From Circinella minor (Eukaryota > Mucoromycota > Mucoromycetes > Mucorales > Lichtheimiaceae), in contig JAEPRB010000148.1 in the NCBI GenBank assembly GCA_016758965.1, positions 37,813 to 101,812 of the forward strand: a DNA stretch of 64,000 bases, in the 5' to 3' direction. Shown here in pieces: positions 1 through 64,000 of the stretch. Position 1 is the first letter of the stretch, and each line of letters starts with the position of its first letter. The position numbers and the translations under genes were made by a program. The notes beneath the pieces were generated by a model, which ran no database searches, was not told the origin of the DNA, and was given only the letters and a program-made list of their open reading frames with translations.

Positions 1-2126
1 CAAAACTATATAAAGCAACTCCAAGAAACGATGATGTTATAGAAGAAACACATATTCGGTGTTTGTATTAATATTTTTTCCGTCACATAAGTTACACGAA
101 TGATGTCATATAACCCATTTTAAAAATAGAAAACCAAAATACATTATATGATACCAATATTTTAGATATCGTATTAATTCAATTTTATCAGATTTGCCGC
201 ACCAATTATAAAACATAGTAGTAAGTAACTGGAAAGTTACAAAAACACACATGTCATATGAAATTTATAACTCTCTGATTCTTCGACCATCAAGTAAAAG
301 TTGCATTGTTTAATGCTCAACGTCGCTTTGTACAACATCAACACCTGAAAACAAAGCATTCCACGGCCTTTGACAGATATTCATAAGACAGTTACAAGTG
401 GTCAACGCATGTTAATCTTCAACTTGGGATAATAAGCTTTTTACAGTAATGTATTTCTTTATACAAATTATATACGAGTTAGATAAACTGAGAAAACAAA
501 CCATACACAAAATTGAAAAGTAAAATGCTGCATCAAATTAAAGTTAGGATATGTTAACCATTGATGAACATCTTGTGTCAAAATGCTAACAAGTATTTAT
601 TCATGCGTCGTGCGTATGATTTGCCAGCTGTATAATGACAACACACTCGATCTACGCGCATCTTGTTGATAAAGAGTAACCGCTACGAACATTTAAACTT
701 CGTATTGTTCTGAATTTGAAGTACTGGAACGATTCGCTATAAATTGTAGTATTGTTTGTTTACCCTATCACTATCTTTCTCATAAACAGTATACATGTCA
801 GTTACAATAATTTACTACGTATTATAAATACAATATTATCTTGCTTAATGTTATTAATGTTATTATTATATCTCAGCATAATCTATTTGAGTAAGTACAG
901 TGGAGGTGACTAAATGCTTAGAATTATTCAATGTCACTGATTTAATCATTAGTTTGGTAGGGGCATTACAATGCCCCTGACACTCTACCCTTTTCAGAAT
1001 TGAAAATTACTAAAGTACATAGCGAGCTTAATTCCACAAAAAGTGAATTACTCTGTCCTATCTTTACTTTAAATTTTTCCATTATATCAATCTACTAAAG
1101 CTGCTTGCAATTTCTTCCTAGATCAAGCAGCTCAAAGTTTGAAACGTTTAAATATGAAACTGATTACTTTATTATTGATGAAGTTTTGGGTGCCTTGGAT
1201 GCACGGGCCAAAATCGAGATGACGTCCAACGTAATATATTTTAGAGAATATAATCCACGTACGTAATCCAACTACAGAGAAAGAATTCAAGGATCTTATA
1301 AAAAATTAATCATAAATAATATACCGACCGGTAAGGCTGTCTGCAAAGGATGAGAATTGTGGACCTTGAAACGCTCAAATCACTTAGTGTTATAAAGTAT
1401 GTACATACACTGGATCTTGAAATTCAATATCAAGCATAAGTGATGCAAGTGTTGCTTATATAATGGAACATACCAAAACAATGCAAGCTTTTAATCTTCG
1501 ATATTGTAACAAAATTCACTTTTTCCAAAATGATTTTTTTATTCACACAATTTCTTTTTGAGCCGTCTCAATCGATAGATCTTAACAGACGCTAGATTAT
1601 GAGAGATAAATCACTAAAAGTTTAAATTTTAAAAGTATTGTAACAAAACTTTCTAAGAGCTTTTAGAAGTGACGTAAACAAAAGATATTGACAAAAAGAA
1701 GTATGAAGTATTTGAATGATGATAAATCTCCTGACTTTGGTCCCTTCGATTAATGGCAAATAAATGAATATATGTTAATGTATATTATCAATTCTCAATG
1801 AAAAATTATATCATAGTATGCGTTACCTTTTATATAAACATATTATATTGTAGTTTATAACTTTTGATAACTTTGCAATATTGAGGTTATTTTATAATGC
1901 ATAGAAATTCAGGGACCAATAAAAAATGTTAGTCGTTACATTGATATATGCTACTTTGATGTCTAGCAAACCAGCCTTCTGTAAAGCCACATAATAGTTA
2001 TACCATTAAATTTGACACTGTAAATTAATGTTGTATCAATATGACAAATAGAAAAAACAAAGAATAATATATATATATATATATACGTATATATATATGC
2101 GTCAACATTTGAGTGTGGCGTTAATA
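1..2126. other. AT-rich spacer, no gene recognised
   Basis: No open frame with a recognisable domain and no splice-linked exon chain was found. The stretch is AT-rich, with a TA microsatellite at about 2069-2100. A short frame around 1135-1262 reads like a protein fragment (contains FIIDEVLGALD), but it has no start and no neighbouring exons, so it is not annotated as a gene. Confidence 0.6.
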
Positions 2127-2844
2127 CAGAGGGACCCTGTTAATTTCATATTCGTTAACTTCCATATCCTCATTATTTTCGCAGAAAATCAGGAAATGGA
2201 AAAATTGACATAATAAATTTTTCACATTCTCATTTATTTCACATTCAATGTAATCATGGAGGTTGAAACCCTTAACGGGAGTACTATGCGCACTTATGAA
2301 TATATGCTATACATTAATTTTATTGTACTGTATTAATAGTCTTTAAAGATAATTGTATTCAGATAAGCATTTTCTTGTCTAAGAAATATATACCAGCCAA
2401 ACAACTTATTTTGAAGTTTAGCGCACAAAGCATGAAACTTGGGCAGATTTCGGCACTTTGAGTTCCTGAAGATTCTTTTTTTCCATGGACCTAACAGTTG
2501 CTTAATTTTTTACATGTTTTGGAGTTGACTTTTACCAATCATTCAATATTCTTAAATTATTTTGTTAGTCACTGTTATTCGACTAGAAAATAGTAGAAAA
2601 AGAAGATAAAATATAAAATTACATTCGTAATAAAGGTGGAACGAATAAAAGTGTTTACGTATTTATACTTTTCCTGAATAATATTTGCATTATAAGTGGT
2701 ATGTATACGTATATGTATTAACTCTTTCCTATTAATCTGCCCTTAAAAGCAAATGATTATATCTAGTCCCGATAACTTTCACATCCTCTTTATTTTCACA
2801 CTAAAAATGGGAGATGTAAGTTTGAAATTAACGGGGTTCCTCTG
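2127..2844. mobile_element. Non-autonomous TA-flanked inverted-repeat element (copy 1)
   Basis: The left end reads CAGAGGGACCCTGTTAATTT and the right end is the inverted match CAGAGGAACCCCGTTAATTT, about 20 of 22 bases identical over the full repeat. Both ends are flanked by TA (2125-2126 and 2845-2846), the target duplication of the Tc1/mariner/pogo superfamily. The 718-bp interior holds no long frame. The ends belong to the same family as the element at 10071-10903. I infer a decayed or MITE-like element; the transposase superfamily is inferred from the TA duplication and from the relic in the sister copy. Confidence 0.75.
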
Positions 2845-3503
2845 TATTTAATGTCTAAAACGAGAAAAGTATGTTTAAAAAAGTAGTACACAATATCATT
2901 TTAATAAAAAAAAAAATAGCAACGTTTCCCATAGTTACCAATTGTTACCATACAACATGTATGCCTTTCAAAAGCATTCATTAATGAAGGGGGGGAAATA
3001 TAACACATTGATATACTGTAACTTATAGAATCATCTAGTATCTTTATAATTGAATCAATGTAGTATATAATTGAAATCATTTTCTTCAGTTCAAAAAGAC
3101 ATAGTACAGAGGTTGATCATTAGACCTCCTGAACTGTTAATAGTTACACAACTACTGCGCCTTTTCAATTTAAACCTGACGCAGCCAACGAAAAGATATT
3201 GTCCATTGCTGCGCACGCGTAAACATTTTAATATAAATGAAGTTTCATTATACCAGAATTCGATGGTTCTTTAGCGTCCTTCAAAATAAAAGAAAAATAT
3301 CTTGGTAATTCTTTTTTCTCAATTTTTGGATGATATGAATATAACACTGTATTTATTAAATAATAAAAATGTGTACATGTAACACGAAAAGGAGCTGACT
3401 TTGTTATGCTATAATGCAGACCAAGAAGACTCCCCGTTTTTTTCTTCTACAAACCTACAAACTTCTATTTTTTCCCCAAATTGTAGTTCGTTTCAGCTTT
3501 TAA
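2845..3503. other. Spacer and likely promoter of the first F-box gene
   Basis: AT-rich stretch between the inverted-repeat element and the first gene. It contains a G-run at 2990-2995 and a pyrimidine-rich, intron-free lead-in just before the ATG at 3504 (about 3430-3500). A 67-codon open frame at 3071-3274 has no recognisable features and is probably chance. Confidence 0.5.
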
Positions 3504-5684
3504 ATGGAATCTGCGCCGATTTCCAGAATCAATCCTACTCCAGTTCAAACTTACTTCGCCAACGTCAAAACTGCTCTTAGCAGGCATAATTATACGGAAA
3601 CCGTCAATCTTGCAACAAATGCAGTAGTTCATATTCAACAATTACAACTCATGGCAGTACTTGACCACAGAGCATACGCCCTGGGAATGCGAAGCAAGTT
3701 TGACATAGCTATAAAAGACGCAAAGGAAATGATTACATATGCACCTGATATGGCCACTGGTTATCTTCGACTTGGTAGTTTATTGGTAATGCAAGGGAAA
3801 CAAGGAATGGCAGTCGAGGTTTATCAAGACGCTTTAGAAAAGGTCTCAAAGGACGATACGGTAGGGTATAATCAACTTGTTCAAGGCAAAGAGATTGCAG
3901 AAAAAAATAACGAACGACGTGTCGACTTTTTTGCATCGTTACCTCCAGAGCTTGTTGACGAAATCATTATATTGATGGAAGATAAGGATATGGCCATTTG
4001 CTTGAATGTCAGTAAAACTTGGCGAGAAAAAATAGCCAGCTGTGGGTTGGCATGGGTCAATATATCAAATGAGGATAATACTGCTCATGGTATTATTGCC
4101 AACGCTTTACCATATATTGCAAGATATATCGAGGACCTGGTCATTAATACGACGGATCTTGAAGTGTGGTTCAGGTATTTGGATCACATGCACAATGGTC
4201 ACTTTAAAAAAATCGATTCCTTTGAGATGACTAGTACGTAGAAATAGACATAAAAATGCCTTGTGTGGATGATCACAATTAAATGTTTGATAATGAAAAG
4301 GAGAAAAAAGAACAGGTACACTCACACCTCTTTGTATTCATTACATATATTGTGTACTTATTATTTATTAGATATCGCGACAACAAACTTGATTAACACA
4401 AATATGGTCATGTCATTAACAAGTGCTTTATGGCAAATGCGGACTACTTTAACAAGATTGCAATTTACTTTCTACTGTCATGGTACTCCTTTTACATTGA
4501 CTGATTTACTTTTTTATTGTACAAATCTTCAATCTTTAGTCTTTGAAGCATGGGATCCACTTGATAAAGTTGTTGGAAATCTTGAATTCTTGGGAGGACC
4601 ACATCGATCTCTTATTGACTTGGAAACAACTATTACAGCAACCACCAGCGAATCCCTTGAACCACTACTCAAACAACTACCAAAACTACGACGACTCTCT
4701 GTCAGCTATAGCACACCTGATGTACTTGATCTTGTATATAGAATGTGTCCGAAATTGGAAATTTTTGGGTACAACCCAAGTTTTGGAATTTTGGATTTGG
4801 ATGATTTGGAAGGCGAGAGTAACGGACCTGGACTACGTGCTATATATACAAGAAATGGTGGTTTTGGAGTCCCCAAGGACAAATTCTTACCGTTTCTACG
4901 AAAAAATATGCATACTTTGCAAACCATCTATGCAAATTTATCCTTGACAGAAGACCAAGTAAAAAACGACGAACCCTACCATGATCCATTTCCCGATTAC
5001 CGTGACTTAAAATTAGAAAGAACTGAAAGCTTGACATTTTGGCCAGACAAATCAGGGATTATCCAAACTCTTATTTTACATGCCATTGAATCCTGCAAAT
5101 CACTTACCCATATTGCTGCTGTGGCGACACCAAATATACCCTCGCTGGTCGATACCCTTATTATGATGCCGCCCCTGGAGGAGATGGAATTATCTCACAT
5201 CACCGCGGATGACGGTGGATCTAGTCTTGTACGACTTTTCAAGATGTATGCATCACTACCAGAATCCAAGCAAAAATTTCGACGGTTTTGGTTTCGATAT
5301 TGTAGTTCTATTACGGATGAAGTACTGGATGCGGTAGCAGATGGCAAAGTTCTCAAGGAGGTGACGTTGACGAAGTTGGGGAATGTGACACAAGAAGGCG
5401 CACAGAATTTTTTCAAAAAGTTAAGGGATAGCAGTGTGTTTGAAGTAAAATTGGTTGAAATGGATGGGGTGGATGATGGTGTTATCAAGTTCCTCAGTGG
5501 TATGAAATGCCTGAAAACCATCATTTTGGAAAAGGCTATGGAAATAACAGACGATGGCATTAGGAAGATGGTAGATGATGCGCAAAACTTACGCAGTTTG
5601 ACGCTAAATAAATGTAAATCATTCTCTCAAGAAACTGTAACATATGTACAAAAAAAAATCAGATACGTCGAAATAATTGATTAA
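3504..5684 (+). CDS. TPR / F-box / leucine-rich-repeat protein (Dia2/Pof3-like order), paralogue A
   Basis: Two exons, 3504-4233 and 4372-5684, joined by a GTACGT...TTAG intron, giving 680 residues. Residues about 10-145 are helical TPR-like repeats (including the stretch YLRLGSLLVMQGK), residues about 150-195 an F-box (FFASLPPELVDEIIILM, then CLNVSKTWREKI), and the rest a leucine-rich-repeat array (for example the segments starting LRRLSV and LKTIIL). F-box proteins bind Skp1 in SCF ubiquitin ligases and use the LRR to choose substrates. TPR-F-box-LRR is the order of yeast Dia2 and fission yeast Pof3, which act at replication forks; whether this is an orthologue or one of an expanded fungal family cannot be told here. 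The gene at 6426-8637 is a paralogue with the same intron position. An AATAAA-like signal follows the stop. Confidence 0.85.
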
Positions 5685-6425
5685 TTATAAATAAAAACAA
5701 TATTATTCCTTCATTTTTTTATTATACACATAACATAACATAACATGAATCATCATTTACATACTAAGTATACAGTATTTTACTGCTTTAATTTTTTATT
5801 TCTGCATATACAATATGATTTATAAAATGGGTCTCTAATTATTTTTATGTATCATCAAACTGTTTATGCTTTCGATTGTTCATCCAACCCATACTACACT
5901 TTTCCCTCACCTTTGATAAACCTTCAAAGTTGATATATTATATACTTATCATGACACTTACTATTCTTATGGTATTAATGATGCTATCATGTAACCCGTT
6001 CATGTCATCAACCAAATATGCTTTTCAGTTAACATTTTTACAAAGAAGAACGACTTAATCAAGTAAAAATATACCTTATACTATAGGCACATTGTTAACT
6101 AAGACATCATACATATTTTTTATACATTTAATAAAAAGCGTAATTTTATACTATTGAAATAGCAAAAATAAAGAGAAAAAAGTACATACTATGTTCTATT
6201 TTCTTTTTGGAAGAAGAATTATAACAGATCGATATTCATATTATCGGGTTACAATGCTAAAAAAGGAGCTAAAAACTATATTAGGCTATACATGTATACG
6301 TACGTACAACTTAGAAAACAAATAATATTTTATATAAGACGGAGTAAAAGGTATATAGATTGACCGGCAACAGTAAGAATTTTTAAGATAGGAATGAAAG
6401 AAAGGTTACGAGAATGATGATGGAT
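5685..6425. other. Convergent intergenic region
   Basis: Shared 3' region between the two tail-to-tail F-box paralogues. AT-rich, with AATAAA-like signals near both stops and TACGTACGTAC at about 6299-6309. No gene seen; a 60-codon frame at 5876-6058 looks like chance. Confidence 0.5.
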
Positions 6426-8637
6426 TTATTGAACAAGCATCGTGTAGTTAGCTTGATTTAATTCGAAAACAACATCCTTGATTTTACGTCGTGCATAAGT
6501 TGCTGATCCTTGATGAACATTATAACAGTTCTTAATAGTCAAACTCTCAATGGTTGCTCGATCATCCTTTTTACTGCTCATGCCATTTACCAATTCAGTA
6601 ATACCATGATCCGTTAGCAACGATAGCTGCTCCAAGGTAATGTTTTTCAAACTGCTGATTTTGCTTAGAGCAATTATTGTATCATCGCGTACTGTATGTA
6701 ATCGCATCAATCGGATCGATGACAGATTTGATGTACTACTATTAACACACAATGCCTTGATAAGACTATACACCCCTTCAGAAGATATACCTTTCACATC
6801 GTCCAATGTAATACTTGTTAATGATGTAATGTTAGCAATATTATTCAATACAGAATCCGGCATATCAAAACACATTCGTAATTCCAAAGCATGAAGTGAG
6901 CAGGTCTTGTTGGGTGTGTTACATAAAGTGCTATAATGATTAAACAGCCGCATCAAGTTGGTGCCGTCCACAGGTGCTCGTGCAAATAATTGAAATCGTT
7001 TTAGTGCGGGTAACTCTATCAGGGTATCGACGAGTGCTGTATAGTCCATCACGTCAATCATGCAAAGATGGGTTAACGTAGGTGATTTGTAGATGGAATG
7101 TAAAAATAATGGTTGAAGCCCGGATGTTTCGCGTAATGATAATGATTTGATCTTGCGGAAACGAAGAGCAGCATGAGCAGCACTCAAGGTAGGAACATCA
7201 CCTGATCCATCCAAATAAAGATATACCGTTTCTAATGTTTTCATATGTTTGCTAACAAGTGGTAGAATGTTTTTAGCAGGCGTCGGTACTGAATTGTTGG
7301 TGTATATCTTGTGCATCGAGTAAGGATTGATAGATCGTTGTTGTCGTGGTTCCAATTCTGATACTGTATGCTGATAGTTGTAAGAGAATATTTTGAGAAG
7401 TGACAATTTTTGGACAGGCCGAAAAACACAGGGTAAACATCCAATCATGACAAGACGACGTATACGTGGACAATGAGTGACAAACGGTTGAAAACTATCC
7501 TTGTTGATAGTTTCCAACCGAAGATCTAAATCATTAAGTGCCAAGTGCTGTTTTCCATGTAACATGGCAACATTGCCACCTACTCGTTGTAAAGAACCAC
7601 TTGATTTAAACACAAGTTTTGACAAGTTTGGAAAAATAGAAAGAACGTCTGCGAGCGTGGTGATGGGTGGTGCGTTGTTATCTAAACCCAGGAGATCCAA
7701 GTCTAGAGTTGTTAGTAACGCTGCGCCAATACGAAAGAATGCAATGGACATGGTTGCAGTCATTGCATGACTAGATATTTGTTGTGTTGTAGACTCTAAT
7801 TATAATGTAGTTTTATAAAGTTAATAGCATGTACTTTATAAATACCTAATGTACATTCATATATGTATAAAAATGATCAATTATCATTATAATCATACCT
7901 GTCACACGAAGTGATTTTAATTTATTGAAATGACCGTTTTGCATATTTTCAAGGTATCGATAACATACACGTGGATTCGTCGTATTGATTGACAGCACCT
8001 CGACATTTTTTGCAATATAAGGCAGTGCACTTGTAATAGAATTATCTGCTAATGTGTCATTACTTGTCAATTCCTTCCACGCGGCAGGGTATTCCAATAA
8101 TCTTTTCCTCCACCCTGAAGAGACCGTCAAGCATTCCGATTTGGTTTCTTGTGATAATTGTTGAAATACTAAATAAGTTAGCTCAATAGGAAGAATGCTT
8201 ATAAAATCAACAAAAGTATTTTGTTTTTTTACAGCCCTTTTTTTGGCTTCTAAAACTTGAGTATATTGACTTGTCAGACCGGTATCACCACTAGAGGAAA
8301 TAGTAGTAAGTGCTTTATCATAGGTATTGATAGCTTTTAACTGTTTGCCTTGTAATTCATATAGTCCCCCCATGCGCAAGTAACCAATGGCTTGATTAGG
8401 TATTTTTTTTACAATATAATGAGCATCTTGAAGGGCAAGTTCGAATTTAGCCTTCATGCCTAATCCATAACTTCGCTGATCAAGTAGTTTCACTAATTTG
8501 TCATTGAGAATAAGGTTAATGCCCTGGGTGGTTTCATTAATAAGACGATCGAAATCTCGTTGTTGAATCGCTTGTCCTGTTGGAGAGTTTGGTTCATGAA
8601 TTGGAATGGCGTTCATTCCATATAATGTTGAAAACAT
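6426..8637 (-). CDS. TPR / F-box / leucine-rich-repeat protein, paralogue B
   Basis: Two exons on the minus strand, 8637-7899 and 7795-6426, total 702 residues. The intron sits at the position equivalent to that of the gene at 3504. Across the junction the two proteins align (TTQQISSHAM here, ATTNLINTNM there), which supports both splice calls. The N-terminal third is TPR-like (YLRMGGLYELQGKQ), followed by an F-box (FISILPIELTYLVFQQL, then CLTVSSGWRKR) and a leucine-rich array to the end. Expected role is a substrate receptor of an SCF ubiquitin ligase. The start at 8637 is the first Met; a second Met seven codons on is possible. The pair lies tail-to-tail, so the duplication was inverted or later rearranged. 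Confidence 0.83.
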
Positions 8638-10070
8638 GCTATGGTTAGAAAAGGAAAAGGAAAAAGAAAAGATATTATATATGGAAGAAAAAAGAAACTT
8701 TATTGTTATCTATTTATGCAAACAGAGAAGCTTTTTCTATTCGGCGATGGAAATTCAAAACTACTTAAAACTTGGTAACTCAAGGAAGAAAAAGAAACCT
8801 GTTGAAAGGAAACCGTCTTGGAAAGAAGCATCGGCTTTTATAGCTGTTTTTTTTTTTGCCGCTGCCGCAGCACTATCTTGATATGTTATCTAGTGCAACG
8901 TACTAAAATTTGATATTACCAACATTATTATTATGATTATTAAAATATCCATATGTTTTGCAAAATAGCATAATAACTGCTTTAGTCAGGCACATTATTT
9001 CATTCAAGTAATCTGATTGGCCTGTAGATCAACACATTTGTGTCATTCCACATTTGCGCAATATCACTTTTCTAGAATAGCAACCCCACTTAGACGTCCA
9101 AGCAAACACTTTTTTCTCTATTTGCTAATAGCATCAATACTCAACAATTATTTTAGCCTTCTAATAATTTAATAATTGATCGGGCAACAGTTTCTATTGA
9201 GCAAAATGACTCGTAAACACATCACAAGGTTTCTCTTTTGTGAATTTAGACGTAATACGTATTCCTGAACATAAGAACTCCCACGGCATAATCACCTTTT
9301 CTTTCTCATATACTGTAGTTTTGTCCAAATACAATTATATAGTATAATATTTCACATTTCTTAAATATATATGATACGTATTGGAAAGTATCTCTCAATC
9401 ACACAGATAATACTTCAATTAATACACCGTCATTTAACAATGCCATGATCTAAGTAATTCATAGCAAAAAGAGAAGCATGCTACTGTACATTTCTTACTT
9501 ATAATTACTTCAAAAGTAAGCACCCCAATTCCTATACGTATGTTATACCACTTTTTGATATGAACTGTTCTGGACAAAAGTCATCAAACCATTGTACACA
9601 TAACTATTATTTACATTATTATTTCTAGTATGCTATATATTCTATTCTGTAATCTATTTATACAAAGAGAAGGTCCACCTTTCGAGCTATATAAATCCAC
9701 TACTCATGATTCTTATATTCCACGTATTAAGCTCTGTAGTGTTGTAAAATTATATATGAATGATACTTTTTCTTGAGGTTGAGGACAATTTAAAATATAT
9801 GAACAATGGTACATGGATAAAGTACAGCATTCGCTCGCTAGAACGATCATCTTGGGCTTGCTTCAAATAAGTGATCGTTCAATAAATGGTGCTATGACAA
9901 AACATTAGTATACTGGCGTATATATATTTTTTTATGCGAAATTATGCTGGAATTAAAGGTTGTTATGAAAAACTTACGTACTGTTGGAGGTTGAAGATTT
10001 AATTTAGTTTCGTCATTTGAAGAGCACAGTAATTAGTGGATACTGTATTGGGTATTTTTTTTTTATCATA
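8638..10070. other. AT-rich spacer with promoter of the minus-strand F-box gene
   Basis: The first few hundred bases contain A-rich tracts (8640-8700) that probably form the 5' region of the gene ending at 8637. The remainder is AT-rich with no supportable gene. A 91-codon frame at 8606-8881 is low-complexity and overlaps the neighbouring start region; it is not called. Confidence 0.5.
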
Positions 10071-10903
10071 CAGAGGATCCCCGTTAATTTCATAGGGCCA
10101 TTTTCCATTTTTTTTTTTGTGAAAATAAGAGTGTGTGAAAATTAACGGATGTTATGAATTTTTTTGAAAGAATGTGCATATATTGAATACTTCAGCTCAC
10201 TACTGTATATCTTTTTTTAATGTATCAAAATACGTATTAATTAATAAATTATTTCTATGTGCTTGTTCTTAATGCATTTCTGTAACTATTTCTTTTTCTT
10301 ATTTGAGCACGTTTATACGTGACTTTTATTTATTTTTGAAAAAAAAACTATATATAGTTCCCCAAGAGCTGCAGAGATAATTTATTTTTTATATAAGTTC
10401 ATTTTTCATTTTTTTTTCCAATCTCTCTATATTTTTGCTCTACGTATATATACCAAAATAGGATGACAGTAACCAAATCTAACGCTGGATTGGCAGCTGA
10501 ACAATATAATATTTGGGCTGAGAAGAAAAAACTTAGCCCACGAACCATGACAAACTGATCGCTAGCATTATGGGCTAAAAATGAGTTCGACTTGTTAACG
10601 ACACCTGATATTAGTGTAATATCCAAAGGCTTAAAGAGGAAAAACAAGAAGAAATTAAACATGCATGTGGCGTAATAAAAAAGCAACCCATCCTGTATAC
10701 TAATTTAATTGCGATCCTTATACTTATCACATAAATAATTTTTTTTATTACATCCGTTAAGGATTTAATGCCGCTAGGTGCTATGAAAGTGAAATAAAGG
10801 GGGATGTGAAAATTTTATTATGTTATTTTTACCATTCCTTGATTTTTGGTGAAGTTAATGAGGTGTGAAAATTAACGGATATAAAATTAACGGGGATTCT
10901 CTG
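10071..10903. mobile_element. Decayed TA-flanked inverted-repeat element (copy 2) with transposase relic
   Basis: The left end is CAGAGGATCCCCGTTAATTT; the right end inverts to CAGAGAATCCCCGTTAATTT, 19 of 20 identical. TA flanks both ends (10069-10070, 10904-10905). The subterminal motif GTGAAAATTAACGGAT occurs near both ends. The 833-bp element contains the broken frame described at 10463-10675, which resembles the N-terminal DNA-binding region of pogo/Tigger transposases. It shares its terminal family with the element at 2127-2844, so the same transposase probably mobilised both. Confidence 0.78.
10463..10675 (+). pseudogene. Relic of a pogo/Tigger-like (CENP-B type) transposase N-terminus
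   Basis: Starting at the ATG at 10463, the plus frame reads about 70 codons with one in-frame TGA at 10556-10558, ending at TAA 10673-10675. The part after the TGA contains LALWAKNEFDLLTTPDISVI, which matches the pattern of the second helix-turn-helix in CENP-B/pogo N-terminal domains (an L..WAK.EF.L core followed by a P.xS.ISR-like helix). Upstream is an AEQYNIWAEKKKL segment of similar helical character. It lies inside TA-flanked inverted repeats, as expected for this superfamily. The DDE catalytic region is absent. Family assignment is by pattern only. Confidence 0.55.
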
Positions 10904-13189
10904 TAGTTACCTCTGGTTACATAAGCCAAATTACGTTTTTCTTATAGGTATAAGATGGTACATACCAAATAAAAACAGGACAACTTGTACATACGTAAAA
11001 CGAAAGAATATCTTTATTATCTTTATATTTTGAGACAATAATCTCCAAGGATTGTTGTTATTGTTCTTTCTTATTATTTGAAAATTTTATATAATATATA
11101 TTTTATTGTGCATTTTATGGTTAACTTTATTGTTTATGTACAGAACATTTCACGCCTCAAATAATACTATAAATTACGAGCTTTACTATTCCTTTGGTAT
11201 TAAACTTTTTTTTTTTCGTTCCGTGTAATTGTATCTCATCTTGCATATGCAAGGCTCTTTTTTAACTATATACACTTTTGAAGCTTTTTAAAAATAAATC
11301 CGAGTAGGAGCTGTTTCTTGTATCCGAATGATGCAATGAATTAAAACTACTGTAGTGGTGGCCAAACTTGTTGTCGAGAGAATTTTTCTAGGAAAAGCTT
11401 TCAACAATCATAAATATTGATGTTGTTGTATACCCCTTGATAGTTTCTTCCTGAATAGGTTAAAAAGATACAAACCCATAATAGGACAAACTATGTAATC
11501 TGCTTTGCTTAAGCGGCAAAATAATCATAAAATGGAAAGAAAATAATGATGCATTATTCTCATTCAATGCTTATTAGAAAAATTATGAAAAGGAGAATCG
11601 TGGTTATTACTCTTTTAATAATGCTGACTCCCAATGAAACTAACTCATACCATCTTTTACTGTAATACTTACGTAATAACATCAGAAAGCTAAAAAATAT
11701 TATGAGACAACAAAGGTAAATAGAAGATCTTACTGTGGAAAAAGATTGTGTACAAGATGTTGTTAGACGCGGGTAGTTACGTATTTCTTCTTCTTACTAT
11801 TGGTTTGTTTGGCAAATAATAATGATAGAAAGTGTATATGAAAAAAAATGTTATATCCACAATTGTTGCTATTTTATATATATTTAAATGATACGCCATT
11901 TTCTATCTAATTTTGTTTTTAAGAAATGCTTGGATGTAAATACATGTTGTAATGTCTTATTATGTCAATATCAGTTCCAGAACTCGAGAAGTCGCATTCG
12001 TTCTCTAAAAAGAATATTTTGTTCGATTCAATCTTTTGTTTTATACATTTAACATATTTGCTATTAGAGGTTACAACAAGCTGGTTTTATTGTGGATGTT
12101 GAAAATTTTAAGTGCTACTTTGTTTACAAAGCGCCAGATGCTGGAGGATTTCCGAATGAGAAATTATTTTGGCTTGGCGAAAAGAAATAAATATTTATCC
12201 TTCTTTTTCCGAGATATCATGTAGGAGACTTTTTTTCTTTTACCAAAACAAAACCATCGTAGTGCGTAGCAATAAACATATTATCGACGATATGGCGACG
12301 TTTTTGAGTTCCCAAGCACAGTAATAGGGTGTGCTGGTGTTTTGATCTATCAGCATGATGAAGATTATCTTTTTTGATAGATGCACCAACCACTATTATT
12401 GTAAATATTTATTAATTTTACCAAAATAAACTTTATTTTCGTTGTTGTAGTTAGATACGATGTTGGAAGGTATGATTTTAAAACAGATTTGTGCTATATT
12501 ACAAAAGTCGTTGTACAAATCAATGATACTTTGGGGATCTGTCACTTGAGAATAAAAAAAAATAGGCTTATAACTAGATTTTATTTAAACTTCTTATAAT
12601 TGTCCTTATGACAACAACAATAATTACTTCTTCGAGAAGACAAGGCTGATGTGGGTTGGTTAATCTGATTATGGTTGCAAACCCGGCCCTTTGTTATTTG
12701 TATTTTTTTGATCATATATGGCTTATAAACTTCTTGAAAAGCCTTGTACGATCCAGACCTGGTTCTGAGAAACAAAATATTCTGTTATGCTGTGCTGAAA
12801 AAGGAGAAAAGAATAGTAATTTTGTAGTAGTTAAACCTAAAAAAGAAAATAATATATAGTAATTATATACTGAAATTTATTTTTCAAATATTTTGTATTA
12901 TAACTTTTGAACATTATAATGGTTTAAATAATAAATCGTTTGGATGTTACTGAGTATTGCATAAAACTCTTGGACTATTAAGCATCTGCAAGTGTTACTT
13001 TGAAACCGAGAAAAAAAACACTTATTGTGTACCAAACAAAAAATTTCTAGTGCAAGTATATTTTGCAGACTAAGCATATATACTACGCCATTCTGTTTTC
13101 TTGTGCGTGACACTTGACGTTGATCGATCCATATGAAGGTTTAAGGTAACGTTACATTCTATGGTGAAGTTATTTACCTCATTCTTTAC
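10904..13189. other. AT-rich spacer, no gene recognised
   Basis: Several 60-70 codon frames occur here (for example 12036-12224 and 12656-12859), but none has a recognisable motif, splice partners or an obvious start context. Read as a long intergenic region upstream of the aspartic-protease-like gene. Confidence 0.5.
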
Positions 13190-13197
13190 TATATAAA
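13190..13197 (+). promoter_or_regulatory. TATA box of the pepsin-like gene
   Basis: TATATAAA lies 53 bp upstream of the ATG at 13250. With initiation about 30 bp downstream, transcription would begin near 13220-13230, which argues for the ATG at 13250 rather than the in-frame upstream one at 13220. A classic TATA this close to the start suits a strongly regulated secreted-protein gene. Confidence 0.55.
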
Positions 13198-13249
13198 TAC
13201 CCGGCACATTTTCAACATTTTGAATACTTTTCTCTTTCTCCACAACAAA

Positions 13250-15241
13250 ATGCATTTTTCTTCACTTAGTTTGATTGCCTCGTCTTTAGCTCTCACTTTT
13301 TCAAGTAGTGTTTTAGCCAGTAATCGCATGATGGCGCGATGTAATGACTATTCTTGTAATACTACATCTGAAAATGGTGTTCGGGCTACACTTGATATGA
13401 CTTACGAAAATGGTCAAGTAAGTAGTAAATTTTTGTAACTTTTAATCAAAATATATGTATGTTCAGTTTATTCAGAAATTCTTTTCCCATTTCTTTTTTT
13501 ACGTAATACTAGTATATTATGCCTCTTATGATTGGTAAGAGCCATTTTTTTTTATTTTAGCTATATCAAATGGTTCAAAAGATGTATACACAATAAAAAA
13601 AGGAATGTTTATAATAAATAAAATGTATCTTTTCTTTTATATAAATAAAAAAAGGTACTCCACCACAGGAAGGTTTTAATGTCGTGTTTGACACGGGCTC
13701 GGTTGCGAGCTGGGTTGCTGGACCTAGAGCTGTAAGTAATCATCTGATCCTAGGTGTCTTTCTTGCTACTACATAGTTTCTGAAAAGAAAACGCTAATTT
13801 ACTGGAATTATTTTTTTCTTTATGCTATTTAATAGTGCTCTTCACATTGCGCATCGGCTGTTTTTGATCCAAAACTATCCTCGTCAGCTTCTTTTGATCC
13901 AAAAGAAAAACCAGTAAAACTTGAGTACGATGATGGCAAATGTGTGATTGGACAAATGTACAAGGTAATTTATCACCATATCTTATTAGAAAAACAAAAG
14001 GCTCGATACAATATGTGAATCGCGATCAACAACATAATGCTTTATGTTGTTGATATGTCTTTTAATAATGGTTTTTATTATAATAATAATTATTGTAGGA
14101 TACAGTTTCGTATTCTGAATGGAAAAATGCAAAATTTGAAGATTTTTCCATTGGTGTTGCTACCAAGATTGAAGGCTTTGATACAGTCAGTACTGAAACT
14201 CGTATGTTTTACAATACTTTTTTTTTTTTTTTTTTTTAATTAAAAAAAGCGATATTATTAATAAGCTTATTCATTTTAAAATAGTCGGATACCTTGGTTA
14301 CGGTAATCCAGATGCACTGAAATCAATTATAGGTAAGGGCTCTGGCATTTCAGCGCTCTTTGTTACAAAGAATATTATTACTAATTTAATGAGCTACTCA
14401 TTCGCTATCTACTATTTTTTGTTACTGATTGTCGTTTTATTATACAGGTGCCCTTGAAACAAATACATCATGTATGTATTCTAACTTATATGTCCCTTTT
14501 CTTGTATAGGGATGAATTAAAAATAATGTTCTTATATTTAAAAACTGGCATATCCTGTTATTTATTATTGTTTTAGCTCAAGAAAAAAAGAGACAAGTGA
14601 ATAATGGAAGTGGTGACATTGGACTTCATCGCCCACCAAGAAATAAAGGGCATAAACGTTGGAATACAGAAAACAAAGTCATCTTAACCCTTGGTATTGA
14701 TCCAACTGTTTACGAAGGTGAACTTTATTACTTTAATCTTCCTGTATCACAGAATGATTGTGAAGGGCAATCCGTTTTTTGGCGTACATCTCTCAAGGGA
14801 GTTAGTTTAAAAGATGGGGATAATTGCGAAATACCATCGAAATCCTATGTTACGTTTTCTACCAGCACCGACGCTATCAAAGCTCCTCCAGCTCAAGCAG
14901 ACATTTTACATTCAAAGTTTGGCGCTATTTATAATCTTGATGAGAAGAGATATGAATACAAGTGTGACAAGGCTGTACCTGACTTGGAATTGAAATTCGA
15001 AAATTATAAAATCACGGTGCCTGCTTCTTTGTGGACAGACCGTGTTGATTCAACCAGTCAAGATGTTGATGGTGCTACATGTTTTTCTCACATTCGTCGT
15101 AGTAGCGATAAATTCAAGGAATGGACCATTGGCACACGTGTCTTAGATGAATTCTATCAGGTTTATAGTTATGAAATGCTTCGAGTAGGTTTTGCTCATT
15201 TAAAAGGTGGATCACAAGCTACCATTACAAATATTGGTTAA
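13250..15241 (+). CDS. Secreted pepsin-family (A1) aspartic-protease-like protein lacking the second catalytic Asp
   Basis: Modelled as seven exons: 13250-13424, 13655-13731, 13836-13964, 14099-14201, 14285-14332, 14448-14471 and 14577-15241, total 406 residues. Residues 1-22 form a signal peptide (hydrophobic core, cut after SVLA). The first active-site motif is intact: D71 in FDTGS, preceded by TPPQ. The flap tyrosine is present in LEYDDGK. The region aligned with the second motif (DTGT/DSGT, followed by the usual PPAQADILHSKFGA-like helix) reads FSTST, so Asp becomes S280 and Gly becomes S282. Known pepsins need both aspartates, so I infer a non-proteolytic pseudo-enzyme. Exon 1's donor is uncertain: GTAAAT at 13425 gives the best family alignment, while the stronger GTAAGT at 13418 breaks the frame. 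A functional product from an alternative splice form cannot be excluded. Confidence 0.8.
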
Positions 15242-15722
15242 GGATGACTTTCTTGATCCCCAAGAGCGTCAACAACAACGGAATAATTTTTTATTTTTTT
15301 TTATTTTGTGATTAATTATTCTTTATTATTATAATTAACAGATAATATAACTGTATTTGTTTTTGCTAGTATTCTCTACATTCTTTTCTTTTTCATTAAT
15401 ATGTATTATATATAAATGATCAAAAAACAAAATATAGACGTTACGTCTTGCACAGTTACTATTTGATATACTTGTTAAACTTCAACAAAAATACAGTTAG
15501 TTAGTATAACGGTTTTTTTCTTAATGTCTGTTTATGTATAGTTTGCTACTATTAAGTTTTACCCGAGAATTACTTCTGCAGAAAATAGTATATGCTAGCT
15601 ATATCTCGTCTATGTATTAAGTTTTTAGAACCATAAATTAGAAGATAACTGCGACTGTTCCTTATTTGGTTATTAATGCACCGGCGTTGAACTTGTTTAC
15701 TTTTATCTTTTGCTTTACCTCA
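15242..15722. other. Intergenic region
   Basis: 481 bp between the pepsin-like gene and the SNF2 gene. It holds the 3' region of the former and probably the promoter of the latter. A pyrimidine-rich tract ending in CAATGCAG just before 15729 could also be a splice acceptor, so an unseen upstream exon of the SNF2 gene is possible. Confidence 0.45.
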
Positions 15723-18700
15723 ATGCAGATCGATGGCACAGTTGCACGTGAAGCATTAGTTCAATTACTTTTCGAAAATAGGGGACGAAAAGAAACAAAC
15801 AATGGCAGCAATGACCTACATCGCGGTCAACAAATACCACATGCAAAACGACGCAAAACATCGCCCCAAATCGAATTACTCCATATTGTTTTCCCAATCC
15901 AAATCGGTTCAACTTGGTCCGATCTTCTTGTCGATTATGGATCTACAGCAATTCCTAATAAGAATCTTACAGTCCAATGGAGAACAGAACCCATAACAAT
16001 TGTCAATGAACATTATACAAAAGCTCAAATGACAATTTTTTTCACTGAACAAGAAGAAAATAATAATAATAATAACGACTATCGACAAAACTTGATCTTG
16101 GCAGATAACCAAATATTAGTTTACGCAACAGATGATTCCAATATATTTCTAGCACTTGTACGCGCTTGTGAATATCAATATATTCATACAAAAGTTGATA
16201 TTCATGTCAATGGCATGGATGCTCAAGCACGTATAACGGTATCAGGAAAACTGGATCGAATTCGAGGCAATAAAACAACTTTTAACCTTTTCGACTTGGT
16301 CTATCCATCTCAAATTGCTGCGCCATCCAATACATCTGTCGAAGATTTTTTTCATCATTTACAACCAGAAACGAAGTCGGAGTTTCTTGCAGCATACCAA
16401 CCTGAAGGATTAGTTTCTAAACTAGCCCCTTTTCAAAGTCAAAATGTCGAATGGATGGTTAGTTTTTGCACGCTTTAGTATTTGATATCCATGGTTCTCT
16501 AAAAAGGGTAGTATGTGGTAATTGGAAATTGACGGTTAATTATCTTTGTTTATTAGATTTCGCGAGAAGGACATAAAGCTGGAAATGGTCATATTGAATT
16601 ACTAGAACCATTACCACAAAATAACGTTACCAAGCTACCATTTTTATGGGAAAAAGTGATCCTGGATACTGGAAAGCCAGTATTTGTAAATCGAATCACT
16701 CGAGAACTAGCTGTAGACTCAACAGAGGATTTTAGCAACATACAAGCTTTGACACAAAGAGGTGGTGTTCTTGCAGATGAAATGGGATTGGGTAAAACAG
16801 TATGGTAAATATGAATGAATAAGATAACATACTTATTCCTCTATGTAAAATAGTTTGTTCTTGTGTTTGATATATATATTTATTACATATTAAAATACTT
16901 TTTATTCTTTTTTGGTTCTTTTTATATCTAGTGCAATTGCATTGATTTTGTTACATAAACTCAATCGAGAAGATGCAACACATCCAAAAGAAAATTTGGA
17001 TGGATTAATTATGTCAGCTGCAACTTTAATTATTACTCCTTCAGCTATTATCCGTCAATGGGAGTCTGAATTTAAGCGACATGCGCCATCACTACGTGTA
17101 ACAACGTACCAAGGAATTAAAGCTGCAGACAAAAATCATACAACTATTACTACAGAGGAATTGGCAAAGTATGATGTTGTGTTGACCGATTACAATGTAT
17201 GTATGTTTATTGTTATAATAATGATAATTTTTGAGATATATAGTATATTCATCTCAACAAGGTCATTATTTTTTACTCATTCGTTTATCTTTTGTTGTTA
17301 CTGTTGTAATAATTCTAGGTATTAAAAGAGGAAATACATCACGCCCGAACGCCACCTGATCGTCCACGGAGACATAGTATGATTGTTCAATTTTTTTTCT
17401 TCTTTGCTTAATGATATAAAAAAAAATTTATGTGACAAATATTTTCACTCCTGATACAATTTTTTTCCCTATAAGCTAAATGAAATTTTCACCTTGTTTG
17501 TAGTTGCTAAATATCCAGCAAAACGAAGTCCTTTGGTACAAATATTATGGTTTCGAGTTATGCTGGATGAGGTAAAGTTTAATATCCTTAATATATAGAG
17601 CATTATTATGGATGGTTGAATATGAATGAAAAAAATAAAATCATGTCATTTGACTTGTATATTTTATTATTATTCTTATTTAGGCACAAATGGTTGAATC
17701 CACTATGGCCTTGGTAGCTGAAATGGCCCGTCTCATTCCACGCTGGTATTCCTGGGGGGTTACTGGTACACCTATGAAATCTAATTTTGATGACTTGTTT
17801 GGACTCGTATTATTTTTAGGTTTTACACCAAGTATACGTAATATCAGAATATTCAAGCAACTTTATGGACCTAATGCAGCTACTTGGGCAAAAGGATTAT
17901 TTTGGAATTTCAGTAAAGCAATTATGCGAAGGAATATCAAGGTAGCTTTGACAAGTCAAATCCACATCCCAGCTCAACATCGAAACATTGTTAAGTTAGA
18001 ATTTTCGGCTATTGAACAACATTATTATCAAAGTATATGGGATCAATGTTCAAGAAGTTGTAATTTGAGACAACTGGATGCGCTTCATTGGACCCCATCT
18101 TTGGACGATGATGATCCAGATAATTTGGAAACATCGGCAGCTGAATTACAACGAACTTTTATCAAATTAAGAACTTGGGTAAAGTATAACAAGCGTGGAA
18201 CTAGAGGATTATTTAACCACATGTAATTTATTCTTGTTTGTTGTGTTACAAAAACTAACTTTATTTATAAATTATATTATGTACAGTTATTGGCTTTGCG
18301 GCAAGCATGTGATCATCCGGCAGTAGGAAGTGCAAAACGAAAAATTATTAGTCAAACAGTTCGTACTCTTACTGAGGGTAAAGGCTACTATTAATTATTT
18401 TTTCATATTTTTTTACCGAATACCGAACGGAAAGGAAGAGAGAGAGACCAATATAATACAAAATATAATAATAATGCTCTCATATATTTCTAGTATTGGA
18501 TGCACTTATTCAACAGGCCAGGGATGATGTCGATAATACATCAACCACTCTTATTGGGTCTAAATTACGACGAGGTGGTATGAATGAAATACAAGAAAAA
18601 TATAAAGATGCTCTTGATATATACTTGGGAGCTTTACCACAAGCGTTAGAAATGCTTGATGTGGTGAATAAACGACTTGAAGAGGCAAAAATGGAACAAG

Positions 18701-21700
18701 CGAAAAGAAAGAAACGGCGAGAAGACGAAGACATGAAGAAAAAACTACAAAAATCGTCTTCTTCGAGCCAAGATCATCATGGACTTAATACAACAGGAAT
18801 ATCAAATAAAACACAAAAAACAGCACCAGATCCACTCAATGAACTAGTGACAGCTCTTACTGCTAAGCAATCTAAATTATATTCCTATTTGCATCGTTTT
18901 AACTTCTATATTGCTGGTATATATCATGAATTGGAGATAGAAGAAAAAGAAGTGGAATACTATGATAAAGCAGCCGAGTTTCGAAAGCAAATATTAAGTC
19001 GTGCTGAAGATCGGGTAAATATACAAAGGAGTTTTTATTTCAAGGCCAACGAAGAAAAATCGATAGAGAAATTATAGTGCAAAATGGAGTGTAATGTAAT
19101 GGTATTAATTCTTATTCTTATTGTAACTTTTTAATACATACTAGGTTACTTCGTCTTTGCGAGAATTACCTAAAGTTGCGATACCTTATAATAATACTAT
19201 TGGTCAAAGTGAACAGCAAGAAACTTTAATCCTGTCTTTTGATCGTTTGGATCGAATTAATACTTTATGTGATACGTTGGACTCACAGTTGACACATATC
19301 AACAAATGGAGAGCAGTATTATCAGAAATGCTTCATGCAAGTTTAGTTGATCAAGGAGAAGAACAAAAAGAAGTAACAGGTTCGTTTACATCTTATCTTG
19401 TTGGTGTTGGTATGGTGTTGTATTATTGAATGTGTATGGCAACTATTAATAACCATTAAACTATTTGTTTAAAATTATATTGTCCATTAAAAAAAGGTGA
19501 CGAATATGAAACATCTCTAATAACACAGGAGGTAAAAAAGAGAAAAAAGAAAAAGAAAAGTCTGACTAATAGAACTTTCTTTTAATTGGCATAAGGGACA
19601 GATAGTAATAATCATGTATAACATCAATAATTATAGAAACTTGATCTGTATCAGGATGCGTATCAAGCAATGCTTCGAGATCGAACCTTTTTAGTGAATG
19701 GTATCTAATCCTTTTTTTTAGATATCAAATAACGTATAGTTACTATATCAACTTAATCATTTTATATTCATAAACTTCAAAAAGGTATCTGGGCAACGGG
19801 TTTGCAACAATCAGAGCTATACAAAGATGTCGAAGGGAGAACAGAAGATGAGGTGTGTGTAATTATACATGTTATTGCTTAATAGAACAGGCTAAAAACC
19901 TGATAACTCCCTGTTGATAAGGGTGGACGATCTCAATTCAAATATTTTATTATTATTATTACAGGAAATGTTTGTACTTAAAACTAGTCTTATCAGAACT
20001 CGACATAAACATATGCCTAAAAGTCAAAAAGAAGATAACCTACGAACTATTTTAATGGAGCTGAAAGAGATAATTTCGAAACCCAATTTACACGATGTTG
20101 AAAAACATATTATTCAATTGGAATATCATCGTCTTAATAAAGCAGCTGCAAAACAGCGAGAACTTCAAGAAAAATTAGAAGTGTAAGTATAATATGATTT
20201 TTAACTAAGATGTATTTTCCTCTATTTTTGTTAGGATTAGTAAACAACCTATTTTTTAATATCTTTTTCTTCTACTGTACATGGTATATTTAAACTAGTG
20301 AATATCGACGGTTTAGTCAGTCATACAATCATCGAATTGAATACTATCGTAGTCTACAAGAAATCTCTGATCAAGTTAGAAAATGGGAAAGTAAAATAAA
20401 TCCTGCTATTGAAGCTCAACAGTTATTATATCAAGAAAGTCATCATGAAAAACGTATCAAGGAACAATCAGCACGCTGTCGTTATCTTGAAAATCTGGCT
20501 AAAGAAAAGGATCAAGAGGAGCGCAAGTGTTTGATCTGTCAGTCTGACTTTTCGAAAGGATTAATGACATATTGGTAAGAGGGATTTGGTTATCAAAACT
20601 TACTGGTTTCTTTATATCAAAATATATGTTAATGCTCTCTCTCTCTCTTCTACTTCACTTCTTCTATATGTAAAATTATCATTTTTTAGTGGTCATATGG
20701 TAAGATAAGGAGGACTAAAAATTGGATGGATGGACTGGTATACGTGTGATAGTGATAAATGTTTGCGTCTTTTTTTTATATTCAGTATTGTCAAGAATGT
20801 GCAACACTATGGTTTCGGAATCATCATCGTTGTCCACAGTGTAATTCATCAACCAAATTATCTGAATGTTATGCTATTGGTAGGATATATTTTTCAATAT
20901 AAACAGGTTTTTAGTCTTGTTAATGGAAAAACTATAAAGAAAGAGAGTATTTACATTGCATTATTTATGGACTGTATATATTATATAGCTTGGGACGCAT
21001 CAAATGAAAAAACAGCAGAATCAGCAGATGAAAATGGTGGTCATACATCACTACAAGATAGGGGTAATAATCCGGATGTTGATAGGGAAATACCAAATGA
21101 ACTTTTGAATCAAATCAATCAATATGCAATAGAAGAAGGATTAGGTATATATGAAATCATAAAACGAAAAAAAAGAGAAGTTATAGTATCTCCCTGAATA
21201 TGGATTATTAATGTCTTATCTTGATTTTTGTATTTTAGGTGCAAAATTAGATAGTATAATTCGACATATCAAATATATCATTCATTCATCCAATGGAAAA
21301 TCAGTAGTTTTTTCACAATGGAAAGATGTACTGAATCTTCTCGCTGATGGATTAAAAAAGAATGGCATCAATTTTGTAAAGGTGGATAATACTGTGCGTG
21401 ATGATCGGATTAAACAATTCAGTGATGACCCCAGCATTCATGTCATATTGTTACATTCACGAAGTCAGTCCAGGTTTGTATTAACAAGAAAAGGGAATCC
21501 CACACGTATATAAATAATAAATTGATCATAGTGATAAAGAATATATCATTGACTTGTATTATAATTTATTTAGTGGTCTGACTCTTATTTGTGCTCAAAC
21601 AGTGTTTATTGTTGAACCTGTCTTGAATGAAGCTATGGAGCGACAAGCAATTAGTCGTGTACATCGTATTGGACAAACAAAAGAGGTAATACATTCATGT

Positions 21701-21999
21701 TTTTAGAACCAAAAGAAGAAGGTTTATGCTGCAATGGTTATTGTTTATTAAACAAAGATCAAATATACTAGACAAATGTTTACTGGTACATTATTCAAGA
21801 AACAATCGAAGAAAGAATTCATGCAATATATAGTGCTCGACATAAAAGAAAAATTCGTATGGAACAAGAAGGGAAAGAAGATTTAGAGGATGAAACAATA
21901 CACTTAGCTACACAGTTAGAAGGCGGTGGTGAAAAAGTCGCGGATCTTGATTTACAACGATGCTTTACTAGTGACGAATCTTGGGCCTTAAATTTGTAA
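15723..21999 (+). CDS. SNF2-family ATPase with inserted RING finger (SHPRH/Irc20 type)
   Basis: Twenty exons, all in frame, give about 1,403 residues: 15723-16457, 16557-16804, 16932-17196, 17319-17376, 17504-17571, 17684-18178, 18287-18377, 18494-19014, 19145-19379, 19497-19531, 19637-19700, 19785-19852, 19965-20182, 20299-20574, 20690-20699, 20786-20879, 20989-21144, 21239-21473, 21574-21685, 21772-21999. Motif I is ADEMGLGKT (near residue 320), motif II is DEAQ (as in SHPRH rather than DEAH), followed by SWGVTGTPM (motif III) and WLLALRQACDHP. A long helical insert and a C3HC4 RING (CLIC...YCGHMYCQEC...CPQC, near residues 1108-1150) separate the two helicase lobes; motif VI is AISRVHRIGQT. 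SHPRH and yeast Irc20 are ubiquitin ligases in DNA-damage tolerance and recombination. The ATG at 15723 is the first in frame. Confidence 0.92.
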
Positions 22000-22195
22000 A
22001 TAAATAAAATTTATAGTAATTTGTATTTTTGATAATGCCATTCGAATAATATGTACTAGGGTGGGTAACATTTAGTATACTGATAGGGAGAACATGGATT
22101 GTAATTGGTAAATAAATAATAAAAATTACATTGATGGTTGCACAAAAATGATCATTTTACTTTCGTCAACGTTTCAAAGTTTAAGCTTATTTTAT

Positions 22196-24361
22196 TCATA
22201 TCGGAAAAGTGTATTTCTGGGAATATTTATGAAAATATGAATAAGGAGCATCTTGCCAACGCGTGTCCAATAAAAATTTAACAGCTTTTAGATCACCTGT
22301 TAAAGACGAGTACATATCATCTTCACCTTCTTCAGAACATGGCATATTATCTAACATTTTATAAAACGAATTTGTGGTGTATCGATCAACCTTTTCCTTA
22401 CTATTTATTGTATCGCTAGTACTACTACGTAAATCAAGTCGTTTCAATGTCTTGATCTTGATGACAACCGGTAAGACCGCCTCTCTCACCATGTTAATTT
22501 CCAGATCCGTAAGATGAAATGCACCCATCGTGGCAAAACGACATATACCATAGGAAGTGTGGTAGCAGCCATTATCAAGTACACGAAGATAACGAATTTT
22601 GGGACAATTTAATGCAATACTTCTCAGGACAACGTCATCAACTTTAAACTGACAATTTTTTCCAATATTACAATTATTGATGGTAATGGCTTCTAATCCA
22701 TGGCATCGTGTAAAGAGATTGCATAATGACTGTTGATATTGCTGATACAGCGTTGTTGACATAATATTACTTTTTGAAGAGTCCAACAAGAGTATGTTGA
22801 AAGATAAATATAGCTCTCGTAAGTTTGGCCATTCATAATTTGCAATCTCGTTACGAAATATCTTGTCACAATTGGGCTTTGTTAACTCACATTGTAAATA
22901 TAACAGCTCCAAAGTTGTGTGCACTTTTTTGAATAGTGTTGTGCTAGTATCACGTCCAAGTTGGATGTTTTTGTTGGCTAGTATTAGCTTTTGTAATCCC
23001 CCTCCTTTTTTTTGTTTCTGGTGTTGCTTGATGTCTATGTGATCATTGGATGTTGTTGAACTGTCGCTGCCATTGATAGAAACAGAGGACCTTTTTTCTA
23101 CTTTTACAATTCTGTCGTCATATAAACACATCATATGAGGTATTTCTGCATTATTGGTTACAATTAAATTAATAAGTTGTGGACAATATTTGATTGCTTC
23201 GTTGAGAATAGTCGAATTATTTCTAACTAATAAATGTGAGTCCAAAAGTAAATGGACAAGGTTGCGGAACTTTTGAAATGCTCCAGATAAAGGTTGACCT
23301 GTCTTGGGTACTGCGTTCCCAGGCGGTGTATATTGATTGCAATACTTTGGATCCGGACCAGCCAGCCTGAGGTACGTAGTTGGACTCTCAGTGACATTTG
23401 GTATATCTTTATTGAGAGGTGTAAATACAAAATCATTTCGTCCATTGATGAATGTATTCCTTTGTGAATGGTTTTTATAAAATGAAATATGTGTCGTTGT
23501 CGCGCTGTTATGAAGAAGGCTGGATAAAACATCTTGAAGCGTTTTACGATTTGGAAAACCACAATGGACGAATTCGATTTCTTTCAACGTATATGCTAAT
23601 CGGATGATATCGGAAATACAGTCTGCGCATCGATAATTCAATGCTATGTTGCTGAAGGCTATTATAAAATATAATACACAAAAAACAAACATAATAATAA
23701 TAATATATTATTATTATTAGTATTCTTAAGTTAGTTAAAATGAATGTATGTTGTCTAGGAATAAATGATCCTCATTTATATTTCTTTACTTACATAGTTT
23801 TTGTATAAATTGAAGATTCGGAGAGTACATTAATAGTTCTAGTTTATCATGTACCGTATAAAGCTGCATCCCTCGATCTCGTATAGTATACTCCAATAAT
23901 TCTTTACGACAAACAAGCGTGTTAATTGTCTCAGCATCCACTAACCTATATCGAAATTTGATACCTTCCCAAAAGCCTGGAAATTCCATGATCCAATAAT
24001 GCCATGTTCGACATACGGAAGAGCATCTTAATAAATCCATGCAAGTCAACTCTTCAAAAATAATATCTAGAATATCGCTTATAAACAATAATTCATGAGA
24101 TTTTTTACGATTACTGCAGATGATACCGGATTGATCTGATGTTTGATGGTATTCTTTTTTTATCATTCCGTTTTTCCTCTGTTGGGCTGGTATCGTTGAT
24201 AATGATGATATAGAGGTTGATGATTGCCCCAGTACTGACCGAATACTATTGTAAGTACTTTCAAATGAAACCATAGAAGTGGGCGCTAATCTGTCTTTGA
24301 GTTTAGTGAAAAATAAAGATAAAAATAAAAATAAGAAAGAGCGAAAAGATAGAATCAGCAT
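22196..24361 (-). CDS. F-box / leucine-rich-repeat protein
   Basis: Two exons on the minus strand, 24361-23794 and 23658-22196, with a GTAAGT donor and a TAATAG acceptor. From the first Met the product is 676 residues, but its first 29 residues are very hydrophobic and atypical for this family. The Met at 24274 (product 647 residues) is the more likely start. The F-box is seen as ISDILDIIFEELTCMDLLRC followed by SVCRTWHYW. Exon 2 carries leucine-rich repeats (segments such as LRELYLSFNILLL and IKTLKRLDLRSS). Expected role is substrate recognition for an SCF ubiquitin ligase. It lacks the TPR region of the genes at 3504 and 6426, so it is a separate subfamily. Its 3' end is 197 bp from the SNF2 gene's stop, a convergent arrangement. 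Confidence 0.82.
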
Positions 24362-24943
24362 AAGTTATATATTTTATCGACCATGTGACTTTAAATTCCC
24401 ATGGTTACACAGCAGAAAAAGATAAACGTGGAGCCCTAGATTCCACTTGAGGATGACTGAAAATAGTTACATATGAAAGAAGGTATCGCTTGCGGAACAA
24501 ACAACTTTGAATGATCAGCTTTGTTTAATATGGTTCTAACATTAGGCTGAAGAAAAAATATGTTCATACTGTAGCGGTATGGAAACAAAGATGATGTCAA
24601 TAGTGTTTATATTAGACATTTATATGATTCTTTATAAATTATTATCATCAAAATTAAAATTTTATTACGTACTGCGCAAAATGATTTATTCTTACGTGTT
24701 AAATTTAAAACCAGTATACAATACTAGAGCGAGCGCCACATCCATCGTCTCATAAATCTTAAGAAAGAGTAGGTTTTCAAACAATTTAATAAAAAACAAA
24801 GATACTTATATTCTATTATAACATCACCACATTTATGTTATCATTATTACTTAGTTCGGACCATAGTAATGTCAGACATAACCCACCACCTCCGGCTCAT
24901 GCTGCTATCGACAAGCGCATTACCTGTAGCATAATTTCAAGGG
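24362..24943. other. Intergenic region
   Basis: AT-rich stretch upstream of the minus-strand F-box gene, probably including its promoter. No gene recognised. Confidence 0.5.
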
Positions 24944-25409
24944 AATTGCTACGGACACCCCAAAAACATACTATATTAAGTAATTTCAGCTATTACGGAC
25001 ACCCCATATTTATATTTTTTCAAGGGCACACAACAAATTGATATGTATTAATCACATCGTGTCCAGTCATTTATACACTATCTTTACAGTTATTATCGTT
25101 ATACGACTTATAAATAATGTTTATGAAACTTATATTACGTATCAGCTCGACGTTTTATAATAGCAATCAATATTTCTTATGGCTTCTTACTATATTCATT
25201 ATGTACACAAGTGGGAATTGTAGGCCTTATGAAAGCAAGACAAACAAGGAATCATATATACTTTTAATGTTACATATGAGCGGTCAAACAAGCGCTATTG
25301 GTGTTGACAACGCCGTTACTATAGTTTATACGTATGGTCTAAGAACTTATTTAATAACTGTTTATTTGTTGGGTGTCCGTAAGCAAAATATGGGGTGTCC
25401 GTAGCAATT
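24944..25409. mobile_element. Inverted-repeat element with paired TACGGACACCCC termini
   Basis: The left end AATTGCTACGGACACCCCA is matched by its perfect inverse at the right end (about 25391-25409), 19 bp. A second inner pair of the motif TACGGACACCC sits 45 bp inside the left end (24994) and about 22 bp inside the right end (25371-25382). The 466-bp element holds no recognisable coding sequence; a 95-codon frame at 25117-25404 runs into the right terminus and is not credible. It may be one MITE with duplicated ends or two nested insertions. If the duplication is TA, the ends would be CGGACACCCC. Confidence 0.65.
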
Positions 25410-26668
25410 TTCTAATTTCAATAATGGGCTGACGCGTTTTGCATAAACTTCTTTGTATCAAATGTCTTTTTTTATTACATTGAGTATAGCATGTAGACAT
25501 ATTTCTATGGCGTTAACTTTATGATTCGTCTCAATTCATTATATATATATATGTTCAAGACCACTCATTAGATTCAATGGTTCACGTTTCACAATACGTA
25601 AGTAGTAAGAACTGGAAATCGATGACTTCTGTAGTAGTTTGAGTAAATGTATAGACATCCGTTAAGGTACTATATGAAATCCTAGGTCATATCGTAACAT
25701 TTAAAATTTTCTCATAAAGCTACTGTCCCAACATTTTTCCTTACGTATTTAGTACCAATGTTTTTATTTTGCTTTCGTCATTTCAAAATGACTGCATAGC
25801 ATTTAGTAAAATACCCACCGGGCTGCGTTTTTTTCCCCTTGCTTGAACGAAGCTCTGTGCATATACATATAGATAAAAATTTTCCTGTATTTTACTATAT
25901 CTCTGAAGAAAAGTAAAATGGTATGCTTTAAAAAGTTTGACATACACATTGATATTTGTTCTTTCAAGCACTGGTCACTTTTGCTCGAGCAGTGCTCGTA
26001 TGAAAGGTACCAAAGACATTATTCATTTTTCACTGGACATAACATGCTTCTCAGACAAATAAAATAATGGCAATAATATATACTCATGATGGTTCAAAAA
26101 AAATATAATCAACTATGTTAAGCTCGTTGAAGATGGCAATATATAACTTATTTTTTCACCTGTTTGATGGTTCATTGTATATACTTTTCCACTCACTTGT
26201 ATGATTTATGAATAACTACTACGTATGAGAAACAAAAACATGCTTTGGAGTTTATAAATTTTTGAATTTCTTGCTTAACAGAGATATAATATCAACAGTT
26301 ATGCAGTCTGTATGACCAAAGAGTCTCTACTAAAAATAAACTAAATGCAATTTCTGATTGGTAGTATAGACTACACGTTTCCGTCTAATTTTGTTCAAGA
26401 CTTGACTTGAATGATATATATTGACTGGTTGGGCGTAGTAATCAAGCATAGAATTTTTGCTTTCCTGTTTCATAGATGATTTTTTCATGTGCAGGAACAA
26501 AAAATAATATGAAGTCAACTAAAAACAGAATAATGCCAAGAACAAACTTTTTTTCTTTATAGTATAAACCTTCATAACTTCTTTTTTATTTTCTTCTCTC
26601 TCTATTGAACTTTTTTTTTTTGTTATATAGGATTTTTTTTTTCACACTAGAAAAAATACTTTAACGCA
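25410..26668. other. AT-rich spacer
   Basis: No gene seen. The last 100 bp (26560-26668) are pyrimidine-rich, as expected just upstream of a fungal start codon, and precede the membrane-protein gene. Confidence 0.5.
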
Positions 26669-28130
26669 ATGAATCACAACAATTATGAGCTACCATCTAT
26701 ATATAATCAAAAGACAGAACATTATGAGGCAGTAGACGAACAGCAACAACAAGACGATTCTTTCGATTTAAGAATGGGTCCATCACAACAACAAGGTTTA
26801 TTACTTGACGACAACAAGAATAACATTTCAGGACCACCGTTACAGCGTCATGACAATAAAGATCGTCAACTGGTATGGCTATTATTAGTGACACCATTGT
26901 TAGTTTTAATCTTTACTGCTGTTCCTGCAATAGCTTCTTTACCTACTATTGGCTCCATGACCTCTGGAAATGCCATTTGGCGTTTAATAGATCCTGTAAG
27001 TTCCATGTCATATTATTCAAATACGAGCATCATAATATTTGGAGCAGAGTGCCTTTTTGAATAACTAGACATATTTTTTTTACAACTTTTTATATCCTCT
27101 ATATAGATATTCACTCTTCCTCCATTCTTATTTATCATGTTTTGTGCAGATGTAACGCGTTATCACACCGGATGTAAGTTTCACCGTATATATATTTTTT
27201 TCTGTCCAAGAATGATCATATTACAGTTCTATAATTAATGATAATATATATATATATATATATATAATGATGATAGCCTCGTCCACTTTTATATGGCTAT
27301 TATGGGCAATAGGTGCTGGAATTTATGTTCAAGGACATGGTGTTCATTTATCTGCAGCATTATTCAAGGTGAAATGAAATTAAACTTGTCATTTTTTTAT
27401 TGACTAATATTTACATACTCATCTATATTCACGATCCCTCATATAGCATCCTGTGGAAGATTTTATGACAGTACACAATCAAACACTTGGATCTAATGCT
27501 GGACTTGTGGAAGAGCTTGAATCCATCTATTCATACATGCGAAATTTATGGGAACATCTTATTGGACATTACATGTATGCAGTTGGAGCTGTTATTATGT
27601 CCTGGACACAAATTGCTGCTTTTTGTAATCAAACACACGAATCACTAACAATTGGTTATCAAGTGTTATTTTGTATTGCCTCTCTTATCTATGGATTGCT
27701 TATTGGGGCTATTGCGATTGATTTTCCAGGAGGATGTTATGGTAAAATATACAAATAGTGCTTATCTCAGAACTTGAAACGAAGAATAAAAGACTAATTG
27801 AAAGGCTATGCGTACAATATATATAATAGTTGGATTACCATATACAATTATTTTCGGCGCTTTATGTGCGCTATTGATGATTTCAAGACGAGAAAAGGAT
27901 TTAAAATATGGCGGATTATTAACGTTGGGCCATCGTATGGTTCTTCAATATTATTTAGGTACATAGAGTTGGCTCGCATACTGTACATGTATATTTTTTT
28001 CCTTCAATAAATATATTTACTAACTTATAACAAAAATAAATAAATAGGTGCATCAATTGTTGGATTTGTTATCATCATTGGTTGGGTTGGAAAATACGGT
28101 TTTGCGAATCGGACAGTATTAGACATTTAG
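26669..28130 (+). CDS. Multi-pass membrane protein of unknown function with conserved-looking His motifs
   Basis: Six exons: 26669-26995, 27107-27173, 27277-27368, 27447-27741, 27830-27958 and 28048-28130, total 330 residues, all in frame. A polar Q/D-rich N-terminus (about 70 residues) is followed by about seven hydrophobic segments, starting with LVWLLLVTPLLVLIFTAVPA. Histidines cluster near membrane edges: YVQGHGVHLSAALF and LWEHLIGHYMYAV. Such His-rich clusters can bind metal or haem in other membrane families, but I do not recognise this family and assign no reaction. The spacing to the next gene on the same strand is about 800 bp. Confidence 0.75.
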
Positions 28131-28939
28131 CTATGAACTTTTTGTCTTGATAGATGATAATAAAAAAAATAAGGGGTAATAAAAGACGAATATTGTTAGA
28201 ATAAAAAGATAATGAATCTTGCTACAAGATGAAAAGAGACAAGCAAACCGGTAAATGTAAAAGCAAAAAAAAAAAAAAAAAAAAAAAAAAAGCAGATATG
28301 AATGAAAGAACCATATTGCTAAATAAAAACCCAATAGACTCGATAAAGGAATATATCTCAACTTAAACAAAGACAAGTTATGTACCCATTATTTATCTTA
28401 TTTTTAGATTTTATACGTGTTACGCACTATGCACATAATAATGGTATCACTAGACAAAGAGGTATTAATCTGAATTTTGTAAAATAATGTCATTGTAGTT
28501 TATTACTATAGAATGCTTAGACACCATGACAGTCTACAAAAAAAATAAGTACTCTTTAAGATATCTTTCCTATTTTACATATTGAAAATCAACCTCTAAG
28601 AGTAGGATACTAAAATTATTACTGTTTTTTGCTTATTGTTACTTTTGCGTCATAACAGTAAAGAATAATTGGTACTGTATACTATAACGAAAGATATAAC
28701 AATAATCATCAACTTTATTTAGTAAAGTACCTTTATACTACTTTCTATCATTTATTAAATGGGTCTTCTTTCCATTGGTATCAATAATAAGAAAAAAAAA
28801 ATTCAAGTGCACAAAAAAAAAGAAGCACAATGAAAACCAAGTGTCTATATTTTATATAAATTAATTGAAATATTTTTTGAACCGATTATATCTTCATCTT
28901 TCCCTTTCTTCTATAATCACAAATCTTTTACTGACTAGA
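28131..28939. other. Intergenic region with poly(A) tract
   Basis: Contains a run of 27 A at 28265-28291 within the presumed 3' region of the upstream gene. Otherwise AT-rich with no gene recognised; the 81-codon minus frame at 28131-28376 is largely the translation of this tract. Confidence 0.55.
28265..28291. repeat. Poly(A) tract of 27 bases
   Basis: Uninterrupted A run about 135 bp after the stop of the membrane-protein gene. It could be a homopolymer in the 3' region or the scar of a retroposed tail; no retroposed body is seen next to it. Confidence 0.8.
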
Positions 28940-29760
28940 ATGGATCAAGCGCCACCTAACATAATTCGTATCCCACAATGGCTTTTATTAATTACACGTT
29001 AGTATATAGTAGAATTTCTAATATCAAATAGCAACAGTACCAATATATTACTTTCTTTCGAAAGAAAAAAATCAATATTTTGGACACTAATAGTATCAAA
29101 TAATGAAACCTATCTAGTAGGTGTGTCTATTATCAGCAATACTTTTTTAGGTATCTCATCCCTAAATGAAATATATAGATCGTCTTTTGGACTGAGTTCA
29201 CATGGTATATTTCTTATGCCAGTAAACAAAAATGATACAATCAGTAATTTAGGTGAGTACGTAACATGTATTAGACACACTTTCTTTCTCTCTGAAATAT
29301 TTATTTTATTTAATAATCAGATAATTGTTCTAACAATAATCATATAATTTTGATTTTATTTTATTACTATGATACATAATGATGTTGAACAGGGTTATTG
29401 GAACTAATAGATAATCCGAAAGAGTTTCCTTTTGATATCGGAATTATTTCTTATGAAAATGGAACACTTTATGTTGCGCCTGGAACTAAATACAACAACA
29501 ATAATATAAGGATTACTTCTTCTTCCTCTTTGGAAAATAATCATAAACCATTTCAAACCATAGCAGCGACAACAAGAACAATAACGAGAGAAAATGAAAA
29601 TGATGCGGCTAATTCTTTTGATGACTCTACAAAGCTACCACTAGCAACACCGAATAGTGATACAATTGATGATATTCATACAACGGTCACTGAGCCTTCA
29701 CCAGAATTCAGTGGTGAAAACACTCAGCAAACTATTTTTTATGGCACTATTAAACACTGA
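28940..29760 (+). CDS. Small single-pass membrane or secreted protein, unknown function
   Basis: Three exons, 28940-28997, 29118-29252 and 29393-29760, total 186 residues. The N-terminus MDQAPPNIIRIPQ is followed by a hydrophobic stretch (WLLLITLGVSIISNTFLGI, residues about 14-32) that could be a signal anchor. The middle (EFPFDIGIISYENGTLYVAP) looks folded; the C-terminal half is rich in Asn, Thr and Ser and probably disordered. I do not recognise a family. Exon 2 could instead begin three bases later, at the second of two tandem acceptors (TAGTAG). Support comes from three splice junctions that keep frame; expression is not shown. Confidence 0.55.
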
Positions 29761-30183
29761 AAACTTAATAAACTTAGGTTATTACGTATATAGAAATGTA
29801 TCAACTTTGCAATAAAGTTACTTTTCAATTTATTATACCTTTTCTACATGAGTTAGATAATAATAGTAATAATAATTATTAATATAAATTCTTTGTTACT
29901 TTGCGTTATATCCAAAATTAAATACTTGTATCAAATTTTTTGAATCAGCATGAAAAAAAACAATAGATAGCGGCTGAAGTACTACGGGTAGACATAATCC
30001 ATTCCATAAAGTTATTTTTTTATAATAACATGATAAGAGCAAAGCATTCATGATAGCACACAATTTTTTTTTTAAATTATATCGCAAATATATACAGATA
30101 TACAGATATATATATAATATTACGTATAAAAAAAATATAAAATACTTTTTCTTTTTAAATTCAAAAATTTAGAATATACATTA
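29761..30183. other. Intergenic region
   Basis: AT-rich with TA-rich low complexity at 30095-30120; no gene seen. Confidence 0.5.
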
Positions 30184-30269
30184 CAGCTGAACCCCGTTTT
30201 TTGCACAGGTGGGATTTAGCTCGAAAGCAGTGCAAAAACCGGGGGTGTGTAAAAAGCGGGGTTTTACTG
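30184..30269. mobile_element. 86-bp TA-flanked hairpin MITE
   Basis: Starts CAGCTGAACCCCGTTTTTT and ends AAAAAGCGGGGTTTTACTG, flanked by TA on both sides (30182-30183 and 30270-30271). The inner arms GTGGGATT/CCGGGGGTGTG and GTGCAAAA extend the pairing imperfectly, so the single strand can fold almost end to end. The GAACCCCG core resembles the ends of the elements at 2127 and 10071, which suggests a related pogo-type transposase. No coding capacity. Confidence 0.7.
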
Positions 30270-32392
30270 TATCTATGATAATCGTTTTCACTACACCTTT
30301 TTCCTGCTGCCCTGCAGGTTTTTCAGTTCCTCTCTTTGTGAACAGACGAGAGCAATAAGCTGCAATCAGCGCGTGTTCAATTAATTTCGTCATTAATAAA
30401 ATAAATAAATTTCAACGTATCTATGATAAATATCTGCGTAAATGACGAGAATACTGTACATTCAATACATAATTAAAATGTTAGTATAAAGAGTAACATA
30501 TATTTTTAAGAGGCACCTTTGTTATCAGAAACAAAGCTAACGTGATTTTTAAACCTGTTTTAATGTTGTGGTACATCTCACTTATAACGGTCAAAAGTAA
30601 TATTCGTATGAGCTGTAGGATTTATAAGCTGGATGGGGGCTTTTTTTTAAAAAAAAAATACTTACTTATGTAGCAGTGTACGTATCAAAAGTATGTTAAC
30701 CTAAATCGCAAGAAAATAAAAAAAAAGAATGGGGAAGTTAGAAAATTCCTTATAAAAGCAATATTTTGAAGCAATGACACCTTTTCTCGACTTTCTCTTT
30801 ACGTAAGATTATCTCCAATTAATAATCTGAAAAGGTATATAGATATCGTAATCTACTATCTTTGGTATACATAATAAGGTCGACAAAAATGTCAATTACG
30901 TACCAGGATATATGATATCAATGCTTTAACTGATTTCATGAAGGGAACTCAACGTAATCTAGAAGTCATCCGTGCATATGTTATTTTATGTAGATCAAAT
31001 TACTTTGGTTTTTACAGCGAGTACGTATACAGTACGCAGTTAAAAAATTGAATGGATCGCACATGTTCTGAACCATTATTGGAGAGTCCGTGTTGTAGCT
31101 ACCAACATAGTATAATGGTTCACAGATAAAATAGCAAATACTGTATAGAATAACTATTTACAGAAACATCTTTAGAATCGATCATATGATTTCACATTTA
31201 CGTAAACCTCTCCATAACTATTCATTATATTATACTGAGTAATATAAACATACGTATTATACGTATATTCATTTTATCTATTTAATTTACAGTTATTTTT
31301 CTCAGTACGTACGTACAGCATAATTTTGATTTTTATCCAATTATGACTTTGTTGTTTTGTCAACAGGTTTGTCAGTACATTTATTGTTACGTATGGATGT
31401 AATACGTAATCAAATTATAGTAACTTAAAGACGTGTAATAAGATATGAATTCTTACCCTCCTCTGGTAAAAGTGAATTGAATTATTTGTTCACACGACAT
31501 AATATTATGCTATAAATTTCTGCTACATATGGATGAGTGTTGTTTATCAAAAAAGCGTACTATCTGGTAGTTTTTAGATATATTATTAATGTACGTAAAA
31601 TGTGTGGTGAACCACCATAGTAACACATATATTCCATCCATTTATGAATAATCGGTCAAACATCATTCCGTCAAGGATAAAAGATATAACCAATTAAACA
31701 CTATTATTTATTTTGATTCGTTCTTATTATTAATCCGGATAAAAAAGGAACATCAAAGAAAGAATGAAATTAGTAACAACTGTCATAAACGGTTTCAGAG
31801 AATGATCTAGAGTTAATATTTATATAATAGAACAAATATAATATGTCCTCTCATCCATTCGTATAAAACATAGTTTAGCCATGATCGAATAAAATAAGAT
31901 AGTTACATAATTTAGAAAAGATATAAAAGAGTAGTTATTTTATTTCAGGAATAAACAGATTCTCAACTATATTTACTTTAGTCCCATATTTCTATTTTTT
32001 ACTACTCGTATTTATCTCAAAATGTATTTCGCTGCTCTATCTAATTAATTAAGTACGTCACCAGTTTTCTAAATATGTGTCAGATACTATATATAGATAA
32101 AATGTATTTATTCTTAAAATTCATAATAGCGAGATAGACGAGTAATTTTTTCAACATTAAAAAAGGATATCATGCATTTTTTATTTTATAAATTCCTTTA
32201 CTTATATAGCTCTTTATAGTGTATAATAGAAGGGCAAATAGTATATATTCACACAGTATTTAATGATTGAAGAGATAAGAAAAAAAGAATACTAAATACA
32301 TCTACATTAGAGTTGTTTTTGCTTTGCCTAATAGAGAAAGCACTAAAACTAGGATGTAAAAAAAGAAAAGAAAATATAGACAGTTGATTATT
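30270..32392. other. Long AT-rich spacer
   Basis: No supportable gene. The stretch is notably rich in TACGTA (for example at 31021-31030, 31250-31265 and 31310-31316). Confidence 0.5.
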
Positions 32393-34742
32393 CTAACGAC
32401 CAAATTGAAGATAAAAGTTTACAATAAGTGCACCAACCAGAAGAATACATAATACAATGGGCCCCCATAAATCATCATACCGTCCAGCTATGCGACGATT
32501 GATCATCCTATAGAATAGAAAATTAGTTTAATTAGTTATCTATATCTAACAAGATCAAGATAGCTTGGAAACAAGAATAAAATTATCATCTTACCAAGCA
32601 CGCTTTTCAAATCGATATAAAGCATATAGCGCAACAAGAGCAGCGATACAAATAAATATACTACCGGCAATTTTAGCTGCCCCATCCCCAAAATTGAGCA
32701 AATTGAGAGCTACCATGAGAAGCAGACCACAAAACTGAAGCCAACTAATAAAAGTACGTTCATTGGCAAAAAATACCTTTGGCTCAACCTTGACTTTACG
32801 CAAGGGGATCACACCACCATTTGTAGCAGAATTCTGTTTCATCACGTGCTGTTGGAATTGTTCTTGCCATTTTGCAATAAATCCTCCTCTCTTTCTACTA
32901 GCAGTGTTTATAACAGTGGTGGATTGCGGTACTAATGCTCGACCCTTTTTATTTATATTATTAACATTATGGTCATCTGTATCAACTGATTGTCCAAGTG
33001 TGATTTGATGATACTTTTGTTTTTGTGGTGACCAAGAAGAAATTAATGTCCTTTTATCTGTAGAGGAGCTAGAATCACTTGTAGAACCATCCTGTTTCCC
33101 CCTCATTGAAGCAACACGTATACGTTTATGTTCAGTAGCCATAGCGCTTTTAAATAAGTATTGGCCATCCATTAAAGGCTTAAAAGATGCCGATCGAGAC
33201 AATCCAAATTCAGTATCTCGTGGTTTTAAAATATCAGCCGCAAGTTCAGAATGCCACCATGGAAGTAATGGAATTTTATCTTTATAAAGTATCGAAGCTA
33301 ATAAAGAATAATACAGTTTTATATATTGATTCTTAGATTCATTAAGCAGTAAAATTTATAATAAAAATGGTTGTGTTTATGCCACAAAGCACTCATATGA
33401 TATAGAAAACAAAACACTAACCTCCATGCAAATATTTCGAAAATCGGGGAACTTCATGAACTAAATGTGACTCTACAAGTCGACTGAGCCAATCAGGCAT
33501 AGCTTGGCCAAGATGTGTTTGTACTTTGGTTTCCAGAACAGCATATGGGAAACGAAGGACTTCGTCTTCTTCTAAATATGGGAATGGGTAGTCCACACCT
33601 ACATCAGGTCTGCGCCAATAAGATTTGTTATTTTCCTTAATAAATGTCAAATCAGTATCAAGACTGACTCGTACACGTTGATCTTTGGGTATTTGAAAAG
33701 CGGTTCGATTATAAAAGACCCGCAATGTAGATTTTAAATTTTTGTTTTTGATTGAGTCTTGTACACCATTGGCAACAAACATGTTTTGCTGTTTACCCTT
33801 ATAAGGCGTACCAGCAAGATAAGCAGGTACTTCATCGACATTTAGTGGAAACCGTTCTTTCAGCGATCGGAAATCATCTGTCCAGGGAGCATGGTGTGTT
33901 TTACGTTCAATGAATAATGGATTAGATTTCATATCCCCGTACCACCGGATACGGATAGCTTCAGCACCTTGATCTCGCTGTAACCGACCTTCATACAATT
34001 CAAATTGAGGATTGTCCATATAAACACTTGAAATTGCAGAGTCCGTCTCCTTGATATCCATTTTGGTAGTTGTGTCTTTACCAAAAATATATACAGGTAA
34101 ATGAAGCATAAGAATGGCTTTCACCTCAGTAACATTATCTGGATGAACCCAATACTTGGCTGTCGCGCGTTGGAAAACCCCATCATCTTCGTTGTTATCT
34201 TGCGCATAAGGGGATGGAGTCCGGGTGCCACGGCATATATCATGAAGAGCCGAAATGTAGACAATGGGGACATCAAATCGTTGCTTATCCAAAGGGTTTT
34301 CACGCATTTTAGGAACAAAATTTTCATGTAATCGGTAATCAGTCCATTTATCATGTTTTTTGATAATCTTGAGAAATGCAGTATGATTGAGACGGGTAAA
34401 TTTGGCCAAATCATTGACATCAAACAATGCTTCTGTCAAAGTGTCATCTACCATTTGACGCTGAGATGTTGATGCTGTTGTAGGTGATGAAGTCGTAATA
34501 CGAAGTGTCTTCTCACAATAATTGATTCTTGCTTCCACTTCAGCTAATTTAGCAGTGACAAAATCGTATACTTTGTCCAATTCAGTTTCGAGGATATGAG
34601 CAAATTCTTCTTCATCTTCACCAGTCCATCCGAATTCACTAAGCTGACGTCTTTTAAGCTCATGTTTGAGATAGTCATATTGAACATAGTAATGGCGCCA
34701 TGGAGAGAAGACGCGCTCGTTAAGATGGTCCCCGAACTTCAT
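32393..34742 (-). CDS. VTC4: Vacuolar transporter chaperone, catalytic polyphosphate polymerase subunit (VTC4-like)
   Basis: Three exons on the minus strand, 34742-33422, 33297-32595 and 32507-32393, giving 712 residues, close to yeast Vtc4. Order: SPX domain (MKFG start, and the basic helix FLKIIKKHDK that in the family binds inositol pyrophosphates), the VTC tunnel domain (about 195-480), a linker, and a DUF202 membrane domain (from about residue 614, FFANERTFISWLQF, three transmembrane helices). Residues matching the yeast catalytic set are present: R..R in AIRIRWYG, K in FIERKTHH, R in NRTAFQ and RVRVSL, E in AVLETKVQ, K in RFSKYLHG. The complex makes polyphosphate from ATP and moves it into the vacuole. 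It lies downstream of a second VTC gene on the same strand. Confidence 0.93.
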
Positions 34743-35719
34743 TAGTGCTAACTGTTGCGTTGTAGGATGGAAATTCTAATGAAAAATGGAGAAAGAGAGA
34801 AAGAGAGAGATAAAGGTATTTGTTGTTTTTAAGAAAAGGTATAAAAGCCCAGTAAATTATAAATTGGTTGATTTCTTGTGCTCAGTTGAGACAGAAGAAA
34901 AAGATTGATTTTACTTTTTTGCTATTTTAACTTCGCCACAACATTATTCACTAACAAAACTGCCAAGGCTTCACAAGAAAAAGTCAAATTCAGCTAATAT
35001 ACAACAGAATGCAGGGCGGCATGAACCGGTATCCGGGCTTCATTATGATGTTCCTCCCTCATTTGTTTTTTATCGCCGACTCTAATGTACGTATGTATAC
35101 TACATAAAATTTTTGTCAAGTTCAGAATTGGGTTCATTATTGTTTTCTTCTGAATTTTCTACTAGCTTATTCCTGACACTCCAATTGTACACTTGCTGAG
35201 CATGTCGTGCTTTTTTTTTGACTTTACTGTTTTTAACTTGGATAAAAAAAAATCATCATTTTTTAATATATCACAGCTTTGTATCACGCTGACAACAAAA
35301 ATAACACCTTCTTGTGCTATATATATATGAAGGGTCAATCGTATTTAACTATGAGCTAATTATAACCCCCTTTCCCACTACTGGGGAGTATACACACATT
35401 GTTTGTGATACGTATAGAAGAACAAGTAACTAGGGAATGTTTCTATTCTATATTATGTTTATTACTAATACATAAATGGCAAATGTAAAATAAATTTATG
35501 AGTTGCATGGATTGGGGATAATTTATTATATATATATGACAATTGATGATTCAATAACCTCGTCCTGGATTTTGTTGTTGAGTACTATTATTAATACCAA
35601 GCCATGAAGTGGTAGAGTTTGGACTCGTGTATCGTAAAATAAAGTTCAGCTGTTTTTATAAAAAAAAAAATAAGAAAGTTAAAAATATAGCATACTGTAA
35701 ATGAAGTATATTTTGGCCG
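34743..35719. other. Intergenic region between the two VTC genes
   Basis: Presumed promoter of the VTC4-like gene (GA-rich tract 34783-34815) and 3' region of the upstream VTC gene. No gene recognised. Confidence 0.55.
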
Positions 35720-37819
35720 TTACTTTTTCTTCCTATATGTGCAAAAGAAAATCGCTCTTACCACCAAAGCACCAACAAGCAAAATGCAAAGTCCGATAGG
35801 CCCGTAAATATCATCATACCGTATATGAGGCCGAGTTCTAATTTGATGTGTACGATACCGAAATCTACCATATGCATAAAGTGCGATGACAAGCGAAATA
35901 CCAAAGAATACACCACCAGCAATCGTACTGACTCGATCGCCGAAATTAAGGAGTGTCAGGGCCGATACCAAAATTAATGCAGAGAACTGTAACCAATGAA
36001 TAAATGTACGTTCATTTGCAAAAAATACTTTTGGTTCCAACCAGGGCGCTTTCTTGTTTTTCTTTTTTTCTTTTTTCTCTTCTTCTTGACGATCTTGTTG
36101 GTTTGCAAGCAGGTTGTCATCATCATCATCTTCGTAAATTGACAACCCACCATATTCGAGCAAAACTTGTTCTTCTTGATTATTATTATGTTCATGTTGT
36201 TCTTGCTGACTTCGTCGGCCTCTTGCACGTTGATAAGCCCCTTCTTGCTCTTCATTATCTTGCCAAACCGGATCATAGAAAAAGTCTTTATCAATACTAA
36301 TTGATTCATGGCGCACCGAAGAGAACATGTCTTCCTTTATTACTGGTCTTTCACTGGTTCGGACTTGTGGGTATTCGAGTTCATGGTTAAGATATCCAAG
36401 AGGTTCATCCTCAGGTCTGAGATTTTTTGAATGAGTAAACTCGTTAGCAGATAAAAAGCCTCTAAGCTGTCGTGCATCTCGAATATCAATACTCAGTTCA
36501 TTCATCCACCAAGGCAACAATGGGATATCTTGTGGCCAGAGACACGCTACGCCATGTAAGTATAAAGAGAAGGAAGGGACTTCGTAAATTAAACCATCAC
36601 GAAGCAACGTTTTTAACCAATCGACTTCATATTCTCTTGGATTACCATTTAATGTAGCTTGTAGTATTGCATATGGTAAATTATATTTATTATTCCCATC
36701 ACCCGCAAAGCAAATATTTTGATCAAATACCACTTGATCCTGAAACACAGTACGTTCACTTGACATACACATAACCGGTCGTAACTGTTTTTCACTGATG
36801 GACTTTTGGATTCCTGATGCAATGAATCCTAATGTACGTCGTTCGACATCTGTAGTACACAAATCGTTTACAGCTTCTTCAGCAGTATATTGAAAAGACA
36901 AAAATTGCTTTACTTTATCGAGTGATTCGAGTCGAAAACCATCAGTAACTGATCGTTGCTCGTTCATCCACCCTGCGTGATACGTTTCACGTTCCAAAAT
37001 AGCATCTTTAGAAGCACTAGCAAAATGTTTTATTCTAATTTCTTCTGCTCCTTCGTCACGTTCAAGACGCCCTTGATAAAGTTCATATTGTTGATTATCA
37101 AGAAAGTTTATCGTTGGTCGACTAGAACTGGACGATAAGTGAAAATGGAGTATAGCCAACACTTGAGTTATATTATCTTGATGTACCCAGAAGTGGACAG
37201 CCGTTGGTTCGTGCTGCCATTGTGGTTCTTTTCGTTCTTCCTTTTTGTGTTTGTAGTCTGTATTTGGTTCTATCGGTTGTTGCTGTTGCTGGTCTAATTG
37301 TTCTTGTTGCGGTGATTCTAGTTGCTTGGAAACAATATCCATAAGTTTTACTGTTTCAATTAATGTCACATCAAATCGTTGCCGATCCAAACGTTTTTTA
37401 CGTAAAATTTCCACAAGAAGGGGTAGTTGGCTACGTCCGGTAAGCTCGTCATGGTAGTTAATCAAATGTTGAAGTGCAAGTGCATTATGACGTGCAAAAT
37501 CAGACAATTCTTTAAGTTCACAGTAGACGTTATGAAGAGTTTCCGTGGTATGATAATTGATATAACTATTGCTATTGTTTGAGACTTTCTCAAAACTACG
37601 ACGACAGTGAGCAAGTGTTGATTCAAGTTCACGTTGCTTTTGTGTAATAAATCGATCCACTTTTTCTGCTTCATGCCAAAGCGATGCAACAAAACTTGAT
37701 TCATCTCTATCCAGCCAGCTATAGTTTTTGGCCTGCGTAGTAATATCTTGTTTAATCAAATTATATGAGACGTATTCGAAACGCCAAGATTCGTAAATAT
37801 TATTTGGTTGGAATGTCAT
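35720..37819 (-). CDS. Vacuolar transporter chaperone, degenerate regulatory subunit (VTC2/3-like)
   Basis: Single exon of 699 residues with the same three-domain order: SPX-like (1-165), VTC tunnel domain (about 205-480), a long Q/E/D/K-rich linker (about 520-600), and DUF202 (FFANERTFIHWLQF, three transmembrane helices). The catalytic set is broken: the FIERKTHH lysine is replaced (LERETYH), the AVLETK glutamate reads AILQAT, the RVRVSL arginine region reads QVVFDQN, and RFSKYLHG reads SFSLYLHG. Yeast Vtc2/3 are non-catalytic partners of Vtc4, so a regulatory role is likely. The SPX basic helix is also lost (LQHLINYHDE), and the start reads MTFQ, not MKFG. The lack of introns, where its neighbour has two, hints at an older split or intron loss. 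Confidence 0.88.
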   Translation of the reverse strand: MTFQPNNIYESWRFEYVSYNLIKQDITTQAKNYSWLDRDESSFVASLWHEAEKVDRFITQKQRELESTLAHCRRSFEKVSNNSNSYINYHTTETLHNVYCELKELSDFARHNALALQHLINYHDELTGRSQLPLLVEILRKKRLDRQRFDVTLIETVKLMDIVSKQLESPQQEQLDQQQQQPIEPNTDYKHKKEERKEPQWQHEPTAVHFWVHQDNITQVLAILHFHLSSSSSRPTINFLDNQQYELYQGRLERDEGAEEIRIKHFASASKDAILERETYHAGWMNEQRSVTDGFRLESLDKVKQFLSFQYTAEEAVNDLCTTDVERRTLGFIASGIQKSISEKQLRPVMCMSSERTVFQDQVVFDQNICFAGDGNNKYNLPYAILQATLNGNPREYEVDWLKTLLRDGLIYEVPSFSLYLHGVACLWPQDIPLLPWWMNELSIDIRDARQLRGFLSANEFTHSKNLRPEDEPLGYLNHELEYPQVRTSERPVIKEDMFSSVRHESISIDKDFFYDPVWQDNEEQEGAYQRARGRRSQQEQHEHNNNQEEQVLLEYGGLSIYEDDDDDNLLANQQDRQEEEKKEKKKNKKAPWLEPKVFFANERTFIHWLQFSALILVSALTLLNFGDRVSTIAGGVFFGISLVIALYAYGRFRYRTHQIRTRPHIRYDDIYGPIGLCILLVGALVVRAIFFCTYRKKK

Positions 37820-38117
37820 GAAAGAATGAAATTATGTTACGGCTGCTGTTTAAACAGAGAGAGAGAGAGAGAGAGAGCGAGGAAAACAAAAAGAAAGACA
37901 AATTGGGAGAGGAAAAGGGATAGATCGCTAGCACTTTGAAGTCGGGGAAGGTAATCGAAAAATAGATCAACCTCTTTTTTATTATAATTATATTTCAAAG
38001 TTTAATGTGTTTATATTAAGAACTTGTGCAACAATAAAGAAAACCTGCGATAATTAATCCGCTAACTGGGGGCCCATCTTCTTCAATTATTCTTTTCCGA
38101 GACATATTTCCTTTTTT
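37820..38117. promoter_or_regulatory. Promoter region with GA microsatellite upstream of the VTC2/3-like gene
   Basis: A (GA)n tract at about 37855-37877 lies 36 bp upstream of the minus-strand start at 37819. The 298-bp gap also takes in the 3' end of the upstream methyltransferase gene. GA tracts near starts are common in fungi; regulatory function is inferred. Confidence 0.4.
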
Positions 38118-41100
38118 TTAGATTTTCTGAAACACTAAATACGTAGCATGAATAATTTTTAAGTGTTCATCGACAACGTCCACGTCGATATCTTCTTCAT
38201 TCCCGTTTTCTTTTGCTGTAGTAATAAAGGTAGTAGTTGTATTTGCAAGGTTAGGTTGTTGTTCCAATATATCTTGATGACGATCCTTGGAATATCCATC
38301 TGGCACAGCTATTATCATTTCCTTGAGTTTAAGTACACTTGAATCAAGAGTGCGTTCAATGTCTTCCATGACAAGCATTCCTAGAGGCCATAGTTTACCG
38401 TTGGGCGATCGAATGTCTTGTGTGCCAATGATAAGCATGCCTTGTGGTGCTAGTTTTTCAACGGCTTCAACTGCAAGTTTAATAAGTGTTTGACGATATA
38501 ATCCAATATGATGAGCGAACAAATATGGAAGGTGTGCAATGACCATGAGACGAAGTGGTGCATTTTTGTCTTCTTGAGCTGGCTTACGCATCATGGTTTC
38601 ATAATGCATAATATCGGTTGAATCTTCACTAAGCTCGGATATCAATCCCTGTATTCATTAACAAGCAGCAATATAAGGTAACTATAACATAAGTAAATAG
38701 AAAAAAAACAGACGCTTCAAGTTTAAAAATGCATCAATAAAAAATCATTACCAATTGAACAAGTGTACGTGTATTCTCTTCAATTCGCTTTAATCGTTGT
38801 TGCTCATATTCAGAAAGCGAATTTTCTTCATCTATGTCTTTCTTGCTTTGAGCTTGTTTTTCAACAGATCTAGATTCTAATTCTTCAACTTGTAACAAAT
38901 TTTGAAGCTTTATTGTTATAAATAGTAATACAGCTTGTTAGTTATTTTGAAAATGAAGGGTATATTTTATAAACTAGAAAGAAAAATCGTTGTTACCTCA
39001 TATTGTGAAATAAAATCTAATTCTACTTGGATCCAGTTTGTATCATCACGACCGAATCGTTCTACCATACGTGACATACAAAGTTGATCAAATCGATAAT
39101 GGTCAGTTGGCTTAAATACCCACACTGTTCCCATAACGACGCTTTTACGAGCGATAGCTGATGATGGTACACCTCTTAATGTCTTAGTTACTTGTACATG
39201 ATCAATGGACTCTTCTACAGCAAGAATAATTTTAGCACTTCAAGAACAATAAAAAAAATGTGTATTATTCTTTATAAACAAGCAATTACCTTCTAATGAT
39301 ATCATACGGTCGACATTTTCCTTCGGAATTTTACGAAATGTTGCAATAAATTCATGAGTAAACACCAAAAAATCAAATTGCACACACAAATAAGTACCCA
39401 ATCCAAATGCAGAACAATAGCGTTGTCGTTTAATAATCTATATATAAATTTATGTTTATGTATAAGAGACTATCTAATCATATACTAATATATTATATAT
39501 GAATAGAAACTGTTAGAAAACAGAGTAACATTACCAATTCTTCTAGTTCAAAGCCATTATCAATATATTGTCGTATTAAGTGATATCCAACAGGAATATA
39601 AAAACAATGTTCTCGATTATCACCAATACCTAGCGTCAGCCTTCTCCCCATTTTTAATACCCTATCCAAAAAAAAAACGTCATGATTTTAAAACACACAT
39701 TAAAATTATCCGAGACATTAATAACTTCTTTTCTCTCTTCTACTCTCATCAATATTATTTTACCTCCAACTTTCATGGACCACCTTGATATACTCTTCTT
39801 TAAAGTCTTCTATATTAGTAAATCGAGATAAATCACCATCTAAATGAGTGGAATATGCAACACAGTCTTTATAAGGTGGATGGGATAAAACATGATGAAA
39901 TGACTCATCATTAAATAAAGGTCCTGTGAGATGACGTGAATCAGCCTGTGCAACAATAGGTCGGTATTCTGCAGATGTCAATCCAGGTGGTATTTCGAAG
40001 CAACAATTTCTTTGCGATAATGCAACAGCAGCCTGGATAATATATATATAATAGAATTAAATAAAATGGTGTACACAACTGAAAAATTTACTTCTGTTTA
40101 GAAACAAGGTCGGACTTACGGGATTAATATCAACACCACAACATCGTCGTTGTAATAAGAAGCATTCGATAGCATCCGTCCCTAAAATAGATGATCGTTT
40201 TTTTTTAATAATAAGTTTCGCTTATTTTTATGTTGTTGTTACTATAATTACAGGTCAATTAGGAAAAAATATTACCTCTCCCCAAAAAATTTGAGAACAC
40301 ACGCTCATCTTTTTCGGTGTGTTTCAAAATAGCCCTAAGATCAATTTCAATTTAGTTTTTCCTTTTGGAATAATCCACAAATTCTCCACAGAATTTCCCT
40401 TCTCTTTAACAAACTACCCAAAAACACAGAAAATAGTATATTGTAAAAGAATCTTTTTTGTTGTACTTACCTTCGCACAGTTTGAGGTAACCATGTTCCT
40501 ATAAATAGAAAAGTAATACATGTAAACTTCAGATTATACGATAAAGTATATCATTTTCATATACAGTGAAAAAAAAATAGATTACCATGATAGTCAGTTC
40601 CCGAATGTGTAGCCCATCGAGGTGCACGACCAGGAATATCATAATATGTAGAGTCGAATATAAGTGAAAATAACTGGTGAGGCTGAGGTTCATAAGTTGG
40701 CAATCGAATTCCAGCTGTTGCAGTAAACTTGGTGGATGATAATGCATCTCTTGTAAGATAAGGTTTATGTGTATATTCTTCTATCAATGTGACATATTTA
40801 TCACGACCATTCTCATCAATTTCTCTCTCATAATCTGGCTGTAATTCATTGTCGTTGTTGTTGGTGCTACTGCTACCATCATTATTATCTACAAGCAAAG
40901 CCACTTCAAAACAAGGTCGGCACATTATTACACCACCATCATAGCCTTTTCGCCATTCTTCTGCTTCTTCTGTGCCACAATAACAACATGTTGTAATCGG
41001 TGCATCACCCGCCCGCTTCCGTCGTCTCCTTGGAAACAATGGTTTTTTCCTTTTCGCTATAAATGGAAACTCATGAGCATTCCTCTATTCATGCAAAATA

Positions 41101-44100
41101 AGAAAAAAAAATTTCTTCGGTACCTGCTGATAACTCTTTTGCCAATGCTGTTTCTCTTGCTTTTTCAGCCTCCATTTCCTTTATGATCGCAAACGCTAAT
41201 CCATATATTTGTTATTAAGTACGTAAGAATTGATATATTCATTAATGTTGCATATATATAACTTACATGTTTCTTCAAAATCATCTTGATCATGTGGATG
41301 ATTATATTCCGGTAATTTTTCAAAGCACTGAATATATATATATATATAATTTTTTAATTGTTATATTGGGATAGATTATTTTCATACAAAAGAAAAAAAA
41401 TTGTACCTACCTCTGCACAGAGATCGAACGATGAGAAGTAACCAGATGCACAAGGTAAACATGTAAACCATGACTCATCTTTCATCTGTATATTACACCC
41501 ATCACATTTGAAAATATTTACATACGTATCTAATAATATATATAGTTAGATTAATGTTGTTATAGTTACAAAAAGATAGATGAATTACATTTGTAAATTA
41601 AAGAATTCAAATATCTTTCTTAATGTTCCTTTTTCACTGTACAATGCATTAAAGACATCAGATCAGCTCCAAGAGAACGTTTTTTTTTTTTTTGGTTCTT
41701 ACCTTTTTTATTATAATATGCTTCATGTGTTGGACACCAAAAAATCACACCATTACGAAAGTAACTAACGGGTTTCTGGGCGCATGGCAAATGAAAACTT
41801 TTTGAACATCGAGAATCGAAACATCCAATAGTTGCTCCTTTTTCTTTGCACCCAAAACAACGCTATTTTTATATATTAAAATAGTATAGTAGATTCAGTT
41901 ATAGCCCAAGTTTTCATAGTTTTCATCACGCTATTACGTATACTTTTTTTTATACATTTTTGATCAATCAATCAATCAAAATATTCTAAATAACTTACCA
42001 TACCACGACCACGGCGAAGAGCTAATGTAACATTATACCACTTTCCTTCAGGTGTACAAAATACTTCAGGGGAATAACGAGCACATGCATCATGTGCCCA
42101 AAACTGTCGTTTACGCTCTACACCATTCTTGTTATATGTTGCAATCACAAAAGGTCCAATAAATTGTCCCAATTCAGTAGATGTATCATCATCATCATTA
42201 CAAAATGCACATACTTTACGTCGTTGCCATCGTTTTAAATATTTATACCCTTGTTCAGCTGTGTTAATGGCAGCATCACCTGTAAAGACTTTACTGGCTT
42301 CTTCAATTTCTTCATGTGGATGCTGATTTTTAGTAGTAGTATCATCATTATTCTCATCCACACTTTTCGCTTCTTCATTATTATTATTGTTATTATTATT
42401 ATTATGAGGGAACTCATCAATGACATCTTCTTCCCAAATCGTAACAAGTTCGCCCTTGATTGGCATAGGTCCAATTTCAGAATTGATGACCGCTTGAACT
42501 GCAAAACTGGAACGTGGATGATGATGCCAGAATGGAAAATTTTGATCAAAGCACCTTTTGTCGCATATATATAAACGTTTATTATTAGCCATACCAAACA
42601 TAAATTGTTTTTTTTTTATTCTGCTTCATATGTACATGTAAACATTACCTAAGACAAAGCTCAAAGCTTTCGTAATCATAACCTTCAGATGGTGTTTCGC
42701 AGTAGGTACAATAATATCGAAATTGTTTAATAACAACATTACATTGGTTGCAGTAGACTTTCCAAGCATCAATCTCTGTAGTCGATAATTAAAACAAACT
42801 AGTATAAATTATTCATTCTTTTATACCAAAAAAATCAAAACGGAAGCGAGGAAGGTATAAAACACATAATGTAAATTACCTTCAACATCTGATCCAGCTT
42901 GTTCACCTTCTTTATGATATTCAATTCCTTCATTAGACTCATTATAAAGTCCTTCAGATAATGTTCGACGTCGACTATTTCTTTTTAATACCATTGAACG
43001 TTGATTTTCATCCTGTTCCACTTCTTGGTCATTATTGTTTCTCGATTCCAGTAAAAGTGCCTCATACCGTTCCTTAAAATTAGGCTCAGCACAAATGACT
43101 TCATGTGGATTTTCTATCATTTGTAACCGGCGACTTCCCAGTGGAATATATTCGTCAAATTTATCCACCCATCCACAATAATGAATTCGTACTCGATTTC
43201 GATCCATTCGAACCAATCGCGCCTCATACCATTTTTTATCAAGATTTAATACTTGAACATGTTGCATATAATCATATCCATATACGTTGGCCACAAATCC
43301 ATGGTCGTCTGCACTTGTCAATCCGCCACCATGACGAAGTAATGCTGATCCGGATCGAATTCTTTGCATTTGTTCTTGCTGTTTTTCCAACATTGCTTGA
43401 GCTACAGCTTCTTGTTGTTCTTGTTGCTTTTTTCTTCGCTTACTTGCTGATATAGGTTGTCGCCCGCGTTTTCTTCCTCGTCCACGGTGATGGGTGACGG
43501 CTGTAGTATAATCTTTTTCGTAATCACTTGTTGTCTCTTCGTTATCTGATGATCCTGGAGAATCAGGTGGATAGAATGCCGCTGCTTCATGATTTTCTGT
43601 ATTTTTTTCAGAAGATTTTGGTGATACTAGTGGCTGTTCTGTGGCAGTAGCAAGTGTAGTATGTGCATTGGTAGTCGGATTAGGGGACTTTTTAGATGGT
43701 CTACCACGTCGACGTAATGGTGGTTGATTCGTAGGGACTAAATATCCCAGCTGTTCATAGTCTTCGGGCCGTATGATACGAGGTACATGTTTCCTTTTAG
43801 CTAGATCTTTGAGTTCTGGATTCATTTCAGTAGCCATGATAAGATCCGAAGATTTTGTTGCTGGTTGAGCAGATTCTACTGCTCTTGTTGTTTCCGTTGA
43901 TGTTGTTAATGGTGACTCATTTGCCACGGCAGTCTCATTATTAACACTAATATTATTGCTGTTCTCTGATAATGATATACTTGGTGCAGTTTCCACAATA
44001 CTAGCAGGGCGTATACGACGACTTCCCACCATAAACCATTCATCATATATTTCACTCCATCCGTCATAACGCACTTTTACTTGTCCTGGTTTCATCGCAA

Positions 44101-47100
44101 CCAAATGTCCACGTTCCCAAAACCGTTTATTTTTAGCTGTTTTAGTATTGAGTACTTCAATAGGTTGATTGTATGTATAACCATATGGGTTTGGAACAAA
44201 TCCATGCTCATCTTTAAGTTGTCTCATTGCACGACGTGTAGCAAATGCGCCGGTGGTCAAAAAACATTCTTCTTTTTTTTTGAGAGACGAAACTGACTTT
44301 TCTTTTTCATGCAGTTCTTGTATTGGTGGTAACACAGTGGGTAATGATAATGATTCATTTTGATTCTGATCTTGATTTTGGGTTGTTTGTATATTTTTGG
44401 AAGGTTTTGGTTTTTCTCCAGGTAGAGGATATTTTCGTGGTCGTCCACGCTTTCGCTTAGGTGACTCCTGTGTAGCTGTTTCTTCCGTCATTTTTGTTAC
44501 TGTAGTTTCTACTATTGGCGTTTCTGTATTTTCTGTCGTTTCTGTAGTAACCAATTCCTGTCTTGTTACCTTTTCTGGTATTTCTGTGGCAATCAAATTT
44601 GATGCTGGTGCTTTTTCTGATCTTTTTGTGGTAATCAATTCTGCTGCTGCTGCTGCTGCTGCTGAAGGTGTTAATGCTACATTTGTTGATTTCTTTTTTT
44701 CTTTTTCGACGTTTACTTTTTTATGTTTCGATTTATGCAGTTGAACATTGGTAGATTGAGCTTCTGTAACTTTATGTCTGGTTGCTGATTGTTCCTTTCT
44801 TTTTGGCTCTTCTTCTGCTACAACGGGCACAACTGGCGGCTCTATCATCTGCTCTTTGAGAACTTCTTCTTCTTCTTTTGTGAGCAAACGCAAACGACGA
44901 CTTCCAACTACAAGCCAGTCTGATTGACATAATGTCGGATACCAAATGCGGATTTGATTTTCACGCATTTCCCGTAAATAGCCCAAATATTCAATTTTAT
45001 TGCCCCTATATCCTTTTCTTTTGGATCCTTGTTTAAATGCCACGGCAACGGCGCGATTATGATGGTACCCGAAAGAGTTAGCCCGAAATCCATGTTCATC
45101 CGTCAGCTGTCTTGCCATGCGACGAGTTAAAAAAACTTCATTGTCATTGAAAATTTGATGTGGATCTTTATCCAGTGTCGCACTGACATAATCATCACCC
45201 ACGTTTCTAGTCTTATTTTGAACATTGGAATGCGGTAAGAGAGGGTCTTCATAAAGCTGTTTATTCACATTTTCATTATCTATTTATGTGACATAAGAAT
45301 AAAATGATTAATTGAGTGTTTGCTTTTTTTTCCTCCAAAAAAAAAAAAAAAACCAAATGTGAGCTATTTTCTTTCTTTACCTGTATTGGATGACGACAGT
45401 GGACTCAAAGTCTTTTCATGCTCTCCTACCACGGTAGCAAGTTTATCATGTTTTTGTTCAGGGTCTTCCTTTGAACCATAATTATTTTCTTCTCCTTCTT
45501 CCTCTTGTTCATCATCAGCATTATAAATTCTAATTCGGCGACTACCCATCTTAATCCATTCTTCTTGATCCTGCCAATCCGAATAAGCTACTTTTACTTT
45601 CGACGCTTGCATCATGGTAAGCACACCACGGTACCAATGACCATTGATATTGAGGACTTCCACTTTCTGTTTTCGAAGATAACCATATGGATTTGGATGA
45701 AACCCATCTTCTGGATCAGCAAGCTGTTTAGCAGTGTTACGTGTCATAAACGCGCCCGTCGTTACATATTTGTCAAGACGAGAGCGGGATGATATTGATG
45801 GTGGAGGTAGAACCGCAATATCTTTTTTTGTTTTTTGTTTCTTCTTTCGTTGTTTAGTTCCCACTGTTTTTCTTTCTTTGGCTATGGTTGAATGACTTTG
45901 GTTTTTATTTTGATAATTCACATCTGTTCCTGCTGGTAATGAAGAAACTGGGATATTCTTCTTTTGTTGCTGTTTTTGTCGTTGTCTCTTTTTCTTAACA
46001 GCACTAGTATGATCACATTTTTTTTTGCCCATAATTTTTTCCATCCAGCTGGTTAATTGTTCAGCCCATTTATTTTTACACTGCGTACATATCCAATCTG
46101 CTTCCATAGGACCTGCATGTTCATCCCTTAATGATTCACAACTTGTGCATATTTCTTGAGCCATTTCTTCATTCCATGGACCCAAAACATTATCTTCACT
46201 TTGAAGGGAGCTTAAGGAACTAAGATCATCATTGTCATCGTCATCAAATGATAACAGCTCATCTATATAATCTTCATTGCTAATATACTCTTGTTGGTGT
46301 CGCTGAACTGGTAATGGTTTTGATGGTGATGATTCTAAAACAACAGAAGTATTGGACACGGGTGTTAAGAAAGGGGAAGAAGTAGATTGTGGCTCAGTTT
46401 TGTTATTGTTGTTATTTTTTGGTGAAACAGGTTTTTCATGCTGTTGTTCATCAATATTAGCGGTGATTGAATTTGAAACAGGAGAGTCGGGCAGCATCAG
46501 CTTGCCAACAGAATCTTTTGTTGTTGATGTTGTTGTTGTTGTTGTAGATGATGACTTTTGCGTGCGAAAATAACTATTAACAGGTTTATTGGGTATTGAA
46601 GATAATGATTTATTTCCCTTGACGAGTAATAGCTTACCCATAAAACTACCAAATTTTTTCTTTGAAACAATTTGTTTTTGGGACGATGACGTCGGTGTTG
46701 GTGAAAGCGAATTATTCGGAAAAGTTGTTCCGGTATTTCCAGTAACGCAAGTATCAACGCGTTTCCATGGTGGTGATGGGTGTACAGGTGTTTCATTTTT
46801 TCTTATTGTTGATGATGCCGATCGTTCGGATGGAAATGGAGAAGATGGTGGTTCTTTCGTCTTGTTAGATGATGAAGGTGAAGGTACCTGATATTGTTCT
46901 TCGTTTGGCAATACGTAACCATATGAATAGTACTCATTTTGTTGATGAGTGAGATCATATGACTGCTGCTAAAAAATAATAATAACGCGTGTGAGTTGTC
47001 AAAAAAAAAAACTTTCAAAAAATAATATTGTTTTGTCTTTTGTTATTACATTATAGCTATATTGTTGATGGTAGTAGTTTATCGCGTTTGAATGATAATA

Positions 47101-47404
47101 CTGCGCGTCAGGATAGTATTGATAATGATAATTCAAATGATTATGAGTGTGCCAAGGTGGTACTACTGTGTGATGCTCGTTTGAGCTATTGGTTGACGCT
47201 AGAAAAAAAAAATATTATTATTTTTTTGGCTGTGTCAAAAAAATAACATGACATGAATAGTATTTTTCCGAGGAAAATATACTGTTACTTACATGATAAT
47301 GATGATGGGGACAATAGACTGTTATTATTGTACTGAGCTAACTGCCATGAAAATGCATTTTCGTCGGTCATCTTGGAAGAAGAAGACCCCGAAGATGGTG
47401 CCAT
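38118..47404 (-). CDS. Giant chromatin-reader protein with C-terminal DNA amino-methyltransferase domain
   Basis: Twenty exons on the minus strand join in frame to about 2,470 residues: 47404-47293, 47198-47050, 46968-45381, 45279-42880, 42775-42649, 42554-41999, 41862-41703, 41529-41411, 41327-41267, 41195-41124, 41056-40586, 40498-40471, 40334-40276, 40181-40120, 40032-39764, 39661-39535, 39437-39290, 39214-38997, 38907-38752, 38648-38118. Order: CxxC...CxxC module (~361-385), four Tudor-like repeats (~490, 660, 955, 1272), AT-hooks (KRGRPRK ~892, RRGRPSK ~1138), ZZ (~1420-1475), extended PHD (~1572-1690), ZZ (~1706-1755), GATA-like finger (CYCGTEEAEEWRKG, ~1803), then the methyltransferase. 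Motif I is FLGRGT (1964-1969) with GVDINP, motif IV is HPPY (2039-2042) within the pattern PPY..xVAYS...GDLS typical of bacterial N4/N6 DNA methylases. I infer SAM-dependent DNA N6-adenine or N4-cytosine methylation in the nucleus; RNA is a less likely substrate given the readers. Starts at the only ATG before exon 2. Confidence 0.85.
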
Positions 47405-47745
47405 GGGAAAAAAAAATAAAGAGAAAAGAAAGAAAAAGAAGAGAAGGGAGGGGACACATCAATTCAACCGTGTTATGTGTAGGCCTCTCGAAACTCACCT
47501 TTTCATTCGTTCAACATTAATTGATCCAGTTTTATTTTTCACTAACGTTTCACGAACTTTAACTGCTGAACGCATCTATCAACTTATGCAAGCCGCTCCG
47601 TAGTATTTATCATAGTAGTCCTAAGATCAATGAGACGGGAAAAAATGAACCGGACTTTAAAGTTAATTTTAACAAACCAAACAATCCAGCATAAGAAAAA
47701 GAAGTTTTCCCTTTCCTTCATTTAATTTTCTTCTCTCTTTTCATA
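47405..47745. promoter_or_regulatory. Divergent promoter between the methyltransferase and DNA polymerase X genes
   Basis: Only 341 bp separate the start codons of two oppositely oriented genes, so regulatory elements are likely shared. An A-rich stretch lies next to the minus-strand start (47408-47450) and a pyrimidine-rich one (47700-47742) next to the plus-strand start. No specific factor site could be assigned. Confidence 0.55.
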
Positions 47746-50628
47746 ATGGGGAGAGATACTTCATTATCATCAGTAAAAGCCTATTTTATACCAGTAAAAA
47801 TTGAGCCATATCAAGTAGAATCATTCCAAATTGATCTTGAAAAAGCTGGTAAGTAAAGAATAATATTGAATTATAATATAAATGGAACAATATGTATTAA
47901 TAGTGATTACGTATATTTTTATCTATCAATCGAAAGGGGGTGAAGCATGTATCGAGCAGGCCGACGCAAACATTATATTAACAGCATTGACATCATCGTC
48001 ACGTATAAAACGACATATTCAAAATCATCAGGTGTGATATATTTAATAGTATATAAATGACTTTTTTTTTTTTGACGATGTCGCCGAGTTATTCATTCAA
48101 TTTTATTTGTTTGTTTAATTATATTTTTAAGGTTCCAGTTGTAAAAATCGATTGGTTGAAAGAATGGTAAATGAAAACCCATTTACGTTTTAAAACGCAT
48201 GAAACAAATTTAATATTATTATATCTTTTTATATTTAACAATTGTTACGTAGCTTAGAAAAACATGCAAAAATACCCATCGATCCATATCAAATCGAATT
48301 ATCACACACTCCAAATACCTCTTCAGTAGTCGAAGAATATGAAGGACATGATCAGCAGACAATATTACCCCAACTTGAAAGATGTAATGAAGTTCTAAAC
48401 AGACGATATGATAACATGCCACCAGATCCAATGCCGTCATTTGATGACGATAATGATGACGATATTGATAATGGGTAAGTGATTTATTACTGATACCTTT
48501 TTTCAGGTTTCTTACAAAATACAAATAATAATTAATGTTTTCATTTAACAATGACTACTTAATTTTTTTTATCCAGATCTACCAAAAAAGGTTAGTATCA
48601 ACATAACCCATACGTTTTTCTCTTGATTAGAAAGTGTATACATATTCTTAACGGAGATCTATTTAATAATTAATATATGTTGTATATAATACAATGATAG
48701 ATACCGATGGACTTGCCCCAGACTTTATCAATACAAAATATGAATGTATGCGAAACACTCCTTTAAAAGCACGCCATAACCAAAAACTTGTATTTTTATT
48801 ACGATTATTAGAACGGCAACGCTTGCTAAACATGCAAGATAAAAATGCATTAAGTTATCGACATGCACTTGCTGCCATTAAAGTATGTAATCTATATAAA
48901 TTGGAAGGACTGTGACAAAAGCATGTTTTTGCCTACGTATTACAAAAAGATCATTCATTATTACTCACCAACAAAAAAAAAAAAAGGCATATCCGAGAAA
49001 AATTCGGTCTGTAGATGAAGTAAAATTGATTACAGGTATTAAAAACCAAGGGGTTAACACATGTGAAGAGGCAGTATAACTATCGTGGCTATCAGCATTA
49101 ATATGAAAGATATATATGTATACGGTAGGTATAGGTAAAAAGATTTCTGATCTGATTCAAACGTATTTGGAAACTGGAACTATTCCTGATGCTGAGAACC
49201 TCTTGGGCGATACACAATTTCGAACGCTGACACTTTTCAATAAAGTATTCGGTACTTATTATTACATTGATATATATATATATTGATAAGAATCAAACCT
49301 ATTTTATCTGTTTCTGAAGCAAAAAAAAAACAAAAGTCGATTAATTTTGAAATTGATGCAAATTATTTTTTACTGTTACTTATAGGTGTTGGACCATTAA
49401 CTGCAAATTTATGGTATGATAAAGGTTATCGTTCTTTACAAGAAGTATTGGATCAAGCTAAATTGGCCAAAGCTGTAAGATTGGGTATTCAATTACTTCC
49501 CGACTTTGAACAACCGTAAGGTTCATTATTTTTCTTATTTTATTTAGCATTAAAAATATTTACCAATATATTTAATTGATGGAGTTGTTTATTTATTTAA
49601 TAAAATAACAGAATGAATCGAGAAGATGTAAAAGAGCTCATTGATATTATCGAAAAAGAAATAAAAAACGTGGATTCTCATGCATTTGCTACCCCAGTAG
49701 GTGGTTATAGGTATATATAAATAATTATATCTACGAAGCGAATTCTTGGAAAAATAGTTATTTATATATGATATTAAAATTTGGATTTTGTTCTAGACGT
49801 GGTAAAGAAGAAAACGGAGATTTGGACATCATTATTGCGACTCATCATTTACAGCATGGTACTGATCAATTTTTACAAAAAATTGTTTCTCATTTATCCG
49901 ATAAAGGTAAGGTGTTTATAAATTATTTGATTAACGATAACATAACGAAGAACAATCATATGTACGTAAAAGAAATAAAGAGAGTAAATATAATAATATC
50001 TTTTTATTTATATGTTTATAACAATACAGGTTTTATTAAACACGTACTTCTTATTTCAGACAAAGGACAGACATCCATTGGAAATCATTATACTAGTAGT
50101 GGTGCAGATATGGAAAAATTGGATACAGTATGTCTTTTTTTTAATAGTTTTCTTATTACGTATCACCATTTCCTTTCTTTTTTCTTATATTAAAAAATTA
50201 GGTTCAATAGTATTAATTTGTTGCATACAATAACATTTAATAGTGCTTCACTGCCTTTTTACAGCCATCCAGAAATATTCTTAGACAAGTGGATTTTATA
50301 GTGCCATCAATGGAAGAATACCCTTGTGCGGTATTAGGGTGGTCAGGTTCACAACAATTTGTAAGATCACATAGAGACTATGCTAAAAAGGTAATAACTA
50401 AATAGTTTTGTTTCTCACACATATTTTTATTGTTATAAAATATTATATTTTGCTAACAACAACCAATAAATAATACTTATGATTAATATAAAGGAACGAG
50501 GACTATCTGTAAAAAGTACTGGTATTTATCAATATTCACCACGGAAACGTCTTAAAGTTGATTCAGAAGAGCATGCGTTTGAACTTATGGGTATTCCTTG
50601 GGTAGACCCGGTTATGCGTAATTGTTAG
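47746..50628 (+). CDS. Family X DNA polymerase with N-terminal BRCT (Pol mu / Pol IV-like)
   Basis: Fourteen exons close in frame to 496 residues: 47746-47848, 47937-48031, 48132-48166, 48253-48474, 48577-48590 (14 nt), 48701-48882, 48987-49035, 49129-49251, 49386-49515, 49612-49710, 49797-49906, 50060-50127, 50265-50390, 50494-50628. Residues 1-90 form a BRCT domain (DWLKECLEKH). Then an acidic linker, the 8-kDa domain with helix-hairpin-helix (ITGIGKKISD), and the polymerase palm with GGYRRGK, D359 and D361 (GDLD) and D420 (VDFIV), the three metal-binding aspartates. YPRKI aligns with the lyase lysine region of Pol beta/lambda. G435-W436 in GWSGS matches Pol mu and TdT rather than the YF of Pol beta/lambda. 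These enzymes fill gaps in end joining. The start is the first ATG after a pyrimidine-rich leader. Confidence 0.9.
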
Positions 50629-51285
50629 TAGTAATAGTATATTTCAAATATAGTGTTACGCATTTTTTATTACGTTCTGTAGATGATATAAATGTAGTAC
50701 GTATAAAAGTTCAAATTGTACTTCAAATGGCATGGACATTGATTTATTACCACTAATAATATTGATAAACATATACGTAAGAAGAATACTTTGCATTTAT
50801 TTTCTTTATATATTTTCTCTGTAATATAAAGTAAAAAAAAAATACCGTGAACTTTAGATAATTCTATGGTGTTTGGCTTTTAGTCAAAGATATTGAGGTT
50901 AACAATCGTTGTATCAATCGACGACTTTCCCCTTTGGTTTGCAAGGAGAGAAAGAATGGAAATAATTATGAGAAACAAGAACTGTAAATGAGGCACACAC
51001 ATATTTTATTTGGATGAATTTGGATAACCATATATAAGCAACCTATGATATGAAGTTGCCTTTTCAATTTTTGTCTTTAAATTCGGGTATTATAATGACT
51101 GAATAAAGATATTGCATGTTATCACTCATAGTAAGGGTCAATAATGCTATTAATACACTTTTTAGTTTACAGGTCCCGCAATCAAGCAACTCGTTAGTTT
51201 GTGTAACATAGTCTATTTTAAAAAGACCATATTCTTTTTACTTCTTTTTTTTTTTTTTTTTTTTTTTTTTGGTTGTATAAATTAT
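50629..51285. other. Intergenic region with long poly(T) tract
   Basis: 3' region of the polymerase gene and promoter of the chitinase gene. A run of 26 T at 51245-51270 lies only 16 bp before the first ATG of the chitinase, so it would sit in the 5' leader or core promoter. Confidence 0.55.
51245..51270. repeat. Poly(T) tract of 26 bases
   Basis: Uninterrupted T run 16 bp before the first ATG of the chitinase gene. Long dA:dT tracts of this kind exclude nucleosomes in fungal promoters; length may be affected by sequencing slippage. Confidence 0.8.
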
Positions 51286-53020
51286 ATGAGAAGTATAGGA
51301 ATGGCAGATCGACGTTCAGTGCTTTTCACTGTCATCTTTACTCCCATTGTACTTATATTACTTATTCTCGGTTGGCAACGAGGTGGTCTTAAAAACGACG
51401 AACAACTTGAATCTCCTCCTCCTACTACTACTACTACTACTCCTCCACCAGCTGAAACTGGAATAATAGCACCTCCCTCACCACCTTCTCATGTAAACGA
51501 TCCCATTGTTGCTGGCTATTTTGTCAACTGGTATTCTATTAATTTTCATGTATAATTATTATTAATACCAATAAGTATAAACGAATGAAAGGAGGAACAA
51601 ATTACTTATTACTATTATTATTAGGGGCATTTACGATCGAAATTATAACGTTGTTGATTTACAAGCTGAGAAACTTTCTCATGTACTTTATGCATTTGCT
51701 AATCTTAATGACGATGGAACTATTGTTCTTGGGGTAAATAATCAATATAAAGAAAAAAGAAGAAGAAGAAGAACGATTATTTACTTTTTTTTATTTATTA
51801 TCGACTTTTAAACATGTTTATTGTTTTTTGTAGGATCCTTGGGCAGATACGGATAAGCACTTTCCTGCAGGTAAAAAAAAAATATATTTTAACAGCTAAC
51901 AATTTATTATTAATGTTTATTAATGGTTTATTTACTTCTTTATTTATTTATTTTTAGAACAAACAATTAATAAAAAAGCAGATGATTGGAATGAATCAGG
52001 GGAAAACTTATATGGCAACTTTAAACAATTATATCTTTTGAAACAAAAGTATCGACATTTAAAGGTTTCTTTAAGTGTAGGTGGATGGTCATGGTCAGCT
52101 AATTTTTCAACTGTAGCAAGTACTCCTCAAAAACGTATCCGATTTACCGAAACAGCATTATCTCTTGTCAATAATCTCGGGCTTGATGGCATTGGTAAAA
52201 ATATTTATTTATCAAATAATATGGAGGGGAGAAACAATACTAGAATGAACAAGAAAATAAATAACAAACTTTGTTATATTCTAATTTAGATATCGATTGG
52301 GAAATGCCTAAGGATGATACAGAAGCAGCCTCTTATGTATCACTTGTAAAAGATTTGCGAATAGCTCTTGGTCCAGATTATCTTATTTCTGTCGCTGTAC
52401 CTTGTGGACCAGATGATTATAAAAAGCTACACCTATCAGAAATGGCAGCTCAAATAGATTTATTTTATTTAATGGCCTATGATTATGCTGGTGCATGGGA
52501 TCCTGTAACTGGTCACCAAGCAGCATTATACGGAGGTTCTTTAAATAATGATAATGCTGTCAACTATTACATCAAATCAGGTGTTCCTGCAGAAAAGATT
52601 GTATTAGGTATTCCTGCCTATGGTCGTGCATTTTCCAAAACGGATCAAAAACCGGGTTCACCCTTTGATGGTGTTCCTTCAGGTACATGGGAAGCTGGAA
52701 GTTATGATTACAGAGTATTACCAAGACCTGGTGCCGTAGAACATTTTGATTCTGAAAAAGTGGCATCTTATTCCTATGATCCCAAAAATCGAGAATTTGT
52801 TACTTATGATACACCTGAAGCTGTCAAGGCAAAATGTGAATATGCTCTTGAAAAAGGTCTAGCTGGTGTCATGTTTTGGGAATTAAGTGCAGATGCTAAA
52901 ACACAAGACCGTAGTTTATTACATACTGCTTATACTACTTTTAATAATCAAATTCATTCTACTTTGAATCATATTGATTATAGTTCAAGTCAATTTCAAA
53001 ATATAAAAAGTGGCATGTAA
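51286..53020 (+). CDS. Membrane-anchored GH18 chitinase
   Basis: Five exons, 51286-51530, 51625-51733, 51834-51870, 51958-52194 and 52290-53020, give 452 residues (447 if the ATG at 51301, which has the better context, is used). The N-terminus has a short basic tail, one hydrophobic segment (VLFTVIFTPIVLILLILGW) without a clear cleavage site, and a Pro/Thr-rich stalk, suggesting a type II membrane anchor. The catalytic (beta/alpha)8 domain starts at VAGYFVNWGIYDRNY, has the SxGG motif (SLSVGGWSW), the active-site DGIDIDWE with the catalytic Glu, and closes with MFWELSAD. GH18 enzymes cleave chitin; a cell-surface position would suit wall remodelling. It lacks a chitin-binding module. 244 bp separate it from the permease gene. 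Confidence 0.9.
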
Positions 53021-53264
53021 AAAAAAAAAAGAATTCTTTAAATAAAGAGACAGAAAGTTAAACCTTCCTTTTTTCGAAATAGAATTATTTCGCATAAATT
53101 TTGTTCTAGAAAAAAAATGATAGTGGCTTTTGTTTTATGCTTCCGATCTTTTCTTATTGTCAATCTTTTTTTTTTTTGTGTTCCAATTATCTTTGGATAA
53201 CTGACCTTTTATTTTTTAAATACCTTTTTTTTACCCCACACACTTTGTCATTAGCTTCAGAATA

Positions 53265-54192
53265 ATGGAGTCTAAACAAGACGGACATGACGAGTTCGAT
53301 ATTGCAATGTCCAATAGTTCGAGTAAAACAGAATTTGAAGCCTATCAACCAGCGCCTGAACCAAAATTATGGGAAATTTTTAAGAGTCAAGTAACTACTA
53401 AAGAAGGTTGGTGGGGTGACTTTGACTGGTTCCCCATGTGTATGCCAACCATGTTTGTCAAGAAAGAAAAAAGACATACACCATTTTGGGGTTTAAATAG
53501 TCGATTGCCATTAGGTTTAGCTGCCATTATGGGTTTTCAACATGCTCTTGCCATGATTTCAGGTACGTTTAATATTATCGTTATTATTATTATTGCTATT
53601 TTTAAACTCACATACACAATATTAACAATGAAAAAATAAAAATAAACTCTCCTCCCTCATTTATTTGGACAGGTGTTGTGACACCTATTTTAATTATGAC
53701 TGGTGAAGGACCTACATCACTCAATTTGAGTCCAAGTGATCAACAATATTTAATTTCTGCCGCATTAATTGCTTCTGGTCTTTTATCTATTGTTCAAATC
53801 ACTCGATTTAAACTTTTCAAGACACGTACGTTTAATATATACATTTTATAATGAATGAATGGGACGAATGATTATAAGAAACTTACATGTGTTTAATACT
53901 ACATATTATTATTAGCATATTATTTGGGTACTGGTTTACTTACTGTCGTTGGTCCTAATTTTGCATCGATTGCAGCTGTCAGGTAAGAATAAAGAAAAAT
54001 AAAAAATAAAAAAAAAGATATATAGCGGTTGCTAATCGAGTATTTTTTTTTCTTAGTGCTGTTGTTTCGAATATGTATACAACTGGATATTGTGAAACGG
54101 AAACAATGGATGATGGTACAACTGTACATCTTCCTTGTCGACATGCTTGGGGTGCTATTCTTGGAACATGTAAAGTATCACTTTTTTGATAG

Positions 54193-54225
<33 letters not shown>

Positions 54226-55801
54226 GACTCACACATTTTCAGGGTTATCAATTACGTTTACTTACAATTATCTTTTTGTTTCTTCTACTTATTAGCCATG
54301 GTCTGTTCATTATTTGAAATTTTTATGAGTTTCTTACCACCAAAAGTATTGAAAAAACTCTTTCCTCCTATAGTCAGTGGTACCACCATCTTTTTAATCG
54401 GTTGTTCTGTCATTAGTACTGCTCTCAAAGATTGGGCTGGTGGTTCTGGTGCTTGTTCCAGTATGCCTGAATCAGGTCTTTATTCCATGTGTCCAGATAC
54501 AAATGCTCCTCATCCATTACCATGGGGATCAGCTGAATTTATTGGTTTAGGATTCTCAGTTTTTGCTACAATTGTATTGGTTGAAAACTTTGGTTCACCT
54601 TTTATGAAGAGTGCACAAATTGTTATCGGTCTTATTGTCGGTATGATTGTTGCTGGTGCATGTGGTTATGTGGATGGATCAATGATTTCAAGTGCTCCTA
54701 TTGGTACTTTTACTTGGACAACTACATTTCCTATTACGGTTTATGGACCTGCTGTCATTCCATTCTTGATTGTTTATTTGGATAATATCTTGGAATCAAT
54801 TGGTGATATTACTGCTTCTTCGGATGTTTCTGGTGTAGAAGTAGATGGTCCTATATTCTCAAGTCGTATTCAAGGCGGGTTACTTGCTGACGGTGTTAAT
54901 TCATTGATTGCTGCTTGTATGACAATTAGTCCAATGGTAAATATTATATAAAAAAAAGGGACAAAATTTTTTTTTTATTTTGCTATGGAGTTGATCTAGT
55001 TACTATATATGTTATTTTCATGAGGTTCTAAGTAATATATGAATAATTATTATTAGGTTACATTTGCTCAAAACAATGGTATCATTGCATTGGTAAGTTT
55101 CTTTTTTCTTATTATGATATTTTTTTTTACAGAGGATTAAAATAACTCTAAATACATGTAATACTAATCATTTATATTTTTATACCTTGTTTAGACTCGA
55201 TGTGCTAACCGTATTGCTGGTTATTTCTGCTGTTTTTATATTGTTTTGTTTGGTATTTTGGGCAAGGTTTCAGCTGTCTTTTTGACAATTCCCAAAACTG
55301 TAAGTATAAAACAGAAAAAGGATACACACAAATGGCGAAAAGGAGAACAAAAAAAAAGTCTAAAATATGTTCATTTTTCTTTAGATTTTGGGAGGTTTGA
55401 ATGCGTATTTATTCGCAAGTGTTACTGTTTCTGGTATCCGTATTTTAGCCTATTTACCATGGACACGTCGCGATCGATTCATTGCTACTACTTCTTTAGC
55501 ATTAGGTCTTGGTGTTACATTATGTCCTGGTTGGTTCTCTCATGTTTTCACTTATAGTGGTGATAACGAAAATTTACTCGGTTTCCTTAGCGCCGTTGAA
55601 ACTGTTGTTGATACTGGTTATTGTATCGGTTCTTTGATGGCTATATTTTTAAATTTGGTTGTACCTCAAGAATGGGGACCTGAAACTATAAAAGAGTCAG
55701 ATGAAAAAAGAAAGAAGGAATTAGAGGAAATTCGCGAAGGATTTGTACAGACGAATACAAAGGATGATCAAGAAATTAAAGCGGAATCTCCACTTCCTTA
55801 A
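53265..55801 (+). CDS. Uric acid-xanthine permease of the NAT/NCS2 family (UapA-like)
   Basis: Eight exons: 53265-53562, 53673-53825, 53916-53982, 54057-54169, 54296-54936, 55057-55092 (36 nt), 55195-55299 and 55385-55801, total 609 residues. It is a polytopic protein with the family marks GFQHALAM in the first helix, ESIGDITASSDVS, and the signature QNNGIIALTR, split by an intron between L436 and T437. Cytosolic tails are charged (C-terminal DEKRKKELEEIREG). NAT carriers co-transport purines with protons across the plasma membrane; the closest named fungal members are UapA and UapC. Substrate choice between xanthine and uric acid cannot be told from the residues seen. Confidence 0.92.
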
Positions 55802-56297
55802 AAAAAAAAGAAACAATGTTATCCTCTTCTCTCTTTCTCACTCTTTTCTCTTCCCTTTTAATCCCTATAGAAATGTAAAATTAGTGTTTATTTATTTAAT
55901 TTATTTAATAATTATATAAAGTGTATATACATATATATTAATAGCCTTGTTTCATTATAATAAACTATTCATAAAAATTAATTTAAAAATGTATTTTCTT
56001 TCCTCCTCTATCCAACGATATTAATGACGATAAGTATATCGATCAAAACATATCACTTATTATTATATCAATGTAGTAAAAAGGGTATCAGTGGTATATT
56101 TTTTATTAATAGAAATTCTAAAGAATAACACTTTTTTTTTGTTTCATTGTTGTATTATGTAGATAATACGTATTGTAATACTATAACAAATAGATAGAAT
56201 AAATAGAATATAATTAAGTATATAAACATAGAAGTAAAATATATAAACAAGTTTTTTTTTTTTTTGAAAGAAACGCGAAAGTTAATCTTTAAATTAA
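55802..56297. other. Convergent intergenic region
   Basis: 3' ends of the permease (plus) and the RGS membrane protein (minus). AT-rich with AATAAA-like sequences on both strands; no gene seen. Confidence 0.5.
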
Positions 56298-57750
56298 TCA
56301 TAATCGTTTCCCAGGTACGGCACAAAATATCACTACAAATATTAATGTGATAAGTAGACATATCACTAATATTAGAATAGAACGAGTGACAAGGATGTCT
56401 CTAATTTTTGGTTGTTGTATCCGATTAAAATGAAATGTAGTTGTCTCACTATATAACACGTATATATATATTAGATTATTAAATATTATTGATGATGACG
56501 ATCATAATGATGAAGAGGAGATAAAAAAAAAATAAGCGTGAGTTAAAGAAAAAAAGGAGTGTTTTTGAAGAGGAGAAATAAGAATGCAATAAGTAAAACG
56601 TTCAAGGAGATACACACTTGAGGAGGGTAATAAATAGTTTTAAGGTAAAGGGGCTTATAGCAACGTAAAATAGGTATAGTATTTACCTGACATTAAACAT
56701 CAATATCCATATCGGATCTACTCCTGTCAAACCCGAGATCAAACAATACACTCCGACTAGTATAGGTACGATACCCTATTATAAAAAAATTAAACACCCA
56801 GAATAAAAATGCATAATAAACTCGTTAGGGGTACCGCTTTCTATAATACTATTATTATCCAATGTACTCTTTCTTTTCTCTCTTTTTCTCTCTTGCTACG
56901 TATCACCTTTTTTTTTTTTTTTTTGCCCTCACTCCTTTCATCCGTATAAAATTTCTGTATATATAAAATATACAAAATAAAAAAAAAATATAATTGATGT
57001 TGTTTATAATGCACTCCTTACCGAAAGACGATAATGCCAAGGTTCAAAATTTAAGAATATTAAAGAAAATTCAAGTGAAAATCCGACAAGTAAACTTGTA
57101 AGCCCTACTACCATACGACCCAATTGTTGATGTAATGTAAGATTCATAAGCACTTTATACCTTAAGAAATGAGGCCAAGTTGCTTGCAGCAGTTGATACA
57201 CATACTTTTGGGCCTGATCAAAAACTGCCGGATCATCTGCAAGATGTTTTTCCGCAATATCATCACGCATCGACAACGGAATATGAAAAAGTTCCTTTTC
57301 CGCACTAGGTACAATGTAACGCAAGTAGATACGTTCAATCACTTGCGTCATATGTGTATCGGTAACAATGGATGGTGCTGAAGAAGCTAATAATAATGAA
57401 TGTGTCAATTGTTGTTCATGACTCAAGTTGGATGGCATAAGTGATAATGATGCTGTAGGTGATTTGGTATTAAACTGCTGTTGGAATTGTCGTTGTTGTT
57501 TTAAATACCGTTTATGCAGTACTTTTGCTTGCTGTACATCTAACCAAAAGTCAAGTAGTGTTTCTAACTCGAGACGATCGCGGAGAACAATGTAATAGTT
57601 GTACAGACATACGGGTGGCCGAGTCTGCCTTCGTAATACTTGTTCTAGTGTTGGTAATTCGTGTAGCCATCGACTCTTTCGTTTACTATGCCAAAGTTTC
57701 AACATAGATGCGGGAGGTCCTGTCTTTGGTTTTTCCTGGTTTCCCATCAT
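56298..57750 (-). CDS. Rax1-like protein: RGS domain plus membrane helices
   Basis: Three exons on the minus strand, 57750-57022, 56775-56687 and 56448-56298, total 322 residues. The N-terminal half is an RGS-type fold (TLEQVLRRQTRPPVCLYNYY, then LETLLDFWLDVQQA and DPAVFDQAQKYVYQLL), with a long insert. The C-terminal part has about four hydrophobic helices (VVGLTSLLVGFSLEF, IVPILVGVYCLISG, SILILVICLLITLIFVV). An RGS-like domain fused to C-terminal membrane helices is the architecture of yeast Rax1, a polarity-marking protein at the cell cortex; QQPKIRDILVTRS before the last helix fits that family. Whether it accelerates GTP hydrolysis on a G-alpha protein is unknown. Start is the first of two adjacent Met codons. 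Confidence 0.8.
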
Positions 57751-58412
57751 TTTTAAATTAAGAAATAAATATTAAGAAAAATAAAGTAAATAATGAATAA
57801 TAAACAAATAAAAAAAAAAGTTAAAAAGGAAAAGCGGAAAGAAACTCGTTTTCAAAATACACATCTCAAAAATAAAAATACTTTTTTTTATTCACTAGCA
57901 TGACTATAAAATAAGGAGAATGGGGGAGGGGCAGATAGGTTTCTATCATTATTATTATTGTATTATTAAAAGAAAGAAAAAAAGTAAGACGGTGGCGGGG
58001 GAAGGGGAAGTGATTTATTATTATAACTTTTTTACTGTTGTGAATGAATGATGTTGTAATAAATAATAGATATCATAAAAAAGAAAGTTCTTTGCTTGGA
58101 AGAAAGGGAATAAAAAAAAAACTGTTAAACGTTGCACATATTTTTTGGCAGTGGCCCATGTTGCAAAACTTTTACCTTACCTTTTAAAAAAAAAGTTATC
58201 TCCCTTTTTTTTTTTTTTATTTTCTCTTAACTCTTTATGCATATTAACTCGAAAACCAAAACGAAAACACGAGAGAGAGAAAGAAAATTCACGACGGCAA
58301 CTTCATATTAAAAAAAAAAAAAGAAACAAAAAAACTCATTCCACCACTATCACCACCATTCCTGCTCCCTTCCTCCTTCCTACCTACTTAACTACTCTCT
58401 TGAATTTCGTCG
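57751..58412. promoter_or_regulatory. Divergent intergenic region
   Basis: 662 bp between oppositely oriented start codons, likely with both promoters. Long C/T-rich stretches (58200-58410) precede the plus-strand start. A 91-codon plus frame at 58145-58420 is composed of low-complexity sequence and ends inside the next gene's first codons; it is not called. Confidence 0.5.
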
Positions 58413-59748
58413 ATGAGTAATAATAAATATAGTGCGATCACGCTACCCGTTCCGAGCACTTATCATTATCAAACTTCTGACCCTGCTTTACAACGTTTTG
58501 GGTCAGAACATGATCTCGATGTTTTTGGTATTGCCGTTGACCGTTGTAGTATCATGAAGCAGATGGGTAACTATAGCAACCACTGTCTATATCTATTCCA
58601 ATATGTTTTCTGTTTTTTCACATATATTAACTTTGTTACTCTAGTGTTTATTCGAAAGTCGTTTTGCATTACCATGGCACAATTTATTACCATGGGAGCT
58701 TTAGCAACACTCCTTGTTCGTATCGACCCTATTTATCACTGGTTACAAAAAAGGTATTTTTTCTTTCCTTTCAAAAAAAATAATTATAACTTTCTTTTTT
58801 TTGTCCCTTTGGCTTACTAAAAAAGAAAAACTAAAAAACCTTGTAACTGTTTTTTTTTTGCCCTAGTAAATATGCTTGGTGGATGCCATTGATTCCTACA
58901 TTTTTCGTAGCGTTTATCCTTGCATGGCAACTTTGGATGCGATATTTTCAACTTTCTCATTGTGGTCGAACAAGTTTACTTTCCATCTTTTCCCTGCTTA
59001 TAGCAGCAATTGTTTCTGACATTGGTTAGTTATATATATACTTTTATAAAAAAAAAAACTTTGTTTTTTTATCGTGTGATACGTGTGGATCATTTTCTTG
59101 TTATGAAAGAGGAAGGGATGTGTTGTATAGTTGATTCCAGAATATGTATTTTCGTAATAAATAATAATAAAAGAGGGAGGGGGGGAGGAACGTGTGAATT
59201 CATCATGTTTAATTTTCTCCTAACGATATATGTTTATTTTAATTATAATAGTATCTAAATTATGTTACGTGGATGGTATCCTCGTTATCTTTATGACCAT
59301 TTTTGGTCAATGTGGAGTTTTGGTTTACACTTTTCAATCACAATTTAAATTTTCAGGGACCAAACCAATGTACGTATTATTTTGGATTTTTTACTTTTAC
59401 AAGATGTAAGAGGTAGCTAATTAACAAATATTGGTTGTTGCTTTTTTTTTTTATAATAGACTTGTTAGTGCAGTAATGATTTGCATTAGTTCTCCATGGT
59501 TAAGGCGTGTATATGATATGGACCCTATCAGTATTTTGATTCCAATCTCTTTATCATTACTACTTTGTGGATACCTTATCATGGAAATGTATTATATTAT
59601 GGGTATTGTTACAATGGATGATTATATCCTTGCTAACATTTCGGCCTATATTGATCTCTTCTACCCAATGCGATGCTTACATAACCTATGTGAATTAACA
59701 GATCATGTCGATACATTGCCAGAAATCATGCATCCAGGTCCAGATTGA
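58413..59748 (+). CDS. BAX inhibitor-1 / Lifeguard (TMBIM) family membrane protein
   Basis: Five exons, 58413-58566, 58645-58753, 58867-59024, 59252-59369 and 59460-59748, total 275 residues. A polar N-terminus of about 50 residues is followed by FIRKSFCITMAQFITMGALA, the start of the BI-1/LFG membrane domain (typically an R-K/V-Y motif then helix 1), and about seven hydrophobic segments. The C-terminus has MDDYILANISAYIDL, the family's DDYI...AL.LY.D signature with the acidic pair thought to sense pH and calcium. Such proteins regulate calcium leak and stress survival in ER or Golgi membranes. The family call is firm; cellular location is inferred. Confidence 0.85.
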
Positions 59749-59840
59749 AGCAAAAATAATTCAGTAGTGATATAAAAAAAAATTACCAGCCGAATAGCAA
59801 ATCATATAATACCCCATTATTTTCATTTCCCTTCTCAAAT

Positions 59841-59873
<33 letters not shown>

Positions 59874-62010
59874 TTTCACACTTCAAAAAAGTTTTTATTT
59901 ATTTATACATATTTTTTTATTTTTATTTTTATTTTGGTACGTAACGTATATATTTCAATCTATTTCTTCTTTCCCATCTATATCCCCTATCTTTTCAATA
60001 TATATAAATCCTTGTTTATTAGAGTATATGTGAATAAAATTAAAGAAAAAAAAAGAATGGTTTTTATATTAAAGCATTTTATACTGTAGTGAATTTAGAC
60101 TAGTGTATTTTTTTCCCGCCCTTGTAGTATGTGGATGTAGATCTTAATGAGAAGCATTGATAGGTCACATGAGTATATTTCAGTACGTATAAGGGAATCC
60201 TCCATTGTCATTAAGGAAGATGACGACAACGATTGTTTATAGGTAGTTGAAATCAAGTTTCAAAGGACATTGTGTAACTTTACCTTCCTTATTTGATTAT
60301 CCTTACCATAGTCTGAAAAACAAAAATACCCCTTTCAAGTTATTTTTTTTTATCATTGGTCAAAATATGTAGACATGGTGGTTAATATGACTGGATGAAT
60401 CACTTCTTTATTTCGATGTACATCTATCAATACTCATGAACATAAGAGTGAACCATACCTTCCAAATCATTCCACAGCGGCTACTTGGCTACTTTTGTTG
60501 CTATTGTTATTTCAATATGTAAGCCAAGACACGCATATTCTTATCACGTTTAGTATTACTGTATCATGGCGTTCTTTTCTCGGTACGTATTGTAACTGCT
60601 ATTAGTAGTACGTATATTTTCGAACAGATTAAATTAGATTTGGTAACATTACTGTATGTCTGAATTGCAGAGTACACTATTAATGACAGTTAAGAATATG
60701 AATACGTAAAGCATTATTTATGTCATTAAGTTTATCTAAAACGTCCGAGATGTTATTGGAGGTAAATAAGCCGCTATAAGTAGTCAAAATAATACCCCTG
60801 CTTTGTTTTGAGATAAAAAAAAAGACCTTTCAATATTTTTAATAATAGCTTGAATATTAGTTTTAAATTTTCAAAGTATTCCAATATTACTTTGTTTTAC
60901 TGTATGATAATAAGATACATTAATAAAGAAAATAAACAAAGGATGTATCTTTATTATTTCTACAGTATTCTCAAATGACATTTCATTTCAATCAAAATAC
61001 AGTATTATTACGTAAATTCCCAGGTTTCTTCTGGATATATTTTTATAAATAAAAAATGATGTTCTGTTACTAAACTACTATACGTAATGTTATAATCGTT
61101 GCTGTTCTACGTAAATGTTTGTTATTGTATATTAGCGGTTTCTACGTATCTAAACTTACTTATGGTAAATTAATATCATTCGAATACGCAGGAACATTAT
61201 TTAATGAAGAAAGTACGTATCACTCAAATCACATAGTTTGTTACGCATTGTAAAGATTCAATTTGTAACTCGTGCAAATATTCACACCTTTTTATGTTAT
61301 TTTATGTCAGACAAGGAGTTTTTTCTTTTTCAAAAAAAATTACAATTTGCAACTTTCAATGGGGTACAGAAGTTGAAAGTAGATCTTAAAGTTATGTAAT
61401 CAAAAAGTTCTACGTACCTATGTATGATACGTACGTATTAAAAAAAGAACGTCAAGAAAATAGCACTTTTATTTTGGGGGGTGTCATATGGATGTTATGT
61501 ACTTATCCCGCTATGAATATGTTAATTTAAAAAGATTGGGGGAAATGGTGACAAAGCAAAAATTGTCATGATAATGTAGTGTCAGAAAATAGTCTTGATT
61601 TAACGCGCATGGAAACGCTTTTTGGTAGGTTTTACATTTGAGAGATATTTTTTTTCGATATGAATTACATATACGTATATACAATATTGTGATAGGTACT
61701 ATCATTTTATGGGATGAGAGTAGTAGACTCGTTAGCTTTGATAAAATATATACATTATTGACCATATCAATTCTTTTATGTAATAAAGATTCTACGCATA
61801 CCATATATATATAAGGTGTATCATATTATATAATATAATATAATGTTGTCCTTGTTTTTAATGTCTTGAGGGCATGATGTTGTTTTGATTGCTGTAAAAC
61901 ATCAATATACAAAGCCTTTTGTAAAGTTGAAAACAACACATCACCAAAGTGGTTAAAAGAAAAAAAAAATAAGCATCCAGTCACTCATTCGCTCGGAGAT
62001 GCACATATTC
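59749..62010. other. AT-rich spacer with CA microsatellite
   Basis: A (CA)n tract of about 13 units lies at 59841-59867 in the 3' region of the upstream gene. The remainder is AT-rich with TACGTA sites and has no recognisable gene. A 97-codon minus frame at 61511-61804 has no features. Confidence 0.5.
59841..59867. repeat. (CA)n microsatellite
   Basis: About 13 AC units just after the stop of the TMBIM-family gene. Confidence 0.85.
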
Positions 62011-62330
62011 GCCATAGAACACTTTGTGGTATTTATGACTCGGTTCCATGGATGAGAATCTGGGAAGATGACAGTTTGCAACGCCATACGATACATTTTG
62101 ATCATCATGGCTTGGCTTTGTAACTCACTAAAACCTACGCGCTTATCATTACTCAAGGCAACGCCATACAATACTCTCTGATCGTCATGACTCGGCATTT
62201 GGAATCCAAAACCTAAGCGTGTATTGTGTTTCCCAGAAAAAAGATCAGTGATCTGCGACACCAAAAGATGTCGATTCGCCATAGAACTCTCTTTTGGTTC
62301 TTTATCATGACTCGGCTTTCTTGTCAAAAG
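62011..62330. repeat. Degenerate tandem repeat, four copies
   Basis: Four related units begin near 62011, 62081, 62160 and 62276, each starting with CGCCATA followed by GAAC or a CRATAC-like variant, and each ending with a TCATGACTCGGC-like stretch (for example ATCATCATGGCTTGGC, GTCATGACTCGGC, TCATGACTCGGC). Spacing varies from about 70 to 115 bp. The minus strand has an open frame of 124 codons through this block, probably a by-product of the repeats. It lies about 50 bp before the inverted-repeat element at 62378. Purpose unknown. Confidence 0.55.
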
Positions 62331-62377
62331 GACAAGGCTTGTGTGTGTTTTTTCAAGAAAAGAAGGAAAATAAATAC

Positions 62378-63133
62378 TGTCACCGCTCGCTATAACGATA
62401 CACCCCGTCAGACCAAAAGTGTATCGTTATATCGAATTATCGTTATATCGAATTCTTGATCTGAGTTATAATGATCAGATAAAATGTCATCCATATGATG
62501 TACTTGGCCTTATTTGTATCTATATGTCTTATAAAAAGACTAAACTCTAGAACTTTATATTGTCCATACTAAAAATAAGCTATAAAAATAAAACAGTTCT
62601 TTTTTTTGTACAGTTTTCTTTGTCAAATATCCCCCGTCTTATTACTTCTAATTGAATTACAACCACGTAATCGCATATAATTAATGCTGTTCCCCTATAA
62701 TAAGAAAATGCGAGTATCATATTATGATAAGCATCAAAAACCGTCTACGTATTATTGTTTACAAATCCATGTCAATTGACAAAGAAAAAGTTAGACAAGC
62801 ACAATTGGGAAAAAACAAATCTAATTTTTATAAGAAAGAAGCATAAGCAAAATATCACTGATTTTTTTTAGTAAGACAGTGCCTGAAGATAAATTTGATA
62901 TTCAAATTATTAAAACTTGACAAAAATGTTTAAAAACTAAAGTTAGAACATAAAAAATGCTCAACAAACTAATATTATTTCCTTTTAAAAAAAATAAAGA
63001 GGTTATTTGTTCGCTCGATATAACGATATTTTTGCCAAAACTCTATCGGATATCGTTATATAAAGTTAACGATATTTCCCTGCTTAATCTGTCTTGCACC
63101 CCAAAACCCGATCGTTATAGCGAGCGGTGACAG
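62378..63133. mobile_element. TA-flanked element with perfect 23-bp terminal inverted repeats
   Basis: The left end starts CTGTCACCGCTCGCTATAAC and the right end is its exact inverse over 23 bp, with TA on both sides (62376-62377, 63134-63135). Subterminal copies of ATAACGAT in both orientations occur within 100 bp of each end (for example TATCGTTATATCGAATT on the left, CGATATAACGATAT on the right). The 756-bp interior has no transposase frame. The intact ends suggest a recent insertion of a non-autonomous Tc1/mariner/pogo-type element, of a different family from those at 2127 and 10071. Confidence 0.8.
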
Positions 63134-63958
63134 TAAATAAGTAGGATTATCCCAAGTAGTGTACATATAGCCACGTGTCACAAACATAGTGTAACAAATT
63201 TTTTTTACAAGATGTGTCATCATAATAATTGATATTGGATGAACAAGTATCTGGTACTAATAAACCATTCTTTTATTATTTTTATTATCTAAATTCAACA
63301 ATTTGATAATAATACTAGGTTAACATCAGTAGTAAACATACTACAAGTATATTACTGAAGACACGCAAAGAGAGGTACTGTTTCTTTATTGGATTGTTCA
63401 TAGTAGATAAAAACATAGCATCAAGCAAAGAAAAGTGGATAATTAAAATGGAATTAGATGTACTTCTATTATAATTTGATTTATACTGGATGAGGGTCTT
63501 TTTGCTGTATCTTTGTTGCAAGGTTTTGGTATGATATATTCTATTTTTTTATTCCCCTTTTACATACGTACGTAGACCATTATACAAGTTTAGATATATA
63601 TTATAGTGCAACAAATATATATGTATAAAATAGTAATCAATATACCCAATACTTTATTATTATTGTTACGTACTAGCTAATAAGTGATATATATTTACAA
63701 TAGAGTAGATATAAAGGATTGCAATTTAATTAAGGTAAAAAGGGGATATATCATATAAATGTTTTTGATTGTACGATTGTAAAATAAAAAATACCTATTA
63801 TCCAAGTAATCTAATCAATGTTATTAGTAGTTTCAATATTAGTGTATGTGATGAATCTTGCCTCTTTTCTTTTTTTTTTTTTTTTCCAATTATTTTTTTT
63901 TATTTTTTTATAAATATATATATAAAATTCGTTTGCTGTAAATGGGACGTGTGCTAAC
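63134..63958. other. AT-rich spacer
   Basis: No gene recognised. The remaining codons of the ubiquitin fragment at the window edge were searched for on the minus strand here and not found. Confidence 0.5.
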
Positions 63959-64000
63959 CTTTCGACCTCAAGAGTGATGGTCTTGCCGGTGAGGGTCTTG
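63959..64000 (-). CDS. Ubiquitin-coding fragment, cut by window edge
   Basis: Read on the minus strand, the last 42 bases encode KTLTGKTITLEVE, which is residues 6-18 of ubiquitin, and are followed by AG and GTTAGC, a possible splice donor. Codons are C-ending (ACC, CTC, GGC, AAG), unlike the AT-rich codons elsewhere, as expected for a highly expressed ubiquitin gene. The start lies beyond 64000. No continuation (residues 19-76) can be seen in the next 800 bp, so this is either an exon before an unusually long intron or a truncated copy. Confidence 0.6.

What the first reader, a model, noticed from the sequence alone, without database searches (positions are those of the whole stretch)
38118..47404. 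Chromatin-reader fused to a bacterial-type DNA amino-methyltransferase
One 20-exon gene, in frame throughout, joins four Tudor-like repeats, AT-hooks, two ZZ-like fingers, an extended PHD and a GATA-like finger to a methyltransferase domain with FLGRGT / GVDINP / HPPY and the PPY..xVAYS...GDLS pattern of bacterial N4/N6 DNA methylases. Early-diverging fungi are known for abundant N6-methyladenine, attributed to MT-A70 (DPPW) enzymes; this is a different fold order and family. A parallel is the bdelloid rotifer N4CMT, where a captured bacterial N4-cytosine methylase carries a chromodomain. This gene would be a separate, far larger fusion, and a candidate writer steered by histone marks.
Basis: partly seen in the sequence, partly recalled or inferred. 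Interest (0 to 1): 0.92.

Follow-up and report, generated by a model that had tools for sequence, protein, structure and literature searches.

The report
Chromatin-reading DNA methyltransferase of early fungi
One large fungal gene joins protein parts that read chromatin to an enzyme of the kind bacteria and archaea use to methylate DNA; the same fusion is found across early branches of fungi, so it is a strong but untested candidate for an undescribed way of marking DNA.

Summary
The minus strand 47404-38118 splices into 20 GT-AG exons, 2470 residues, in frame; a Circinella umbellata protein (2426 aa) matches every exon. Four Tudor-like repeats, AT-hooks, ZZ-like fingers and an extended PHD precede a methyltransferase core with FLGRGT, DIN, SHPPY and GDNR. 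The core passes Pfam N6_N4_Mtase (46.5 bits, cut-off 26.7) and matches a PADLOC Type II methyltransferase model almost end to end (5e-37).

It is not a local oddity. Readers plus core occur in Mucoromycota, Kickxellomycota, Chytridiomycota, Neocallimastigomycota and, without recognisable Tudors, Rozellomycota; no named, listed hit is from Dikarya. It is neither MT-A70 nor MetB, the known fungal 6mA writers; this genome has loci of both those families.

Stand-alone enzymes with both domains occur in Asgard archaea; bacterial relatives of the core sit beside DpnII or AlwI restriction genes.

Best reading: a DNA N6-adenine or N4-cytosine writer steered by chromatin. Activity, base and histone mark are untested.

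The parts
38118..47404 (-). whole gene, 20 exons: 47404-47293, 47198-47050, 46968-45381, 45279-42880, 42775-42649, 42554-41999, 41862-41703, 41529-41411, 41327-41267, 41195-41124, 41056-40586, 40498-40471, 40334-40276, 40181-40120, 40032-39764, 39661-39535, 39437-39290, 39214-38997, 38907-38752, 38648-38118
   Evidence: GT-AG, one frame; matches C. umbellata P0044 exon by exon
46066..46158 (-). N-terminal zinc ribbon CTSC..CTQC (residues 358-388)
   Evidence: ADD_DNMT3 Pfam 15.8 bits, below cut-off 26; position
45496..45753 (-). Tudor-like repeat 1 (493-578)
44834..45136 (-). Tudor-like repeat 2 (665-765)
   Evidence: aligns with the other repeats; position
44420..44464 (-). AT-hook 1, KRKRGRPRK
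43994..44248 (-). Tudor/MBT-like repeat 3 (961-1045)
   Evidence: Pfam MBT 1.1e-5; L3MBTL3 8e-6
43685..43723 (-). AT-hook 2, RRRGRPSK
43439..43492 (-). basic AT-hook-like stretch RGRGRKRGRQP
   Evidence: sequence
43073..43324 (-). Tudor-like repeat 4 (1269-1352)
   Evidence: PHF20L1 Tudor 0.0017
42491..42755 (-). ZZ-like finger 1 (1424-1480; spans an intron)
   Evidence: ZZ_ADA2 15.3 bits, below cut-off; conserved in relatives
41725..42214 (-). extended PHD (1573-1690; spans an intron)
   Evidence: Pfam 6.4e-10; KMT2D entry 1.1e-9
41194..41509 (-). ZZ-like finger 2 (1705-1758; spans introns)
   Evidence: cysteine pattern; conserved in relatives
40905..40991 (-). GATA-like C4 finger (1804-1832)
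   Evidence: GATA 14.3 bits, below cut-off 26.8
39318..40688 (-). methyltransferase core (1905-2160; spans introns): order X-like, I, IV; FLGRGT, DIN, SHPPY, GDLS, GDNR
   Evidence: Pfam PF01555 46.5 bits; PDLC03376 126 bits over profile 19-249 of 249; invariant columns
39871..39885 (-). catalytic motif SHPPY (2038-2042)
   Evidence: 149 of 163 returned proteins carry SHPPY, partial ones included; invariant in the 38 rows chosen for A1
38884..39155 (-). linker block with GTVW (2190-2250; spans an intron)
   Evidence: aligns with Asgard TVW block
38121..38648 (-). C-terminal methyltransferase-like domain without motif I or PPY (2295-2470, last exon)
   Evidence: profile match in 144 of 164 rows; Asgard matches; model; fold matches

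Best explanation
A single-copy, deeply conserved chromatin protein of early-diverging fungi whose C-terminal half is a DNA amino-methyltransferase related to HPPY-type enzymes of prokaryotic restriction-modification systems. Shown: the gene structure, the domain order, the family placement and the intact SAM-binding and catalytic motifs. Inferred: the core binds SAM through FLGRGT/DIN, flips a base and methylates its exocyclic amino group at HPPY, giving N6-methyladenine (slightly favoured) or N4-methylcytosine. The compact core seems to have no separate target-recognition domain, so the methyltransferase-like C-terminal domain, which lacks catalytic motifs, probably clamps DNA, as METTL14 does for METTL3 and MTA9 for MTA1 (recalled), but in the same chain. 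Tudor-like repeats, ePHD, ZZ fingers and AT-hooks would dock it on nucleosomes with particular methyl-lysine marks and on AT-rich DNA.
For: Pfam PF01555 over its cut-off. Window core to PADLOC Type II MTase PDLC03376, 5.3e-37, 240 of 262 residues. Fusobacterium member of that model (487 bits) is 31% identical over 87% of the core, beside DpnII and Mrr_cat genes. Two further relatives lie beside DpnII (L008) or AlwI plus a D12 MTase (L010). Motifs invariant in 38 chosen rows. The core is the best conserved of eight parts in 8 of 10 relatives compared (60-88% identity in all but P0034 and P0038); ZZ1 is ahead in P0097, and ZZ1, ePHD and ZZ2 in P0038. Readers and core lie in one annotated protein in many species. 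Tudor 3, Tudor 4 and the ePHD resemble those of chromatin proteins L3MBTL3, PHF20L1 and KMT2D.
Confidence: 0.74

Rival explanations
1. The enzyme methylates RNA (for example tRNA or snRNA guanine N2 or adenine N6), recruited co-transcriptionally by its chromatin readers.
For: Top structural matches of the core include Trm11, TrmN and Trm14 tRNA methyltransferases, which share its motif order (motif order of Trm11 recalled); the second PDB profile hit is archaeal Trm11 5e71 (1.6e-5).
Against: The first PDB profile hit is a putative DNA modification methylase (2zie, 1.7e-7). The best protein family is restriction-modification, with restriction-gene neighbours in kin. The only RNA-methyltransferase Pfam match was TRM5-TYW2 at E 0.18, below cut-off. 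Aligners that keep chain order would rank circularly permuted DNA enzymes low (inference).
Confidence: 0.13
2. The methyltransferase is degenerate and the protein works only as a chromatin or DNA-binding scaffold.
For: HPPY departs from the DPPY, NPPY and SPPY motifs of studied enzymes; the C-terminal copy lacks catalytic motifs.
Against: HPPY is the norm in the P0043 prokaryotic group (119 of 120 listed rows) and THPPY or AHPPY occurs in the PDLC03376 relatives; SHPPY, GRGTD, D.N and GDNR are invariant in 38 rows that include Mucoromycota and Rozellomycota.
Confidence: 0.08
3. The two halves are separate genes merged by gene modelling.
For: No transcript evidence here; annotation merges do happen (P0120 of Parasitella carries DUF202, VTC and N6_N4_Mtase domains, and VTC genes are neighbours of the gene in this window).
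Against: Same fusion in separately annotated proteins of many species; it is also in one frame in rows without an NCBI annotation (P0026, P0034, P0057, P0090, P0128, tagged jgi, ena or lgn; how these were gene-called is not told).
Confidence: 0.04

Closest known systems
Type II methyltransferases of PADLOC model PDLC03376 (Fusobacterium L004:3926-4660)
   Same: Same core almost end to end, same motif order, HPPY-type motif, same WATH..GNWxP start and GDxR block
   Different: Stand-alone 244 aa, beside restriction genes, no reader domains, no C-terminal domain
Asgard archaeal two-domain HPPY methyltransferases (L016-L021)
   Same: Core plus TVW linker plus C-terminal methyltransferase-like domain without catalytic motifs, aligned end to end
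   Different: 497-553 aa, no Tudor, PHD or ZZ seen; three have a C2H2-like start by eye; some neighbours are restriction- or defence-like
Bdelloid rotifer N4CMT (PMC8885841, abstract and passages seen)
   Same: Prokaryotic amino-methyltransferase (PF01555) fused to a histone reader; histone-read-DNA-write idea
   Different: There: permuted subtype beta, SPPY, C-terminal chromodomain, bdelloids only. Here: order I then IV, HPPY, large N-terminal reader, one old fungal clade
MTA1/MTA9 MT-A70 complex of early fungi
   Same: DNA amino-methylation; active plus inactive methyltransferase pair
   Different: Different Pfam family (PF05063), DPPW, separate subunits; PF05063 loci are elsewhere in this genome
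MetB (PF02384) of Mucoromycota (PMC11258239)
   Same: Bacterial-type DNA methyltransferase in early fungi
   Different: Different family, MmeI-like; no chromatin readers mentioned in the passages seen; a PF02384 locus is elsewhere in this genome

Membership tests
N6_N4_Mtase (Pfam PF01555) | score over curated cut-off | tested here: met
   46.5 bits, cut-off 26.7
N6_N4_Mtase (Pfam PF01555) | permuted order IV before I, as in the profile and beta-class enzymes (recalled) | tested here: not met
   FLGRGT 1964 precedes SHPPY 2038
PADLOC Type II methyltransferase PDLC03376 | match along the profile | tested here: met
   profile 19-249 of 249, 5.3e-37, 126 bits; true members score far higher (Fusobacterium 487, Asgard L016 328)
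PADLOC Type II methyltransferase PDLC03376 | restriction endonuclease partner gene | tested here: inconclusive
   10 of the 13 other window ORFs of 220 aa or more were scanned: VTC, DUF202, GH18, permease, RGS; 4 of 10 without a match; spliced genes not modelled
PADLOC Type II methyltransferase PDLC03376 | methylates DNA | not testable with these tools
   needs enzyme assay
MT-A70 (METTL3/MTA1) | PF05063 match and DPPW | tested here: not met
   no PF05063 among matches to E 1; motif is HPPY
MetB | PF02384 match | tested here: not met
   none among matches to E 1
rotifer N4CMT | SPPY, permuted order, C-terminal chromodomain | tested here: not met
Trm11-type tRNA methyltransferases | same Rossmann fold | tested here: met
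Trm11-type tRNA methyltransferases | THUMP domain and DPPYG (recalled) | tested here: not met
   no THUMP among Pfam matches to E 1; motif HPPYK
Royal-family/PHD histone readers | binding of a methylated histone peptide | not testable with these tools
   sequence matches only

The most novel reading that the evidence does not exclude
Early-diverging fungi possess an undescribed third DNA amino-methylation system, carried in one giant chromatin-reading protein, whose two-domain catalytic engine (active plus inactive methyltransferase in one chain) descends from a restriction-modification enzyme of the type now found in Asgard archaea. It was taken into chromatin at or before the base of the fungi and lost in Dikarya: a restriction enzyme turned into a histone-guided DNA writer.
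Probability: 0.5. Interest if true: 0.92.

Novelty: new variant of a known kind. Interest (0 to 1): 0.82.

Why it matters
The fungal 6mA writers named in the literature seen here are MTA1 (with its complex) and MetB in early fungi, and METTL4-like enzymes in Dikarya. A third conserved candidate in early fungi that carries its own putative histone readers would link histone state directly to DNA methylation there and could reveal 4mC in fungi. It gives an independent second case, older and far wider than the rotifer N4CMT, of a restriction-type methyltransferase joined to chromatin readers. The shared two-domain form in Asgard archaea makes the origin testable. Gene deletion works in Mucor (PMC11258239), so one experiment could decide the mark.

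Tried and rejected

The P0043 group (Asgard and bacterial) was first taken as the closest prokaryotic kin; PADLOC showed it fits a different model best (PDLC03239), while the fungal core fits PDLC03376 best.

Nesting of fungi within the Asgard two-domain clade: not recovered; fungi are one clade and the prokaryote rows another when rooted on three distant rows. The AU test does not reject fungi plus Asgard two-domain enzymes as one clade (p 0.283). Direction and date of transfer are open.

Own-genome PF01555 search found nothing, probably because the gene is cut into short exons; the protein search with P0001 (ePHD onwards) found only this gene. NCBIfam gave nothing near its cut-offs for the core. 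Literature: searches listed no paper whose title or abstract start describes this family. Iyer 2016 and Mondo 2017 are not held, so an earlier mention there is not excluded.

Full report
Gene. The minus strand from 47404 to 38118 was spliced into 20 exons, all introns GT-AG, giving 2470 residues and a stop. The closest protein, P0044 of Circinella umbellata (2426 aa; 97% over residues 1560-2470), aligns with every exon; window residues are left unaligned only in exons 3 and 4. A search of the 46.6 Mb genome with P0001 (ePHD to the end) gave 10 matching stretches, all in this gene.

Reader half. Four Tudor-like repeats are alike far beyond shuffles. Repeat 3 passes Pfam MBT and matches L3MBTL3 (8e-6); repeat 4 matches PHF20L1 (0.0017). 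The ePHD passes two Pfam models and matches a KMT2D entry (1.1e-9) and more weakly PHF7, PHF6, BRPF1 and Jade-1. ZZ-like and GATA-like fingers are below Pfam cut-offs but conserved in kin. RGRP cores occur in 53 of 114 relatives of 1500 aa or more, against about 3 expected from shuffled composition.

Distribution. One search (methyltransferase half) gave 43 proteins and (full length, residues 1560-2470) 147, 120 listed. Each listed row with an organism name is, by name, an early-diverging fungus. I checked five lineages: Mucoromycota, Kickxellomycota, Chytridiomycota, Neocallimastigomycota and Rozellomycota; the remaining names I placed from memory. No Dikarya name appears. The search needs shared five-residue words and 27 rows were not listed, so absence is a strong hint, not proof. 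By a crude pattern test 51 of 114 long relatives show Tudor-like, ePHD and SHPPY signatures together; this is likely an undercount, since the patterns were strict and gene models vary. The Rozellomycota member P0038 has fingers, ePHD and core but no Tudor or C-terminal match; in Piromyces P0163 the core is 60% identical and the Tudors are weak. One paper reports no PF01555 hit in the protists Acanthamoeba castellanii, Cyanophora paradoxa and Naegleria gruberi (PMC12344493, one passage).

Prokaryotic kin. A tblastn of the core in the plasmid collection found a Fusobacterium vincentii protein (31%, 87% covered, 4e-32) among three records; phages gave none. It is a full PDLC03376 member (487 bits). 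Its neighbours include DpnII (4.7e-109) and Mrr_cat (2.3e-21). Of eight loci from viral contigs, five have long matches: L008 has DpnII and L010 has AlwI and a D12 MTase; L009 and L011 look alike by eye but were not scanned, nor was L012, whose protein is truncated. The other three match weakly and were not used. DpnII (GATC) and AlwI (GGATC) recognition is recalled. The Asgard centre G001 is the genome of Candidatus Borrarchaeum weybense, placed in Promethearchaeati, the Asgard group (that these names are equal is recalled). A search of 195 genomes of its phylum with the fungal profile found a match in 152, many of the listed ones short matches around motif I. Seventeen genomes have matches at 1e-30 or better (up to 3.4e-75), and six of these run well beyond the core, to profile positions 422-454. 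Those six are 497-553 aa proteins with the second domain. L016 is 1.4e-98 to PDLC03376 and 56% identical to the Fusobacterium core. Around it lie a SIR2-domain gene (ThsA-like in PADLOC; STAND match below cut-off), a single-domain HPPY paralogue, an unknown 450 aa gene, a GHKL ATPase and another N6_N4 methyltransferase; L020 lies beside a D12 adenine methyltransferase. This is a restriction or defence setting by inference.

Trees. With 58 rows, fungi form one clade (96/90), Asgard two-domain enzymes another (98/83), bacterial single-domain another (96/88). With the long rows left out (45 rows) the groups stay (fungi 94/96), and the tree that unites fungi with the Asgard two-domain enzymes is not rejected (p 0.283). 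So one origin in fungi is well supported among the rows used; descent from an archaeal two-domain form is allowed and is favoured by the shared C-terminal domain, but not shown.

Known writers. In Mucor, MetB (PF02384) makes most asymmetric 6mA and MTA1/P1 all symmetric 6mA (PMC11258239; abstract, sections 11 and 12 whole, other passages). The candidates named there are PF05175, PF02384, PF05063 and MTA1; PF01555 is not among them. A 2026 review (PMC13297926; passages) lists MTA1c and MetB for early fungi and METTL4 in Botrytis; the words searched there did not show this family. A 2025 survey of eukaryotic 6mA (PMC12695648; passages) had no occurrence of N6_N4 or N4CMT. The window's genome has PF05063 matches on three contigs and one PF02384 locus. 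The rotifer paper (PMC8885841; abstract and passages) ties SPPY to most bacterial N4-cytosine enzymes and DPPY to N6-adenine; HPPY is not covered by what I saw.

Mechanism. Shown: architecture, homology, intact motifs, strong conservation of the core. Inferred: SAM-dependent amino-methylation of DNA, the clamp role of the second domain, and recruitment by methyl-lysine. I put N6-adenine somewhat ahead of N4-cytosine because kin sit with D12-type and GATC restriction genes, but this is weak.

Verdict.

Noticed in passing
window 32591-37831, minus strand: VTC-domain genes (with SPX and DUF202 pieces) lie just downstream; Parasitella P0120 (2216 aa) carries DUF202, VTC and N6_N4_Mtase and is named SPX domain-containing, so the gene order seems shared and P0120 is probably a merged gene model.
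   Followed up: partly
L035:957-12001 (Asgard G057): Defence-like island: SIR2-domain protein, two HPPY methyltransferases (one with the extra domain), an unknown 450 aa gene, a GHKL ATPase and a third N6_N4 methyltransferase.
   Followed up: partly
L018:1985-3010, L019:5-1150, L020:2699-3823, L021:3-1064: A gene of about 340-380 aa with alike starts beside the Asgard two-domain methyltransferase in four of six loci; Pfam gave a weak NucS_C match in one of the three scanned (18.8 bits, cut-off 24). A possible partner nuclease.
   Followed up: partly
P0043, P0164-P0282: A wider prokaryotic HPPY methyltransferase group (best PADLOC model PDLC03239), some with helix-turn-helix domains, with Asgard members; the target base of HPPY enzymes is not known to me.
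   Followed up: no
plasmid collection hits H5-H43: 814 plasmid records match the Fusobacterium enzyme, all but one under 60% identity (28-31% in the listed distant rows), 776 of them predicted conjugative; many listed ones are annotated DNA adenine modification methylase or restriction endonuclease subunit M.
   Followed up: no
window 52265-53020 and 54193-54951: GH18-family and xanthine/uracil permease-family ORFs on the other side of the gene.
   Followed up: no
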